From Candidatus Yanofskybacteria bacterium RIFCSPLOWO2_01_FULL_42_49 (GTDB lineage Bacteria > Patescibacteriota > Minisyncoccia > 2-02-FULL-40-12 > GWA2-44-9), in the NCBI GenBank assembly GCA_001795615.1, contig MGKI01000010.1:1-39370 (forward strand): DNA of 39,370 bases, in the 5' to 3' direction. Both the position numbers and the translations under genes were made by a program. Below, piece after piece: positions 1-39,370 of the stretch (positions are counted from its first letter, which is position 1; each line of letters starts with the position of its first letter). Below the pieces are notes generated by a model. The model did not search any database. It had not been told where the DNA came from and saw only the letters and a list, made by a program, of their open reading frames with translations.

Positions 1-731
1 AGCTGCCATACCGCGGGCACCTGTCTAACTTGATTACTGATGTTTGAGAGTTGGGATTTGAGATTGTTGATTTCAGATTGAATCAAGGCGAGAGTGCCTG
101 AGTCAAGGTTTCGGCTGGAAGGCACAAAGACCTGGATTGGAGTGGAGATTGGTTTGAGAAGCGATACGGAAATGTTTGGTGTCGGAGAAGGGATAATATT
201 TGGTGTTGGCGTAACTGCGGGTTTCGATATTGAGCCATTAGGAGCTGATATGACGGCGGGGGCGGGAGTCAAGATTGGAGACGATACTTTAACCTTGGCA
301 TCGGATATCAGTTGGTCGACAATTTTTTTGATGGGGATTAATGAGAGAGCGGTCTGATCGGCGACGGTGTTGATGCTTCGGGCGATATTGTCTGTATTTT
401 TATCTGATAGACTTTGGACTTGTTCGGATATGTAGAAGAGTGATTCGGTGAAGACGTCAGTTTCGTAGATTATCCTGTCAGAAACGGATTTGATTGATTT
501 GGGGATAGCGAGAAAGAGAGATCCAACGGACTTGGGCTTAATCAGAGAGAAATTGGTGTTGGTGTTTAATACTTGGGACTTAGAATTTGAATTTATGTCA
601 AAATCATTCCACCATGATTTCAACTCAGAAACAGGGTTGCTTGAAAATGCGATTGGAATAACCGCAAGAGAGAAAACTATATTTTTTAATTTCCCCGCCA
701 GAGGAACGGGCAGGCAATTTCCAAATTTCAT
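1..731 (-). CDS. Partial secreted or anchored Pro/Ser/Thr-rich protein (C-terminus off the left edge)
   Basis: The minus frame is open from the window edge to an ATG at 731 (stop codons lie in frame upstream). It is absent from the ORF track because its stop is outside the window. About 243 residues are visible. A basic N-terminus is followed by a hydrophobic stretch at about residues 15-30 (KLKNIVFSLAVIPIAF), suggesting a signal peptide or anchor. Next come a Ser/Thr/Asn-rich region, a Pro-rich linker (TPTPNIIPSPTPN) near residue 180 and the start of a heptad-like coiled coil (ALIQSEINNLKSQLSNI). This is the architecture of a surface stalk or fibre protein, but I do not recognise the family. 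The two plus-strand ORFs listed here are shadows of it. Confidence 0.6.
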   Translation of the reverse strand, partial: MKFGNCLPVPLAGKLKNIVFSLAVIPIAFSSNPVSELKSWWNDFDINSNSKSQVLNTNTNFSLIKPKSVGSLFLAIPKSIKSVSDRIIYETDVFTESLFYISEQVQSLSDKNTDNIARSINTVADQTALSLIPIKKIVDQLISDAKVKVSSPILTPAPAVISAPNGSISKPAVTPTPNIIPSPTPNISVSLLKPISTPIQVFVPSSRNLDSGTLALIQSEINNLKSQLSNISNQVRQVPAVWQ

Positions 732-818
732 AATTTCCAAACTTAAAAATTTCCGAACTGTTTCTTAGTTTTAACCATCGGGTTTATGAGTGATAAAAGT
801 TAGGTTTTTCCTACATTA

Positions 819-824
819 ATTATA
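819..824 (-). promoter_or_regulatory. Extended -10 promoter element for the partial left-edge gene
   Basis: Read on the minus strand the sequence is CCATGGTATAAT, a perfect -10 hexamer with the TGn extension. It lies about 90 bases upstream of the ATG at 731. No good -35 is present at 17 bases, as is common for extended -10 promoters. Confidence 0.45.
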
Positions 825-872
825 CCATGGAGAGGAGGGTAAGTGTGGATAAAAGGCGCCCAGTTTTGCTGG

Positions 873-907
873 AATTTCTAATATCTAATTACTAATTTCT
901 AATAAAC
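873..907. repeat. Heptamer array (AATTTCT-like, 5 units)
   Basis: Five consecutive 7-base units: AATTTCT, AATATCT, AATTACT, AATTTCT, AATAAAC. This is the same unit type found at 6228, 11758 and 13536. Confidence 0.75.
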
Positions 908-1083
908 GGATAAATTTAGGGGTTTGGACTATAAATTACTGCTAGTTATCAACATTGACCAAGTCCAGTCAATAAAGGTAAAATTAATACATAAACAGTT
1001 ATAAACATTGATAACAAAGATTAGTAAAAATTAATAAATCTAATCACTTTCTAAAATCTGTCTTTAATTCTGACTGTAATATT

Positions 1084-1118
1084 GTTAGAGATTAGAGATT
1101 AGAGATTAGAGATTAAGA
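1084..1118. repeat. Heptamer array (TTAGAGA, 4+ units) abutting a start codon
   Basis: The units TTAGAGA run in tandem and degenerate into TTAAGAGA directly before the GTG start of the MerR-type gene. The array therefore occupies the place of its leader and ribosome binding site. Confidence 0.8.
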
Positions 1119-1122
1119 GAAG

Positions 1123-1338
1123 GTGCCTAAGAAATTTTTAACAGTCAGAGAAGTCGCTAACTTGCTTGGCATTACGCCCTTGACGGTTCGTAATTGGGAC
1201 ACAAAAGGCAAGCTTGTCGCCTACCGCAATCCAATGAACAACTACCGTCTTTATAAAATTGAAGACATTGAAGTGCTGATGAGGCAGATCGAAGGAAGCA
1301 AACAGAAAACAAGAAAACTCAAGATAGACGTCTATTAA
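1123..1338 (+). CDS. MerR/excisionase-type helix-turn-helix protein
   Basis: A 71-aa protein that is almost entirely one DNA-binding domain. Residues 5-25 (FLTVREVANLLGITPLTVRN) form a MerR-type helix-turn-helix. It is followed by a W-D-x-x-G-K-L wing and an R-x-Y-x-x-x-D-I-x-x-L segment at about residues 40-55, as in the HTH_17/MerR_1 families. There is no effector domain, only a basic tail (KQKTRKLK). The start is GTG. Purines right before it (AGAGAAGG) come from the heptamer array and are too close to be an ideal Shine-Dalgarno. The gene is followed at once by a hairpin terminator, so it is transcribed alone. Its targets cannot be told from sequence. Confidence 0.8.
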   Translation: MPKKFLTVREVANLLGITPLTVRNWDTKGKLVAYRNPMNNYRLYKIEDIEVLMRQIEGSKQKTRKLKIDVY

Positions 1339-1361
1339 AAAATCGGCCCATGGCCGATTTT
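1339..1361. terminator. Bidirectional hairpin terminator
   Basis: AAAATCGGCC-cat-GGCCGATTTT is a perfect 10-bp stem between the convergent MerR-type gene and the 712-aa gene. Its A/T flanks can serve as a U-tract on both strands. Confidence 0.85.
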
Positions 1362-1364
1362 AGT

Positions 1365-3503
1365 TTATTTAATGGGCTCAATGCCCCATTGCTTAATATA
1401 TGAATTGACAATAGCAAGATCATCGACCGGCTGAATTGGTTGGTTTGCTCCATAAAAAGTTTTTTCCGTCATGAAAATTCTACTAGAGCTTTTGAAGTAG
1501 TCATCTCTTCGAGAAAGTATTCTCAAAAACCCAACACCCTGGTCAACCATTTTCATCTTATGCCTTTCAAAGTTAGAACCGTGTTTCATGGTACCAATTT
1601 CCTGTGAATGACACTGGCCCAGATCTTGGTCCCACTCATCTACACTTTCCCCGACATGGAAATTTGCGCCGATAACAACTTGGCATCCCTGCCGTTTCCC
1701 ATAGTCCATCATCTCTTGAGGCCGTATTGAAGTTGTCTTTGCCCGCGACATATGAGGATGTTGAATAGACATCTTCAGACCGGATGGCAGGTCAAATGTC
1801 TCCTGACACAAAACCTTACTTTCAACTAACTTTGTGAGTGGCTGATAAGAAAGTTTCTGGTCCGTTAGGTGTTCATGAAGGTGGTCGGTTAAAAATCTTA
1901 CCAATGCCCCTCGGAAAACAACAAGTGGTTCGTGGCCATCCCCTGATTCCCAGAGATCGTGATTGCCCAAAATGTAGATAAAAGTAAGCAGAGATCTGTT
2001 GACCATCTCGTAAACTTTATCGGCATTGAGCTTGTCTTTGTCGCAATCTCTGAAAAGAGCAGTAAATCTTTCCTTGAAAACTTTAAAAATTACTCCGCCG
2101 ACCATATTGGCGGCGTATTTTTCTTGTCTGGTATTATTGGCCAATCCAGGCAAAATCTCACCCTTTTTATCCAGGTCGTGTTTCAGTCCTTCTTTAGTAT
2201 CTCCGGCATCGACAAGAATATGCGAATCTTGCTTAAGGATAATCTTTGGAACTTCGTTCATAAAGAATGCGTAATCAGTTTCTTTCGAGCCTGCGTGCAT
2301 ACAAGCAAATGAAACAATCCTATCTTCGTTAAAGGGCCCGCTTGAAGTCGCATATTTCAAAGACCGCTGGACATAATCAAGATCAAAATAATACTTCTTA
2401 CTCTTCTCCCGATATACAACACCCGGCCAATTTTCTCCATTTCTCCGGAAAGTCAGCTTTTTCATCAGACTTTCCATCGCCTTGTCAACTTCCTGACTTG
2501 AAACTCTAAGTTCGCTGACAAGAATCCCGCGAGTAGCCCATCCTTTAGCCTTCATTATTTCAATAATTTTTTTCTGAACGCTTGAAGCGCCCTTTGGAGG
2601 CACAATAAAGCTTAATTCTTTTGAAACTAGGTCCTTGAGGCTGTAGGTTCTAAACAAGTGTTGACTTCCATCGGCTGGAAACTCAAGAACGCTGGCTCCT
2701 ATTTGGTTCTCGTTAACCCTAGTTTCTTCCAAACGACAGCTTGCCGGAACCGCGCAATATTGATATTTGAGTTCGCCTTTGGGCTTAAGAATGCTCACAG
2801 CGAAACAACCAACAACATAGATATCCGGTGAATCTTGAGAGGTCTGCTTAATCTTGTCTTTGATAACTCTTTCTACGGAAGTTGAATAATAGTCACCCCT
2901 CATCCAGACTGCTTTGGTTGGGGTTAAAACCCACAAAAGTTTATTAACATATCTTACCGGAAATCTGTCTCCTCCCACATTCCAGACTCGTATGTCTTTC
3001 CTTATTTCGGAAAGAATTTGAGCAATTCTTTCGCCAATTTCTCCGTCAAAAGCAGGACTAGTAGTAATAAACAAGTCGACGGCTCTTTCTTTGGTCGGAT
3101 TCTCCGGGTCAGGTTCTGTCAAAACCGGAATAACCTTGGCCAGCTGCTCTGCCACGGTTCTTAAAAAATCTTCCTCAACAACCGACTTCCTGACAACAAG
3201 ATATTCGCCGGTTAAAAGCGGCGCCAAGGCCAACGGCTTTTTCCTTTTCTTATTTAGCCTCTTAATCCGTTCATTTCTGTCCCGAATTTTATCCCTTTCG
3301 GTTTCTAAGACATCCTTTACATAAGCCTTCATCTTTCGCAACACGGCTTTTTCTGCGATTAACCCCCCCGCAAGCACATTGAAATGAGTACCCTCTTTCC
3401 GAAACAACTCAAAATTAGCATTTACCACTGACTGACGAAATCCTTTAGAACCGAAATCAATTCTAGAAGCGAAACCGATTTTCGCGCCTTTCTGAATTTC
3501 CAT
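1365..3503 (-). CDS. Winged-helix / metallophosphoesterase protein, 712 aa, function unknown
   Basis: The C-terminal third carries calcineurin-like phosphoesterase motifs in order: a first-motif variant (SFACMHAG, about 398-405), D-x-G-D (DAGD, 432-435), GNHD (513-516), an H-bearing segment (QHPH, 581-584) and GANFH (612-616). Residues about 307-375 look like a winged helix (SELRVSSQEVDKAMESLMKK) ending in a basic beta hairpin. The N-terminal 300 residues contain LAGGLIAEKAV and a segment ending IGASVLEF, which resemble the edge strands of a second, degenerate phosphoesterase. That reading is tentative. The order phosphoesterase-like, winged helix, phosphoesterase suggests a nucleic-acid enzyme, but no substrate can be assigned. 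The gene stands alone between the tRNA-cluster terminator and its own terminator. Short plus ORFs inside it are shadows. Confidence 0.7.
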   Translation of the reverse strand: MEIQKGAKIGFASRIDFGSKGFRQSVVNANFELFRKEGTHFNVLAGGLIAEKAVLRKMKAYVKDVLETERDKIRDRNERIKRLNKKRKKPLALAPLLTGEYLVVRKSVVEEDFLRTVAEQLAKVIPVLTEPDPENPTKERAVDLFITTSPAFDGEIGERIAQILSEIRKDIRVWNVGGDRFPVRYVNKLLWVLTPTKAVWMRGDYYSTSVERVIKDKIKQTSQDSPDIYVVGCFAVSILKPKGELKYQYCAVPASCRLEETRVNENQIGASVLEFPADGSQHLFRTYSLKDLVSKELSFIVPPKGASSVQKKIIEIMKAKGWATRGILVSELRVSSQEVDKAMESLMKKLTFRRNGENWPGVVYREKSKKYYFDLDYVQRSLKYATSSGPFNEDRIVSFACMHAGSKETDYAFFMNEVPKIILKQDSHILVDAGDTKEGLKHDLDKKGEILPGLANNTRQEKYAANMVGGVIFKVFKERFTALFRDCDKDKLNADKVYEMVNRSLLTFIYILGNHDLWESGDGHEPLVVFRGALVRFLTDHLHEHLTDQKLSYQPLTKLVESKVLCQETFDLPSGLKMSIQHPHMSRAKTTSIRPQEMMDYGKRQGCQVVIGANFHVGESVDEWDQDLGQCHSQEIGTMKHGSNFERHKMKMVDQGVGFLRILSRRDDYFKSSSRIFMTEKTFYGANQPIQPVDDLAIVNSYIKQWGIEPIK

Positions 3504-3548
3504 TTTTCATCCTTGTAATTTGTAAAAGTTCTTGCCGACATAATAACA

Positions 3549-3574
3549 AAAACCAAAAATACCGCAATATGCGG
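3549..3574 (-). terminator. Terminator of the tRNA/rpmG cluster
   Basis: On the minus strand CCGCA-tat-TGCGG is followed by TATTTTTGGTTTTT, downstream of tRNA-Trp. The stem is short but the U-rich tail is good. Confidence 0.65.
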
Positions 3575-3604
3575 CTAATGGCTAATAGCAAATGGCTTAT
3601 GGTT
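3573..3604. repeat. Heptamer array (GGCTAAT-like)
   Basis: The units GGCTAAT, GGCTAAT, AGCAAAT, GGCTTAT run between tRNA-Trp and its terminator. The GGCTTAT unit is kin to the GCTTATG array inside the PMT gene at 18320. Confidence 0.7.
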
Positions 3605-3610
3605 TTAACT

Positions 3611-3684
3611 TGGCGGGAGTGGGAGGAATTGAACCCCCAGTCACGGTTTTGGAGACCGTTGGTTTACCGTTAACCGACACTCCC
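3611..3684 (-). tRNA. tRNA-Trp (anticodon CCA)
   Basis: Cloverleaf on the minus strand: acceptor GGGAGTG/CACTCCC, anticodon stem ACGGT/ACCGT with loop CTCCAAA, T-arm GGGGGTTCAATTCCTCC, discriminator G and an encoded CCA. It is 74 bases long and is the last gene of the cluster. Confidence 0.95.
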
Positions 3685-3688
3685 ATAA

Positions 3689-3714
3689 AACAGCGAGGCA
3701 ATTGCCTCGCTGTT
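3689..3714 (-). terminator. 26-bp perfect palindrome between rpmG and tRNA-Trp
   Basis: AACAGCGAGGCA/TGCCTCGCTGTT has no loop bases to spare and is followed on the minus strand by TTTTAT. It could attenuate rpmG transcripts or mark processing ahead of tRNA-Trp. Confidence 0.6.
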
Positions 3715-3737
3715 AATAATATCAATTCTTACCCAAA

Positions 3738-3902
3738 TTAACCAGTAATTCTGGCTTCTTTATGTGGAGTGCTTTTTTTACACCATTTGCAAAACTTCTT
3801 CATTTCCAGCTTTCTTTCAACTTTCTTTTTATTCTTTGAAGTATAATAATTGGCTCTTTTGCAAACGGTGCATTTTAGCCTTAGTAAATTTTCTTGTGGC
3901 AT
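3738..3902 (-). CDS. rpmG: Ribosomal protein bL33
   Basis: A 54-aa protein, too short for the ORF track. It begins MPQENLLRLKCTVCKRANYY and has the two CxxC zinc knuckles of bL33 (CTVC near residue 11 and CKWC near 38) and the conserved end STPHKEARITG. Length and motif spacing are those of zinc-binding bL33 of the large subunit. It lies between tRNA-Thr(GGU) and tRNA-Trp, on the same strand. This is part of the widespread tRNA/rpmG neighbourhood that often precedes secE-nusG. Here the downstream secE is replaced by tRNA-Trp and a terminator. Confidence 0.93.
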   Translation of the reverse strand: MPQENLLRLKCTVCKRANYYTSKNKKKVERKLEMKKFCKWCKKSTPHKEARITG

Positions 3903-3923
3903 ATAGCTTGTATTTATTAACTC

Positions 3924-4256
3924 TGGAGCCGTTGGTCGGATTTGAACCGACGACCTACTCCTTCATTGCTACCCCTACTTACTTAATGCGCTATAAGGGG
4001 ACTAGACTGTATCTTCCCCCGATTCAAATCGGGAGCCCTTGTCAGTCGTTCGAGCGTATATACTTCGTATATCTGGTTCGCTCGGACAAAATGTAAGCAC
4101 GCTTCCATTTCGTCCTCACTGCCAGATATAATGATACGCCACGGTCTGAACCTGCGCAAGGCCTTTAACCGTTATTCGGGATTCATCCCAACGTTACCAT
4201 CGAGATGGGCAATTTTATTTACCATGGAGTTGCTCTACCAACTGAGCTACAACGGC
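3924..4256 (-). tRNA. tRNA-Thr (GGU) interrupted by a group I intron
   Basis: The exons join to a canonical 76-base tRNA. The 5' exon (4221-4256) is GCCGTTG, D-arm GCTC/GAGC and anticodon stem ACTCC with ATGGT. The 3' exon (3924-3963) is AAGGAGT, T-arm GTCGG-TTCAAAT-CCGAC and acceptor CAACGGC, with U73 and encoded CCA. The anticodon GGU reads ACC and ACU. The break lies after anticodon base 36. Unspliced, this gene gives no tRNA, so supply of this Thr isoacceptor depends on splicing. A second Thr gene (UGU) lies at 5466. Confidence 0.9.
3964..4220 (-). ncRNA. Group I self-splicing intron in tRNA-Thr
   Basis: A 257-nt insert. The exon ends in U and the intron in G (AATG), as group I splicing requires. 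P1 can form between exon AUGGU with AA and UU-GCC(C)AU, placing a U-G wobble at the 5' splice site. The 3' strand of P7 is recognisable as GAAGATACAGTC, close to the group I consensus, pairing with GACTG upstream. P8 is CCCGATT-tga-AATCGGG and P9 is CCCCT...AGGGG. There is no ORF inside, so a homing enzyme is not encoded in cis. Size and tRNA location fit the small tRNA introns of subgroup IC3, but I did not fold it fully. Confidence 0.85.
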
Positions 4257-4380
4257 ACTACTTCGCTCTATCGTACGACAGAGCTTCGAAGCGCGAGAAA
4301 GCTTTAAACAAAGAAAGCATACTCGCCCTTCCGAAGCTCGGACGCAATTCGAGCGTAGGTAGAGAGCTACAATGGCAACA
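4257..4380. repeat. Nested palindromes and a second partial tRNA-Thr 5' end
   Basis: Directly upstream of the tRNA-Thr 5' end. On the minus strand GCCATTGTAGCTC repeats the acceptor/D-stem start of tRNA-Thr (GCCGTTGTAGCTC) and then turns into TCTACC, the complement of its D-loop GGTAGA. The rest is a chain of hairpins, including GCTCT-atcgtacgac-AGAGC and GCTCGGACGCAATTCGAGC. This resembles the broken tRNA-Asn copy at 39092. Confidence 0.6.
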
Positions 4381-4518
4381 TTATTTTTTCTTTTTTAGGT
4401 GCTTAAAGAATTCTATTTGCCCTAACCTCTTTTTGGCTTCTTTCTTAGAATTATAAGTTCCCATTTTCCTCCTGCTTTCGGCTATGACTACATATTTTGA
4501 ACCAATCTTTTTAATCAT
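4381..4518 (-). CDS. Small basic conserved protein, 45 aa
   Basis: The longer listed ORF runs back into tRNA-Tyr, so I place the start at the internal ATG, giving MIKKIGSKYVVIAESRRKMG and so on, 45 aa. It is very basic, with a predicted beta hairpin (KYVVIAES..KMGTYNS) and a helix rich in K/R (KKEAKKRLGQIEFFKH). The pattern S-K-x-A-x-x-R-L-x-Q-I-x-x-F-K is one I associate with small Patescibacteria proteins of unknown function, probably nucleic-acid binding. It starts 11 bases after the tRNA-Tyr 3' end, so it is probably freed when the tRNA transcript is processed. Confidence 0.7.
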   Translation of the reverse strand: MIKKIGSKYVVIAESRRKMGTYNSKKEAKKRLGQIEFFKHLKKKK

Positions 4519-4529
4519 AATATCCCTTG

Positions 4530-4612
4530 TGGGCAGTGAGGGACTTGCACCCCCGAAGACCAACGGTCGGCACGTTTACAGCGTGCTGGTTTTGCTACTC
4601 ACCCAACTGCCC
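4530..4612 (-). tRNA. tRNA-Tyr (anticodon GUA)
   Basis: Class II cloverleaf: acceptor GGGCAGT/ACTGCCC, anticodon stem GCACG/CGTGC with loop CTGTAAA, a long variable arm (CGACCGTTGGTCTTCG) and T-loop TGCAAGT. CCA is not encoded. Its first 18 bases are also the last codons of the endonuclease gene. Confidence 0.92.
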
Positions 4613-5389
4613 ATTATTAAAAAATTCTAAGAATCTCTTTTCATGTTTTTTATTACCAAATCCTATGTTATTGAAATATTTAATCAAATCTTCCCTTCTG
4701 GTTAAATATACATTGTGTCCACTAATTTTTGAAGGGTGGAACCCTAATTGGACCAATATATTTCTCACTGATGTCAGTAATGGCAATGATCTGTTGCAAA
4801 AAGATATCTGCGTGCCGTATTTTAATTTATAGACAGAACCATCAGTATCAATAAGCCCTCTCACCACTCTTGCCATATATTTTTTGCGAGATACACACCA
4901 CGGTGGTATATCAACTTGTGCTTTGACCTTATTATATACTAACCCCATATTTAGGAACCATCTTACTAAAGTCGTAGAACCAATATATACTACTATCTCG
5001 TTACTTCTACAGGTCGTAATTTTGGGATAAACACCGAATAAATTCTTTATTAGAGCCGAAACGTGGCCAGTATATTTATCTTTTGTCCCAAGAGTTACAA
5101 CGACTTGAGTTGGAGTAATATGTCCGTCTCCAAGTAATGTTCCGACAAATTCTGCCAAATCTTCCGAGTATCTTTTAGGAACTATGATACTGCGATTTAT
5201 ATTCCTGTAGGTTTTCTTTTTAAATGGTATCGGCTTTATACCCAACCGCAATAATCTCTTAAACACAGACGACTCTCCGATGTTAAGAAGTTTAGCAATC
5301 TCATCTATGGTCTTGTTCTCCTTAATATATAACCTTTTTAATTCTACCCTCTTATCGCGTTCCTCTATTTTATTCCACCGCTTAGCCAT
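4595..5389 (-). CDS. LAGLIDADG homing endonuclease overlapping tRNA-Tyr
   Basis: A 264-aa protein. The N-terminus (residues about 15-55, RLYIKENKTIDEIAKLLNIG) is a helix-turn-helix of the kind used to sense or bind DNA. It is followed by two dodecapeptide motifs, FVGTLLGDGHI (about 82-92) and VRGLIDTDGSVY (about 177-188). The acidic residues of both are intact, so one chain can form the two-active-site enzyme. It is free-standing between tRNA-Thr(UGU) and tRNA-Tyr, not inside an intron. Its stop codon lies in the D-loop of tRNA-Tyr (last codons GGG CAG TTG GGT GAG TAG), so RNase P cleavage at the tRNA 5' end would remove the stop from its mRNA. It might act in trans on tRNA introns or promote its own spread, but that is inference. 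Confidence 0.88.
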   Translation of the reverse strand: MAKRWNKIEERDKRVELKRLYIKENKTIDEIAKLLNIGESSVFKRLLRLGIKPIPFKKKTYRNINRSIIVPKRYSEDLAEFVGTLLGDGHITPTQVVVTLGTKDKYTGHVSALIKNLFGVYPKITTCRSNEIVVYIGSTTLVRWFLNMGLVYNKVKAQVDIPPWCVSRKKYMARVVRGLIDTDGSVYKLKYGTQISFCNRSLPLLTSVRNILVQLGFHPSKISGHNVYLTRREDLIKYFNNIGFGNKKHEKRFLEFFNNGQLGE

Positions 5390-5465
5390 TATTTAATACT
5401 ATAATATTTTTAGGAATTCAACAAGTTTTTATTTAACTACTTTCATATCTGTTAAGGAACTTGTG

Positions 5466-5536
5466 AGCCCGTGGGGTGAATCGGACACCCGTAAACGGTT
5501 TACAAAACCGTTGCTTTACCACTAAGCTACACGGGC
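5466..5536 (-). tRNA. tRNA-Thr (anticodon UGU)
   Basis: Acceptor GCCCGTG/CACGGGC, D-stem GCTT/AAGC, anticodon stem ACGGT/ACCGT with loop TTTGTAA, T-arm GGGTG-TCCGATT-CACCC, U73. CCA is not encoded. It is the first gene of the cluster, 71 bases. Confidence 0.93.
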
Positions 5537-5549
5537 TTAATTTATGTTT

Positions 5550-5578
5550 ATTTTACCACAAAAAGAGAGACTTTGGAA
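5550..5578 (-). promoter_or_regulatory. Promoter of the tRNA cluster
   Basis: On the minus strand TTCCAA - 17 bases - TAAAAT with an extended -10 (GTGGTAAAAT). The predicted start is 7-8 bases ahead of tRNA-Thr(UGU). Confidence 0.6.
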
Positions 5579-5580
5579 TA

Positions 5581-6219
5581 CTAACCTTGAGGAATTAGAG
5601 GGCTTAATTTCTCTAAAGCCGCGGAGAGTTTTTTGTTTAATGCTTCATCGTTCGAATTCAATTCTATCGCCGCTTCATAAGATTCCTTAGCATCTCGGTA
5701 ATCCTCCGCCTTTGCATAAAGATCACCTAAATCCTCATAGAGAGTCGGATTTTTAGGATTCTTGGCTATTTCTAGTATTAATTTCTGCTCTGTTTTTTTA
5801 AATCCTTCCCGGCTGTTTTCCTGAGTCAAAATGGCCGGTTTGTCTTTTTCGTTTTTTTCTTCTTGCTGCTCTCCAAAAACGGGGGCACTATTTGAATAAA
5901 CACTCCTCCTTATTTTTTTAATAAGGGTGTCGGAGAACCTGTCTATTTTTAATGAAACGACCCGCAATCGCCTTAGCAACTTCTCCATTTCAACAAGCCA
6001 CATTCCTTTGTATTCTTCCACATTGATGTTTTTCGCCCAATCAACAACTTCCGGACAAAAGTCGTAAGCTATTGTGCGCCAGTCTTTTCTAAAATTAAAA
6101 TCCCCCGCCACAACTTCGGATGCCGCCACTTCTTTAAGACGAGGTAATTTACGCCACACAATAAAGACGAGGCCACTGGCAGATGCAATGATTAAAACAA
6201 TGGGAATGAGTAAAAACAA
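5581..6219 (-). CDS. Membrane-anchored TPR protein
   Basis: A 212-aa protein. Residues 2-24 (FLLIPIVLIIASASGLVFIVW) form one N-terminal membrane anchor. A charged middle (60-150) of helical and low-complexity character follows. Then come TPR-like helices at about 145-205 (PTLYEDLGDLYAKAEDYRDAKESYEAAIELN), one clear repeat plus a partial. TPR modules bind other proteins, so this is probably an assembly or scaffold protein at the membrane. It lies on the same strand as rpsB-tsf, 144 bases after tsf, with a heptamer-type inverted repeat between them. It is therefore probably not simply co-transcribed. The product ends SPLIPQG. Confidence 0.75.
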   Translation of the reverse strand: MFLLIPIVLIIASASGLVFIVWRKLPRLKEVAASEVVAGDFNFRKDWRTIAYDFCPEVVDWAKNINVEEYKGMWLVEMEKLLRRLRVVSLKIDRFSDTLIKKIRRSVYSNSAPVFGEQQEEKNEKDKPAILTQENSREGFKKTEQKLILEIAKNPKNPTLYEDLGDLYAKAEDYRDAKESYEAAIELNSNDEALNKKLSAALEKLSPLIPQG

Positions 6220-6227
6220 GTTTCCAA

Positions 6228-6345
6228 ATTTCTAATGAAATGCTAAATGTTAAATTCCTAAAAATCAAACATTGGGGCATTAGAAATTTTATTAGAAATT
6301 AGATATTATGAATTAGATATTTTAACCATACTTTTTACAATCCAT
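6228..6345. repeat. AT-rich imperfect inverted repeat built of heptamers
   Basis: The left half AATTTCTAATGAAATGCTAA and the right half GGGGCATTAGAAATTTTATT followed by ATTAGAA, ATTAGAT, ATTATGA, ATTAGAT units pair imperfectly. The element at 11758 shares the same words on both sides (AATTTCTAATGAAATGC and TTTTATTAGAAATTAGATATT), so the two are copies of one element. Confidence 0.75.
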
Positions 6346-6363
6346 ACTTCATGGCTTTAGGGT

Positions 6364-6831
6364 TTATATTTCGAAAATTTCAAACCGTCCCACCTGTATA
6401 TTCTCTCCAAGTTTAGCGATAAACTGATTAATCAGTTCCTTAACCGTGACATCCTGGTCTTTAATAAACGGCTGGGACAAAAGATCTTCTACTGTTCCCG
6501 GCTTTGTGGCTGCAATGTGCATAGCTAGATCATGAGTAAGTTTTTGGAATTCTGAATTTCTAGCAACAAAATCAGTCTCACACAAAACCTCGATAAGTAT
6601 ACCGAGTTTTTTGGTTGAGTGGATATATGAGTCAACTATACCCTCCTTTACCTGACGGGACGATTTTTTCTCTGCAACCGCAATGCCGTGGGCCTTAAGA
6701 ACTTCCATGGCTCTTGCTTTATCTCCCCCAGCCTCATCAAGAGCTTTTTTAATCTGTGCAAAAGATAAGCCCGTTGCGTCGCGAAGATTTTTTATGTTTT
6801 CTAAATCTATCTGTGCCATACTATTCGCCAT
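6364..6831 (-). CDS. tsf: Elongation factor Ts, short form
   Basis: A 155-aa protein that would be the nucleotide exchange factor for EF-Tu. Residues 6-45 form the UBA-like N-terminal domain (IKNLRDATGLSFAQIKKALDEAGGD). A core follows with the hallmark VLCETDFVARNSEF at about 83-96, which contacts EF-Tu. The protein ends soon after KLGENIQVGRFE, so it has one core subdomain, like the short EF-Ts of Thermus and unlike the roughly 280-aa enterobacterial form. It starts 3 bases after the rpsB stop. A second ATG four codons in (MAQIDLEN) looks more like the usual EF-Ts start, so the start is uncertain by 12 bases. It is translated with rpsB. Confidence 0.95.
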   Translation of the reverse strand: MANSMAQIDLENIKNLRDATGLSFAQIKKALDEAGGDKARAMEVLKAHGIAVAEKKSSRQVKEGIVDSYIHSTKKLGILIEVLCETDFVARNSEFQKLTHDLAMHIAATKPGTVEDLLSQPFIKDQDVTVKELINQFIAKLGENIQVGRFEIFEI

Positions 6832-6834
6832 TAG

Positions 6835-7533
6835 CTATTCACCGTCTGTTAATTCGCTTTTTAGGGCGTCTAATATTAGATCAACGGATTTTTTTGATCT
6901 GTCGTTGGCAGGAATCACATAATCGATATCATCGGGATTAGAATCAGTGTTAGCAATACCGACCACCTTAACACCCGTTATCTTGGCTTCATGAACCGGC
7001 AACTCGCTCTCTTTAAGAGAGGAAACAAATATTGCATCTGGAAGCCGGGTAAGCTTTTTAAGCCCTCCGAATTTTGTCTGCATTTTGTCAAGTTCTTTGC
7101 CAAACACGGTTCGCTCCTTTTTTGTGTACTTGTCTAATTCCCCGCTTTTTTGGTCTTTTTCCATTTCTTCAAGCCTTTTAACCCTTTCGCTCATAACTTT
7201 GAAATTGGTCAGGGTCCCACCCAGCCATCTGTCAATTACATAGGGCATATTTAAAGACTCCGCCAGGCTTTTCACTGACTCGGAAGATTGCTTGGTAAGG
7301 GCAACAAACAATACCAACTTACCGTCGTTTATGGTTTTTTTGAGAAACTCACTGGAGTTCTTAAGTTGAGCCTGAGTTTTCAAGAGATCAATTATGCATA
7401 TACCGTCTCTAACGGTAAAGACATACCTTTCCATTGCAGGATTAAAAACGGTCCTTTTTCGGCCAAAATGCATACCGGCTTTTAACATATCCTCATAGGG
7501 TATTTGTGTAACTTGCATATTTAGTTCAGGCAT
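6835..7533 (-). CDS. rpsB: Ribosomal protein uS2
   Basis: A 232-aa protein. It begins near MLKAGMHFGRKRTVFNPAME, the signature uS2 N-terminus, and contains a later LGGTLTNF (RWLGGTLTNFKVMSERVKRL) and VVGIANTDSNPDDIDYVIPANDRS. These are the conserved C-terminal residues of the small-subunit protein. Length is slightly short of the usual 240-260 aa. The canonical rpsB-tsf pair is kept. The start is ATG at 7533, but a second ATG (MQVTQIPYED) lies five codons in. No strong Shine-Dalgarno is visible upstream. The upstream minus strand holds a small hairpin (CATACT-tc-AGTATG) near 7602 that could be part of a leader. Confidence 0.96.
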   Translation of the reverse strand: MPELNMQVTQIPYEDMLKAGMHFGRKRTVFNPAMERYVFTVRDGICIIDLLKTQAQLKNSSEFLKKTINDGKLVLFVALTKQSSESVKSLAESLNMPYVIDRWLGGTLTNFKVMSERVKRLEEMEKDQKSGELDKYTKKERTVFGKELDKMQTKFGGLKKLTRLPDAIFVSSLKESELPVHEAKITGVKVVGIANTDSNPDDIDYVIPANDRSKKSVDLILDALKSELTDGE

Positions 7534-7646
7534 ATAAAATAATTAAATTTTCAGTTAGTTAATAAATGCCGCCAGGCAACTAAAAATTCTGCTACCTAGC
7601 ATACTGAAGTATGGTATCAAATAAACCTTTTGGAATCAAGCCTGAG

Positions 7647-7676
7647 TTGACGCAATGAACTTGCATGTGCTAAAAT
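7647..7676 (+). promoter_or_regulatory. Promoter of rpmE-prfA
   Basis: TTGACG - 18 bases - TAAAAT. Transcription would begin a few bases before the ATG at 7688, giving a nearly leaderless mRNA. Confidence 0.55.
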
Positions 7677-7687
7677 AGTCTATAATC

Positions 7688-7909
7688 ATGAAACAAGACA
7701 TTCACCCACAATACTATCCAAACGCCAAGGCCAAGTGCGCTTGCGGTAACGAATGGACAACCGGTTCAACATTGCCGGAAGTTCATACAGGCATCTGCGC
7801 AAAGTGTCATCCTTTTTATACTGGCACGGAAAAAATACTAGACACCAGGGGAAGAGTCGATCGGTTTAAAAAGCGGATGGAGAAATCCAGGAGCAAGGCT
7901 AGAAAGTAA
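7688..7909 (+). CDS. rpmE: Ribosomal protein bL31
   Basis: A 73-aa protein. It begins [20 protein letters not shown] and has the zinc-binding pattern C-x-C (residues about 17 and 19) and C-x-x-C ([11 protein letters not shown] near 37-46). It includes the family core [14 protein letters not shown] and a basic tail. It keeps its cysteines, so it is the zinc-containing form. The gene is 4 bases ahead of prfA on the same strand, a common pairing in bacteria, and the two should be one transcript. Confidence 0.96.
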
Positions 7910-7913
7910 TAAT

Positions 7914-8639
7914 ATGAGTGAAGCAATCATAGAAATAAGAGCCGGAACAGGCGGCGACGAAGCCGCTCTTTTTGCGGCAGACTTATTTAATATGTACAAA
8001 AAATACGCCCAATCAAGGGGCTGGAGACTTGAAGTGGCCGATTACAATCAGAATACTATGGGCGGTTACAAGTCAATGGTTTTTGAGGTAAAAGGTGAAA
8101 ACGCTTTTTCTAAAATGAAAAACGAGTCGGGGGTCCACCGCGTACAAAGAGTGCCCAAAACAGAAAAATCGGGACGCGTTCACACATCTACTGCCACGGT
8201 TGCGGTATTGCAAAAAGCAACTGAAAAAGATCTTCAAATAAGACCCGATGAAATTGAGGTCAGTTTCTCCAGAGCCGGCGGACCGGGAGGACAGAATGTC
8301 AATAAGGTTGAAACAGCCGTTAGAATTTTACATAAACCGACAGGTATCGTTGTTTCGTGCCGGCAAGAAAGAAGCCAGCACGGCAATAGAGAAAAGGCTC
8401 TTGAAATTCTCCGGGCAAAACTCCTTGAGCTAAAAAGGATCGAAGAAACCGGTAATATCACCGAAGAGCGCCGAAGACAGATCGGTTCAGGCGATCGTTC
8501 GGAAAAAATCCGTACCTATAACTTCCCCCAAGACCGCATCACCGACCACCGTATAAAAAAGTCATGGGGCAACATAGACCGCATCCTCAACGGCGACTTA
8601 GATAAGATATTCGAGAAACTCGAAACAGAATTAAAATAA
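7914..8639 (+). CDS. prfA: Peptide chain release factor 1 lacking domain 1
   Basis: A 241-aa protein against about 355 aa for a full RF1. It begins at [20 protein letters not shown], which matches the middle of normal RF1. It holds the codon-recognition loop (RVPKT, the P-x-T motif of RF1; the usual form is PAT), the catalytic GGQ (GGPGGQNVN, about residue 125) and the C-terminal [22 protein letters not shown]. The whole N-terminal domain of about 100 aa is absent. This is not a misplaced start, because TAG is in frame 12 bases upstream of the ATG and rpmE ends 4 bases upstream. The protein should still bind the A site and hydrolyse peptidyl-tRNA at UAA/UAG. prmC, which methylates the GGQ, is not in the window. 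Confidence 0.9.
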
Positions 8640-8664
8640 AATCAGACCACAAGGTCTGATTTTA
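8637..8664. terminator. Bidirectional terminator between prfA and rplY
   Basis: AATCAGACC-acaa-GGTCTGATT is a 9-bp stem with A-rich left and T-rich right flanks, sitting between convergent genes. Confidence 0.9.
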
Positions 8665-9357
8665 TTTTTCTTGAATAGTCGGCGCTTCCGCCACTTCTTC
8701 GGCGACTTCTTCCGGCTTTTCTTTCTTGATTACCTCTACTTCCTCAACGCCGGTGGTTGGAGTTTCAAGAGACGCTTTGAGTTCTTCTTCTGACATCGGC
8801 TCCTGAACCGTGGCAACGATTGTTTCAGCGTCTGCTTCAACTTTTACCTTTGCGCCCAAATCGATATTTTTAACAAGCACCTGGTCGCCAAAGTTTTTTA
8901 ATGACGAAATGTCTACGGTAATTTCATGCGGTAAATTTTGCGGCAAGGCCTCTACTTCAAGTTCGTTTACATTCCTTACAAATATGCCGCCTAAATCTTT
9001 AACTGCCGGCGATTCGCCGACAAATACAACCGGAACTTTGGTTTTTATCTTTTCGTCCAAACGGACTTTATAAAAATCGGCGTGCAAAATCTCATCGGTC
9101 AACGCATCCTTTGAAACATCATGAATAATTGTCGGATATGTTTGGCTGTTTACATTAACATAGACCAGAGTTGACTCCCCTGCTGTCTTGAAAGCTTTAT
9201 TGAGATCTTTTAGTAAAACCTGAAGCGGAAGCGGTTCCTGGCTTTTTCCATACAAAATCGCCGGAACATATCCGTCTCTTCTTAACTTCTTAACTCCACT
9301 GCCCAATATCTCTCTCTTTTCGGCGTTGAGCTCAATTTTCTGGTCAGATTTAGTCAT
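8662..9357 (-). CDS. rplY: Ribosomal protein bL25, TL5/CTC form
   Basis: A 231-aa protein. The N-terminal 5S-rRNA-binding domain (about 5-95) includes LNAEKREILGSGVKKLRRDG and VPAILYGKSQEPLPLQV. It is followed by the C-terminal beta domain of CTC-type bL25 (residues about 100-190, VPVVFVGESPAVKDLGGIFV and LPHEITVDISSL). It ends in an acidic Glu-rich tail. The long CTC form, rather than the roughly 95-aa enterobacterial L25, is usual outside proteobacteria. It has its own promoter just upstream and a terminator shared with prfA. Confidence 0.95.
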   Translation of the reverse strand: MTKSDQKIELNAEKREILGSGVKKLRRDGYVPAILYGKSQEPLPLQVLLKDLNKAFKTAGESTLVYVNVNSQTYPTIIHDVSKDALTDEILHADFYKVRLDEKIKTKVPVVFVGESPAVKDLGGIFVRNVNELEVEALPQNLPHEITVDISSLKNFGDQVLVKNIDLGAKVKVEADAETIVATVQEPMSEEELKASLETPTTGVEEVEVIKKEKPEEVAEEVAEAPTIQEK

Positions 9358-9374
9358 ATTAAATTAGTCCTGAT

Positions 9375-9403
9375 ATGATAACAGAAAAGTTGATAAAATG
9401 CAA
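9375..9403 (-). promoter_or_regulatory. Promoter of rplY
   Basis: On the minus strand TTGCAT - 17 bases - TATCAT. The predicted start is about 10 bases before the ATG, so the leader is very short. Confidence 0.7.
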
Positions 9404-9416
9404 AGCCTTCGTAGTA

Positions 9417-10352
9417 TTACCGACTCATAAATAATTTAATCTTTTGAGAGACTACTTTTTTGACCTCTTCAACCGCTGGCCCCAGATATTTGTAAGGGGT
9501 GGTTTCACTGGGTTTATCGTGAAAAACCTTATGCATACCCTCTTTATAAGCAACCCTTAATTCTGTGTTGAAATGGACATTCGTTATCCCCGCTTTTATG
9601 GCCGCCGATACATTATCATCACTTAATCCTGAGGCACCATGGAGTACGAAATAAACCCTGGGTATTGCCTCAATTATTCTTTTAAAATGTTCTATGTCCA
9701 GCCTCTCTTCCTGTTCGGTAACAATCCCATGAATATTTCCAAAAACAACCGCCAACTGGTTAACTCCGGTTTTTTCAACAAATTCTTTTGCTTCCTCTGG
9801 CTTGGTAAAGTCAGCAGGCGTTATCTCAATTTTTGTTTGTACTTGAGAAGAACCTTTCAAATATCCTAACTCACCTTCCACTAAAATATCGGGGCTGACT
9901 GACCGAGCGTAGTCAACAATTTTTTTAGTAATGATCACTTTTTCCATCAAATCAGACGCACCTGCCCCGTAGTGTGATTTCGATTTATTATTGCCGAAGG
10001 CATTCGAAATCTCTACTACGGGGTCGATTATGACCGAATCATAGCCCACATCTATAGCCTCTTTGCATTTATCAAAACTCTTAAAATGGTCGGCGTTGAG
10101 AAAAACCGGAAAATTCAATTCTTCCCGCAGTGCTTTAACCAAAGCAACGGCCTCTTTAAGCCCGATGAAATCTGACTCTCCTTCAGATGTACCGACCATA
10201 ACTGCCGGCGCACCCGCTTCTTTTGACGCTTCAACAATCCCTCGAAGAACATCAGCTGTCGAGAAGTTAAAATGACCAAGAGCGTAGGCATTCTGCCGAG
10301 CTTGTTGTAGATAGTAGTTAAGATTTTTACTATTATTTTCTTTAGTTTCCAT
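9417..10352 (-). CDS. fba: Class II fructose-bisphosphate aldolase with in-frame palindromic insert
   Basis: Would split fructose-1,6-bisphosphate, or a related ketose bisphosphate, into DHAP and an aldehyde with zinc. Zinc/substrate motifs: NADHFKSFDKCKEAID (residues about 85-100), a second-shell EGELGYLKG, FGNIHG, and LHGASGLSDDNV with zinc and phosphate ligands. The listed ORF starts at TTG (10361). I prefer the ATG three codons in, giving 311 aa. Residues about 114-132 (PVVEISNAFGNNKSKSHYG) replace the normal direct D-G-S-x-x-x-x-x-E-N-I link of the family. They are encoded by a 59-bp palindrome, so they are almost surely a repeat insert at a surface loop. The gene stands between rplY and the 419-aa unknown, on the same strand. 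Substrate could be another bisphosphate (tagatose type). Confidence 0.9.
   Translation of the reverse strand: METKENNSKNLNYYLQQARQNAYALGHFNFSTADVLRGIVEASKEAGAPAVMVGTSEGESDFIGLKEAVALVKALREELNFPVFLNADHFKSFDKCKEAIDVGYDSVIIDPVVEISNAFGNNKSKSHYGAGASDLMEKVIITKKIVDYARSVSPDILVEGELGYLKGSSQVQTKIEITPADFTKPEEAKEFVEKTGVNQLAVVFGNIHGIVTEQEERLDIEHFKRIIEAIPRVYFVLHGASGLSDDNVSAAIKAGITNVHFNTELRVAYKEGMHKVFHDKPSETTPYKYLGPAVEEVKKVVSQKIKLFMSR
9965..10023. repeat. Palindromic element inside fba
   Basis: CCCCGTAGT-gt-GATTTCGA ... TCGAAATC-tct-ACTACGGGG: two nested arm blocks of 9 and 8 bp, with unpaired bases between them and a loop of about 20 bases. The frame is kept across it. Confidence 0.85.
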
Positions 10353-10361
10353 GTTTGGCAA

Positions 10362-10488
10362 ATTTCTAATTATTCTAATTGCTCTAATTGACCTAAATAA
10401 ATCCCAATGACTTAATGACTAAAATTTTAGACATTAGATGTTTTAATATTGGGTATTATTTAGAACAATTAGGTTAATTAGAATAATT
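10362..10488. repeat. AT-rich inverted-repeat region with 8-9-base periods
   Basis: CTAATTATT, CTAATTGCT, CTAATTGAC units on the left and AATTAGGTTAATTAGAATAA on the right form a long imperfect stem around AAATCCCAATGACTTAATGA. It is related to the heptamer elements but with a longer period. Confidence 0.6.
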
Positions 10489-10520
10489 TCACTGGTTTCA
10501 TAACTCGATGAAACCAGTGA
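10489..10520 (-). terminator. Terminator hairpin containing the stop codon of the 419-aa gene
   Basis: TCACTGGTTTCAT-aactcg-ATGAAACCAGTGA, a perfect 13-bp stem. The last codons (ITGFIEL) and the TGA stop of the gene lie within it. The U-tract is weak. Confidence 0.7.
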
Positions 10521-11757
10521 TTATATTTTCTTCAATCAATCCATTCATCCTCTCCCGTCCCACATATTCCGAGAATATTTTATTCCACAAAGCTTCCTGC
10601 TGATGATAAAGATATTTAACCTGGCTCTTTTTAACCACCGACATTATCAAATCGATTAAGGCAAAACTTACTAATTTATCCTCGCCATTTTTGTCTTTGA
10701 AAAAATCCCCTACGAAATCCAAGCCGGTCCAGTACCCCAAATTAAAACGCCCCTCATTGTTGCCCAGCATTCTGGAAAGCCGCCCCAAATCGCCTTCTGT
10801 CCTAAACCAGTGATCCGCTTCTGGATTAACATGCGGCTCAAGCAGACGAAAGTCATTTTCATCGTCTTTGGCAAGATACCTTTGCACCACCCTCCAGGCA
10901 ATTTTCCCACCATCAGGCAGTGGACTGTCCGAAACATCTCCGCGCAATAGTGATTTGAATTTTTCAATAAAATTTTCGTCAGACATAAATTTCTTAAACA
11001 ATCCTGAATAAAACGGGACTTCGTGGAGATAGTGCAAAATAAGGGTAAACATTCTTAGCGTTTCGCCGGCAGTGTCTACTTTAAGAGGGATCACAAAAAT
11101 AATGCCATATTCTTTGAGATGGCTGATGTTGTGATATTTTTTCTCAAGAAACTTCTCGACAACAGTAAGCCACTTGGAATCGAGCACGACAAGCTCTACA
11201 TCTCTTTCTTCAAAGTCGTCGGGAGTCAAAGCGCTATATGCTTCATCGAAAAATTTATGCATCCACTCATTGCTTTGCGCAAATCGCAACGAACTCACCG
11301 TGGACGCAAACCCTTCCTTTTCAATTAATTCTTTGACGGTGGCATAACCAAAATGGTCCAGCAAACTACCGGGTCGGTACTTTTCAAGAAGCTCAACGAC
11401 TTTTTCTTTCTTTATGAACAAACCCTTGGGGGGAGTAAAAACCCTGAAGGCCATCTCACACAGTTTGCCGCAAGCAACCGACATCTTCTCTAGGTCGGGT
11501 TTCCCCAACGCCTCAAACAAGTGCCGATCCAAATGAATTATTTGACGGATTAAAGCATCATAAACTTCTTCGGCGCTTGACTCTTTAGTCAACCCCAGCT
11601 CCATCAATGTCCGAGAAACTAAAATGTCATTCTGCTGAGCTATGTCATCAATGACGCCGTCCTGTCCGCTAATCACTGACATTTTCTGATCCAAGTTCAA
11701 AAGCAGTTCTGGAGAAACCCTTAGTATCCGGGCAATTTTGTTGTAAGAATCCTGCAT
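10498..11757 (-). CDS. Conserved hypothetical protein, 419 aa
   Basis: I do not recognise a named family. The protein is mostly helical and soluble, without membrane segments or a signal peptide. Visible features are an N-terminal helix-turn-helix-like stretch (YNKIARILRVSPELLLNLDQKM, residues 5-26), a central LEKYRPGSLLDHFGYATVKELIEKEG, and a conserved-looking HVNPEADHWFRTEGDLGRLSRML with ...GYWTGLDFVGDFF at about 310-365. The C-terminus holds YLYHQQEALWNKIF. The H-x-N-P-E-A-D-H-W pattern could be a metal or substrate site, which is only a guess. It is encoded between the aldolase and a PfkB kinase on the same strand, with repeat elements on both sides, so a link to sugar metabolism is possible but unproven. 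Confidence 0.75.
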   Translation of the reverse strand: MQDSYNKIARILRVSPELLLNLDQKMSVISGQDGVIDDIAQQNDILVSRTLMELGLTKESSAEEVYDALIRQIIHLDRHLFEALGKPDLEKMSVACGKLCEMAFRVFTPPKGLFIKKEKVVELLEKYRPGSLLDHFGYATVKELIEKEGFASTVSSLRFAQSNEWMHKFFDEAYSALTPDDFEERDVELVVLDSKWLTVVEKFLEKKYHNISHLKEYGIIFVIPLKVDTAGETLRMFTLILHYLHEVPFYSGLFKKFMSDENFIEKFKSLLRGDVSDSPLPDGGKIAWRVVQRYLAKDDENDFRLLEPHVNPEADHWFRTEGDLGRLSRMLGNNEGRFNLGYWTGLDFVGDFFKDKNGEDKLVSFALIDLIMSVVKKSQVKYLYHQQEALWNKIFSEYVGRERMNGLIEENIITGFIEL

Positions 11758-11873
11758 TTTAAATTTCTAATTACTAATTCCTAATTTCTAATGAAATGCC
11801 TAATTATCGAATTTCTTAAATTTGGTCATTGTGGCATTGGTAATTTTATTAGAAATTAGATATTAGAAATTGT
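11758..11873. repeat. AT-rich imperfect inverted repeat built of heptamers
   Basis: AATTTCT, AATTACT, AATTCCT, AATTTCT, AATGAAATGCC lead into the centre, and GGCATTGGTAATTTTATTAG, AAATTAGATATTAGAAATTG lead out. It is a copy of the element at 6228. Its right end runs into pfkB and supplies the last codons ISNI and the stop. Confidence 0.75.
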
Positions 11874-12851
11874 AACATTCACAAGAGGCCATTCTCCCCA
11901 ATCATCCTTTTTTAATATTCCCGCTTTGGATCCATATTGGGTCACAACTGAAGAAGCGTTGGCGGTAGCAAATTGTATCGCTTTGGAGATGTCTCCTGAT
12001 CGGATATATTCTGTTACAAAACCAGAACTGAATGCGTCTCCCGCACCGGTTCGTTCAACCACAGGCGAATCTGGCACGCCAGCCCGATAGATATTCTTGC
12101 CATCCGACACAACTACACCTTCCGGCCCTTTAGTCATAACGAAAATACCGCCGATTATCTCGTCCATTGCTTTAAATATCTCCGGCTCCCTGTCATAATT
12201 TATGCCGATCAGCTTTGAGGCCTCCTCCTTGTTCATTATCACTATGGCGAAATTTTTCAGAAGCGGTTTTAGTTTGTCTAAGCCATGCGCCAGTTCTTTG
12301 CCTCCGGGATTGGCAGCTAGTTTTGCCTTATTCTTAACAGCCCAATTAACAGCTGCCTCCAATAGGTCATAGTGCCCACCTAAACTGTCCAAGAACAGCC
12401 AGTCTGCCACAAACCGGTCGAAGGGAATTTTTTGAACATCGAAATTTTGCCCCTCGCCCTTATACGAAAGTATCGTTCTTTCCCCGCTTTCATGGACAAG
12501 AATAACGGAGTACGCCGTATTACCCTCTTTGTTTTTCTGGAAATAATCCGTGCCGATGTTTTCGTGATTCAGTTCATCGACAATATTTCTGCCGTTAAAA
12601 TCATCGCCTATCGCTCCGACACAGGCTGTTTTTAATCCTTGCCTGGCGAATGTAACTGCGGTATTGGTTCCGCCTCCGCCAGAAGTGAATATTATGTCTT
12701 TTATCTCTATCTTGGAACCAAGCGCAAAGCACTCCCCTTGGCCGGTAGAAAAACTTTTGTCTTCTATAATCTTAAACTGCTCGCTTTTCATAAAGACATC
12801 ACGAGTAGCTGAACCAATGGAAATAATGTCGAATTTTTTTGTCCCAAACAT
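11856..12851 (-). CDS. PfkB-family carbohydrate kinase
   Basis: A 331-aa ribokinase-like fold enzyme that would transfer a phosphate from ATP to a sugar or nucleoside. N-terminal signature: SGGGGTNTAVTFARQGLKTACVGAIGDD at about 56-84 (the GG substrate-binding motif). C-terminal PfkB signature 2 with the catalytic base Asp: ERTGAGDAFSSGFVTEYI at about 266-283 (G-A-G-D). ATP-site residues are MNKEEASKLIG and MTKGPEGVVVSDG. Its neighbours Rpe and RpiB act on pentose phosphates, which makes ribokinase or a related pentose kinase a fair guess, but the exact substrate cannot be read. The C-terminal residues and stop come from the heptamer repeat. Confidence 0.88.
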   Translation of the reverse strand: MFGTKKFDIISIGSATRDVFMKSEQFKIIEDKSFSTGQGECFALGSKIEIKDIIFTSGGGGTNTAVTFARQGLKTACVGAIGDDFNGRNIVDELNHENIGTDYFQKNKEGNTAYSVILVHESGERTILSYKGEGQNFDVQKIPFDRFVADWLFLDSLGGHYDLLEAAVNWAVKNKAKLAANPGGKELAHGLDKLKPLLKNFAIVIMNKEEASKLIGINYDREPEIFKAMDEIIGGIFVMTKGPEGVVVSDGKNIYRAGVPDSPVVERTGAGDAFSSGFVTEYIRSGDISKAIQFATANASSVVTQYGSKAGILKKDDWGEWPLVNVTISNI

Positions 12852-12887
12852 AATTAAATTTTAACAGATTTATTTAGAAATTAGTAA

Positions 12888-13526
12888 TCATAAATTCTGA
12901 ACTGCTTCCTGCAGTTCAGCTATTGTTTTACCCACATTCCCACTTTTGACGACAAAGCTTCCTGAAACTAAACCATTAACTCCCGCCTCAACCGCGCTTT
13001 TAGCGGTAGCCAGATTTATGCCTCCATCAACGAAAATAACCACGCCGGGATACTTCTTGCGAAAATCCTTTATTTTTTCCACAACATGATCAAGAAAACC
13101 CCTGCCCTGAAAACCCGGATAAACCGTCATAAAACACACAAAATCTGCTTGATCTATAAAATGTTCCAGCGCTTCCACGGATGTGTCCGGATTTATGGCA
13201 ATGCCAATCCCCTTACCCATGCCTCTAAGTTCCCTGATTGTTTCATCTAAATTCGGTGATTCGACATGGATGATAAATCTGTCGGCCTTTTCATTATTCC
13301 AAAGAGACAACTGCATAAGAGGGTCTTTAACCATCAAGTGAACATCAAATTTCAAGCCGGTTGAAACTACTTCCAGTTCAGAGTATCCTTTGATCGTTTC
13401 ATTCGACACAAAAATACCATCTGCAACATCAAGATGAACCCTTGCTGAGTAGGGTTCAACCAGACGAATTATTTTCTCAAATTCGTCTGCGGAATTAGTA
13501 AGTATGGCGGGAATGATTTGAACCAT
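12888..13526 (-). CDS. rpe: Ribulose-phosphate 3-epimerase
   Basis: A 212-aa (beta/alpha)8 enzyme interconverting ribulose-5-phosphate and xylulose-5-phosphate. Metal and catalytic segments: VHLDVADGIFVSNETI (residues about 31-46, the H-x-D pair; the usual form is HxDVMDGxFVPN), DVHLMVKDP (about 71-79), MTVYPGFQGRGF (about 135-146), VFVDGGINLATAKSAVEAGV with the second Asp (about 168-187) and the phosphate-binding LVSGSFVV. The catalytic residues appear intact, though the first loop lacks the usual P of FVPN. It is 36 bases after pfkB in the minus direction, with no terminator seen between them. Confidence 0.9.
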   Translation of the reverse strand: MVQIIPAILTNSADEFEKIIRLVEPYSARVHLDVADGIFVSNETIKGYSELEVVSTGLKFDVHLMVKDPLMQLSLWNNEKADRFIIHVESPNLDETIRELRGMGKGIGIAINPDTSVEALEHFIDQADFVCFMTVYPGFQGRGFLDHVVEKIKDFRKKYPGVVIFVDGGINLATAKSAVEAGVNGLVSGSFVVKSGNVGKTIAELQEAVQNL

Positions 13527-13535
13527 AAGTAAAAT

Positions 13536-13655
13536 CTCTAATCTCGAAACCCTAATCTCTAAATAATCTCAAAATTCTAATCTCAAAATGTTTTTGAATT
13601 TTGATATTTGAGATTGTTTAGAAATTAGAAATTAGGATTTAGAAATTTGTTTTAA
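13536..13655. repeat. Heptamer-built inverted repeat between rpe and the FAD oxidase
   Basis: AATCTCT, AATCTCG, AAACCCT, AATCTCT, AAATAATCTC on the left, and TTTGAGATTG, TTTAGAA, ATTAGAA, ATTAGGA, TTTAGAA on the right. The right end overlaps the 3' end of the oxidase gene (KTNF and stop). Confidence 0.75.
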
Positions 13656-15348
13656 TGTGTCTCATTGAATACTCTATATCTCCTCCCACTTTCTTGCCTG
13701 GATTAAATATGTTTAGCGGGTCAAAAATTTCTTTTACTTGTTCGAATAACTCTACTATATCTTCACCGTACATTTTTTCAAGATATGGCGTTCTGATGAG
13801 ACCGTCGTTGTGTTCGGCTGTTATCGAGCCGCCGTATTTCAACACCAAGTCGTAAACTTTTTCGGAAATCTCAGGAATAACGAGTCTCGATTTTTCATCA
13901 GATAAATCCATCAAGGGGATGATATGAAAATTTCCGTCTCCCGGGTGACCGGCAATAGTGTAGATCATATACTTTTTATACTCATCCAATATTCCCTTAA
14001 GCTCTGTTAGGAATTTAGACAGATATTCGGGTTTTACAATGATATCGTCAATAAAAGGAGCGGCTTTTTTGCCCTTAACATGTTTTCTCAACAGATTAAA
14101 GCTCTCTCTTCTTATCGTCCAATATTTCTGAACATCGGCTTCATTCGAAGCAATTCTTGTTTTAACCTTAAACCGTGACTTAATTTCTTGTTTTATATTT
14201 TGCACTTTTCTTTCCACGCTTTCTTCATCATCTCCGGTAAATTCTACAAGCATAATAAGTTTGGGAACACCGCCCGTCACAATGGCCCACACATCGGGAA
14301 TAAACTTAAATAAAGATGCCAGGCCAATCTTCCTGACAAGGTCCGGCAATATTTTTAAAGCCAGTTTGAATGTGTTGTCATCATATGACTCCATACTCTC
14401 CGGGTTATGTGTATTTAACGCAATCACTAAATCACCTGTCACATCCATGTCTTTAAGAAAAACAATGAGGAGTTTGGAAAATGTTGCAGGATTTACGAGC
14501 CGAAACTTCATTTTAGTAATAATGCCAAGAGTGCCCTGCGAACCGACAAATAATTTGGTCAGATCAAACATCCCCGTGCCGATATTGCCATTCATTGAGA
14601 CCTGTCTTTCTTGTCCCTGCGACTCAACGTCTCCGTCAATTTCGGCAGCGGGACGCCAAATATTCCACAACGCGTAGCCCGCGGAGTTTTTGGACACATC
14701 GGGCTTTGCTTTTTGGATAAGTTCATAATTGCCCCCCAGCAATTCGTGCATTTTACGGTATATTTCTCCCTCAAAATCATTCTGGCTCTTTTTTTGTTCA
14801 AGTTCGTCGACGGTTAAAGCCTTGAAAACATATTCGTTTCCGTCATTTAAAACGACGTCAAGTTCCTCGACATAGTTCTCCGTTTTTCCATAACGCAATG
14901 ATTTTTCTCCACCGGCATTGTTAGCCACCATACCGCCCACGGCGCAAAGTTCCCGAGAAGCTGGATATGAAGGCATAAGCAAACCCTTCTTTAGTGTCTC
15001 CTTTTCAAAATCCCGATAAAAAGCGCCCGGCTCTGTTATCGCGTAATCCACGCCAACCTCAATAACTTTGTTCATATGGGCCGTAAAATCCAAAATAATG
15101 GACTCGTTCAACGGCCCGCCCGACATATCCGAGCCGCCGGCTCGAGCGGTTAATGAAAGGCTCGGATCTGAAGACTTATGTTCTGAAACGAATTTAACTA
15201 TATTTTTGATGTCATCGCTATCCTTCGGTTTGACCACCAACTTCGGCTGGACTTCAAAAATGCTGGCATCATGGCCATATGCTTTTAATTCGTTGCTATT
15301 TTCAATAACTTCGCCTTTAATAACTTCTTTTATTTGATTGACTAGCAT
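13639..15348 (-). CDS. FAD-linked oxidase of the GlcD / D-lactate dehydrogenase type
   Basis: A 569-aa flavoprotein. The N-terminal FAD-binding (VAO/PCMH-fold) domain, about residues 35-280, shows PKLVVKPKDSDDIKNIVKFV, LTARAGGSDMSGGPLNESII, a phosphate-binding CAVGGMVANNAGGEKSLRYGK and LFVGSQGTLGIITKMKFRL. The C-terminal FAD-oxidase domain includes AGHPGDGNFHIIPL, SITAEHNDGLIRTPYLEKMYG with catalytic-type His, and the ending IFDPLNIFNPGKKVG typical of the family. It probably oxidises a 2-hydroxy acid such as D-lactate or glycolate, with an unknown acceptor. Residues about 230-258 (PAAEIDGDVESQGQERQVSM and on) do not fit the family and are encoded by a palindrome. No partner FeS subunit (glcF) is adjacent. 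Confidence 0.88.
   Translation of the reverse strand: MLVNQIKEVIKGEVIENSNELKAYGHDASIFEVQPKLVVKPKDSDDIKNIVKFVSEHKSSDPSLSLTARAGGSDMSGGPLNESIILDFTAHMNKVIEVGVDYAITEPGAFYRDFEKETLKKGLLMPSYPASRELCAVGGMVANNAGGEKSLRYGKTENYVEELDVVLNDGNEYVFKALTVDELEQKKSQNDFEGEIYRKMHELLGGNYELIQKAKPDVSKNSAGYALWNIWRPAAEIDGDVESQGQERQVSMNGNIGTGMFDLTKLFVGSQGTLGIITKMKFRLVNPATFSKLLIVFLKDMDVTGDLVIALNTHNPESMESYDDNTFKLALKILPDLVRKIGLASLFKFIPDVWAIVTGGVPKLIMLVEFTGDDEESVERKVQNIKQEIKSRFKVKTRIASNEADVQKYWTIRRESFNLLRKHVKGKKAAPFIDDIIVKPEYLSKFLTELKGILDEYKKYMIYTIAGHPGDGNFHIIPLMDLSDEKSRLVIPEISEKVYDLVLKYGGSITAEHNDGLIRTPYLEKMYGEDIVELFEQVKEIFDPLNIFNPGKKVGGDIEYSMRHIKTNF
14573..14652. repeat. Palindromic element inside the FAD oxidase gene
   Basis: Outer arms CCCGTGCCGATATTG and CAATTTCGGCAGCGGG pair with one mismatch and one bulge. 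An inner pair, TTGAG and CTCAA, also exists. The span is 80 bases and translates as an in-frame insert. Confidence 0.7.
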
Positions 15349-15399
15349 TAATTAATATACTAACTTTTATTTAGTTTTTTATAAAAACGGGATGATGGC

Positions 15400-15531
15400 A
15401 TGCCCAAATTCTGGGTATGGGTTGTTTCTTTGTTAACCGGCTTAATGGTTGCGGTACTTATTTTGGGTTTATGTTTAATGGCCGGGATCTTGTGGACAGA
15501 ATTTACTCTTTGGATAGGAAACGGGGGCTAA
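15400..15531 (+). CDS. Small single-pass membrane protein, 43 aa
   Basis: Too short for the ORF track. ATG at 15400, giving MPKFWVWVVSLLTGLMVAVL and so on, ending LWIGNGG. It is one long hydrophobic helix with Trp residues at both membrane borders. Coding on the plus strand is against its minus-strand neighbours (FAD oxidase and rpiB), whose genes point away from and towards it. GGGATGATGGC upstream gives only a weak ribosome binding site, and a poor GGG-CCC hairpin followed by TCTTTTTT lies just after the stop. No family recognised. It could be a spurious ORF. Confidence 0.5.
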   Translation: MPKFWVWVVSLLTGLMVAVLILGLCLMAGILWTEFTLWIGNGG

Positions 15532-15572
15532 AACCCTCTTTTTTGTTTTGGAATTTATTTAGAAATTAATAA

Positions 15573-16097
15573 TTAAAACTTAGAAATTCTTCTAACATGT
15601 CTCTCCTGTCCGGAAAACGGCGTTTCCAACCAAAGTTTAATGATTTTTTTTGCAATATTATAATCTACAAAAGAAGCGCCTAATGACAAAACATTGGCAT
15701 TATTGTGCTCGCGAGACAATTTGATGAGTTTTTTAAAAATAGAAAATTCTAAATTTTGCACAGTTGCGATAACTCCCGTTCCAAAAAGCAACCATTTAAA
15801 CCATGACATTTCTTTAAACTGATAAGGCGGACCATAAAACACCGCCGCCCTTACGCCCTTATATCGATTGGCGACCATCGCTTCGCCTTGGCCGGAGGCG
15901 CCTAATATAATCCCTCGACTTCGCTCAGGATCATTCGCAACCGCTTCTGCGGCTTTGCGAATGAAATCAGAATAATCATCGTCTTTGTTGTATTCAAAAG
16001 CGCCCATATCCTCATACTCATATCCCCACTTTTCCAGCCATTCTTTAATCTTGTTTTTTAGTTCGAATCCTCGATGGTCGGAAGCAAGATAGATCAA
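15573..16097 (-). CDS. rpiB: Ribose-5-phosphate isomerase B
   Basis: A 174-aa RpiB/LacA-type isomerase that would convert ribose-5-phosphate to ribulose-5-phosphate, the step before Rpe. Motifs: YLASDHRGFELKNKI at the N-terminus, GASGQGEAMVANRYKGVRAA (about 67-86) and NANVLSLGASFVDYNIAKKI (about 130-149). The catalytic cysteine of the E. coli type (ICGTG) is replaced. The G-x-G-E pattern matches the mycobacterial/plant type, in which a Glu acts as the base. The residues NDPERSRG come from a dispersed repeat word. The start is TTG, because the heptamer array at 16095 runs right up to codon 1. The C-terminal ISKF and stop are in an AATTTCTAA repeat as well. Confidence 0.9.
   Translation of the reverse strand: MIYLASDHRGFELKNKIKEWLEKWGYEYEDMGAFEYNKDDDYSDFIRKAAEAVANDPERSRGIILGASGQGEAMVANRYKGVRAAVFYGPPYQFKEMSWFKWLLFGTGVIATVQNLEFSIFKKLIKLSREHNNANVLSLGASFVDYNIAKKIIKLWLETPFSGQERHVRRISKF
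15912..15932. repeat. Dispersed repeat word inside rpiB
   Basis: CCCTCGACTTCGCTCAGGATC. I know this kind of word (CCTGAGCGAAGTCGA) as a frequent interspersed repeat in many bacterial genomes. Its kin CCTGAGCTTGTCGAACGGG is in trxB. It encodes DPERSR in frame. Confidence 0.65.
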
Positions 16098-16166
16098 TTA
16101 GGAATTAGGAATTAGGAATTAGGAATTAGGAATTTTTGATTCATAATTCGTCATTCATAATTCATT
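16095..16166. repeat. Heptamer arrays upstream of rpiB
   Basis: AATTAGG x5 (16096-16130), followed by GATTCAT, AATTCGT, CATTCAT, AATTCAT, TATTCAT. These are two different heptamers back to back, between the trxB stop and the rpiB start. Confidence 0.85.
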
Positions 16167-16168
16167 AT

Positions 16169-17149
16169 TCATTTTATTTTATTCAAATACTGAACCGCCG
16201 ATAAGGCGGCTATACACCCTTGTCCGGCCGCTATTACTATTTGCTTAAAAGGCACATCGGTCACGTCGCCGGCGGCATAAAGACCGGGGATGACCTGCCC
16301 TGAGCTTGTCGAACGGGTTTCGCAATTGGCGTTGACCACTATTTCCCCAAATTGATTCTTTTCTGTTTCTTTGGGAGCTAAATCAGAGTTGGGAATTTGT
16401 CCTATATGGACAAAAATGCCGTCAACTTTCAACTCATTCTCCGCACCGTTATTGTCTTCGTATTTCAAACCGGTTACAAACCCCGACGTTATAGTCGGGG
16501 CCCCGACCTCATCAGAGCGTCGGGGTTGATCTCCCATTATCTCTTTAGTCTTTGCTTCATAAATTATCTCTACATTTGTTTTGGTTTTTAAGTTATCAAT
16601 CAAAACCTGATCGCCTTTAAATTCAAGATTTTTATTTAACACATAAACCTTAGAAGCAATATCCGCCAGCATAAGGCCCGATTCAAGAGCGGAGTTCCCT
16701 CCTCCAATTGTGGCCACAACCTTACCGTTGAAAAGAGGGCCGTCGCAGGTAGTGCAATAACTTACGCCTTTGTTTCTAAATTCTTTTTCGCCGGGGATAT
16801 CAAGTTCTCGAGAATGAACTCCGGTAGTGACTATAACGGTTTTGGCTGAATAGGTTTGGCCGCTCTCGGTTTTTAATAAAAAACTGCCGTCATTTTGTTT
16901 TTGAACGCTTTCAACCCTAGTCCCCTCCTCTGTGTCCACTTTATAGCTCTCGAGGTGTTTTCTAAACTTTTCAGCCAAGGTAATCCCATCCGTCATTCCA
17001 TCCCCAGGCCAATTGCCTATCTCCCCGGAAGTAGCCACTTCCCCGCCGAAATCTTTGGAAATAATTTTAAACTTAAGCCCGCGCCGAGCGGCATAAATAC
17101 CGGCCGTGGTTGCTGCGGCAGAGCCGCCGATAATAATTAGGTCGTACAT
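16169..17149 (-). CDS. trxB: Thioredoxin reductase
   Basis: A 326-aa FAD/NADPH enzyme that would reduce thioredoxin. FAD-binding LIIIGGSAAATTAGIYAARR at the N-terminus, NADP-domain GGGNSALESGLMLAD (about 150-164, with N for the usual D), redox-active CTTC (SYCTTCDGPLF, about 134-144) and C-terminal FAD motif GLYAAGDVTDVPFKQ. Two in-frame insertions disturb the family pattern. QPRRSDEVGAPTITSG (about 203-218) comes from a 45-base double hairpin, and RSTSSGQ precedes VIPGLYAAGDV and comes from a dispersed 24-base word. Both fall in surface loops. The mRNA leader is a long AAAAGCT tandem repeat. The thioredoxin partner is not in the window; the nearby glutaredoxin-like protein or the DsbA proteins are not obvious substrates. 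Confidence 0.93.
   Translation of the reverse strand: MYDLIIIGGSAAATTAGIYAARRGLKFKIISKDFGGEVATSGEIGNWPGDGMTDGITLAEKFRKHLESYKVDTEEGTRVESVQKQNDGSFLLKTESGQTYSAKTVIVTTGVHSRELDIPGEKEFRNKGVSYCTTCDGPLFNGKVVATIGGGNSALESGLMLADIASKVYVLNKNLEFKGDQVLIDNLKTKTNVEIIYEAKTKEIMGDQPRRSDEVGAPTITSGFVTGLKYEDNNGAENELKVDGIFVHIGQIPNSDLAPKETEKNQFGEIVVNANCETRSTSSGQVIPGLYAAGDVTDVPFKQIVIAAGQGCIAALSAVQYLNKIK
16294..16317. repeat. Dispersed repeat word inside trxB
   Basis: CCTGCCCTGAGCTTGTCGAACGGG (read as two pieces), kin to the common CCTGAGCTTGTCGAAGGG interspersed word. It encodes RSTSSGQ in frame between the conserved NCET and VIPGLYAAGDV segments. Confidence 0.7.
16481..16525. repeat. Double-hairpin element inside trxB
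   Basis: CCCCGAC-gttata-GTCGGGG directly followed by CCCCGAC-ctcatcagagc-GTCGGGG. The length is 45 bases, exactly 15 codons. A relative with the same architecture lies at 39108-39147 in the broken tRNA-Asn copy. Confidence 0.88.
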
Positions 17150-17153
17150 GAAA

Positions 17154-17309
17154 TTAGCTTTTAGCTTTTAGCTTTTAGCTTTTAGCTTTTAGCTTTTAGC
17201 TTTTAGCTTTTAGCTTTTAGCTTTTAGCTTTTAGCTTTTAGCTTTTAGCTTTTAGCTTTTAGCTTTTAGCTTTTAGCTTTTAGCTTTTAGCTTTTAGCTT
17301 TTAGCTTTT
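17154..17309. repeat. Tandem heptamer array (TTAGCTT), about 22 units
   Basis: A near-perfect 7-base tandem repeat of about 156 bases filling the gap between divergent trxB and the PMT gene. It forms the whole trxB leader and reaches within 20 bases of the PMT start. Confidence 0.95.
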
Positions 17310-17328
17310 TTATTATATCATATTCATT

Positions 17329-18669
17329 ATGAGTACCAAATGGCAATTAGGCGTAATCCTGCTAATCAGTATTGCCGTACATTTTGCTTTTTTTGGAAAT
17401 CCGGCCGAAACCGTATTTGACGAAGTTCATTTCGGCAAGTTTGTATCGGGATATTATACGGGAGAATATTATTTTGACATCCACCCGCCATTGGGAAAAT
17501 TAATGATCGCCGGCTTCGCGAAATTGTTTGATTTTGAACCGCAATACAGCTTTATTAATATTGGCGACAAGTTCCCGGATAATAAGTATCTTGTTTTGCG
17601 GTTCTTACCAGCACTAACCGGTACGTTATTGCCTCTTGTGATTTATCTGCTTGTTTTAGAATTGGGCATGAGCCGAATGGCGGCTTTTGCTGGAGCATTG
17701 TTCGTAGTTTTTGACAACGCTCTTTTAACTCAGTCCCGGCTCATGCTTCTTGATCCGTTCCTGCTTCTGTTCGGATTTACTTCTCTTCTTTTTTATTTTA
17801 AATACACAAAAAACAGAATACTTAATACTAAATACTTAATACTAACAGCTATCTTCGCCGGACTAGCTATTTCTATCAAATGGACCGGGTTGGGATTTAT
17901 CGCTCTGCCGATTTTAGTCGAAGCAGCCAAAGCAGTCAAAATCCCAAGAACCGACATAAAACCAGCAATTGCTGGTTTTATGTCGGTTCTGAAGTTGGCT
18001 TCTTTTTTCCTTATTTCTCTGGCAATTTACTTTTCTATTTTTGTTTTACACTTTGCTCTTTTGCCAAACCCAGGCTCCGGCGACGCTTTTATGAAGCCGA
18101 ACTTCCGCGAACAAAATGTCGTCAAAAATATCGTAAATTTAAACATAGAAATGTACAAATCAAACCAGAGAATTACGACCTCGCATCCTTATTCAAGCCA
18201 ATTTTACACATGGCCGCTTATGGCACGGCCGATATATTACTGGGTTAATGGTAATGCCAGAATATATTTCTTTGGCAACCCAATTATTTGGTGGAGTAGT
18301 ACGATTGCTGTTGCAATCAGCTTATGGCTTACGGCTTATGGCTTATGGATCAAAATCAAAAAATATTCAAAACCATCGTCTATAGTCCATAGTCCATTGG
18401 CTTTTTTTCTTGGTGGTTATTTTCTAAACCTACTTCCCTTTATTGGCGTTAAGCGGGTAATGTTTCTGTACCATTATCTGACGGCGTTAATATTTGCAAT
18501 TTTAATGCTTTGTTATTTAGCCGACCACAACAAAAACTCCCGTAAAATTTTTACGGGAATTATAATTGCTGCCATCGCCGCTTTCTTGTTCTTCGCTCCG
18601 CTGAGTTACGGCCTGCCATTATCAGAAAAAGCGTATTCTGCCAGAGTATGGTTTGCCAACTGGCGGTAA
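17329..18669 (+). CDS. PMT-family (GT39) mannosyltransferase
   Basis: A 446-aa multi-pass membrane protein. The acidic catalytic motif lies in the first outside loop (TVFDEVHFGKFVSGYYTGEY, residues about 29-48), followed by DIHPPLGKLMIAGFAKLFDF. The C-terminal 4-TM region has GGYFLNLLPFIGVKRVMFLYHY (about 376-397), as in dolichyl-phosphate-mannose-protein mannosyltransferases. It would move mannose (or another hexose) from a polyprenyl phosphate donor to exported proteins. Repeats invade the frame several times: a 44-bp perfect palindrome (PRTDIKPAIAGFMSVL), three heptamer arrays (including LWLTAYGLW and SSIVHSP) and a short palindrome at 18538. All lie in loops or hydrophobic stretches. UppP in the same window recycles the kind of carrier it needs. 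Confidence 0.88.
   Translation: MSTKWQLGVILLISIAVHFAFFGNPAETVFDEVHFGKFVSGYYTGEYYFDIHPPLGKLMIAGFAKLFDFEPQYSFINIGDKFPDNKYLVLRFLPALTGTLLPLVIYLLVLELGMSRMAAFAGALFVVFDNALLTQSRLMLLDPFLLLFGFTSLLFYFKYTKNRILNTKYLILTAIFAGLAISIKWTGLGFIALPILVEAAKAVKIPRTDIKPAIAGFMSVLKLASFFLISLAIYFSIFVLHFALLPNPGSGDAFMKPNFREQNVVKNIVNLNIEMYKSNQRITTSHPYSSQFYTWPLMARPIYYWVNGNARIYFFGNPIIWWSSTIAVAISLWLTAYGLWIKIKKYSKPSSIVHSPLAFFLGGYFLNLLPFIGVKRVMFLYHYLTALIFAILMLCYLADHNKNSRKIFTGIIIAAIAAFLFFAPLSYGLPLSEKAYSARVWFANWR
17819..17846. repeat. Heptamer array inside the PMT gene
   Basis: TACTTAA, TACTAAA, TACTTAA, TACTAAC: four 7-base units read through in frame as part of RILNTKYLIL. Confidence 0.8.
17947..17990. repeat. 44-bp perfect palindrome inside the PMT gene
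   Basis: AGAACCGACATAAAACCAGC meets its exact reverse complement around AATT, 22-bp arms with no loop bases. It translates through in frame. Confidence 0.93.
18320..18347. repeat. Heptamer array inside the PMT gene
   Basis: GCTTATG, GCTTACG, GCTTATG, GCTTATG. It encodes LWLTAYGLW and is kin to the GGCTTAT unit at 3594. Confidence 0.85.
18379..18399. repeat. Heptamer array inside the PMT gene
   Basis: TCTATAG, TCCATAG, TCCATTG: three units encoding SIVHSP in frame. Confidence 0.7.
18538..18558. repeat. Short palindrome inside the PMT gene
   Basis: TCCCGTAAAA-t-TTTTACGGGA, perfect 10-bp arms, in frame within NSRKIFTG. Confidence 0.75.
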
Positions 18670-18675
18670 CTTGAA

Positions 18676-18709
18676 GAACGACTCAATGGGCACACCCATT
18701 GAGTCGTTC
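18676..18709 (+). terminator. Strong hairpin after the PMT gene
   Basis: GAACGACTCAATGGG-caca-CCCATTGAGTCGTTC, a 15-bp perfect stem 7 bases after the stop. It is followed by A-rich rather than T-rich sequence on the plus strand, so it may protect the mRNA end or be a repeat element rather than a classic terminator. Confidence 0.6.
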
Positions 18710-18713
18710 AAAC

Positions 18714-18733
18714 AAAAAAGCGCCCAATGGCGC
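18714..18733 (-). terminator. Terminator of the small lipoprotein gene
   Basis: On the minus strand GCGCC-attg-GGCGC followed by TTTTTT, 12 bases past the stop. Confidence 0.85.
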
Positions 18734-18745
18734 CGTTAGAGAAAG

Positions 18746-18976
18746 TTATTCCACAGTATATCCTTTTACATTTTCCCAGCCTACTATCAGAAGCACTTTC
18801 CCGCCTTCGTTGTAACAGGCGACCCTCTCTGATTCGCTATTAAACAACAAACCGCCTGGACAAACTATTTCCTTACCGTCATTCAGTGTAATAGTTGACG
18901 GTCTTTTTTCATAATACGAGCATGCGGCCAAAATCGGCAACATCAGAAAAAGAGTCGACAAAGCGATTTTCCTCAT
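18746..18976 (-). CDS. Small lipoprotein, 76 aa
   Basis: It begins with a short basic n-region, MRKIALSTLFLMLPILAAC, with lipobox LAAC at residues 16-19, so it should be exported and lipid-modified. The mature part is about 57 residues with two more cysteines (IVCPGG, VACYNE), a T-I-T-L-N-D-G segment and an Arg/Tyr-rich N-terminus. No family recognised. Two things set it apart from its neighbours: an almost ideal Shine-Dalgarno (GGAGGAGG, 6 bases before ATG) and a near-consensus promoter. Most genes here lack a clear Shine-Dalgarno, so the gene may be of foreign origin. Confidence 0.8.
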   Translation of the reverse strand: MRKIALSTLFLMLPILAACSYYEKRPSTITLNDGKEIVCPGGLLFNSESERVACYNEGGKVLLIVGWENVKGYTVE

Positions 18977-19002
18977 TGCAACCTCCTCCGTTTTGCGTTT
19001 TT

Positions 19003-19031
19003 ATATTATCAATTATCAAACCATCCGTCAA
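19003..19031 (-). promoter_or_regulatory. Promoter of the small lipoprotein gene
   Basis: On the minus strand TTGACG - 17 bases - TAATAT, about 26 bases before the ATG, with room for the GGAGGAGG ribosome binding site. Confidence 0.8.
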
Positions 19032-19110
19032 GGGTTTTGCGTATTGTAATAATTTCGCTAAATACTTAAAATATTTTTAGATCTTTGTGTGTGAAACTAG
19101 GACCATCAGT

Positions 19111-19299
19111 ATGTTCAAACTTAGTAAGAGAGATGTAGTAATAATTTTGCCCTACATATTAGAACAGCCGAGCATCTCCGCAGAAACGTTGCTGGATTAT
19201 CTTATGAAACAAAAGGGCCTGCATATCGAAGGTAATGCGGCGACAGAACTGATAAATGCGATAAGAGAATATCAAAAATCAATCAGGTCTTATACATAA
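19111..19299 (+). CDS. Small hypothetical protein, 62 aa
   Basis: The ORF track starts at a GTG (19087), but AGGA lies 8 bases before the ATG at 19111, which gives MFKLSKRDVVIILPYILEQP and so on. I choose that start. The protein is helical and charged, with an ILPYILEQPSISAETLLDYLM helix-turn-helix-like core and a C-terminal amphipathic helix (ATELINAIREYQKSI). There is no membrane segment. No family recognised. It has its own hairpin terminator and stands between the divergent lipoprotein gene and convergent sod, so it is probably a single-gene unit. Confidence 0.65.
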   Translation: MFKLSKRDVVIILPYILEQPSISAETLLDYLMKQKGLHIEGNAATELINAIREYQKSIRSYT

Positions 19300-19323
19300 A
19301 AAGGCGCCTTAGGCGCCTTTTTA
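19299..19323 (+). terminator. Terminator of the 62-aa gene
   Basis: AAAAGGCGCC-tta-GGCGCCTTTT, a perfect 10-bp stem ending in TTTTT. Confidence 0.93.
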
Positions 19324-19444
19324 CTCCCACTCGTATTTTTTCGTCCCACACCAAGTAATTCCGCTACAGAGATTCTAGGGCGGCTAAAGCACGCCCCTCC
19401 GAACGACCGCCATTCAGAAAAGGGGGCGGGCTTGGTAAGGGACT

Positions 19445-20059
19445 TCACTCGGTCTGACCTCGTTTCGCCCGCTGATAAAATTCTTCTATCTGATCCCAGT
19501 TGAGATTGTTGAAAAATGTTTCTATGTAGGCTTTCCGGTCAGAGCCGGTGTCTATGAAATATGAGTGCTCATAAACATCGAGGGCGATAATAGGGATGCA
19601 TCCCCAGACCCCGCCGTGATTCTGGGCATCGCAGTTATATTGCATTAACCTTTGTTCATGCATGTCCCACGCCAAAATTGCCCAACCCCTTGCCGCCATT
19701 CCACAAGCAGAAAAATATGACTTAAACTCTTCAAACGAACCGAACTTTTCTTCAATTGCTTTTAAAACCTCGCCCTTCGGCACCCCGTCGCCGCCAAGAA
19801 TTGCAAAGTAATTTTCATGTAAATAAACACCGTTCGCGGCAAAGGTCTCCCCCAGTTTCAATCCTCTTAATTCGCTATAAGTTTGATTTCCCTCGGCTTT
19901 GCCGCTTCTTCTCAATTCGCCAAGCTTTTCTCCAATCTCGTTGGACTTATCTACATAGCCCTTGTATAGCTTGCCATGATGAATATCAATAGTCTTGGCA
20001 GAAATACCCTTGAGTGAATCGGGGACATAAGTTAATTCTCGAAATTGCTTCTTAGGCAC
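19445..20059 (-). CDS. Iron/manganese superoxide dismutase
   Basis: A 204-aa protein that would remove superoxide. The metal ligands are in the expected places: His in IDIHHGKLYKGYV (about 27), His in VYLHENYFAIL (about 80), and Asp and His in LDVYEHSYFID (about 162-170). The usual GGH of the inner region appears as GGDGVPKG, an unusual form, and the Trp-rich RGWAILAWD segment is kept. The metal (Fe or Mn) cannot be decided with confidence. The gene is monocistronic, and a GC-rich imperfect hairpin (19389-19431) follows the stop. It may serve as terminator, though it lacks a U-tract. Confidence 0.92.
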   Translation of the reverse strand: MPKKQFRELTYVPDSLKGISAKTIDIHHGKLYKGYVDKSNEIGEKLGELRRSGKAEGNQTYSELRGLKLGETFAANGVYLHENYFAILGGDGVPKGEVLKAIEEKFGSFEEFKSYFSACGMAARGWAILAWDMHEQRLMQYNCDAQNHGGVWGCIPIIALDVYEHSYFIDTGSDRKAYIETFFNNLNWDQIEEFYQRAKRGQTE

Positions 20060-20062
20060 GAC

Positions 20063-20165
20063 TCAAGCGTAAAATGTAAAGCGAAAAGTGTAAAATAATA
20101 ATTAAAAATTTAAAATATTTTTAACTTTACACTGTTGTTTTTCGTTTTACGCTTTTAGTTTTTAA
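20063..20165. repeat. Heptamer-built inverted repeat between glutaredoxin and sod
   Basis: AGCGTAA, AATGTAA, AGCGAAA, AGTGTAA on the left and CTTTACAC...CGTTTTACGCTTTTAGTTTTTA on the right pair across an AT-rich centre. The right end supplies the last codons (LLKVKN) and stop of the glutaredoxin gene. Confidence 0.75.
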
Positions 20166-20388
20166 CTTTTAACAGTTGGTCAATCTTCGGTTTATCAAAT
20201 CCAATCACCATCTTTCCGTCTATATCTATAACCGGCACGCCGAATTGGCCGGTTTTCTCTATCATTTCTTTCTGTCGAGGAATATCTTTGGACACATCAT
20301 ATTCTTCATAATTCAAATTTTTGGATTTAAAATAATCTTTTGCCGTTTTGCAATAAGCGCAAGTTGGAGTTGTGTAAATTTTTATCAT
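20155..20388 (-). CDS. Glutaredoxin / NrdH-like redoxin
   Basis: A 77-aa single thioredoxin-fold domain. Redox motif CAYC (TTPTCAYCKTAKDYF, residues 7-21) at the N-terminus of the first helix, cis-Pro segment GVPVIDIDGKMVIGFD (about 50-65), as in glutaredoxins and NrdH. It would reduce protein or ribonucleotide-reductase disulfides in the cytoplasm, using glutathione or TrxB, which is encoded about 3 kb away. The CxxC form and short length are closer to NrdH/YruB-type redoxins than to monothiol glutaredoxins. The last residues are encoded by the repeat. Confidence 0.88.
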   Translation of the reverse strand: MIKIYTTPTCAYCKTAKDYFKSKNLNYEEYDVSKDIPRQKEMIEKTGQFGVPVIDIDGKMVIGFDKPKIDQLLKVKN

Positions 20389-20396
20389 ATATGGCC

Positions 20397-20675
20397 GGAG
20401 AGCAGGATTCGAACTCGCATCGTCTTGAGAAGCTCAAAAATTAGATGATTTCTTTGGCGCGACGACGAAGGTGTATCCTCTGCGATACATCGAGGAGGAG
20501 CAACAAAGAAAGCATCCATTTTTGAGCTTCCCCCCTCCTTTAGGGGCGGGACAGGTTTGCTTATCTACTTCGTTGTTCGTCGCTCGTGTACATAAAAGTA
20601 CACATCGCTCCTCATGCCTCGCATATAAGCAAACCTGTTTCCGCTCAATCGATGATAGTTCGAATCCTGCTCTCC
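20397..20675. repeat. Nested inverted repeat with tRNA T-arm-like ends
   Basis: It fills most of the 385-base gap between the glutaredoxin gene and 20774. The outer 19-bp arms are exact: GGAGAGCAGGATTCGAACT and its complement. Each reads outward as a tRNA 3' end (AGTTCGAATCCTGCTCTCC). Inside are two further exact pairs, GAAGCTCAAAAA/TTTTTGAGCTTC and ACAGGTTTGCTTAT/ATAAGCAAACCTGT, plus small hairpins. No complete tRNA can be folded, since the T-stems mispair and no D-arm or anticodon arm matches. Confidence 0.8.
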
Positions 20676-20710
20676 TAAGTATATACTAAGTTTTTGTAAA
20701 AGCAAAAAAG

Positions 20711-20739
20711 TTGCAAAATTCTGCCCTTCATGGTAAACT
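20711..20739 (+). promoter_or_regulatory. Promoter of the secreted protein gene
   Basis: TTGCAA - 17 bases - TAAACT with an extended TGG. The predicted start is near 20746, which places the listed TTG start (20711) outside the mRNA and supports the GTG at 20774. Confidence 0.65.
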
Positions 20740-20773
20740 CTGTCAAGTTATTATTAACAACTGGAGAGCGGGC

Positions 20774-21508
20774 GTGACAAAAATAACTCTATTTTTGCTT
20801 TCCCTTATACTGTTGGCACCCAGGGTAGCCGAAACACAAACTCAAGATATTCAAGCGCTCAGAATCGTCACTCAGGCTTTTGAAAAAGCAAAAAAAGACG
20901 AAACTGTTAGAAGAGAAGCTCTTGTTACCAACAAAACTCACCTAATTGAAAACTTGAACGCTGACGGAAAATTCGAGTCAGTAGAAAAAGAAGCTGTTTT
21001 CAGAACTTACACCAGAAACAATAAACTCGTTGAAGAGTTAGTCAGCATTAACCCTCCGAATGTAGACACACCCAGAAACCCTGTTGCTTTCGACAAATTG
21101 CTGGATGCTTTCCTTAGCAGATTCTATTTCTTGTTAAGTCATGAGAGAGAAGAAATCGACGGCCAAAGGTGCTATAAAATCCATTTCTGGCCTAAAGAAA
21201 ATCTGCCTCCTGAAAGTGACCAAAGTGATCAAGTAATCAACCGGATAGCGGGAATAATATATATAAACGAGAAAACATCCATGGTATTGAGGATTAACGC
21301 TTCGCTAGCTCAAGAAATTAGTAAAAGCGGTTTTTGGACTTCATACCACGCAGACAAACTTGACCTTGAAATATCTTTTCAAGAGTGGCATAAGTTAGGG
21401 CTCTTGAAAAAAATAACTGCCACGGCCAGATATTCTTACAGGATTGCCATTGTCACGGTTCAACGATACCAAACACATACTCTATATTTAGGATATGAAA
21501 CAAAATAA
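20774..21508 (+). CDS. Secreted protein of unknown family, 244 aa
   Basis: I start it at the GTG at 20774, with GGAG 7 bases upstream. The listed TTG is part of the promoter. The N-terminus MTKITLFLLSLILLAPRVAETQ is a signal peptide with cleavage likely after PRVAE or close by. The mature domain begins with a helix (QDIQALRIVTQAFEKAKKDE), followed by alternating beta strands (KFESVEKEAVFRTYTRNNKLVEELV, IHFWPKEN, RIAGIIYINEKTSMVLRINASL). This is reminiscent of the half-barrel LolA/RseB-type lipoprotein-binding fold, but no motif makes that firm. It overlaps tgt by 14 bases, so the two are co-transcribed. Confidence 0.7.
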   Translation: MTKITLFLLSLILLAPRVAETQTQDIQALRIVTQAFEKAKKDETVRREALVTNKTHLIENLNADGKFESVEKEAVFRTYTRNNKLVEELVSINPPNVDTPRNPVAFDKLLDAFLSRFYFLLSHEREEIDGQRCYKIHFWPKENLPPESDQSDQVINRIAGIIYINEKTSMVLRINASLAQEISKSGFWTSYHADKLDLEISFQEWHKLGLLKKITATARYSYRIAIVTVQRYQTHTLYLGYETK

Positions 21509-22763
21509 GCAAAACCGCTCTCGTGGCGGTTTTTTCAAAATAATAAAAAAAGATAAACACACCCAGGCCCGCTTGGGCGTTTTAAGCACGCCTCACGGCA
21601 AAATAGAAACCCCCTCCTATGTAATAGTTGCGACCCGCGCCGAGATAAAATGTCTGAAACCGTCGGATATCAAAAAAACAAAAACACAGGTAGTCATAGC
21701 CAATACATACCACTTGTGGAATGAGGCTCTAAACTCTAAACTCGAAACTCTAAACAAATCCAAAACTCAAAATTCAAAAACCAAAACCTTTTTATTGAAA
21801 AAACTGGGGACAAAACTGCCGACCATGACTGATAGTGGCGGATTTCAAGTGTTTTCGCTTGGTTTCGGCAAAGAGAATAAAATCGGCAAAATTCTTAACG
21901 CCCACCCTGTGGATAATCGACTTGCGAAGTCGATTATCCACAGGAGAAAAAATATCCGAATTAGCCAAAGGGGGGTGCATTTTTTATTGGATGGCAAAAA
22001 AAGATTTCTTGGACCGAAACTATCAATGCAGATCCAAAAGAAATTGGGAGCAGACATTGTCTTTGCTTTTGATGAATGTACATCGCCTTTGGATAGTTTT
22101 GACTACAATAAAAAGGCATTGGAAAGAACACACAAATGGGCACAAGAAAGTTTAAAGTATAAAGTTAAAAGTGAAAAGTTAAGCGGAAAACGTCAATTTT
22201 TATTCGGAATAGTGCAGGGGGGGAGATATAAATCGTTAAGAATTAAAAGCTCCAAATATATCGCCTCGCTTCCGTTCGACGGTATCGGCATCGGAGGATC
22301 TTTTGGAAAAGATGAAATGGTTAAAACTATAAAGTGGGTAATCCCACACCTCCCTAAAGAAAAACCTCGTCACCTTCTGGGCATAGGCAAAATAGAAGAT
22401 ATCTTTAATGCGGTGGAACAAGGGATAGATCTGTTTGACTGCGTAATTCCCACGAGAGAAGCCCGCCACGGAAGGATTTACACCAAAAACGGGCATTTCG
22501 ATATATCAAAATTTCGAAATATCAGTATTCCCCTTGAGAAAGAATGCAAATGCCCGGTTTGCAAAGCCGGAATAACCCGAAGGAAATTATATGAATTATT
22601 CAAAGGTAGCGACAAAGAAAAACAAAAAGCCCAAAGACACGCTACAATTCACAACATTTGGTTCTTCAACAACCTTTTGGAAGAAATCCGTAAATCAATA
22701 AAAAATAATAAATTCGAGCAATTCAAAAACAAGTTCTTGAAACAATTTAGGCCCCAACCTTAG
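21495..22763 (+). CDS. tgt: tRNA-guanine transglycosylase with repeat inserts
   Basis: A 422-aa protein, larger than the roughly 370-380-aa norm. It exchanges guanine-34 of GUN tRNAs for a queuosine precursor. Family motifs: NTYHLWNEA..TMTDSGGFQVFSLG (about 74-115), FDECTSPLDSF (about 191-201), IGIGGSFGKDE, the nucleophile segment FDCVIPTREARHG and zinc ligands CKCPVC..H. Three insertions that break the family pattern are repeats. SKLETLNKSKTQNSKTKT comes from a heptamer array. VDNRLAKSIIHR comes from a 39-bp palindrome that carries two DnaA-box words. KYKVKSEKLS comes from a second heptamer array. All keep the frame. Asn and Tyr tRNAs with GUN anticodons are present here and are potential substrates. 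Confidence 0.92.
   Translation: MKQNKQNRSRGGFFKIIKKDKHTQARLGVLSTPHGKIETPSYVIVATRAEIKCLKPSDIKKTKTQVVIANTYHLWNEALNSKLETLNKSKTQNSKTKTFLLKKLGTKLPTMTDSGGFQVFSLGFGKENKIGKILNAHPVDNRLAKSIIHRRKNIRISQRGVHFLLDGKKRFLGPKLSMQIQKKLGADIVFAFDECTSPLDSFDYNKKALERTHKWAQESLKYKVKSEKLSGKRQFLFGIVQGGRYKSLRIKSSKYIASLPFDGIGIGGSFGKDEMVKTIKWVIPHLPKEKPRHLLGIGKIEDIFNAVEQGIDLFDCVIPTREARHGRIYTKNGHFDISKFRNISIPLEKECKCPVCKAGITRRKLYELFKGSDKEKQKAQRHATIHNIWFFNNLLEEIRKSIKNNKFEQFKNKFLKQFRPQP
21727..21787. repeat. Heptamer array inside tgt
   Basis: Units AAACTCT, AAACTCG, AAACTCT, AAACAAATCC, AAAACTC, AAAATTC. They use the same words as the intergenic element at 25982 (CTCTAAACAAATCC is shared). They encode SKLETLNKSKTQNSKTKT. Confidence 0.8.
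21906..21944. repeat. 39-bp palindrome with two DnaA-box words inside tgt
   Basis: CCTGTGGATAATCGACTT-gcg-AAGTCGATTATCCACAGG, 18-bp perfect arms. The same sequence in the other orientation is at 23665-23703. Confidence 0.93.
22151..22185. repeat. Heptamer array inside tgt
   Basis: TTTAAAG, TATAAAG, TTAAAAG, TGAAAAG, TTAAGCG: five units, in frame within SLKYKVKSEKLS. Confidence 0.75.
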
Positions 22764-22774
22764 TCAATAAAGAG

Positions 22775-23035
22775 CTATCTCTCTATCGACTTAGATTTTT
22801 TGGAGAAAACATAGAGGTAAAGAATGTCGAGAATACCTGCGGTGTTAGTAACAAGCAAGACAACAAACCAGACCTTGTGAGCATGACGAGCTGATTTCCA
22901 CAACGCCATCCCCTTCCAAACCAAAGACCAAGCAATCAATAAGATAAAGATGGCAGAAAAACCAGCTCCAAAAGACATTCCAAGCCATGATCCGCTCATC
23001 ATTTGCCTGCCCCATTCAAAGTTGTTGTACATCAT
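22775..23035 (-). CDS. DUF5652-type small membrane protein
   Basis: An 86-aa protein with two membrane helices: FSAIFILLIAWSLVWKGMALW (about 26-46) and KVWFVVLLVTNTAGILDILYLYVF (about 54-77). The pair W-S-L-V-W-K-G-x-A-L-W-K-S-A and W-F-V-x-L-L-V-x-N-T-x-G-I-L is the hallmark of the DUF5652 family, a frequent single-gene protein of Patescibacteria. Its function is unknown. The start is the first of two adjacent ATGs. Heptamer units (TAGCCAC and similar) sit directly upstream. Confidence 0.8.
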   Translation of the reverse strand: MMYNNFEWGRQMMSGSWLGMSFGAGFSAIFILLIAWSLVWKGMALWKSARHAHKVWFVVLLVTNTAGILDILYLYVFSKKSKSIER

Positions 23036-23039
23036 AAGT

Positions 23040-23106
23040 TAAAGCCAATAGCCACTAGTCGTTAGCCACTAGTAATCCGGCAATTACCAGACTAGTCACT
23101 AAAAAC
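23040..23106. repeat. TAGCCAC-type heptamer arrays upstream of the DUF5652 gene
   Basis: TAGCCAA, TAGCCAC, TAGTCGT, TAGCCAC, then TAGTCAC, TAAAAAC, TAGCCGC. These words are shared with the leaders at 24824 and 36016. Confidence 0.7.
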
Positions 23107-23130
23107 TAGCCGCCAATAATCATTTTCGAC

Positions 23131-23505
23131 CTATTCTATTATACCATCTTCTTTTAGCTCGGCCAAAATATCCGCCGGTATTGGTATTTGCTTGCCGACC
23201 GGGCTTACCCCTGGGTAGCGCCAAGCGCTTATAACGATGAGCCTGGAATTTTGAATTTTGAATTTTGAATTTTGAGTTCGCGGCTTCGCCGTAGCATACA
23301 TCACCCATATTTCCGTCGGTTTTTGTTTTGTTCCGGAAGACTGCATTGCCGCCAGTGTTCCTTCGGCAACGCCGTCTTCCATTCTTTTTGGATTGCGAAT
23401 GATTCTTTTAACCCTGTCTGCCGTCAAACCGTAAAACATCATCTTTCTTACAGAATGCTGGGTCCAGTAATATTTAGAGTCGTTTTTGGGAATATTGAAA
23501 CGCAT
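23131..23505 (-). CDS. Conserved small protein with BrnT/DUF4258-like features, 124 aa
   Basis: I place the start at the ATG at 23505 (MRFNIPKNDSKYYWTQHSVRKMM). The longer listed ORF starts inside the mobile element next door. The sequence W-T-x-H-S-x-R-K-M-x-x-Y-G-L-T-x-x-R-V-K-R-I-x-R-N-P (residues 12-38) and WVMYA, LIVISAWRYPG (about 65-105) resemble small toxin-like RelE/BrnT-fold or DUF4258 proteins. This is a resemblance by eye. A heptamer array inserts KPRTQNSKFKIQNSR in the middle, and VSPVGKQIPIPADI follows. No antitoxin gene is adjacent. Confidence 0.65.
   Translation of the reverse strand: MRFNIPKNDSKYYWTQHSVRKMMFYGLTADRVKRIIRNPKRMEDGVAEGTLAAMQSSGTKQKPTEIWVMYATAKPRTQNSKFKIQNSRLIVISAWRYPGVSPVGKQIPIPADILAELKEDGIIE
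23247..23274. repeat. Heptamer array inside the 124-aa gene
   Basis: AATTTTG x4. The same heptamer flanks the element at 26098. It encodes NSKFKIQNS in frame. Confidence 0.9.
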
Positions 23506-23622
23506 CCCGTTAGAAGTCGCTGCTACGCAGTCCAAGAACGATCAGTTCGTGCGCAGAACAACTGTTGTTATTACTTATTTGATACATCACTCGTTTAACC
23601 CGTTAGGGCGACTTCTAACGGG
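23506..23622. mobile_element. MITE-like 117-bp element with 15-bp TIRs and a 6-bp target duplication
   Basis: The terminal inverted repeats CCCGTTAGAAGTCGC and GCGACTTCTAACGGG are exact. The bases directly outside both are ACGCAT (23500-23505 and 23623-23628), a 6-bp direct repeat that includes the ATG (CAT) of the 124-aa gene. The interior has small palindromes (AACAACTGTTGTT, GAACgatcaGTTC) and a nested CCCGTTAG/CTAACGGG. No coding capacity. Confidence 0.88.
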
Positions 23623-23664
23623 ACGCATGATAAATAAGATAGCAAAGAAACGCCTTTCAACAAA

Positions 23665-23703
23665 CCTGTGGATAATCGACTTCGCAAGTCGATTATCCAC
23701 AGG
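23665..23703. repeat. 39-bp palindrome, second copy
   Basis: CCTGTGGATAATCGACTT-cgc-AAGTCGATTATCCACAGG, between the mobile element and the tk terminator. It is identical (inverted) to the copy inside tgt. Confidence 0.93.
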
Positions 23704-23715
23704 GGTAATTTAAGA

Positions 23716-23735
23716 GGCGTCAAACAGTTGACGCC
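23716..23735 (-). terminator. Terminator hairpin containing the tk stop codon
   Basis: GGCGTCAA-acag-TTGACGCC, an 8-bp stem. On the minus strand it is followed by TCTTAAATT. The final tk residues KASTV and its TGA lie inside the hairpin. Confidence 0.7.
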
Positions 23736-24349
23736 TTAATAATTGATGCTCCTAATGATTCTGCCATGAGGTCTTCCGGCATGACATGACAGCGAAAACA
23801 TCTGGCCTCATAGTGATCCCCGGGCTCAACTGTCTTGGTCGGATCGCCTCCCAGTTTTTGGGTAAACTGAGCTGGTCGGCCGCAGACAAAACAACTTGCT
23901 TGGCATTTATCTACGTAGGTAGCGTGAGCAAGAATCTCCGGCATTATGCCAAACGGCTTGCGCCAAGCATCCAAATCAAGACCCGCCAACAGGACAATCA
24001 TTTTCCTTTCAAAAGCCAGCTCCTGAACCAATTTAATGAACCACCGGCCAAAAAACTGCACCTCATCAGCCGCAAAAACCTCGCAATGAGTCTTTTTAAT
24101 CAACCTCATAATATCTCTCCTGCTACTGACAAAGTTGGCGTCTACCGGCAACTTTATATTTGTCGGTTTACCGTCAATAACTTCCTTAGCAATAATTTGG
24201 TCGCCATCCCGAGTATCTTGAGCGGGCTTAACTACTAGAACTTTCATTTTGGCACGCTTGTGAGCATTTATGTCTTCTATTAACTCCCCCGATTTACCTG
24301 ATCTCATTGACCCAGTTTTTACTGTAATCGTGCCCGGCTCTTTTAGCAT
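23720..24349 (-). CDS. tdk: Thymidine kinase
   Basis: A 209-aa type II thymidine kinase that would phosphorylate thymidine with ATP (dTMP salvage). Motifs in order: P-loop GSMRSGKSGELI (residues 13-24), DTRDGDQIIAKE, VFAADEVQFFG with the catalytic-type Glu (about 92-102), a lid-like segment and zinc-binding cysteines CQASCFVCGRPAQFT and YEARCFRCH. This is the tetrameric TK1-like family, whose zinc site is kept. It is encoded downstream of the RRM gene on the same strand, separated by a terminator. The tail is inside the terminator hairpin. Confidence 0.93.
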   Translation of the reverse strand: MLKEPGTITVKTGSMRSGKSGELIEDINAHKRAKMKVLVVKPAQDTRDGDQIIAKEVIDGKPTNIKLPVDANFVSSRRDIMRLIKKTHCEVFAADEVQFFGRWFIKLVQELAFERKMIVLLAGLDLDAWRKPFGIMPEILAHATYVDKCQASCFVCGRPAQFTQKLGGDPTKTVEPGDHYEARCFRCHVMPEDLMAESLGASIIKASTV

Positions 24350-24400
24350 TTCTTTCCTCTGGAAAGTAAGAACTCCCGAAAGTATACATTAACATCATCA

Positions 24401-24438
24401 AATATCAAAACGGGCTCATTCGAGTCCGTTTTGATATT
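24401..24438 (-). terminator. Terminator after the RRM gene
   Basis: AATATCAAAACGG-g-CTC-attc-GAG-t-CCGTTTTGATATT: a 16-bp stem with one mismatch. It is A/T-rich on the outside, so the stem ends in its own T-rich tail. A second small hairpin (GCCCA-ctacgaa-TGGGC) lies just before it. Confidence 0.8.
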
Positions 24439-24472
24439 CGTATGTGCCCATTCGTAGTGGGCTATTCGCATA

Positions 24473-24817
24473 CTAGTAGTCCCTTCTTCCGCCAAAACCG
24501 CCTCTGCCGCCGCCAAAACCGCCTCGGCTACCGCCTCGATCGAAACCTCCCGGTCTCCTCGGACGATCGGCCATCGGTTTTGCTTCATTAACCACTAATG
24601 TTCTGCCGTCCAGTTCTTTACCATTCCACATATCAATGGCTTTCTGGGCTCCTTCTTCCGTAGACATTTCTACGAATCCGAATCCCCTGGATCGGCCGGA
24701 CATTTTATCCGTAATCACCGCAGCTGAAACTACTTCACCGGCCTGAGAAAACGCGTCCCTCAATCCGGCTTCGGTGGTGTCGTATGACAATCCGCCAACA
24801 TATAATTTCTTCTCCAT
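24473..24817 (-). CDS. RRM RNA-binding protein with Gly-rich tail
   Basis: A 114-aa protein. One RRM domain fills residues 2-80: RNP2 KLYVGGL (4-10) and RNP1 RGFGFVEM (about 44-51), with typical intervening beta and helix segments. It ends in an Arg/Gly tail (GGFDRGGSRGGFGGGRGG). This is the compact glycine-rich cold-shock-type RRM found in cyanobacteria and many CPR genomes, probably an RNA chaperone. Its leader is a CTAGTGG-type repeat almost identical to the one before the zinc-ribbon gene at 36085, so the two may share expression control. The track ORF 24343..24588 overlapping it is a shadow. Confidence 0.92.
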   Translation of the reverse strand: MEKKLYVGGLSYDTTEAGLRDAFSQAGEVVSAAVITDKMSGRSRGFGFVEMSTEEGAQKAIDMWNGKELDGRTLVVNEAKPMADRPRRPGGFDRGGSRGGFGGGRGGFGGRRDY

Positions 24818-24823
24818 TACTAA

Positions 24824-24890
24824 CTAGTGCCTAGCGACTAGTGCTTAGCGACTAGTTTTTTACTAGTGGCTAGTGGCTAGTGGCTAGTTA
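24824..24890. repeat. CTAG heptamer leader upstream of the RRM gene
   Basis: CTAGTGC, CTAGCGA, CTAGTGC, TTAGCGA, a spacer, then CTAGTGG x3. On the minus strand its order (three CCACTAG units, then TCGCTAA/GCACTAG pairs, then TTAG and ATG) matches 36016-36084. Confidence 0.9.
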
Positions 24891-24985
24891 CTGTCTTTAA
24901 TTTAGTAGGACCGACCTCTCGCCAAGTCCCTACTAAGTAAATAGAGGAAACTACCGACAGAGAAACCTACAGTAGCCTAAGTATA

Positions 24986-25981
24986 TCATAGTACAGCCCT
25001 TTTTACAAGCCTTCTCTCTATAACCTGACTTCCGATAACAGCAATGACTACCAGTATCAAATAAATACCGAGAAGCTCTTGGAATGAAAAGGATAGTCTG
25101 CGGAGCGAACCCAGTATAAAAGCCGAGTACCAGGAAACGCTGGAAATGGCGCCGAGAGCAAAAGCCAGTTTTCTAAGCCTGTGCAACTCGCCTGATTCAT
25201 GATGATGCGATTCGCCAAAAGAAATATGCACCAATTTAGGCGATATTAATAAATTAAGAAATGCCCCGTTGATAATTATAACTCCCACAACGATCATTTT
25301 CACCAGAAATTTAGAAGAAATCAGAAGTCGCTCTGACGCCGGCAGATACAACCCGATACCGGTAAGTACAATCAGCGCCAAGGTAAACCAAATTACCTGA
25401 GACAAAGTTCTAAGAATTTCCGATTCCGACTCTGAAATTTTAAAATCTTTAAGAAATTTGAAAAAGAAAACATCAGTAATCGTCGCTCCACCAAGACCAA
25501 TGGCTGCGGCGATAAGATGCAGGGTCAAAATTGCCGTCCGATATTCTCCTACAAGTGCGGCAAAGTTATGCGGTGAGGCAAAAACCGCCAATCCGAATAT
25601 GCCGGTACAAAAGCCCGCCGAAATAAGACACCAGGTACACCATTGCTTTAGCGCAAAAGCCTGAATAAAAGTAAGGTAAAGAGAAAATAAAAAAGCAACG
25701 ATTGTTAGAGAAAAAACACCAAATACCAAAATCTGGGGCATCTCCACGGGAAGGGCCATAAAAATGCCATAGGTTAAAACCACAATTAAATAATACGCTA
25801 TCCCCAAAAGTTCAACCGGAACCCCGAAAAATTTTGAGTAATCACTGAAAATGACCGTCTCGCAGTTAGATTTTAACGGACAAATAAGAGCTTCTTTATA
25901 AACCTTCTTGTGCCTTATATAAGCGGCGAGTAAAAAACCGCTAAAGGCGATGAAGATGATTATTGTGGAAGAAGTAATCAT
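24986..25981 (-). CDS. VKOR domain fused to an extra membrane domain
   Basis: A 331-aa membrane protein. The N-terminal half (about 1-140) is a vitamin K epoxide reductase-type domain. A loop cysteine pair (ICPLKSNCETVIFSDYSKFFG) carries the C-x-x-x-x-x-C of VKOR shuttle cysteines, and the active-site CTWC lies in QWCTWCLISAG (about 112). The C-terminal half (about 150-331) adds several membrane helices with a His-rich loop (SHHHESGELHRLRKL). It resembles a four-helix integral domain, for which I have no name. VKOR oxidises DsbA-like partners with quinone. It is the last gene of the redox island. The spacing to the cupredoxin gene (182 bases of repeats) argues for its own transcription unit. 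Confidence 0.8.
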   Translation of the reverse strand: MITSSTIIIFIAFSGFLLAAYIRHKKVYKEALICPLKSNCETVIFSDYSKFFGVPVELLGIAYYLIVVLTYGIFMALPVEMPQILVFGVFSLTIVAFLFSLYLTFIQAFALKQWCTWCLISAGFCTGIFGLAVFASPHNFAALVGEYRTAILTLHLIAAAIGLGGATITDVFFFKFLKDFKISESESEILRTLSQVIWFTLALIVLTGIGLYLPASERLLISSKFLVKMIVVGVIIINGAFLNLLISPKLVHISFGESHHHESGELHRLRKLAFALGAISSVSWYSAFILGSLRRLSFSFQELLGIYLILVVIAVIGSQVIERRLVKRAVL

Positions 25982-26163
25982 AAAATCTCTAAACTCTAAT
26001 TTCTAATCCCTAATCTCTAAACAAATCCAATCCGCCAATCGGCGAACCAAATCTCCAAACAACCCTTCGGGCATGTCCCGCCACGGCGGGACGGTTTAAA
26101 AATTTTGAATTTTGAATTTTAATATTTGAGATTATTTAGAGATTATGGTTTAGGATTTAGAGA
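25982..26163. repeat. Large heptamer-built inverted repeat
   Basis: AATCTCT, AAACTCT, AATTTCT, AATCCCT, AATCTCT, AAACAAATCC on the left; AATTTTG units, then TTTGAGATTATTTAGAGATT on the right. At the centre are two small palindromes, including GTCCCGCCacGGCGGGAC. The words CTCTAAACAAATCC and AATTTTG recur inside tgt and the 124-aa gene. Confidence 0.8.
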
Positions 26164-26637
26164 TTATTCAACCGTGATAGTTCCCGTATGATTCGATTGG
26201 AGATGATTATGGTATTTCCAAGTCCCCCGCTCGTCGAATTTGAATTCCCACGACTCACCGGCTCCATAACCCTTGCAAGCGTCAAAAATACCGGCTTGAA
26301 GCGAAGTTCCGCATTTAGCAACATCCGAGTCGGGATAAATTTTGTGGGTCGGATGCATCGCGGAAGCAATCCACATTAAAGATGACCCTTTATTCTTCCA
26401 TGCAACCGTCTGGCCTTTTTGAATTGTCGGGGTAGATGGAGAATATCCCACATTGGTATAAGTCACGATACCAGCGGGCATAATCAAGCCATCATCTCCA
26501 TACGGAAGACCTTTTTCTCCAGTCGGGCTCTGCGCAGGCACAGGTAGTCCGATAAACCTTCTATTATTCTTCGAAAAGAGAAACACAACAACACCAACTA
26601 CAACTATTGCCAAAACAATAAATAATAATTTTTTCAT
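26164..26637 (-). CDS. Membrane-anchored cupredoxin
   Basis: A 157-aa protein with an N-terminal anchor (LLFIVLAIVVVGVVVFLF, residues 4-21) and a plastocyanin-like beta domain. VTYTNVGYSPSTPTIQKGQTVAWKN (about 59-83) is the strand and turn that open such domains. Possible copper ligands are the histidines in AMHPTHKIYPDSD and the HNHLQSNHTG region (about 143-152). The usual blue-copper Cys is not in an evident place; one C near residue 109 (VAKC) and another near 121 (DACKGYG) could serve. It would be an extracytoplasmic copper-binding or electron-carrier protein. It is encoded two bases after dsbA, so the pair is translationally coupled. Confidence 0.8.
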   Translation of the reverse strand: MKKLLFIVLAIVVVGVVVFLFSKNNRRFIGLPVPAQSPTGEKGLPYGDDGLIMPAGIVTYTNVGYSPSTPTIQKGQTVAWKNKGSSLMWIASAMHPTHKIYPDSDVAKCGTSLQAGIFDACKGYGAGESWEFKFDERGTWKYHNHLQSNHTGTITVE

Positions 26638-26639
26638 GG

Positions 26640-27371
26640 TTATTTATTTAACTCTGCTTCAATTATAGATTGAAAGACGGAGAAAGGCGCAGCTCCGACT
26701 GAACGGCCGTCGCTCGTGGCAACAAGCCGGCCATTTATAAATGTCGCCGGAGTGCCGTTGACTCCATAGCTGGAACCGTCCGATACATCTTTGGCAACTT
26801 CTCCTGCGTATTTTTCACTATCCAGACACTGGCTGAATTCATCAACATTTAAACCCAAGGTCCCCGCAAACTTCTTTAGGTTGGCATTACTGAATGCACC
26901 TTGATTTTCACCGTTTTGATTTTTAAAAAGATAATCATGGTACTCCCAATACTTATTTTGGTCATTGGCGCAATTAGCCGCTTGAGCCGCCCAGTTAGAC
27001 TCAAGACCGAGAAAAGCGTAATCACGATACACAAACTTTACTTTTCCGGCTTTAATATAATCTTTCAATTGAGGTTCGACTGTTTCAAAATATCGTCTGC
27101 AGAATGGGCACTGATAGTCGCTAAATTCTATCACCGTAACCGGCGCTTTTTTATCCCCTAAAAAGGGGTCGTCGTCGACGGATGCTTCCTGTTGACCGCC
27201 TAAAATCTCCCCAATCTTAGCTGTATTATTGGGCCCGCCGCTGGAATACATGACTGCGACGCTAATCATGATACCGGCAATAATGATGGCACCGGGCAGT
27301 ATGAGTTTGGCCCAATCAAAACCGGCAGATTCTTTTTGGACCTCCTGCGTGTTGTTTTGTAGTTCTTCCAT
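26640..27371 (-). CDS. DsbA-family thiol oxidoreductase, membrane-anchored
   Basis: A 243-aa protein. It has an N-terminal anchor (LILPGAIIIAGIMISVAVMY, about 27-46) and a thioredoxin-fold DsbA domain with active-site CPFC (SDYQCPFCRRYFETV, about 89-103). It also has a helical insert and a cis-Pro segment (YGVNGTPATFING, about 201-213). It would form or shuffle disulfides in exported proteins. The two active-site-adjacent residues (Pro-Phe) are typical of oxidising DsbA in this family. It sits between UppP and the cupredoxin and is a likely partner of the VKOR proteins. Confidence 0.92.
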   Translation of the reverse strand: MEELQNNTQEVQKESAGFDWAKLILPGAIIIAGIMISVAVMYSSGGPNNTAKIGEILGGQQEASVDDDPFLGDKKAPVTVIEFSDYQCPFCRRYFETVEPQLKDYIKAGKVKFVYRDYAFLGLESNWAAQAANCANDQNKYWEYHDYLFKNQNGENQGAFSNANLKKFAGTLGLNVDEFSQCLDSEKYAGEVAKDVSDGSSYGVNGTPATFINGRLVATSDGRSVGAAPFSVFQSIIEAELNK

Positions 27372-27387
27372 TAGACTTTAATGATTA

Positions 27388-28164
27388 TTATATCAAAAAT
27401 AATAAAAACACAACAGCCAAAATTATCCTATAAACCCCGAACGACACAAATGTGTGCCTTTGGATAAAAGACAAGAGAAGCTTGATGGCCAGCACGGCCG
27501 TGGTAAATGAAATGAAAAAACCGACCGCAAGAATGCCAAACTGATCGTACGAAAACAATGAAGCGTTCTTGAGCAGATCTAAGCCCGTAGCCCCTGCCAT
27601 TGTGGGAAGAGCAAGAAGAAAAGAAAATTCAACTATCGTTTTCCGGGGTATGCCGAGCCATAACCCGCCTAATATCGTAGCGCCGGCACGCGAAACTCCG
27701 GGAATAACAGCCAGCGCCTGAAACAGACCGATAAAAAAACAGTGGCGGTATGAAAGCAACAAAGAGTTTTGCGCATTAATTTTAAGAGCCGTTTTGGAAT
27801 ACCAAAATTCAAAAACAATAAGAACAACGCCCCCTAAAAGAAGCGACCATAACACCGTTGCCGCGCTCTCCAAAAGAATGTTTTTTATAAAACCATAGAG
27901 CAAAAACCCGATTACGGCCGTGGGAATGAAAGCAACAACCACTCTTTTAACCACTTCAAAATTAAGAAAAAATCTTTTGAAGTATAAAACCACGACGGAC
28001 AAGATTGCTCCCAGCTGTATCGCTATCTCAAAACTTTTCAGAAAATCGCTCTGTTCCAGTTTCAATAAATGCGAAGATAAGACAAGATGGCCCGTTGAAG
28101 AAATAGGCAAAAACTCCGTGAAACCTTCGATAATGCCTAAAATAATCGAGTTAAGAAAAGTCAT
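27388..28164 (-). CDS. uppP: Undecaprenyl-diphosphatase (UppP/BacA)
   Basis: A multi-pass membrane enzyme of 258 aa after moving the start from the listed GTG to the ATG at 28164, which overlaps the DoxX stop as ATGA. It dephosphorylates undecaprenyl diphosphate to recycle the lipid carrier. Motifs: EGFTEFLPISSTGHLVL (about 13-29) and PGVSRAGATILGGLWLG (about 147-163), the two conserved active-site regions. It is translationally coupled to DoxX and sits between redox genes. Its product supplies the polyprenyl phosphate needed by glycosyltransferases such as the PMT. Confidence 0.95.
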   Translation of the reverse strand: MTFLNSIILGIIEGFTEFLPISSTGHLVLSSHLLKLEQSDFLKSFEIAIQLGAILSVVVLYFKRFFLNFEVVKRVVVAFIPTAVIGFLLYGFIKNILLESAATVLWSLLLGGVVLIVFEFWYSKTALKINAQNSLLLSYRHCFFIGLFQALAVIPGVSRAGATILGGLWLGIPRKTIVEFSFLLALPTMAGATGLDLLKNASLFSYDQFGILAVGFFISFTTAVLAIKLLLSFIQRHTFVSFGVYRIILAVVFLLFLI

Positions 28165-28592
28165 CTGCGCGACTTCCACCAACCGTCAAATCCCCAATAT
28201 TCCCCTGCTTTAATGACTACAAAACAAAGAAGAACAGCTATAAAAATAATATGATCGTCAACCAGATATGAATTGGCGCCCACCTTGGGGAAATCAAGAA
28301 CCGGGAAATAGTACAACAACATGAGCAAGGCCCCCAGATATCCTGAGTATTTTACCAAGGCCCCAACTATCAACGAGACGCCCAAAAGAGTCAGCCCCCA
28401 CTCATTTACAAAATTAGTAAACGGTAAAATTTCCGGCTGTAAAAACCAGTTATAAAGTCCGGCAAAAGTCTTTGCGTTTCCCAAATATCCCGCGGCTGAC
28501 CAGTTAGGATTAAGAACTTTTGTAATTCCGGCATAAAAGAACATCCAGCCCATTAAAACACGAGTAAGAAAAAGTATTAATTTTGAATTCAT
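28161..28592 (-). CDS. DoxX-family membrane protein
   Basis: A 143-aa, four-helix protein. Opening RVLMGWMFFYAGITKVLNPNW (residues 11-31) with the G-W-x-F-x-x-A-G-x-x-K pattern of DoxX/DoxD; later helices WGLTLLGVSLIVGALVKY, LGALLMLLYYFPVLD and DDHIIFIAVLLCFVVIKAG. DoxX-type proteins occur next to thiol redox and respiratory genes and are thought to act on quinone or oxidative stress; the exact role is not known. It ends with the TGA overlapping the uppP ATG. A second DoxX-like gene is at 28868. Confidence 0.85.
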   Translation of the reverse strand: MNSKLILFLTRVLMGWMFFYAGITKVLNPNWSAAGYLGNAKTFAGLYNWFLQPEILPFTNFVNEWGLTLLGVSLIVGALVKYSGYLGALLMLLYYFPVLDFPKVGANSYLVDDHIIFIAVLLCFVVIKAGEYWGFDGWWKSRR

Positions 28593-28639
28593 AGATTTAA
28601 ATTAAAGATAAGTTAAATAGATTATGTATAAAGTCTAGA

Positions 28640-28668
28640 TCGACCAGCTGAAACTTTACTGATATAAT
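28640..28668 (+). promoter_or_regulatory. Candidate promoter in front of a 25-codon ORF
   Basis: TCGACC - 17 bases - TATAAT. The start of transcription would fall on or just before the ATG at 28675, giving a leaderless message. Confidence 0.4.
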
Positions 28669-28674
28669 CATACC

Positions 28675-28752
28675 ATGGTTAAAAATTTGCCACAAATTTT
28701 ATTATATCTTACTACCATCATCATTATGGTTAGCCTATCTGTCTTTAATTAA
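28675..28752 (+). CDS. Tiny hydrophobic ORF, 25 aa (doubtful)
   Basis: MVKNLPQILLYLTTIIIMVSLSVFN: one short hydrophobic helix, on the opposite strand from its neighbours, in a 275-base gap. It is supported only by a perfect TATAAT 6 bases upstream. It could be a regulatory transcript or nothing. Confidence 0.3.
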   Translation: MVKNLPQILLYLTTIIIMVSLSVFN

Positions 28753-28826
28753 GAACAATTTTCGTTTATAATTGAGACAACCTCCTTGTTCCCATTGGCA
28801 CCGCAATTATTCTTTCAATACTTTTG

Positions 28827-28870
28827 TAATTAAAAAACAGTCCGATTTAAATCGGACTGTTTTTTAATTA
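28827..28870. terminator. 44-bp perfect palindromic terminator
   Basis: TAATTAAAAAACAGTCCGAT and its exact complement around TTAA, ending in TTTTTTAATTA on both strands. It overlaps the stop codon of the 134-aa gene. Confidence 0.9.
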
Positions 28871-29272
28871 CCTGAACCATTCCCTAAACGATCTCGGCCA
28901 GCCTATAAGCAACAGCAAAGCCAATGGCGCGCTCCAGTTGGCCCATCTCTCTACAAAATCCCAAACCGGCATGCCGACTAGCGGGCGCAAAAGCGCTGTC
29001 CAAAAGCCCCACAATACCATCCACAAAAGCGCGATACGAACCGGCTTCACCAGTACAAGGGCAGCAAGAAACACATCCATTGCGCCCACGATCAATAATA
29101 ACTGTGCGGCAAGGCCTGCGTCAGAAATTCCAAAATTGGCAAACCAGCCAATCCACTGCTCTTTCCCCTGAAGCGCAAATACGCCGTGTCCGAGGAATTC
29201 TCCGGCTACGCCGACTCTCAAAATCCATTCTACTTTTTTGTTCATATTATTTTTTAAAATTGATTTATACAT
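28868..29272 (-). CDS. DoxX-like four-helix membrane protein
   Basis: A 134-aa protein with four membrane helices (ILRVGVAGEFLGHGVFAL, AAQLLLIVGAMDVFLAALVLV, IALLWMVLWGFWTALL, APLALLLLIGW). The first helix holds G-E-F-L-G-H-G-x-F-A, in the style of DoxX/TQO-type proteins. The start is uncertain: an internal ATG (MNKKVEWIL) is nine codons on, and the listed one is used. It is 21 bases downstream of copB and shares its strand, so it is probably the last gene of the copB transcript, ended by the 44-bp palindrome. Confidence 0.75.
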   Translation of the reverse strand: MYKSILKNNMNKKVEWILRVGVAGEFLGHGVFALQGKEQWIGWFANFGISDAGLAAQLLLIVGAMDVFLAALVLVKPVRIALLWMVLWGFWTALLRPLVGMPVWDFVERWANWSAPLALLLLIGWPRSFREWFR

Positions 29273-29293
29273 CGACCAATGAGAGCATTGTAA

Positions 29294-31465
29294 TCAAAGC
29301 CTCTTATTTTTTAATAATACCGCATTTAAGGCTACAATTACAGTACTAAACGACATAAGCACGGCGGCTAACGCCGGCTGAAGCAAAATACCCTTGAAAG
29401 CCAGGGCGCCGGCGGCAAGGGGCAACGCAATTACATTGTATCCGGTTGCCCAAAAAAGATTTTGGATCATCTTCGCATAGGTGGCTTTTGATAATTTGAT
29501 AATCTTTACAATGTCGCGCGGATCGTTTTTTACCAGGATAATGCCGGCCGATTCAATAGCGACATTGGTGCCGGCGCCAATCGCTATGCCAAGGTCTGCC
29601 TGGGTAAGCGCCGGCGCATCATTTATGCCATCCCCCACCATTGCCACCTTGTTGCCTTTTTGCTGAAGCACTTTTATTTTTTCCGTCTTGTGTTGAGGTA
29701 AAACTTTTGCAAAATATTCGTCGATTCCCGTTTCTTTGGCCACCCACTGAGCCACTTTTTCGGAATCACCCGTAAGCATCGCCACCCTAACCCCCAGCTC
29801 TTTCAAACCTCTTATCGCTTCCCGCGACTCTTTTCTTATAATATCGGACAATGCGACAGCTCCAGCCAACTCCCGGTCCACAACAACAAAAATAACAGTC
29901 TGCCCTTTGCCGGAGGCATCCGCTGTCCTGTTTCTAAATTCTTCGGAAACAAATAAATTTCTGTCCGCAATAAGCGACTCTCCCCCGACTTCAACATTAA
30001 ATCCGTTGACTACGGCCGATGCGCCCTTGCCGGCTAAACGCCTGAAATCCTTTGCTTCCAGAAATTCAACTTGTCTTTTCTGGGCCTCTTTCACTATTGC
30101 CTTTGAAACAAAATGCTCCGAGTGAACATCAACCGAGGCCGCAAGTTGAAGCAATTTGTTCCCGTCAATTTTAGTCCTGACATTTTCGTTAAGAAAGACG
30201 CCTTCGATTCCGTACTCCCCCTCAGTAAGCGTTCCGGTTTTATCAAAAACAACGATATCTATGTCTCTTGCCAATTCAAGTGCAGAACGCTGTCGTATCA
30301 AAAAACCGTGCCGCGCCGCCAATGATGTCGAAATGGAAGCAACCAATGGTATGGCCAGCCCCAATGCATGCGGACACGCAACGACAAGAACCGCCACCAC
30401 CCTTGCTATCGCAAATGCCGAATTTGAACCGGCATATGTCCAGGCGGCAAAAGTCACTATTCCGCTTATTATCGCAACAATGGTTAGATAATAGGCGGCT
30501 TTATCCGAAAGAAGCTGTAATCGGGATTTGGATGCCTGCGCTTCAGCTACCAAGCGCATTACGCCCGCAAGAAAGGTATGTTCTCCAAGCTCGTTGACTT
30601 TGACTTTCAGGGCGCCATCGCCACCGCTTACTGTCCCGGCAATAACCTTGCTCCCAACGCTTTTTTCCACCGGAGCCGACTCGCCGGTTATCATTGATTC
30701 GTTCATCTCTGCCGCCCCCTCTACAACCACACCGTCAGCTGGAATTTTTGATCCGGGACGAATGAACACAATGTCGCCGATTTTTAACTCCGAAAGAAGG
30801 ATAGTCTCTGTTTTCCCGTTTCTTACCACCTCGGCTCTATCGGGCAACAGTCTCGAAAGTTCCCGAAGCGCTCCTTGAGCTCCCTGGACCGCCTTCATTT
30901 CCATCCAATGGCCCAAAAGCATGATTGTTACCAATGTCGTCAGCTCCCAAAACAGAGTATGACCGCCGCCAACAAAAGTAATCGCAACGCTGTAGCTATA
31001 CGCCACTGAAATTGCAACAGCAATCAGCGTCATCATTCCAGGCAACTTTGCCTTTAACTCTCTCACCGCACTCTGTAAAAATATAAGCCCTCCGTAAAAA
31101 AATACTATTGAACCAAGGATCAAAGGAACATATAAAGAACCGCTAAATTCAGGCGCCCGCCAGCCCAAAAATCTTTCCGGAAGTTCAGAATAAAGCACCA
31201 CCGGAATTGATAAAACCAAACTCACCCAGAATTTCCTGGCAAAGATGTTAACTTTATGCCCCGCATGTTTGTCGTATCCTTGTTTTTGACTATCAGCACC
31301 TGACTTTTGTTTTTGTAGGATAAGATTCATCCCACATTCGGGACACAACCCCGGCCTGTCTTGCTTAACTTCCGGATGCATCGGACAAGAATAAAAAACA
31401 TTGTCCGATTTATTATCGGCTATACTGCTGGCTTTATTTGTTTCGTGGTTATGACAGCAATTCAT
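29294..31465 (-). CDS. copB: Copper-translocating P1B-type ATPase, CopB-like
   Basis: A 723-aa ion pump that would export copper. The N-terminus is Cys/His-rich (MNCCHNH) and carries a heavy-metal-binding YSCPMHPEVKQDRPGLCPECGM domain (about 25-46). P-type motifs: TGES (260-263), the intramembrane CPH (364-366) that marks the CopB class rather than CPC, phosphorylation loop DKTGTLTEG (408-416), TGDS and GDGINDAPAL (611-620). The nucleotide-site HP motif reads SEHFVSKAI, with F for P, which is odd. The leader is a heptamer array that abuts the ATG. It belongs to the block with the 293-aa gene, CcdA and DUF1573. Confidence 0.94.
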   Translation of the reverse strand: MNCCHNHETNKASSIADNKSDNVFYSCPMHPEVKQDRPGLCPECGMNLILQKQKSGADSQKQGYDKHAGHKVNIFARKFWVSLVLSIPVVLYSELPERFLGWRAPEFSGSLYVPLILGSIVFFYGGLIFLQSAVRELKAKLPGMMTLIAVAISVAYSYSVAITFVGGGHTLFWELTTLVTIMLLGHWMEMKAVQGAQGALRELSRLLPDRAEVVRNGKTETILLSELKIGDIVFIRPGSKIPADGVVVEGAAEMNESMITGESAPVEKSVGSKVIAGTVSGGDGALKVKVNELGEHTFLAGVMRLVAEAQASKSRLQLLSDKAAYYLTIVAIISGIVTFAAWTYAGSNSAFAIARVVAVLVVACPHALGLAIPLVASISTSLAARHGFLIRQRSALELARDIDIVVFDKTGTLTEGEYGIEGVFLNENVRTKIDGNKLLQLAASVDVHSEHFVSKAIVKEAQKRQVEFLEAKDFRRLAGKGASAVVNGFNVEVGGESLIADRNLFVSEEFRNRTADASGKGQTVIFVVVDRELAGAVALSDIIRKESREAIRGLKELGVRVAMLTGDSEKVAQWVAKETGIDEYFAKVLPQHKTEKIKVLQQKGNKVAMVGDGINDAPALTQADLGIAIGAGTNVAIESAGIILVKNDPRDIVKIIKLSKATYAKMIQNLFWATGYNVIALPLAAGALAFKGILLQPALAAVLMSFSTVIVALNAVLLKNKRL

Positions 31466-31497
31466 GTTCTATGTTCTAATTTCTAAGTTCTAATTCT
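31465..31497. repeat. Heptamer array abutting the copB start codon
   Basis: ATGTTCT, ATGTTCT, AATTTCT, AAGTTCT, then AATTCTATC, filling the whole gap to the next gene. Confidence 0.85.
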
Positions 31498-31498
31498 A

Positions 31499-32380
31499 TC
31501 ACACTCCACAGCTTCCTCCGGCATTTCCGCCGCGTGACTTTAATTCGGACAGAACCTGCTGGTAACCGGCGGAACTTGAAAAATTATACCCTAACAAGTC
31601 CTTGGGTTCGGCTTTTCTCCAATCAAAACCTTTTATTTCAAGGAATTGCGCAATCGCAAGGTAGGTGTCCGGGAACCAATAAGAGTTCACCGCCAACGCA
31701 GCGCGATACATTTCTTCTTCGCTGGCGTCCTGCGAGGCCATCAGCTCCAAAAAACCAAGCATCGCCATGCCGTGGTTGCAGTCAGGAAAGTGGGTCGGAT
31801 TACTGCAGCATGGACGGTAAATATTCTTGCTAACCCGTTCTACAAGTTCTTGCTGTCCTTCAGTAAGAATAATAAGAGAATGGGCGCTGTAATGGTTCAT
31901 GGTACTGCCATCCGCAAGCGTCCAGCCGCCGGTTGAAGCAAACCCTCCCGCTCCGCCGTATTTAGGATCAGACATCGGCCCTTTTTCCAAAATTTCGTTT
32001 TTGTTTCCCAATCCTAAAGCCCACAAAAGATTTAGCAGTGTGCCTGAATTTTCTGGAGTAATTTTTATTTCGCCGTTATTTTTACCATAGAGCAACTTCT
32101 TCATTTCCTCATCAAGCCCCCCGCGATTGGCATATAAAGCTTCGAATCTCTCGTTATTGATAATACCGGCCTCAATCATCCGCACTCCCAAGTCTTCCCA
32201 TTTTATTGGCAGACGCACGCCCCGTGAAGGGACAACTTGCTCCTGCAGATTAGAAAGGCTTCCTGCTTTCATTTTTTCCACATTGAATAACGGCGTAGAA
32301 AATTGAAATGAAAACGCGGCCGCAAAATAGAACAGCCCGGCAGCAACAACCGGCGCTAAAATATATATTTTTTTATCCAT
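31499..32380 (-). CDS. Unknown exported Cys-rich protein, 293 aa
   Basis: One N-terminal membrane anchor (IYILAPVVAAGLFYFAAAF, about 5-23), then a soluble helical domain outside. A conserved-looking block, YRPCCSNPTHFPDCNHGMAMLGFLELMAS (about 193-221), has three Cys and two His spaced as in metal or redox sites. The C-terminus ends GGSCGV with one more Cys. The N-terminal part has RLPIKWEDLGVRMIEAGII. I do not know the family. Position directly upstream of the copper ATPase, in the same strand and operon, suggests a metal- or thiol-handling role. This is inference from neighbourhood only. Confidence 0.75.
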   Translation of the reverse strand: MDKKIYILAPVVAAGLFYFAAAFSFQFSTPLFNVEKMKAGSLSNLQEQVVPSRGVRLPIKWEDLGVRMIEAGIINNERFEALYANRGGLDEEMKKLLYGKNNGEIKITPENSGTLLNLLWALGLGNKNEILEKGPMSDPKYGGAGGFASTGGWTLADGSTMNHYSAHSLIILTEGQQELVERVSKNIYRPCCSNPTHFPDCNHGMAMLGFLELMASQDASEEEMYRAALAVNSYWFPDTYLAIAQFLEIKGFDWRKAEPKDLLGYNFSSSAGYQQVLSELKSRGGNAGGSCGV

Positions 32381-32393
32381 TTTTTTTGTTAAT

Positions 32394-32858
32394 TTAACAG
32401 CAATCTTTTAATTTTTCTTCTATGTATTTCTTCTTGTCTTCGCCGGCACCGCTAATCTTCCTGTACGGAAATACGAAATATAAATATCCGATCGTAACAA
32501 GAACGACGGCATCTGCCGCAAGCAAGATCCAGCTTATAAAATGAAAGTTGAGATAAGCAAGCGCAAAGCCGGAAAGCGACGAAAACAATTTAAATCGCAA
32601 CGACTTTGCTCCCGTTAAGCCGAATGTTTTTTCGCCTTGGTATCCCGCGCCGACTCCAGTGCCGCCGATCATCGTCGCTAAAATCAGTTTATAAGTTTCG
32701 GGGTTTAAATAACCCGTTAAAATTCCCAAAGCAATAAGCATCCAAGTCATGCTCACTCCCGCGCAAACAGAGCAGATCTTGTACTTAATAACGCCATTCG
32801 CTTTTTCTATAAGCCAGGCGAAAAATAACACGAAGATAAGAGAAAAAATCAGTTCCAT
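32394..32858 (-). CDS. Membrane protein with CxxC, 154 aa
   Basis: Four membrane helices (LIFSLIFVLFFAWLI, VSMTWMLIALGILTGY, LATMIGGTGVGAGYQG, ISWILLAADAVVLVTIGYLYFV) and a CSVC motif (YKICSVCAGVSM, about 27-38) at the edge of the second helix, where a redox-active or metal-binding pair would face a partner. It ends with DCC. No family recognised. It lies 4 bases after the CcdA gene and 13 bases before the 293-aa gene. Given its cysteines and neighbours, an electron-transfer or copper-binding membrane partner is plausible. Confidence 0.7.
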   Translation of the reverse strand: MELIFSLIFVLFFAWLIEKANGVIKYKICSVCAGVSMTWMLIALGILTGYLNPETYKLILATMIGGTGVGAGYQGEKTFGLTGAKSLRFKLFSSLSGFALAYLNFHFISWILLAADAVVLVTIGYLYFVFPYRKISGAGEDKKKYIEEKLKDCC

Positions 32859-32862
32859 GCCA

Positions 32863-33648
32863 TTAAAGTAAGAAGATTAGCGCTCCAAGCAATATCATCG
32901 CAACACCTGCCGCAAAACGCATGTCTTTCCGTTCCGATCTTTGCCATGTCTGTACTTTCTCCAAAAGCGCCTTGTCGCTGGCAATAAATAGAATCACGGC
33001 CAGAGGCAGAATAAAAATCAGGTTATACAACATCAGATAAGACAGCCCCCGAAGATAAGTTGCCTGGTCGTGCAAAAGTCCGATAACCATTAAGTATGGC
33101 CCACCCGTGCAGGGAAATTCGCAAAGACCGACAAAAGCACCGAGAAGAAAAGCCATGCCCATCGAGCCTCTTTCCATTAACTCCGCCATTTTACTGTGCG
33201 CAATATGTGGCACTTTTAGTTTCAATGGAAATGAGGGGAAAAATTCGTTAATCAGATTTATCCCGCCGAGAATTACTAGAAGAAACGCTCCGGCTTTCGC
33301 CATAAAGTTAGGCGTGTTGAAGAAATGCAGCGCCTGAAGAACACCTAACCCGATGAGAATGTAAACAACAAAAATCCCGAAAATGTACGAACCTCCTATT
33401 TTCATAACGCCGGAACGCAATTTTCCGATGCTAAAGAGAAACGCAATCGTAACCAGCAGAATAGAGAAAGCGCAGGGATTGATGCTGTCTATCAGCGCCG
33501 CAACAGCCACAAGAGGCAATAACCACTTGCCGCTGTCGCTTAACTTCCATAGCGTCTCAGCACCAAGGCCTCCCGCTAATCGGAAGAAAATTACAAAACT
33601 AAAAACGACTCCGACGACAAATAATAAGGCAATTAATTTTTTAGTCAT
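32863..33648 (-). CDS. CcdA/DsbD-type thiol-disulfide transporter
   Basis: A 261-aa multi-pass membrane protein. Motif DSINPCAFSILLVTIAFLFSIGKLR (about 53-77) is the hallmark N-P-C-x-F of CcdA, and CEFPCTGGPYLMV (about 170-182) supplies the second cysteine. The two conserved cysteines pass reducing equivalents from cytoplasmic thioredoxin to the outside. It overlaps DUF1573 (which ends at 33648, where this gene begins), so the two are coupled. Confidence 0.9.
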   Translation of the reverse strand: MTKKLIALLFVVGVVFSFVIFFRLAGGLGAETLWKLSDSGKWLLPLVAVAALIDSINPCAFSILLVTIAFLFSIGKLRSGVMKIGGSYIFGIFVVYILIGLGVLQALHFFNTPNFMAKAGAFLLVILGGINLINEFFPSFPLKLKVPHIAHSKMAELMERGSMGMAFLLGAFVGLCEFPCTGGPYLMVIGLLHDQATYLRGLSYLMLYNLIFILPLAVILFIASDKALLEKVQTWQRSERKDMRFAAGVAMILLGALIFLL

Positions 33649-34166
33649 TATGGTTGAACCACTGCTTTAAATTCTAACTCGATGGGCTTGTCTTTGTCTT
33701 TATAAACCAGATAAACCATCCGATCAATCGGTCCGACCCCGGCCGGCCCGTGAGCCGCCGGATCAAAAGCCACTTCGATTATCGCTTCCTCGCCAGCGCC
33801 TATGGCGCCGTTAATTTTAGGAACAAAACCATGTCCGGGCATACCAAATGGACCCAGCTTCGTGTCCCCTTTCTTAAAAGTGGCCTCGGTGCACATGCAT
33901 GAAGTATAAATTTGACTGATTACCGCTTCAGTGGTGCCAATGTTTTTAACCTTAAACTCGTGAGCTACAACGCCAGCCGCCATTGATATATCTCCGAAGT
34001 CAAAAAATGATTCGTCAACCACCAAATTAACGGCAGCCGACTGATCAACGCTGGCAGATTGGTTATCAACGGAAGAATTTTTCTCTGGTCTGGCAATCAA
34101 GAACAATATCCCTATCGCCGCTGAAAAAAGAACCAAGAAATAGATAATTGATTTTAATTTATTCAT
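33648..34166 (-). CDS. DUF1573 domain protein
   Basis: A 172-aa exported protein. An N-terminal membrane anchor (IIYFLVLFSAAIGILFLIA, about 7-25) is followed by an Ig-like beta domain with FDFGDISMAAGVVAHEFKVKNIGTTEAVISQIYTSCMCT and IEVAFDPAAHGPAGVG, the core of DUF1573. The CMCT pair and the aspartates are conserved in the family, which often sits beside copper or redox genes. It is stop-to-start coupled to CcdA, hence a likely external partner of it. Confidence 0.9.
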   Translation of the reverse strand: MNKLKSIIYFLVLFSAAIGILFLIARPEKNSSVDNQSASVDQSAAVNLVVDESFFDFGDISMAAGVVAHEFKVKNIGTTEAVISQIYTSCMCTEATFKKGDTKLGPFGMPGHGFVPKINGAIGAGEEAIIEVAFDPAAHGPAGVGPIDRMVYLVYKDKDKPIELEFKAVVQP

Positions 34167-34250
34167 AATTTTAATTTAATATAAAACCGCCTCTTAATCA
34201 GACACCTCGTGAAAGTCAACCGAAAAACAGACGATTAATTCACAAGAGGC

Positions 34251-34676
34251 CTAAATTGAAAAGACGGCATCGCGCATTTCACGCATAGCAAACCAGCTTC
34301 TGAAGCTCGTCTCCAGAGACTTGTAGAAATCATGGTCGGAAGAATAAGCCAATACGGCAATCTGCTTGTGTCTAAAAATTTCGAAATTAAATAAACGCTT
34401 CGCTAAAATAGTTGAGGCAATAAGCGCAACAAGAAAAAGCAACAAACTCATTGCTGTCGTGACGCTAAAATTTGCCGAAGAAAAAACCTTAAAAGCGCTG
34501 AGGTGAAATGAGGCAAAACCGATCAGCCCCCTGAAAGCAGAACAATCAGTCCCTTCTCGCAAAGCTGCGATACAACCGCCCAAGTCATGACTGGGACCAT
34601 GATCACCCATAGCTAAAAAGCCAAATACGGCCATACCGATAAAACTAATGATTAACAGGGCTGCAAATTTATTCAT
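34251..34676 (-). CDS. Small membrane protein, 141 aa, unknown
   Basis: An N-terminal helix (FAALLIISFIGMAVFGFLAM), a short outside segment with His and two Cys (GDHGPSHDLGGCIAALREGTDCSAFRG, about 24-50), then a second helix (TTAMSLLLFLVALIASTIL, about 73-91) and a charged C-terminal tail that ends MREMRDAVFSI. The H-x-x-x-H and C-x(10)-C pattern fits a metal or disulfide site. I cannot name a family, though similarly built proteins are familiar to me from CPR redox loci. It lies 12 bases downstream of VKOR on the same strand, so it is probably co-transcribed with it. Confidence 0.65.
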   Translation of the reverse strand: MNKFAALLIISFIGMAVFGFLAMGDHGPSHDLGGCIAALREGTDCSAFRGLIGFASFHLSAFKVFSSANFSVTTAMSLLLFLVALIASTILAKRLFNFEIFRHKQIAVLAYSSDHDFYKSLETSFRSWFAMREMRDAVFSI

Positions 34677-34688
34677 CTTATTTCTTGA

Positions 34689-35159
34689 TTATACTCTTTC
34701 TTTTTCTTTTTGCCCATAGCAATAAAATAGCGTTCCGACAAACAAAATAAATGTTACGCCCGCGGACAAAAGACAATATTCGCAGAACGCTTTAATTACA
34801 AACGCCTGAAGATACACGAACCAAAGAGTGAAAACAAATCCCACCATTATCGCGGTCATGGCGGCCAAAATATACTTAGGATGTTTTGTGTCCATATACA
34901 AAACAGCAAAAGTAATGACGGCAAGATAATATAAACCCCCCAAGAGAGCATTGGGAATACCGAAAATAGTGGCGTACTGGCTGGTAAGGACCGTTTCGCA
35001 TTCTCCCAAAGAACACGGCGGAATAACATTTTTATAGTGAAGAACCGAAAGATACGCAGAGTCAATAAACCCGATAAAGCCGCCGACGAGAAAAAGTATC
35101 GGCAACCATTTAGGAATTTGCCGCCAACTCTTGTTCAATAAAGTTTTTAAATTCATCAT
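34689..35159 (-). CDS. VKOR-family disulfide oxidase
   Basis: A 156-aa four-helix VKOR protein that would pass electrons from DsbA thiols to quinone. Outer-loop cysteines CSLGECETV (about 49-57), S/T-x-Y residues after them (LTSQYATIFGIPNALLGG), and active-site CEYC (AFCEYCLLSAG, about 128-138). The start overlaps the upstream DsbA gene by 50 bases. AGGAG 2-7 bases before the two adjacent ATGs supports it. The overlap with dsbA makes them a translationally linked pair, so the enzyme pair of the island is explicit here. Confidence 0.92.
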   Translation of the reverse strand: MMNLKTLLNKSWRQIPKWLPILFLVGGFIGFIDSAYLSVLHYKNVIPPCSLGECETVLTSQYATIFGIPNALLGGLYYLAVITFAVLYMDTKHPKYILAAMTAIMVGFVFTLWFVYLQAFVIKAFCEYCLLSAGVTFILFVGTLFYCYGQKEKERV

Positions 35160-35841
35160 AGCTCCTGGGTTGGATTTTTTTACCGTTCAAAATAAAAGTC
35201 GGGGTGGCGTTGACGCCGGCTTTCAAACCGCCGTCATTGTCCGATTGAACTTTATTTTTAACCTCGCCGGAATCAATCTGTTCCTCGAATAGTTTCAAAT
35301 CTAGTCCGATTGTTTCGGCGTATTTGGTCATAACATCTCTCGCTTTGTCGTCGCTTAAGTTAGCCCAAACATTCTGGCCATCATAGATCATATCGTGCAT
35401 TTCCCAGAATTTCCCTTGTTTGCCGGCTGCCTCGGAAGCATATGCCGTTATCTTGGCGTTTTTGTGCTGGCTCAAAGGGAAATGCCTGTAAACAAAGGCA
35501 ATCTTGCCGACATAGTCAGTTCTGATTTGCTGGACAATCGGCTCGTATTGAGCGCACGCTGGACACTGAAAGTCCCCGTATTCTATCAAAACAATTTTGG
35601 AATCAAAGATGCCAAAAACTCGGTCGGTCGGGTTAACAGCATCGACAATCATAGCGGTTGTCCCGGACGAACCGCCATAATTATATACCGCAAAAACAGA
35701 ACCGATTAACGCTCCCGCTATCAAGACCCACATTGCAGTTCTTTTTAGAGTTCTCTTTTTTGAGGCTGAATCGCGCACTAAGTCCTTTTCTTGTCTGCGC
35801 AGTTCATACCTTTCTTTGTTGGTTGATTGTTCTTCTGTCAT
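35110..35841 (-). CDS. DsbA-family thiol oxidoreductase, membrane-anchored
   Basis: A 243-aa protein. A charged cytoplasmic N-terminus is followed by an anchor (AMWVLIAGALIGSVFAVYNY, about 36-55). The thioredoxin-like domain has active site CPAC (YGDFQCPACAQYEPI, about 90-104) and a cis-Pro region VNATPTFILNG (about 213-223). It would be an exported thiol oxidoreductase recharged by the VKOR that overlaps its 3' end. It is the first gene of the island, so its promoter likely drives the downstream genes. No good promoter could be placed upstream with confidence. Confidence 0.92.
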   Translation of the reverse strand: MTEEQSTNKERYELRRQEKDLVRDSASKKRTLKRTAMWVLIAGALIGSVFAVYNYGGSSGTTAMIVDAVNPTDRVFGIFDSKIVLIEYGDFQCPACAQYEPIVQQIRTDYVGKIAFVYRHFPLSQHKNAKITAYASEAAGKQGKFWEMHDMIYDGQNVWANLSDDKARDVMTKYAETIGLDLKLFEEQIDSGEVKNKVQSDNDGGLKAGVNATPTFILNGKKIQPRSYDEFKNFIEQELAANS

Positions 35842-36004
35842 ATCCCTTAATTATACACCGAATATACTGAAAAGTCAAGTCGCTTTCGCTCTAAAATTGA
35901 CTTTCATCTCAATGCTCTATATACTTTATCACTAGTTAAGTCAGAGATCAATCGGCTGGTTTAAACTCATTAAATTGTGCCATTTATCTCACTAACGGTC
36001 GAAT

Positions 36005-36010
36005 TATAAT
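36005..36010 (+). promoter_or_regulatory. -10 box before the zinc-ribbon gene
   Basis: TATAAT, with ATTTAT at the -35 position 17 bases upstream (weak). The mRNA would begin at the first CTAG heptamer and carry the whole repeat as its leader. Confidence 0.45.
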
Positions 36011-36015
36011 AGTTA

Positions 36016-36084
36016 ACTAGCCACTAGCCACTAGCCACTAGAAATTCACTAGTCGCTAGGCACTAGTCGCTAGGCACTAGTTAG
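36016..36084 (+). repeat. CTAG heptamer leader upstream of the zinc-ribbon gene
   Basis: ACTAGCC x3, ACTAGAA, then ACTAGTC/GCTAGGC pairs x2, ACTAGTT and AG before the ATG. Near-copy of the leader of the RRM gene at 24824. Confidence 0.9.
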
Positions 36085-36282
36085 ATGGCATACGATAACA
36101 ACAACGGCGGCAATAACGGTGGAAGAGATTTTGCCCCGAGAAAGATGTACAGCGGAAGCTGGAACTGCTCAAAATGCGGTAAAGAAATCACGGAGTTGCC
36201 TTTCGAGCCGGATCCGGCCCGATTGGACAAACTGCTTTGCAGAGACTGCCACAGAGAACGAGCGCAGTCTTTCCGAAGATAA
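36085..36282 (+). CDS. Small zinc-ribbon protein, 65 aa
   Basis: Asn/Gly-rich N-terminus (NNNGGNNGGRDF), then two CxxC knuckles, CSKC (residues 28-31) and CRDC (about 52-55), about 20 residues apart, and a basic end (HRERAQSFRR). This compact CxxC-x(20)-CxxC ribbon is a common small nucleic-acid-binding protein in CPR genomes. Its role is unknown. The hydrophobic and acidic middle (EITELPFEPDPARLDKLL) fits a zinc-stabilised hairpin. It shares a repeated leader with the RRM gene and has its own terminator. Confidence 0.85.
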   Translation: MAYDNNNGGNNGGRDFAPRKMYSGSWNCSKCGKEITELPFEPDPARLDKLLCRDCHRERAQSFRR

Positions 36283-36296
36283 TTATTGGACATTAA

Positions 36297-36326
36297 ATCA
36301 AAAACTCCCGTACGGGAGTTTTTGAT
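36297..36326 (+). terminator. Terminator of the zinc-ribbon gene
   Basis: ATCAAAAACTCCCGT directly followed by its complement ACGGGAGTTTTTGAT, a perfect 15-bp stem ending in T-rich sequence. Confidence 0.9.
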
Positions 36327-36363
36327 TTTTGGTAAAGTAATTTTTATAACAAAAAGCCGGCAT

Positions 36364-36921
36364 TTAGCTGGCGTCGGTTGTTGACTCACCGTGAACAAGC
36401 TTAGCGGCATTATAGGCTTTGCAAAACTCATCCTCAAGGAAACTGCTTATGCCAAGACACTCCTCTATAACTTGTCTTGCGCCTTCAATGTAATAAAAGC
36501 ACCGCTGCCTGCTCCATTGTACCGGCGGATCAACGGCGGTGGAACGCACATTGGATATTTGGTCGGCTAGCTTTACTCTCTTCACACTATCATTTAAACA
36601 ACGGATTCGTCTTGCCTGGGCGGCCTTGCGTTCCCGTGTGTGAAGATTCCTAAACTCCGGCAAATCGGTCAGTCCAAAAACGATACTCGTAACCTCCTCG
36701 CCGAAGTTATCGAAAATATCCTGAATTACCGAATGGGTATCCTCCACCACATCATGCAGCCAAGCCGCCACGACCTCTTCCTTACTGCCACCGGATTGTT
36801 CAACTAGCGATGCCACTTCAGAGACATGTTCCATCATCGGCGTTTCGGCTCGATTATTTCGATTCTGGCCCTTGTGGGCCTCCAGCGCAAAGGCCTTCGC
36901 TCTTTCCACCAATTCGCTCAT
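36364..36921 (-). CDS. HD-domain hydrolase of the SpoT/MESH1 type
   Basis: A 185-aa protein that is mostly a single HD domain. H in PMMEHVSEVASLVEQ (about 29-43), HD in AAWLHDVVEDTHSVIQDIF (about 52-70) and the later D in KLADQISNVRSTAVDP (about 117-132) match the Mn-dependent (p)ppGpp hydrolase family. There is no synthetase or ACT domain, so it would be a small alarmone hydrolase or a related nucleotidase. GGAGG stands 8 bases before the ATG. It is 185 bases downstream of the zinc-ribbon gene and convergent with it. Confidence 0.88.
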   Translation of the reverse strand: MSELVERAKAFALEAHKGQNRNNRAETPMMEHVSEVASLVEQSGGSKEEVVAAWLHDVVEDTHSVIQDIFDNFGEEVTSIVFGLTDLPEFRNLHTRERKAAQARRIRCLNDSVKRVKLADQISNVRSTAVDPPVQWSRQRCFYYIEGARQVIEECLGISSFLEDEFCKAYNAAKLVHGESTTDAS

Positions 36922-36980
36922 TTCGTCCTCCTATCTCGATTGGTTGTAAAGACTATAACACAAAACAGCAAATCTGTAAA

Positions 36981-37004
36981 ACAAAACCCCGCTAAGTTGC
37001 GGGG
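36981..37004 (-). terminator. Terminator of the S46 peptidase gene
   Basis: On the minus strand CCCCGC-aactta-GCGGGG followed by TTTTGTTTT. Confidence 0.88.
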
Positions 37005-37021
37005 CAAAAATTGTTTTCTGC

Positions 37022-38950
37022 TTATCGGATCAATTCTTGGACCAACTGATCAGCTTGATAAACATTCCCCAAAAGCTCGAGGATACCGGCGGAATGTACC
37101 GCCACAGCGCGGGCTTGAGGTGAATAATCATAGTCATAGTCGCTTACCAGCCCATGGATATTGCTGTCAAAAACAATTCCGACAATTTCCAGGTCCCGGT
37201 TGAAAACCGGGCTACCGGAGTTACCGCCGGTAATGTCGAGGTTAGAAACGAAGTTAAGCGGCGTTTTAAGATTCACCGAACTCTTTCTCTTTTGCCATTT
37301 ATTCGGAAGCTTCCAATCGCCGGCGTTATCAAAGTCCGCCGAATGCCTGTAAGCGTCGCCAATAGTAGTCCACGGCAGAATTGTCTTTCCGTTTTCACTG
37401 TAACCGGACATCGTTCCGAATGATAATCGCAAAGTAAATGTGGCATCGGGATAAACGCCGGTGCCCAATAGTTTAAACATCGCATCTGATAGTCTAGCAT
37501 ATCCCTCTTGTTCCCTTTTTACCGCTTGAACATACTGGGCTTGTAAGCCATACGATTCTGCCACAACAGCCACAGCGGCAGAGAGCAAAGGGTTGGTGGC
37601 GACATCCGGTTCCATTTCAAAAGAATCGTAAATAAACTGGTGGGCGGCGCGAGCCGGACTCATGTCATCGGAAAGCACCGAGCGGACCAGCTGGCTGTCG
37701 GCGCCAAACACCTCAACTAAATGCCCCAGAGAGTCGACTAATTTTGCTTCTTCATATCTTAAGCTCGTTTCTGAAAGCGAATTCCTGTACTCAATTACAC
37801 TCTGGATATTTTGCTGATTGCTGCCAAGATTCAGTGATTCGAAAACAAGACCAAAAAGATCCGAATCAAACCCCAATCCCCTGGCCGTCATCATAAGTTG
37901 AGAATAAATAGGCCGAATTTCTTTTTGGGCTTCGCTGATCAAATTCATGCCTTCCGTAATTTGATTCGTAAGCACGGGATCGCCGTTGGCTTTGTCGAGT
38001 AAGTCGGCTTCAAATAATTTTTTGTCCCTAAAAAGTTTCGGGTCCTGAAGTCCCTTTATTTTCCCCGCGTATAGCTTGCGTGCATTTTGCCAGCTGAAAA
38101 GGTCCGATTCAACAACTAGTGCTTCCGCTCTGCCACGAAGCATAAACTGCTTTGTTGTCAGCTCTCGCCGCCGGAACACATCCAGCAGAAACGGTGCCCT
38201 GACATCGCGTTCCGTCTCAAGCGCAGAAAGAGTCAGAAGCCGTTCCGTACTTCCCGGATGGCCCGACACAAACATCAGTTCGCCTTCTTTGGCCCCTGTT
38301 TTAGACCATGTAAAATGGTCGGGTGTCTTGACCGGCTTGCCGTCTTCATACGCTCTCAAAAACGAGACATCGAGCGTATAGCGGGGGTATTCGAAATTAT
38401 CAGCATCTCCCCCGAAAAATCCAACCCTTTGTTCAGGCATAAAAACTAATCTAATGTCATTGTAAATTTTGTAGCAATAACTATGGTACTGGCCACCTTG
38501 ATACAAAATCACGACTTCACATGTCATCCCGACCGGACTGATCCGGCTAAACATTGCCGTATTGTTTACTTCTTTAGTTATATCGGTCACGCTCATCAAA
38601 ACCCTGACATTGAGATTAGTCTTAAGTTCTTGTGAGGGCGTCGGAGCGTAGAATCCGTTTTCATAGTAGTTATTCTCCGGCGTACTTAACTCCTTGACCG
38701 CCTCTTCGGAACAATGCCAATTAGTCATCAGCAAACCGTCTTCAGAAACAAACGATGTGGAGCAATTCGGAAGACGGGCTGAACTTTTCTGAACCCGTTC
38801 CACCCATACCGAAGTCGATACAAAGTCGTATTTATTCTTAAGTTGTTCCAGGGGCAGGTTATTCAACAGCCACATCCCCTCGTCAGCATAAGACGAGAAA
38901 CCAAAGACAAGAATCACAGCAAGCAAAACCGAAACAACCATCTTTTTCAC
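37022..38950 (-). CDS. S46-family serine peptidase (dipeptidyl peptidase 7/11-like)
   Basis: A 642-aa exported enzyme. Signal peptide KKMVVSVLLAVILVFGFSSYADEG (first 25 residues), then a chymotrypsin-like double domain interrupted by a helical region. The catalytic His lies in LLMTNWHCSEEAV (about 73-85), the Asp in GGDADNFEYPRYTLDVSF (about 200-217) and the Ser in ITGGNSGSPVFNRDLEIVGI (about 570-589). It also has the family's extra segment DSNIHGLVSDYDYDYSPQ. S46 enzymes remove dipeptides from the N-terminus of peptides and are best known from Bacteroidetes. Length is a little under the roughly 700-aa norm. The start is GTG with AGAGGA upstream. It has its own promoter and terminator and may be a transferred gene. 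Confidence 0.93.
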   Translation of the reverse strand: MKKMVVSVLLAVILVFGFSSYADEGMWLLNNLPLEQLKNKYDFVSTSVWVERVQKSSARLPNCSTSFVSEDGLLMTNWHCSEEAVKELSTPENNYYENGFYAPTPSQELKTNLNVRVLMSVTDITKEVNNTAMFSRISPVGMTCEVVILYQGGQYHSYCYKIYNDIRLVFMPEQRVGFFGGDADNFEYPRYTLDVSFLRAYEDGKPVKTPDHFTWSKTGAKEGELMFVSGHPGSTERLLTLSALETERDVRAPFLLDVFRRRELTTKQFMLRGRAEALVVESDLFSWQNARKLYAGKIKGLQDPKLFRDKKLFEADLLDKANGDPVLTNQITEGMNLISEAQKEIRPIYSQLMMTARGLGFDSDLFGLVFESLNLGSNQQNIQSVIEYRNSLSETSLRYEEAKLVDSLGHLVEVFGADSQLVRSVLSDDMSPARAAHQFIYDSFEMEPDVATNPLLSAAVAVVAESYGLQAQYVQAVKREQEGYARLSDAMFKLLGTGVYPDATFTLRLSFGTMSGYSENGKTILPWTTIGDAYRHSADFDNAGDWKLPNKWQKRKSSVNLKTPLNFVSNLDITGGNSGSPVFNRDLEIVGIVFDSNIHGLVSDYDYDYSPQARAVAVHSAGILELLGNVYQADQLVQELIR

Positions 38951-38987
38951 GCTTTATCCTCTTTTTAAAACAACCCTCTGTGTCAAA

Positions 38988-39016
38988 TAAGTACATTTTT
39001 ACCACGACCCTGTCAA
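38988..39016 (-). promoter_or_regulatory. Promoter of the S46 peptidase gene
   Basis: On the minus strand TTGACA - 17 bases - TACTTA, about 40 bases before the GTG. It is the strongest -35 in this region. Confidence 0.65.
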
Positions 39017-39040
39017 TGCGACACCCGGATAATCAGCAGG

Positions 39041-39069
39041 TTGAAAACAATGATTTGTTGTGATAAAAT
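39041..39069 (+). promoter_or_regulatory. Promoter for tRNA-Asn and its broken copy
   Basis: TTGAAA - 17 bases - TAAAAT, 25 bases before the broken copy and back-to-back with the S46 promoter. Confidence 0.65.
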
Positions 39070-39091
39070 TCCTCTGTCAGTATTAACAATA

Positions 39092-39175
39092 TTCCGCGGT
39101 AGCTCAACCCCGACGATACTGTCGGGGAGCCGACCGAAGCGTCGGCTTGGTAGAAGGCGGCTCGCCGCTCTACAG
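39092..39175 (+). pseudogene. Broken tRNA-Asn 5' end with double-hairpin insert
   Basis: TTCCGCGGTAGCTCAA repeats the first 15 bases of the functional tRNA-Asn. After it come 40 bases of double hairpin (CCCCGAC-gatact-GTCGGGG and AGCCGAC-cgaagc-GTCGGCT). Then follows TGGTAGAAGGCGGCTC, which continues the tRNA D-arm, and then its complement (GCCGCTCTAC). There is no anticodon arm, so it cannot be a tRNA. It would be co-transcribed upstream of the real gene. Confidence 0.8.
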
Positions 39176-39205
39176 CTTATTTGCGGAATAATTTTAACAA
39201 TATAT

Positions 39206-39280
39206 TCCGCGGTAGCTCAATGGTAGAGCGGCTCCCTGTTAAGGAGATGGTTCCAGGTTCGAGTCCTGGCCGCGGAGCCA
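39206..39280 (+). tRNA. tRNA-Asn (anticodon GUU)
   Basis: Acceptor TCCGCGG/CCGCGGA, D-stem GCTC/GAGC, anticodon loop CTGTTAA, T-arm CCAGG-TTCGAGT-CCTGG, discriminator G and encoded CCA. It is 75 bases long. Confidence 0.95.
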
Positions 39281-39305
39281 GTCAGAAAATTGCAAGTTTT
39301 TAGAT

Positions 39306-39328
39306 GTCGCCTCGCTTCGCTTGGCGAC
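39306..39328 (+). terminator. Hairpin after tRNA-Asn
   Basis: GTCGCC-tcgcttcgctt-GGCGAC, 25 bases past the tRNA. There is no U-tract, so it may be a repeat rather than a terminator. The remaining 42 bases to the window edge show no gene. Confidence 0.4.
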
Positions 39329-39370
39329 CAAATCATAAGGAATCTTGGACGAAAAATTGAATTGGCGATT

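Follow-up and report, generated by a model that had tools for sequence, protein, structure and literature searches.

The interrupted fba gene

The window, by which we mean the whole 39,370-nucleotide stretch of DNA analyzed from Candidatus Yanofskybacteria bacterium RIFCSPLOWO2_01_FULL_42_49, includes a gene for fructose-bisphosphate aldolase (fba) that carries a palindromic DNA segment within its coding region. The gene product matches PF01116 (E = 2.6e-62), and class II aldolases are its closest solved structures. The features of the locus are as follows.

9417..10361, minus strand: fba, class II fructose-bisphosphate aldolase (PF01116), with in-frame cassette interruption
9961..10023, minus strand: 63-bp cassette composed of the 59-bp palindrome and a 3' tail (CAGG), encoding PVVEISNAFGNNKSKSHYGAG after a conserved Asp; delimited by sister copies and by empty sites in relatives
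9965..10023, minus strand: 59-bp nested palindrome with three levels, identified by arm search and folding
9965..9973, plus strand: outer arm CCCCGTAGT, 9 bp
10015..10023, plus strand: outer arm ACTACGGGG, 9 bp
9976..9983, plus strand: inner arm GATTTCGA, 8 bp
10004..10011, plus strand: inner arm TCGAAATC, 8 bp
9992..10002, plus strand: apical hairpin TGCC-GAA-GGCA, 4-bp stem
9961..9964, minus strand: CRRG tail (CAGG), a feature of the fba-type subfamily that takes the place of a target-site duplication

The initial annotation had placed a palindrome, its arms 9 and 8 bp long, at positions 9965-10023, and our search returns exactly this interval together with both arm pairs, CCCCGTAGT/ACTACGGGG and GATTTCGA/TCGAAATC. 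The third level, formed by the apical hairpin, had escaped it. Arms of 7 bp of this kind are expected by chance only 0.06 times per window. When folded as RNA, the palindrome is predicted to reach -30.5 kcal/mol compared with a mean of -14.65 for shuffled sequences (z = -5.4, 0 of 200 shuffles).

As proposed, the extra residues follow an Asp where family members have none, and relatives there show Asp followed by [GAES]S. The reading frame is also preserved, with the cassette spanning 63 bp or 21 codons. The original estimate of about 19 extra residues agrees with the net difference in a MAFFT alignment, whereas sister copies define a unit of 21 residues. Likewise, of the boundaries described as clean, the right-hand flank is only partly so, as the next ~10 residues differ from those of relatives as well. 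In a structure model of the aldolase, suggested as a further check, residues 113-133 are predicted, with low confidence, to form a loop linking a barrel strand to the helix that follows. The insert thus appears as a loop, but the model derives from a two-sequence alignment (mean pLDDT of 62, insert below 50, some other segments equally poor) and is too weak to prove surface exposure.

Other dispersed repeats lie in the same window. A 39-bp palindrome (CCTGTGGATAATCGACTT..), present in 13 copies in the genome, occurs at 21906-21944 and 23665-23703, with the former copy in frame inside the gene for tRNA-guanine transglycosylase (tgt; 21495-22763). Two CCTGTGGATAATCGACTT palindromes also flank the only RAYT gene of the genome (G000:C1, locus L058). 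In-frame segments in the genes for thioredoxin reductase (16283-16324, RSTSSGQ) and ribose-5-phosphate isomerase B (15903-15938, NDPERSRG) are encoded by short repeats of a third type, TCGAC-NN-GCTCAGG, with 10 copies in the genome. Inserts of dispersed repeats are therefore found in four housekeeping genes within 39 kb: fba, tgt, and the genes for these two enzymes.

Empty and occupied fba sites in relatives

The aldolase locus is syntenic across relatives, and we aligned the aldolases of 29 of them at the insertion site. Alignment with close relatives had been recommended at the outset, and most prove to lack the insert: the site is empty in 27, where the conserved Asp is followed at once by the next helix, beginning with [GAEST]S or similar residues. 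Removing 63 bp from the interrupted gene and joining the flanks gives SVIID|ASDLMEKV. The same residues encoded without a palindrome would have pointed away from an inserted repeat; the sole other aldolase that has them, from relative G006 (83% identical), carries the palindrome as well. Between these two genera, the inserts are identical at about 18 of 21 residues. The apical hairpin TGCC/GGCA has become TACC/GGTA in G006 (coding strand), a paired change from G-C to A-T that alters one amino acid and retains the fold.

In the remaining relative, G027, that codon is occupied by another palindrome, 56 bp long, with a CAAG tail; its ends, CCCCGT...ACGGGG, are the same as those of the fba cassette described above. 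Its congeners G012, G021 and G025 have fba sites without any such insert and, judged from these sequences, fba was struck independently in G027. Another small insert, RLRQGSGGQG, is present ~20 residues further on in the aldolases of G026 and G012 (L022:1861-1905 and L027:1858-1902), where it is encoded by another GC-rich hairpin.

In a tree of fba sequences, the present genome (G000) groups with G006 (support 90/87). A tree of the next gene instead groups G006 with G002, and the neighboring genes give groupings other than that of fba. Plain vertical descent of the insert by genus is rejected given the disagreement of these trees, whose support is modest. Because of this conflict, genes have likely been exchanged or lost to some extent. 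The tree topologies, modestly supported as they are, make a single inheritance of the insert-bearing fba probable, with later exchange or loss in some lineages.

Sister copies of the fba-type cassette

The initial annotation had viewed the insert as a repeat carried as a peptide, and had recommended a genome search for the 59-bp palindrome. This search shows that the palindrome is dispersed and lies in frame within other genes. In this genome (807 kb, 93% complete), two near-identical copies (E = 3e-21 and 2e-17) of the 59-62 bp element lie within gatB and a 192-amino acid ORF with no Pfam match, in both cases in frame. Relatives carry copies in fmt (two species, same site), in the genes for ribonucleotide reductase and a SpoU methylase, and in an acetyltransferase-like gene.

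The gatB site is empty in relatives, and fba, fmt and gatB all encode the expected protein again once 63 or 66 bp are taken out. Thus, the fba insert is a 63-bp cassette of 21 codons. The joined flanks read NGD|TETGVTI in fmt, which we take to be the motif expected of this enzyme, and LLSFD|KL at the third restored junction. The SpoU methylase copy yields no clean empty site upon removal (+62 bp).

All in-frame copies of the fba type share a single orientation and frame (P-V/E-V-E-I ... H-Y-G), and a class-wide search of 286 genomes finds this subfamily restricted to the nearest relatives. None of 11 copies is bordered by an exact 4-5 bp duplication, whereas C-R-R-G follows the palindrome in 10 of the 11. 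In fba, fmt and gatB, the length beyond the palindrome corresponds exactly to the four bases of this tail. We suggest that the fba-type unit may include one old target repeat. An FAD oxidase gene and a glycosyltransferase gene contain a 59-bp relative of the cassette, each translating it in a different frame.

A wider family with insertion footprints

The fba cassette belongs to a wider family in Patescibacteria, in which the core GTAGTAGA...TCACTAC is nearly constant. A near-invariant GTAG tag lies within the arms, with CTAC as its mirror image at the opposite end. Sequence varies freely in the 4 bp flanking the core and in the inner stem, while complementarity is kept: inner arms have 7.7 of 9 positions paired (null 5.3) and outer arms 3.76 of 4 (null 2.55). 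Units are 58 bp or longer, mostly 59-90 bp. A covariance-model census (E<=0.05), compiled from search tools and selected stretches, places the element in 16 of 28 family genomes, with about 12 places in the present genome. Copies are numerous in G002, G006, G012 and G027, whereas G003, G018 and G025 have none. When GTDB species genomes were scanned with an exact pattern, 65 stretches were returned (chance expectation ~4), nearly all of them from Parcubacteria or other Patescibacteria. Spread by viruses was rejected, as the CCCC and CCAG types had no match among 2.9 million viral contigs.

Exact target-site duplications of 4-5 bp border 27 of 39 wider-family copies that are not of the fba type and 40 of 60 GTDB copies, compared with about 2.4 when flanks are re-dealt. 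The 4-bp duplications conform to a YNNR consensus, with T or C as the first base in 54 of 56 and A or G as the last base in 54 of 56. These duplications around most wider-family copies indicate behavior like that of a MITE. Removal of the element plus one duplication yields open proteins for NDH-2 (EPI|KIAVIGAGF), a TsaC-like Sua5/YrdC protein (KKLN|FPLTGTSA) and MiaA. The NDH-2 gene has been struck at two different sites in congeners G000 (L170) and G001 (L191), each with a TAAA duplication. Some copies are intergenic and also show insertion footprints. In G006, two copies of the element family lie <150 bp apart in opposite orientation (L069:2136-2288, contig C5).

Nature and mobility of the insert

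We consider it very probable that the fba insert is a copy of a small, dispersed, non-coding palindrome that moves from site to site in this bacterium and its relatives, and that adds a loop of 21 residues to the protein where it has landed in frame in a gene. Mobility is indicated by the fact that the element is repeated, is missing from most relatives at the corresponding position, and is found in several unrelated genes. A recombinase or transposase probably recognizes the paired ends (GTAGTAGA and TCACTAC within the fold-back arms) and moves the element, with the fba-type subfamily presumably traveling as the palindrome plus its 4-nt CRRG tail into GA^C sites. Because 63 bp keeps the frame and one frame is open, insertions in loops of essential proteins would survive selection. 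What persists would then be the DNA fold-back, a selfish element whose presence in protein loops is tolerated. Selection is unlikely to act on the encoded peptide, which most likely has no function, given that the frame differs between the two genes with the related 59-bp cassette.

Given the 0 of 11 duplications, the fba type may move differently from the wider family. A more specific proposal, which we regard as tentative and rather doubtful, is that the fba type is a specialized in-frame cassette whose length is a multiple of three, which inserts at GA^C, behind an Asp codon, with no duplication of the target, and whose tail derives from an earlier donor site. If true, a recombinase acting on a self-complementary hairpin with freely drifting arms would constitute a new mode of transposition.

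Among the loci examined, we found neither an autonomous element nor a mobilizing enzyme gene with the same ends. One candidate was a locus in Candidatus Wolfebacteria NORP133 (L103) whose ends, 1.2 kb apart, resembled those of an autonomous transposon; it was rejected as two separate 132-bp copies around ordinary genes. These two TTCA-flanked relatives of 132-133 bp (L103:1571-1702 and 2663-2795) enclose a two-gene segment, and composite mobility of this segment is possible.

Another potential mobilizer is the genome's own RAYT, an HUH/Y1 tyrosine transposase (PF01797), which would make the element a GTAG-tagged REP. The near-invariant GTAG tag and the RAYT-like genes in G000, G001, G006 and G007 fit this proposal, as does the known link of GTAG-tagged REPs to RAYTs (PMC3733652). 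However, Y1_Tnp is absent from G027, G021, G012 and G019, which have 16, 11, 15 and 9 strand-matches, respectively, and the RAYT gene of the present genome is flanked by another palindrome family, CCTGTGGATAA. Moreover, HUH/Y1 transposition, to our knowledge, makes no target-site duplications, and yet 4-5 bp duplications accompany the wider family. The absence of RAYT from four element-rich genomes, the other flanking palindromes and the duplications lead us to reject this proposal as very improbable.

A structured RNA, regulatory or terminator-like and selected at the mRNA level inside genes, would account for the strong folding and covariation, but palindromes fold equally well as DNA. An Rfam search brought no family near threshold, and copies with insertion footprints are spread over unrelated genes as well as intergenic sites, which makes a selected RNA very unlikely. 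Least plausible is a selected regulatory or binding loop of the aldolase with palindromic coding by chance, for although the insert is retained in two genera at about 18 of 21 identities and comes after a conserved Asp that closes a barrel strand, it is missing in most relatives, recurs in gatB, fmt, ribonucleotide reductase and other genes, and has related cassettes read in other frames.

As a mobile palindrome read through as protein, the element is of a known kind, that of protein-coding selfish palindromes, here in another bacterial phylum. In-frame selfish palindromes have so far been treated mainly as a specialty of the Rickettsiales, and a 2024 review regarded a similar process shaping the proteins of other prokaryotes as only conceivable (PMC10969869). 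In the literature available to our search, we found no report of such elements in Patescibacteria. Here, evidence in this phylum comes from empty sites, target duplications and independent strikes on one codon. The process is visible in a phylum of small genomes and touches glycolysis, translation initiation, tRNA amidation and nucleotide metabolism. Essential enzymes that tolerate 21 added residues form a natural series, through which one can ask how reduced genomes acquire protein sequence.

Comparison with known systems

Rickettsia palindromic elements (RPEs) and their Wolbachia counterparts (WPEs) are small dispersed palindromes of reduced genomes, many of which interrupt essential or housekeeping genes while keeping the frame; copies shared by orthologues are inherited, and different elements sometimes occupy the same locus (PMC3767692, PMC10969869). 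The likeness to RPEs drawn in the initial annotation holds as an analogy, in that both are palindromic repeats with several copies per genome, inserted in frame in unrelated protein genes. Membership is not indicated, since tag, length and host differ. RPEs are about 100-150 bp (PMC3733652, PMC3767692) compared with 59-66 bp here, RPE-4 and RPE-6 of R. conorii carry a CGTC tag (PMC3733652) rather than the GTAGTAGA core, and the hosts, Rickettsiales and Patescibacteria, belong to different phyla. The clear 4-5 bp duplications of the wider family are a further difference in this comparison, which draws on published descriptions of RPEs.

GTAG-tagged REPs associated with RAYT transposases share a GTAG tetranucleotide beside a palindrome as well as known intragenic copies (PMC3733652). 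Their tag marks one end of a palindrome of 20-40 bp, whereas that of the Patescibacteria element is internal and mirrored at both ends of a longer unit. In addition, the latter is abundant in RAYT-free genomes and is accompanied by duplications.

MITEs resemble the element in having terminal inverted repeats and in encoding no protein themselves. The 4-5 bp target-site duplications are a match in the wider family (27/39 and 40/60) but not in the fba type (0/11). Furthermore, the terminal bases of the element vary with compensation, and no autonomous parent was found among the loci examined. Finally, the coupling sequence of some conjugative transposons resembles the 4-nt tail of the fba-type cassette, if this tail is donor-derived as proposed.
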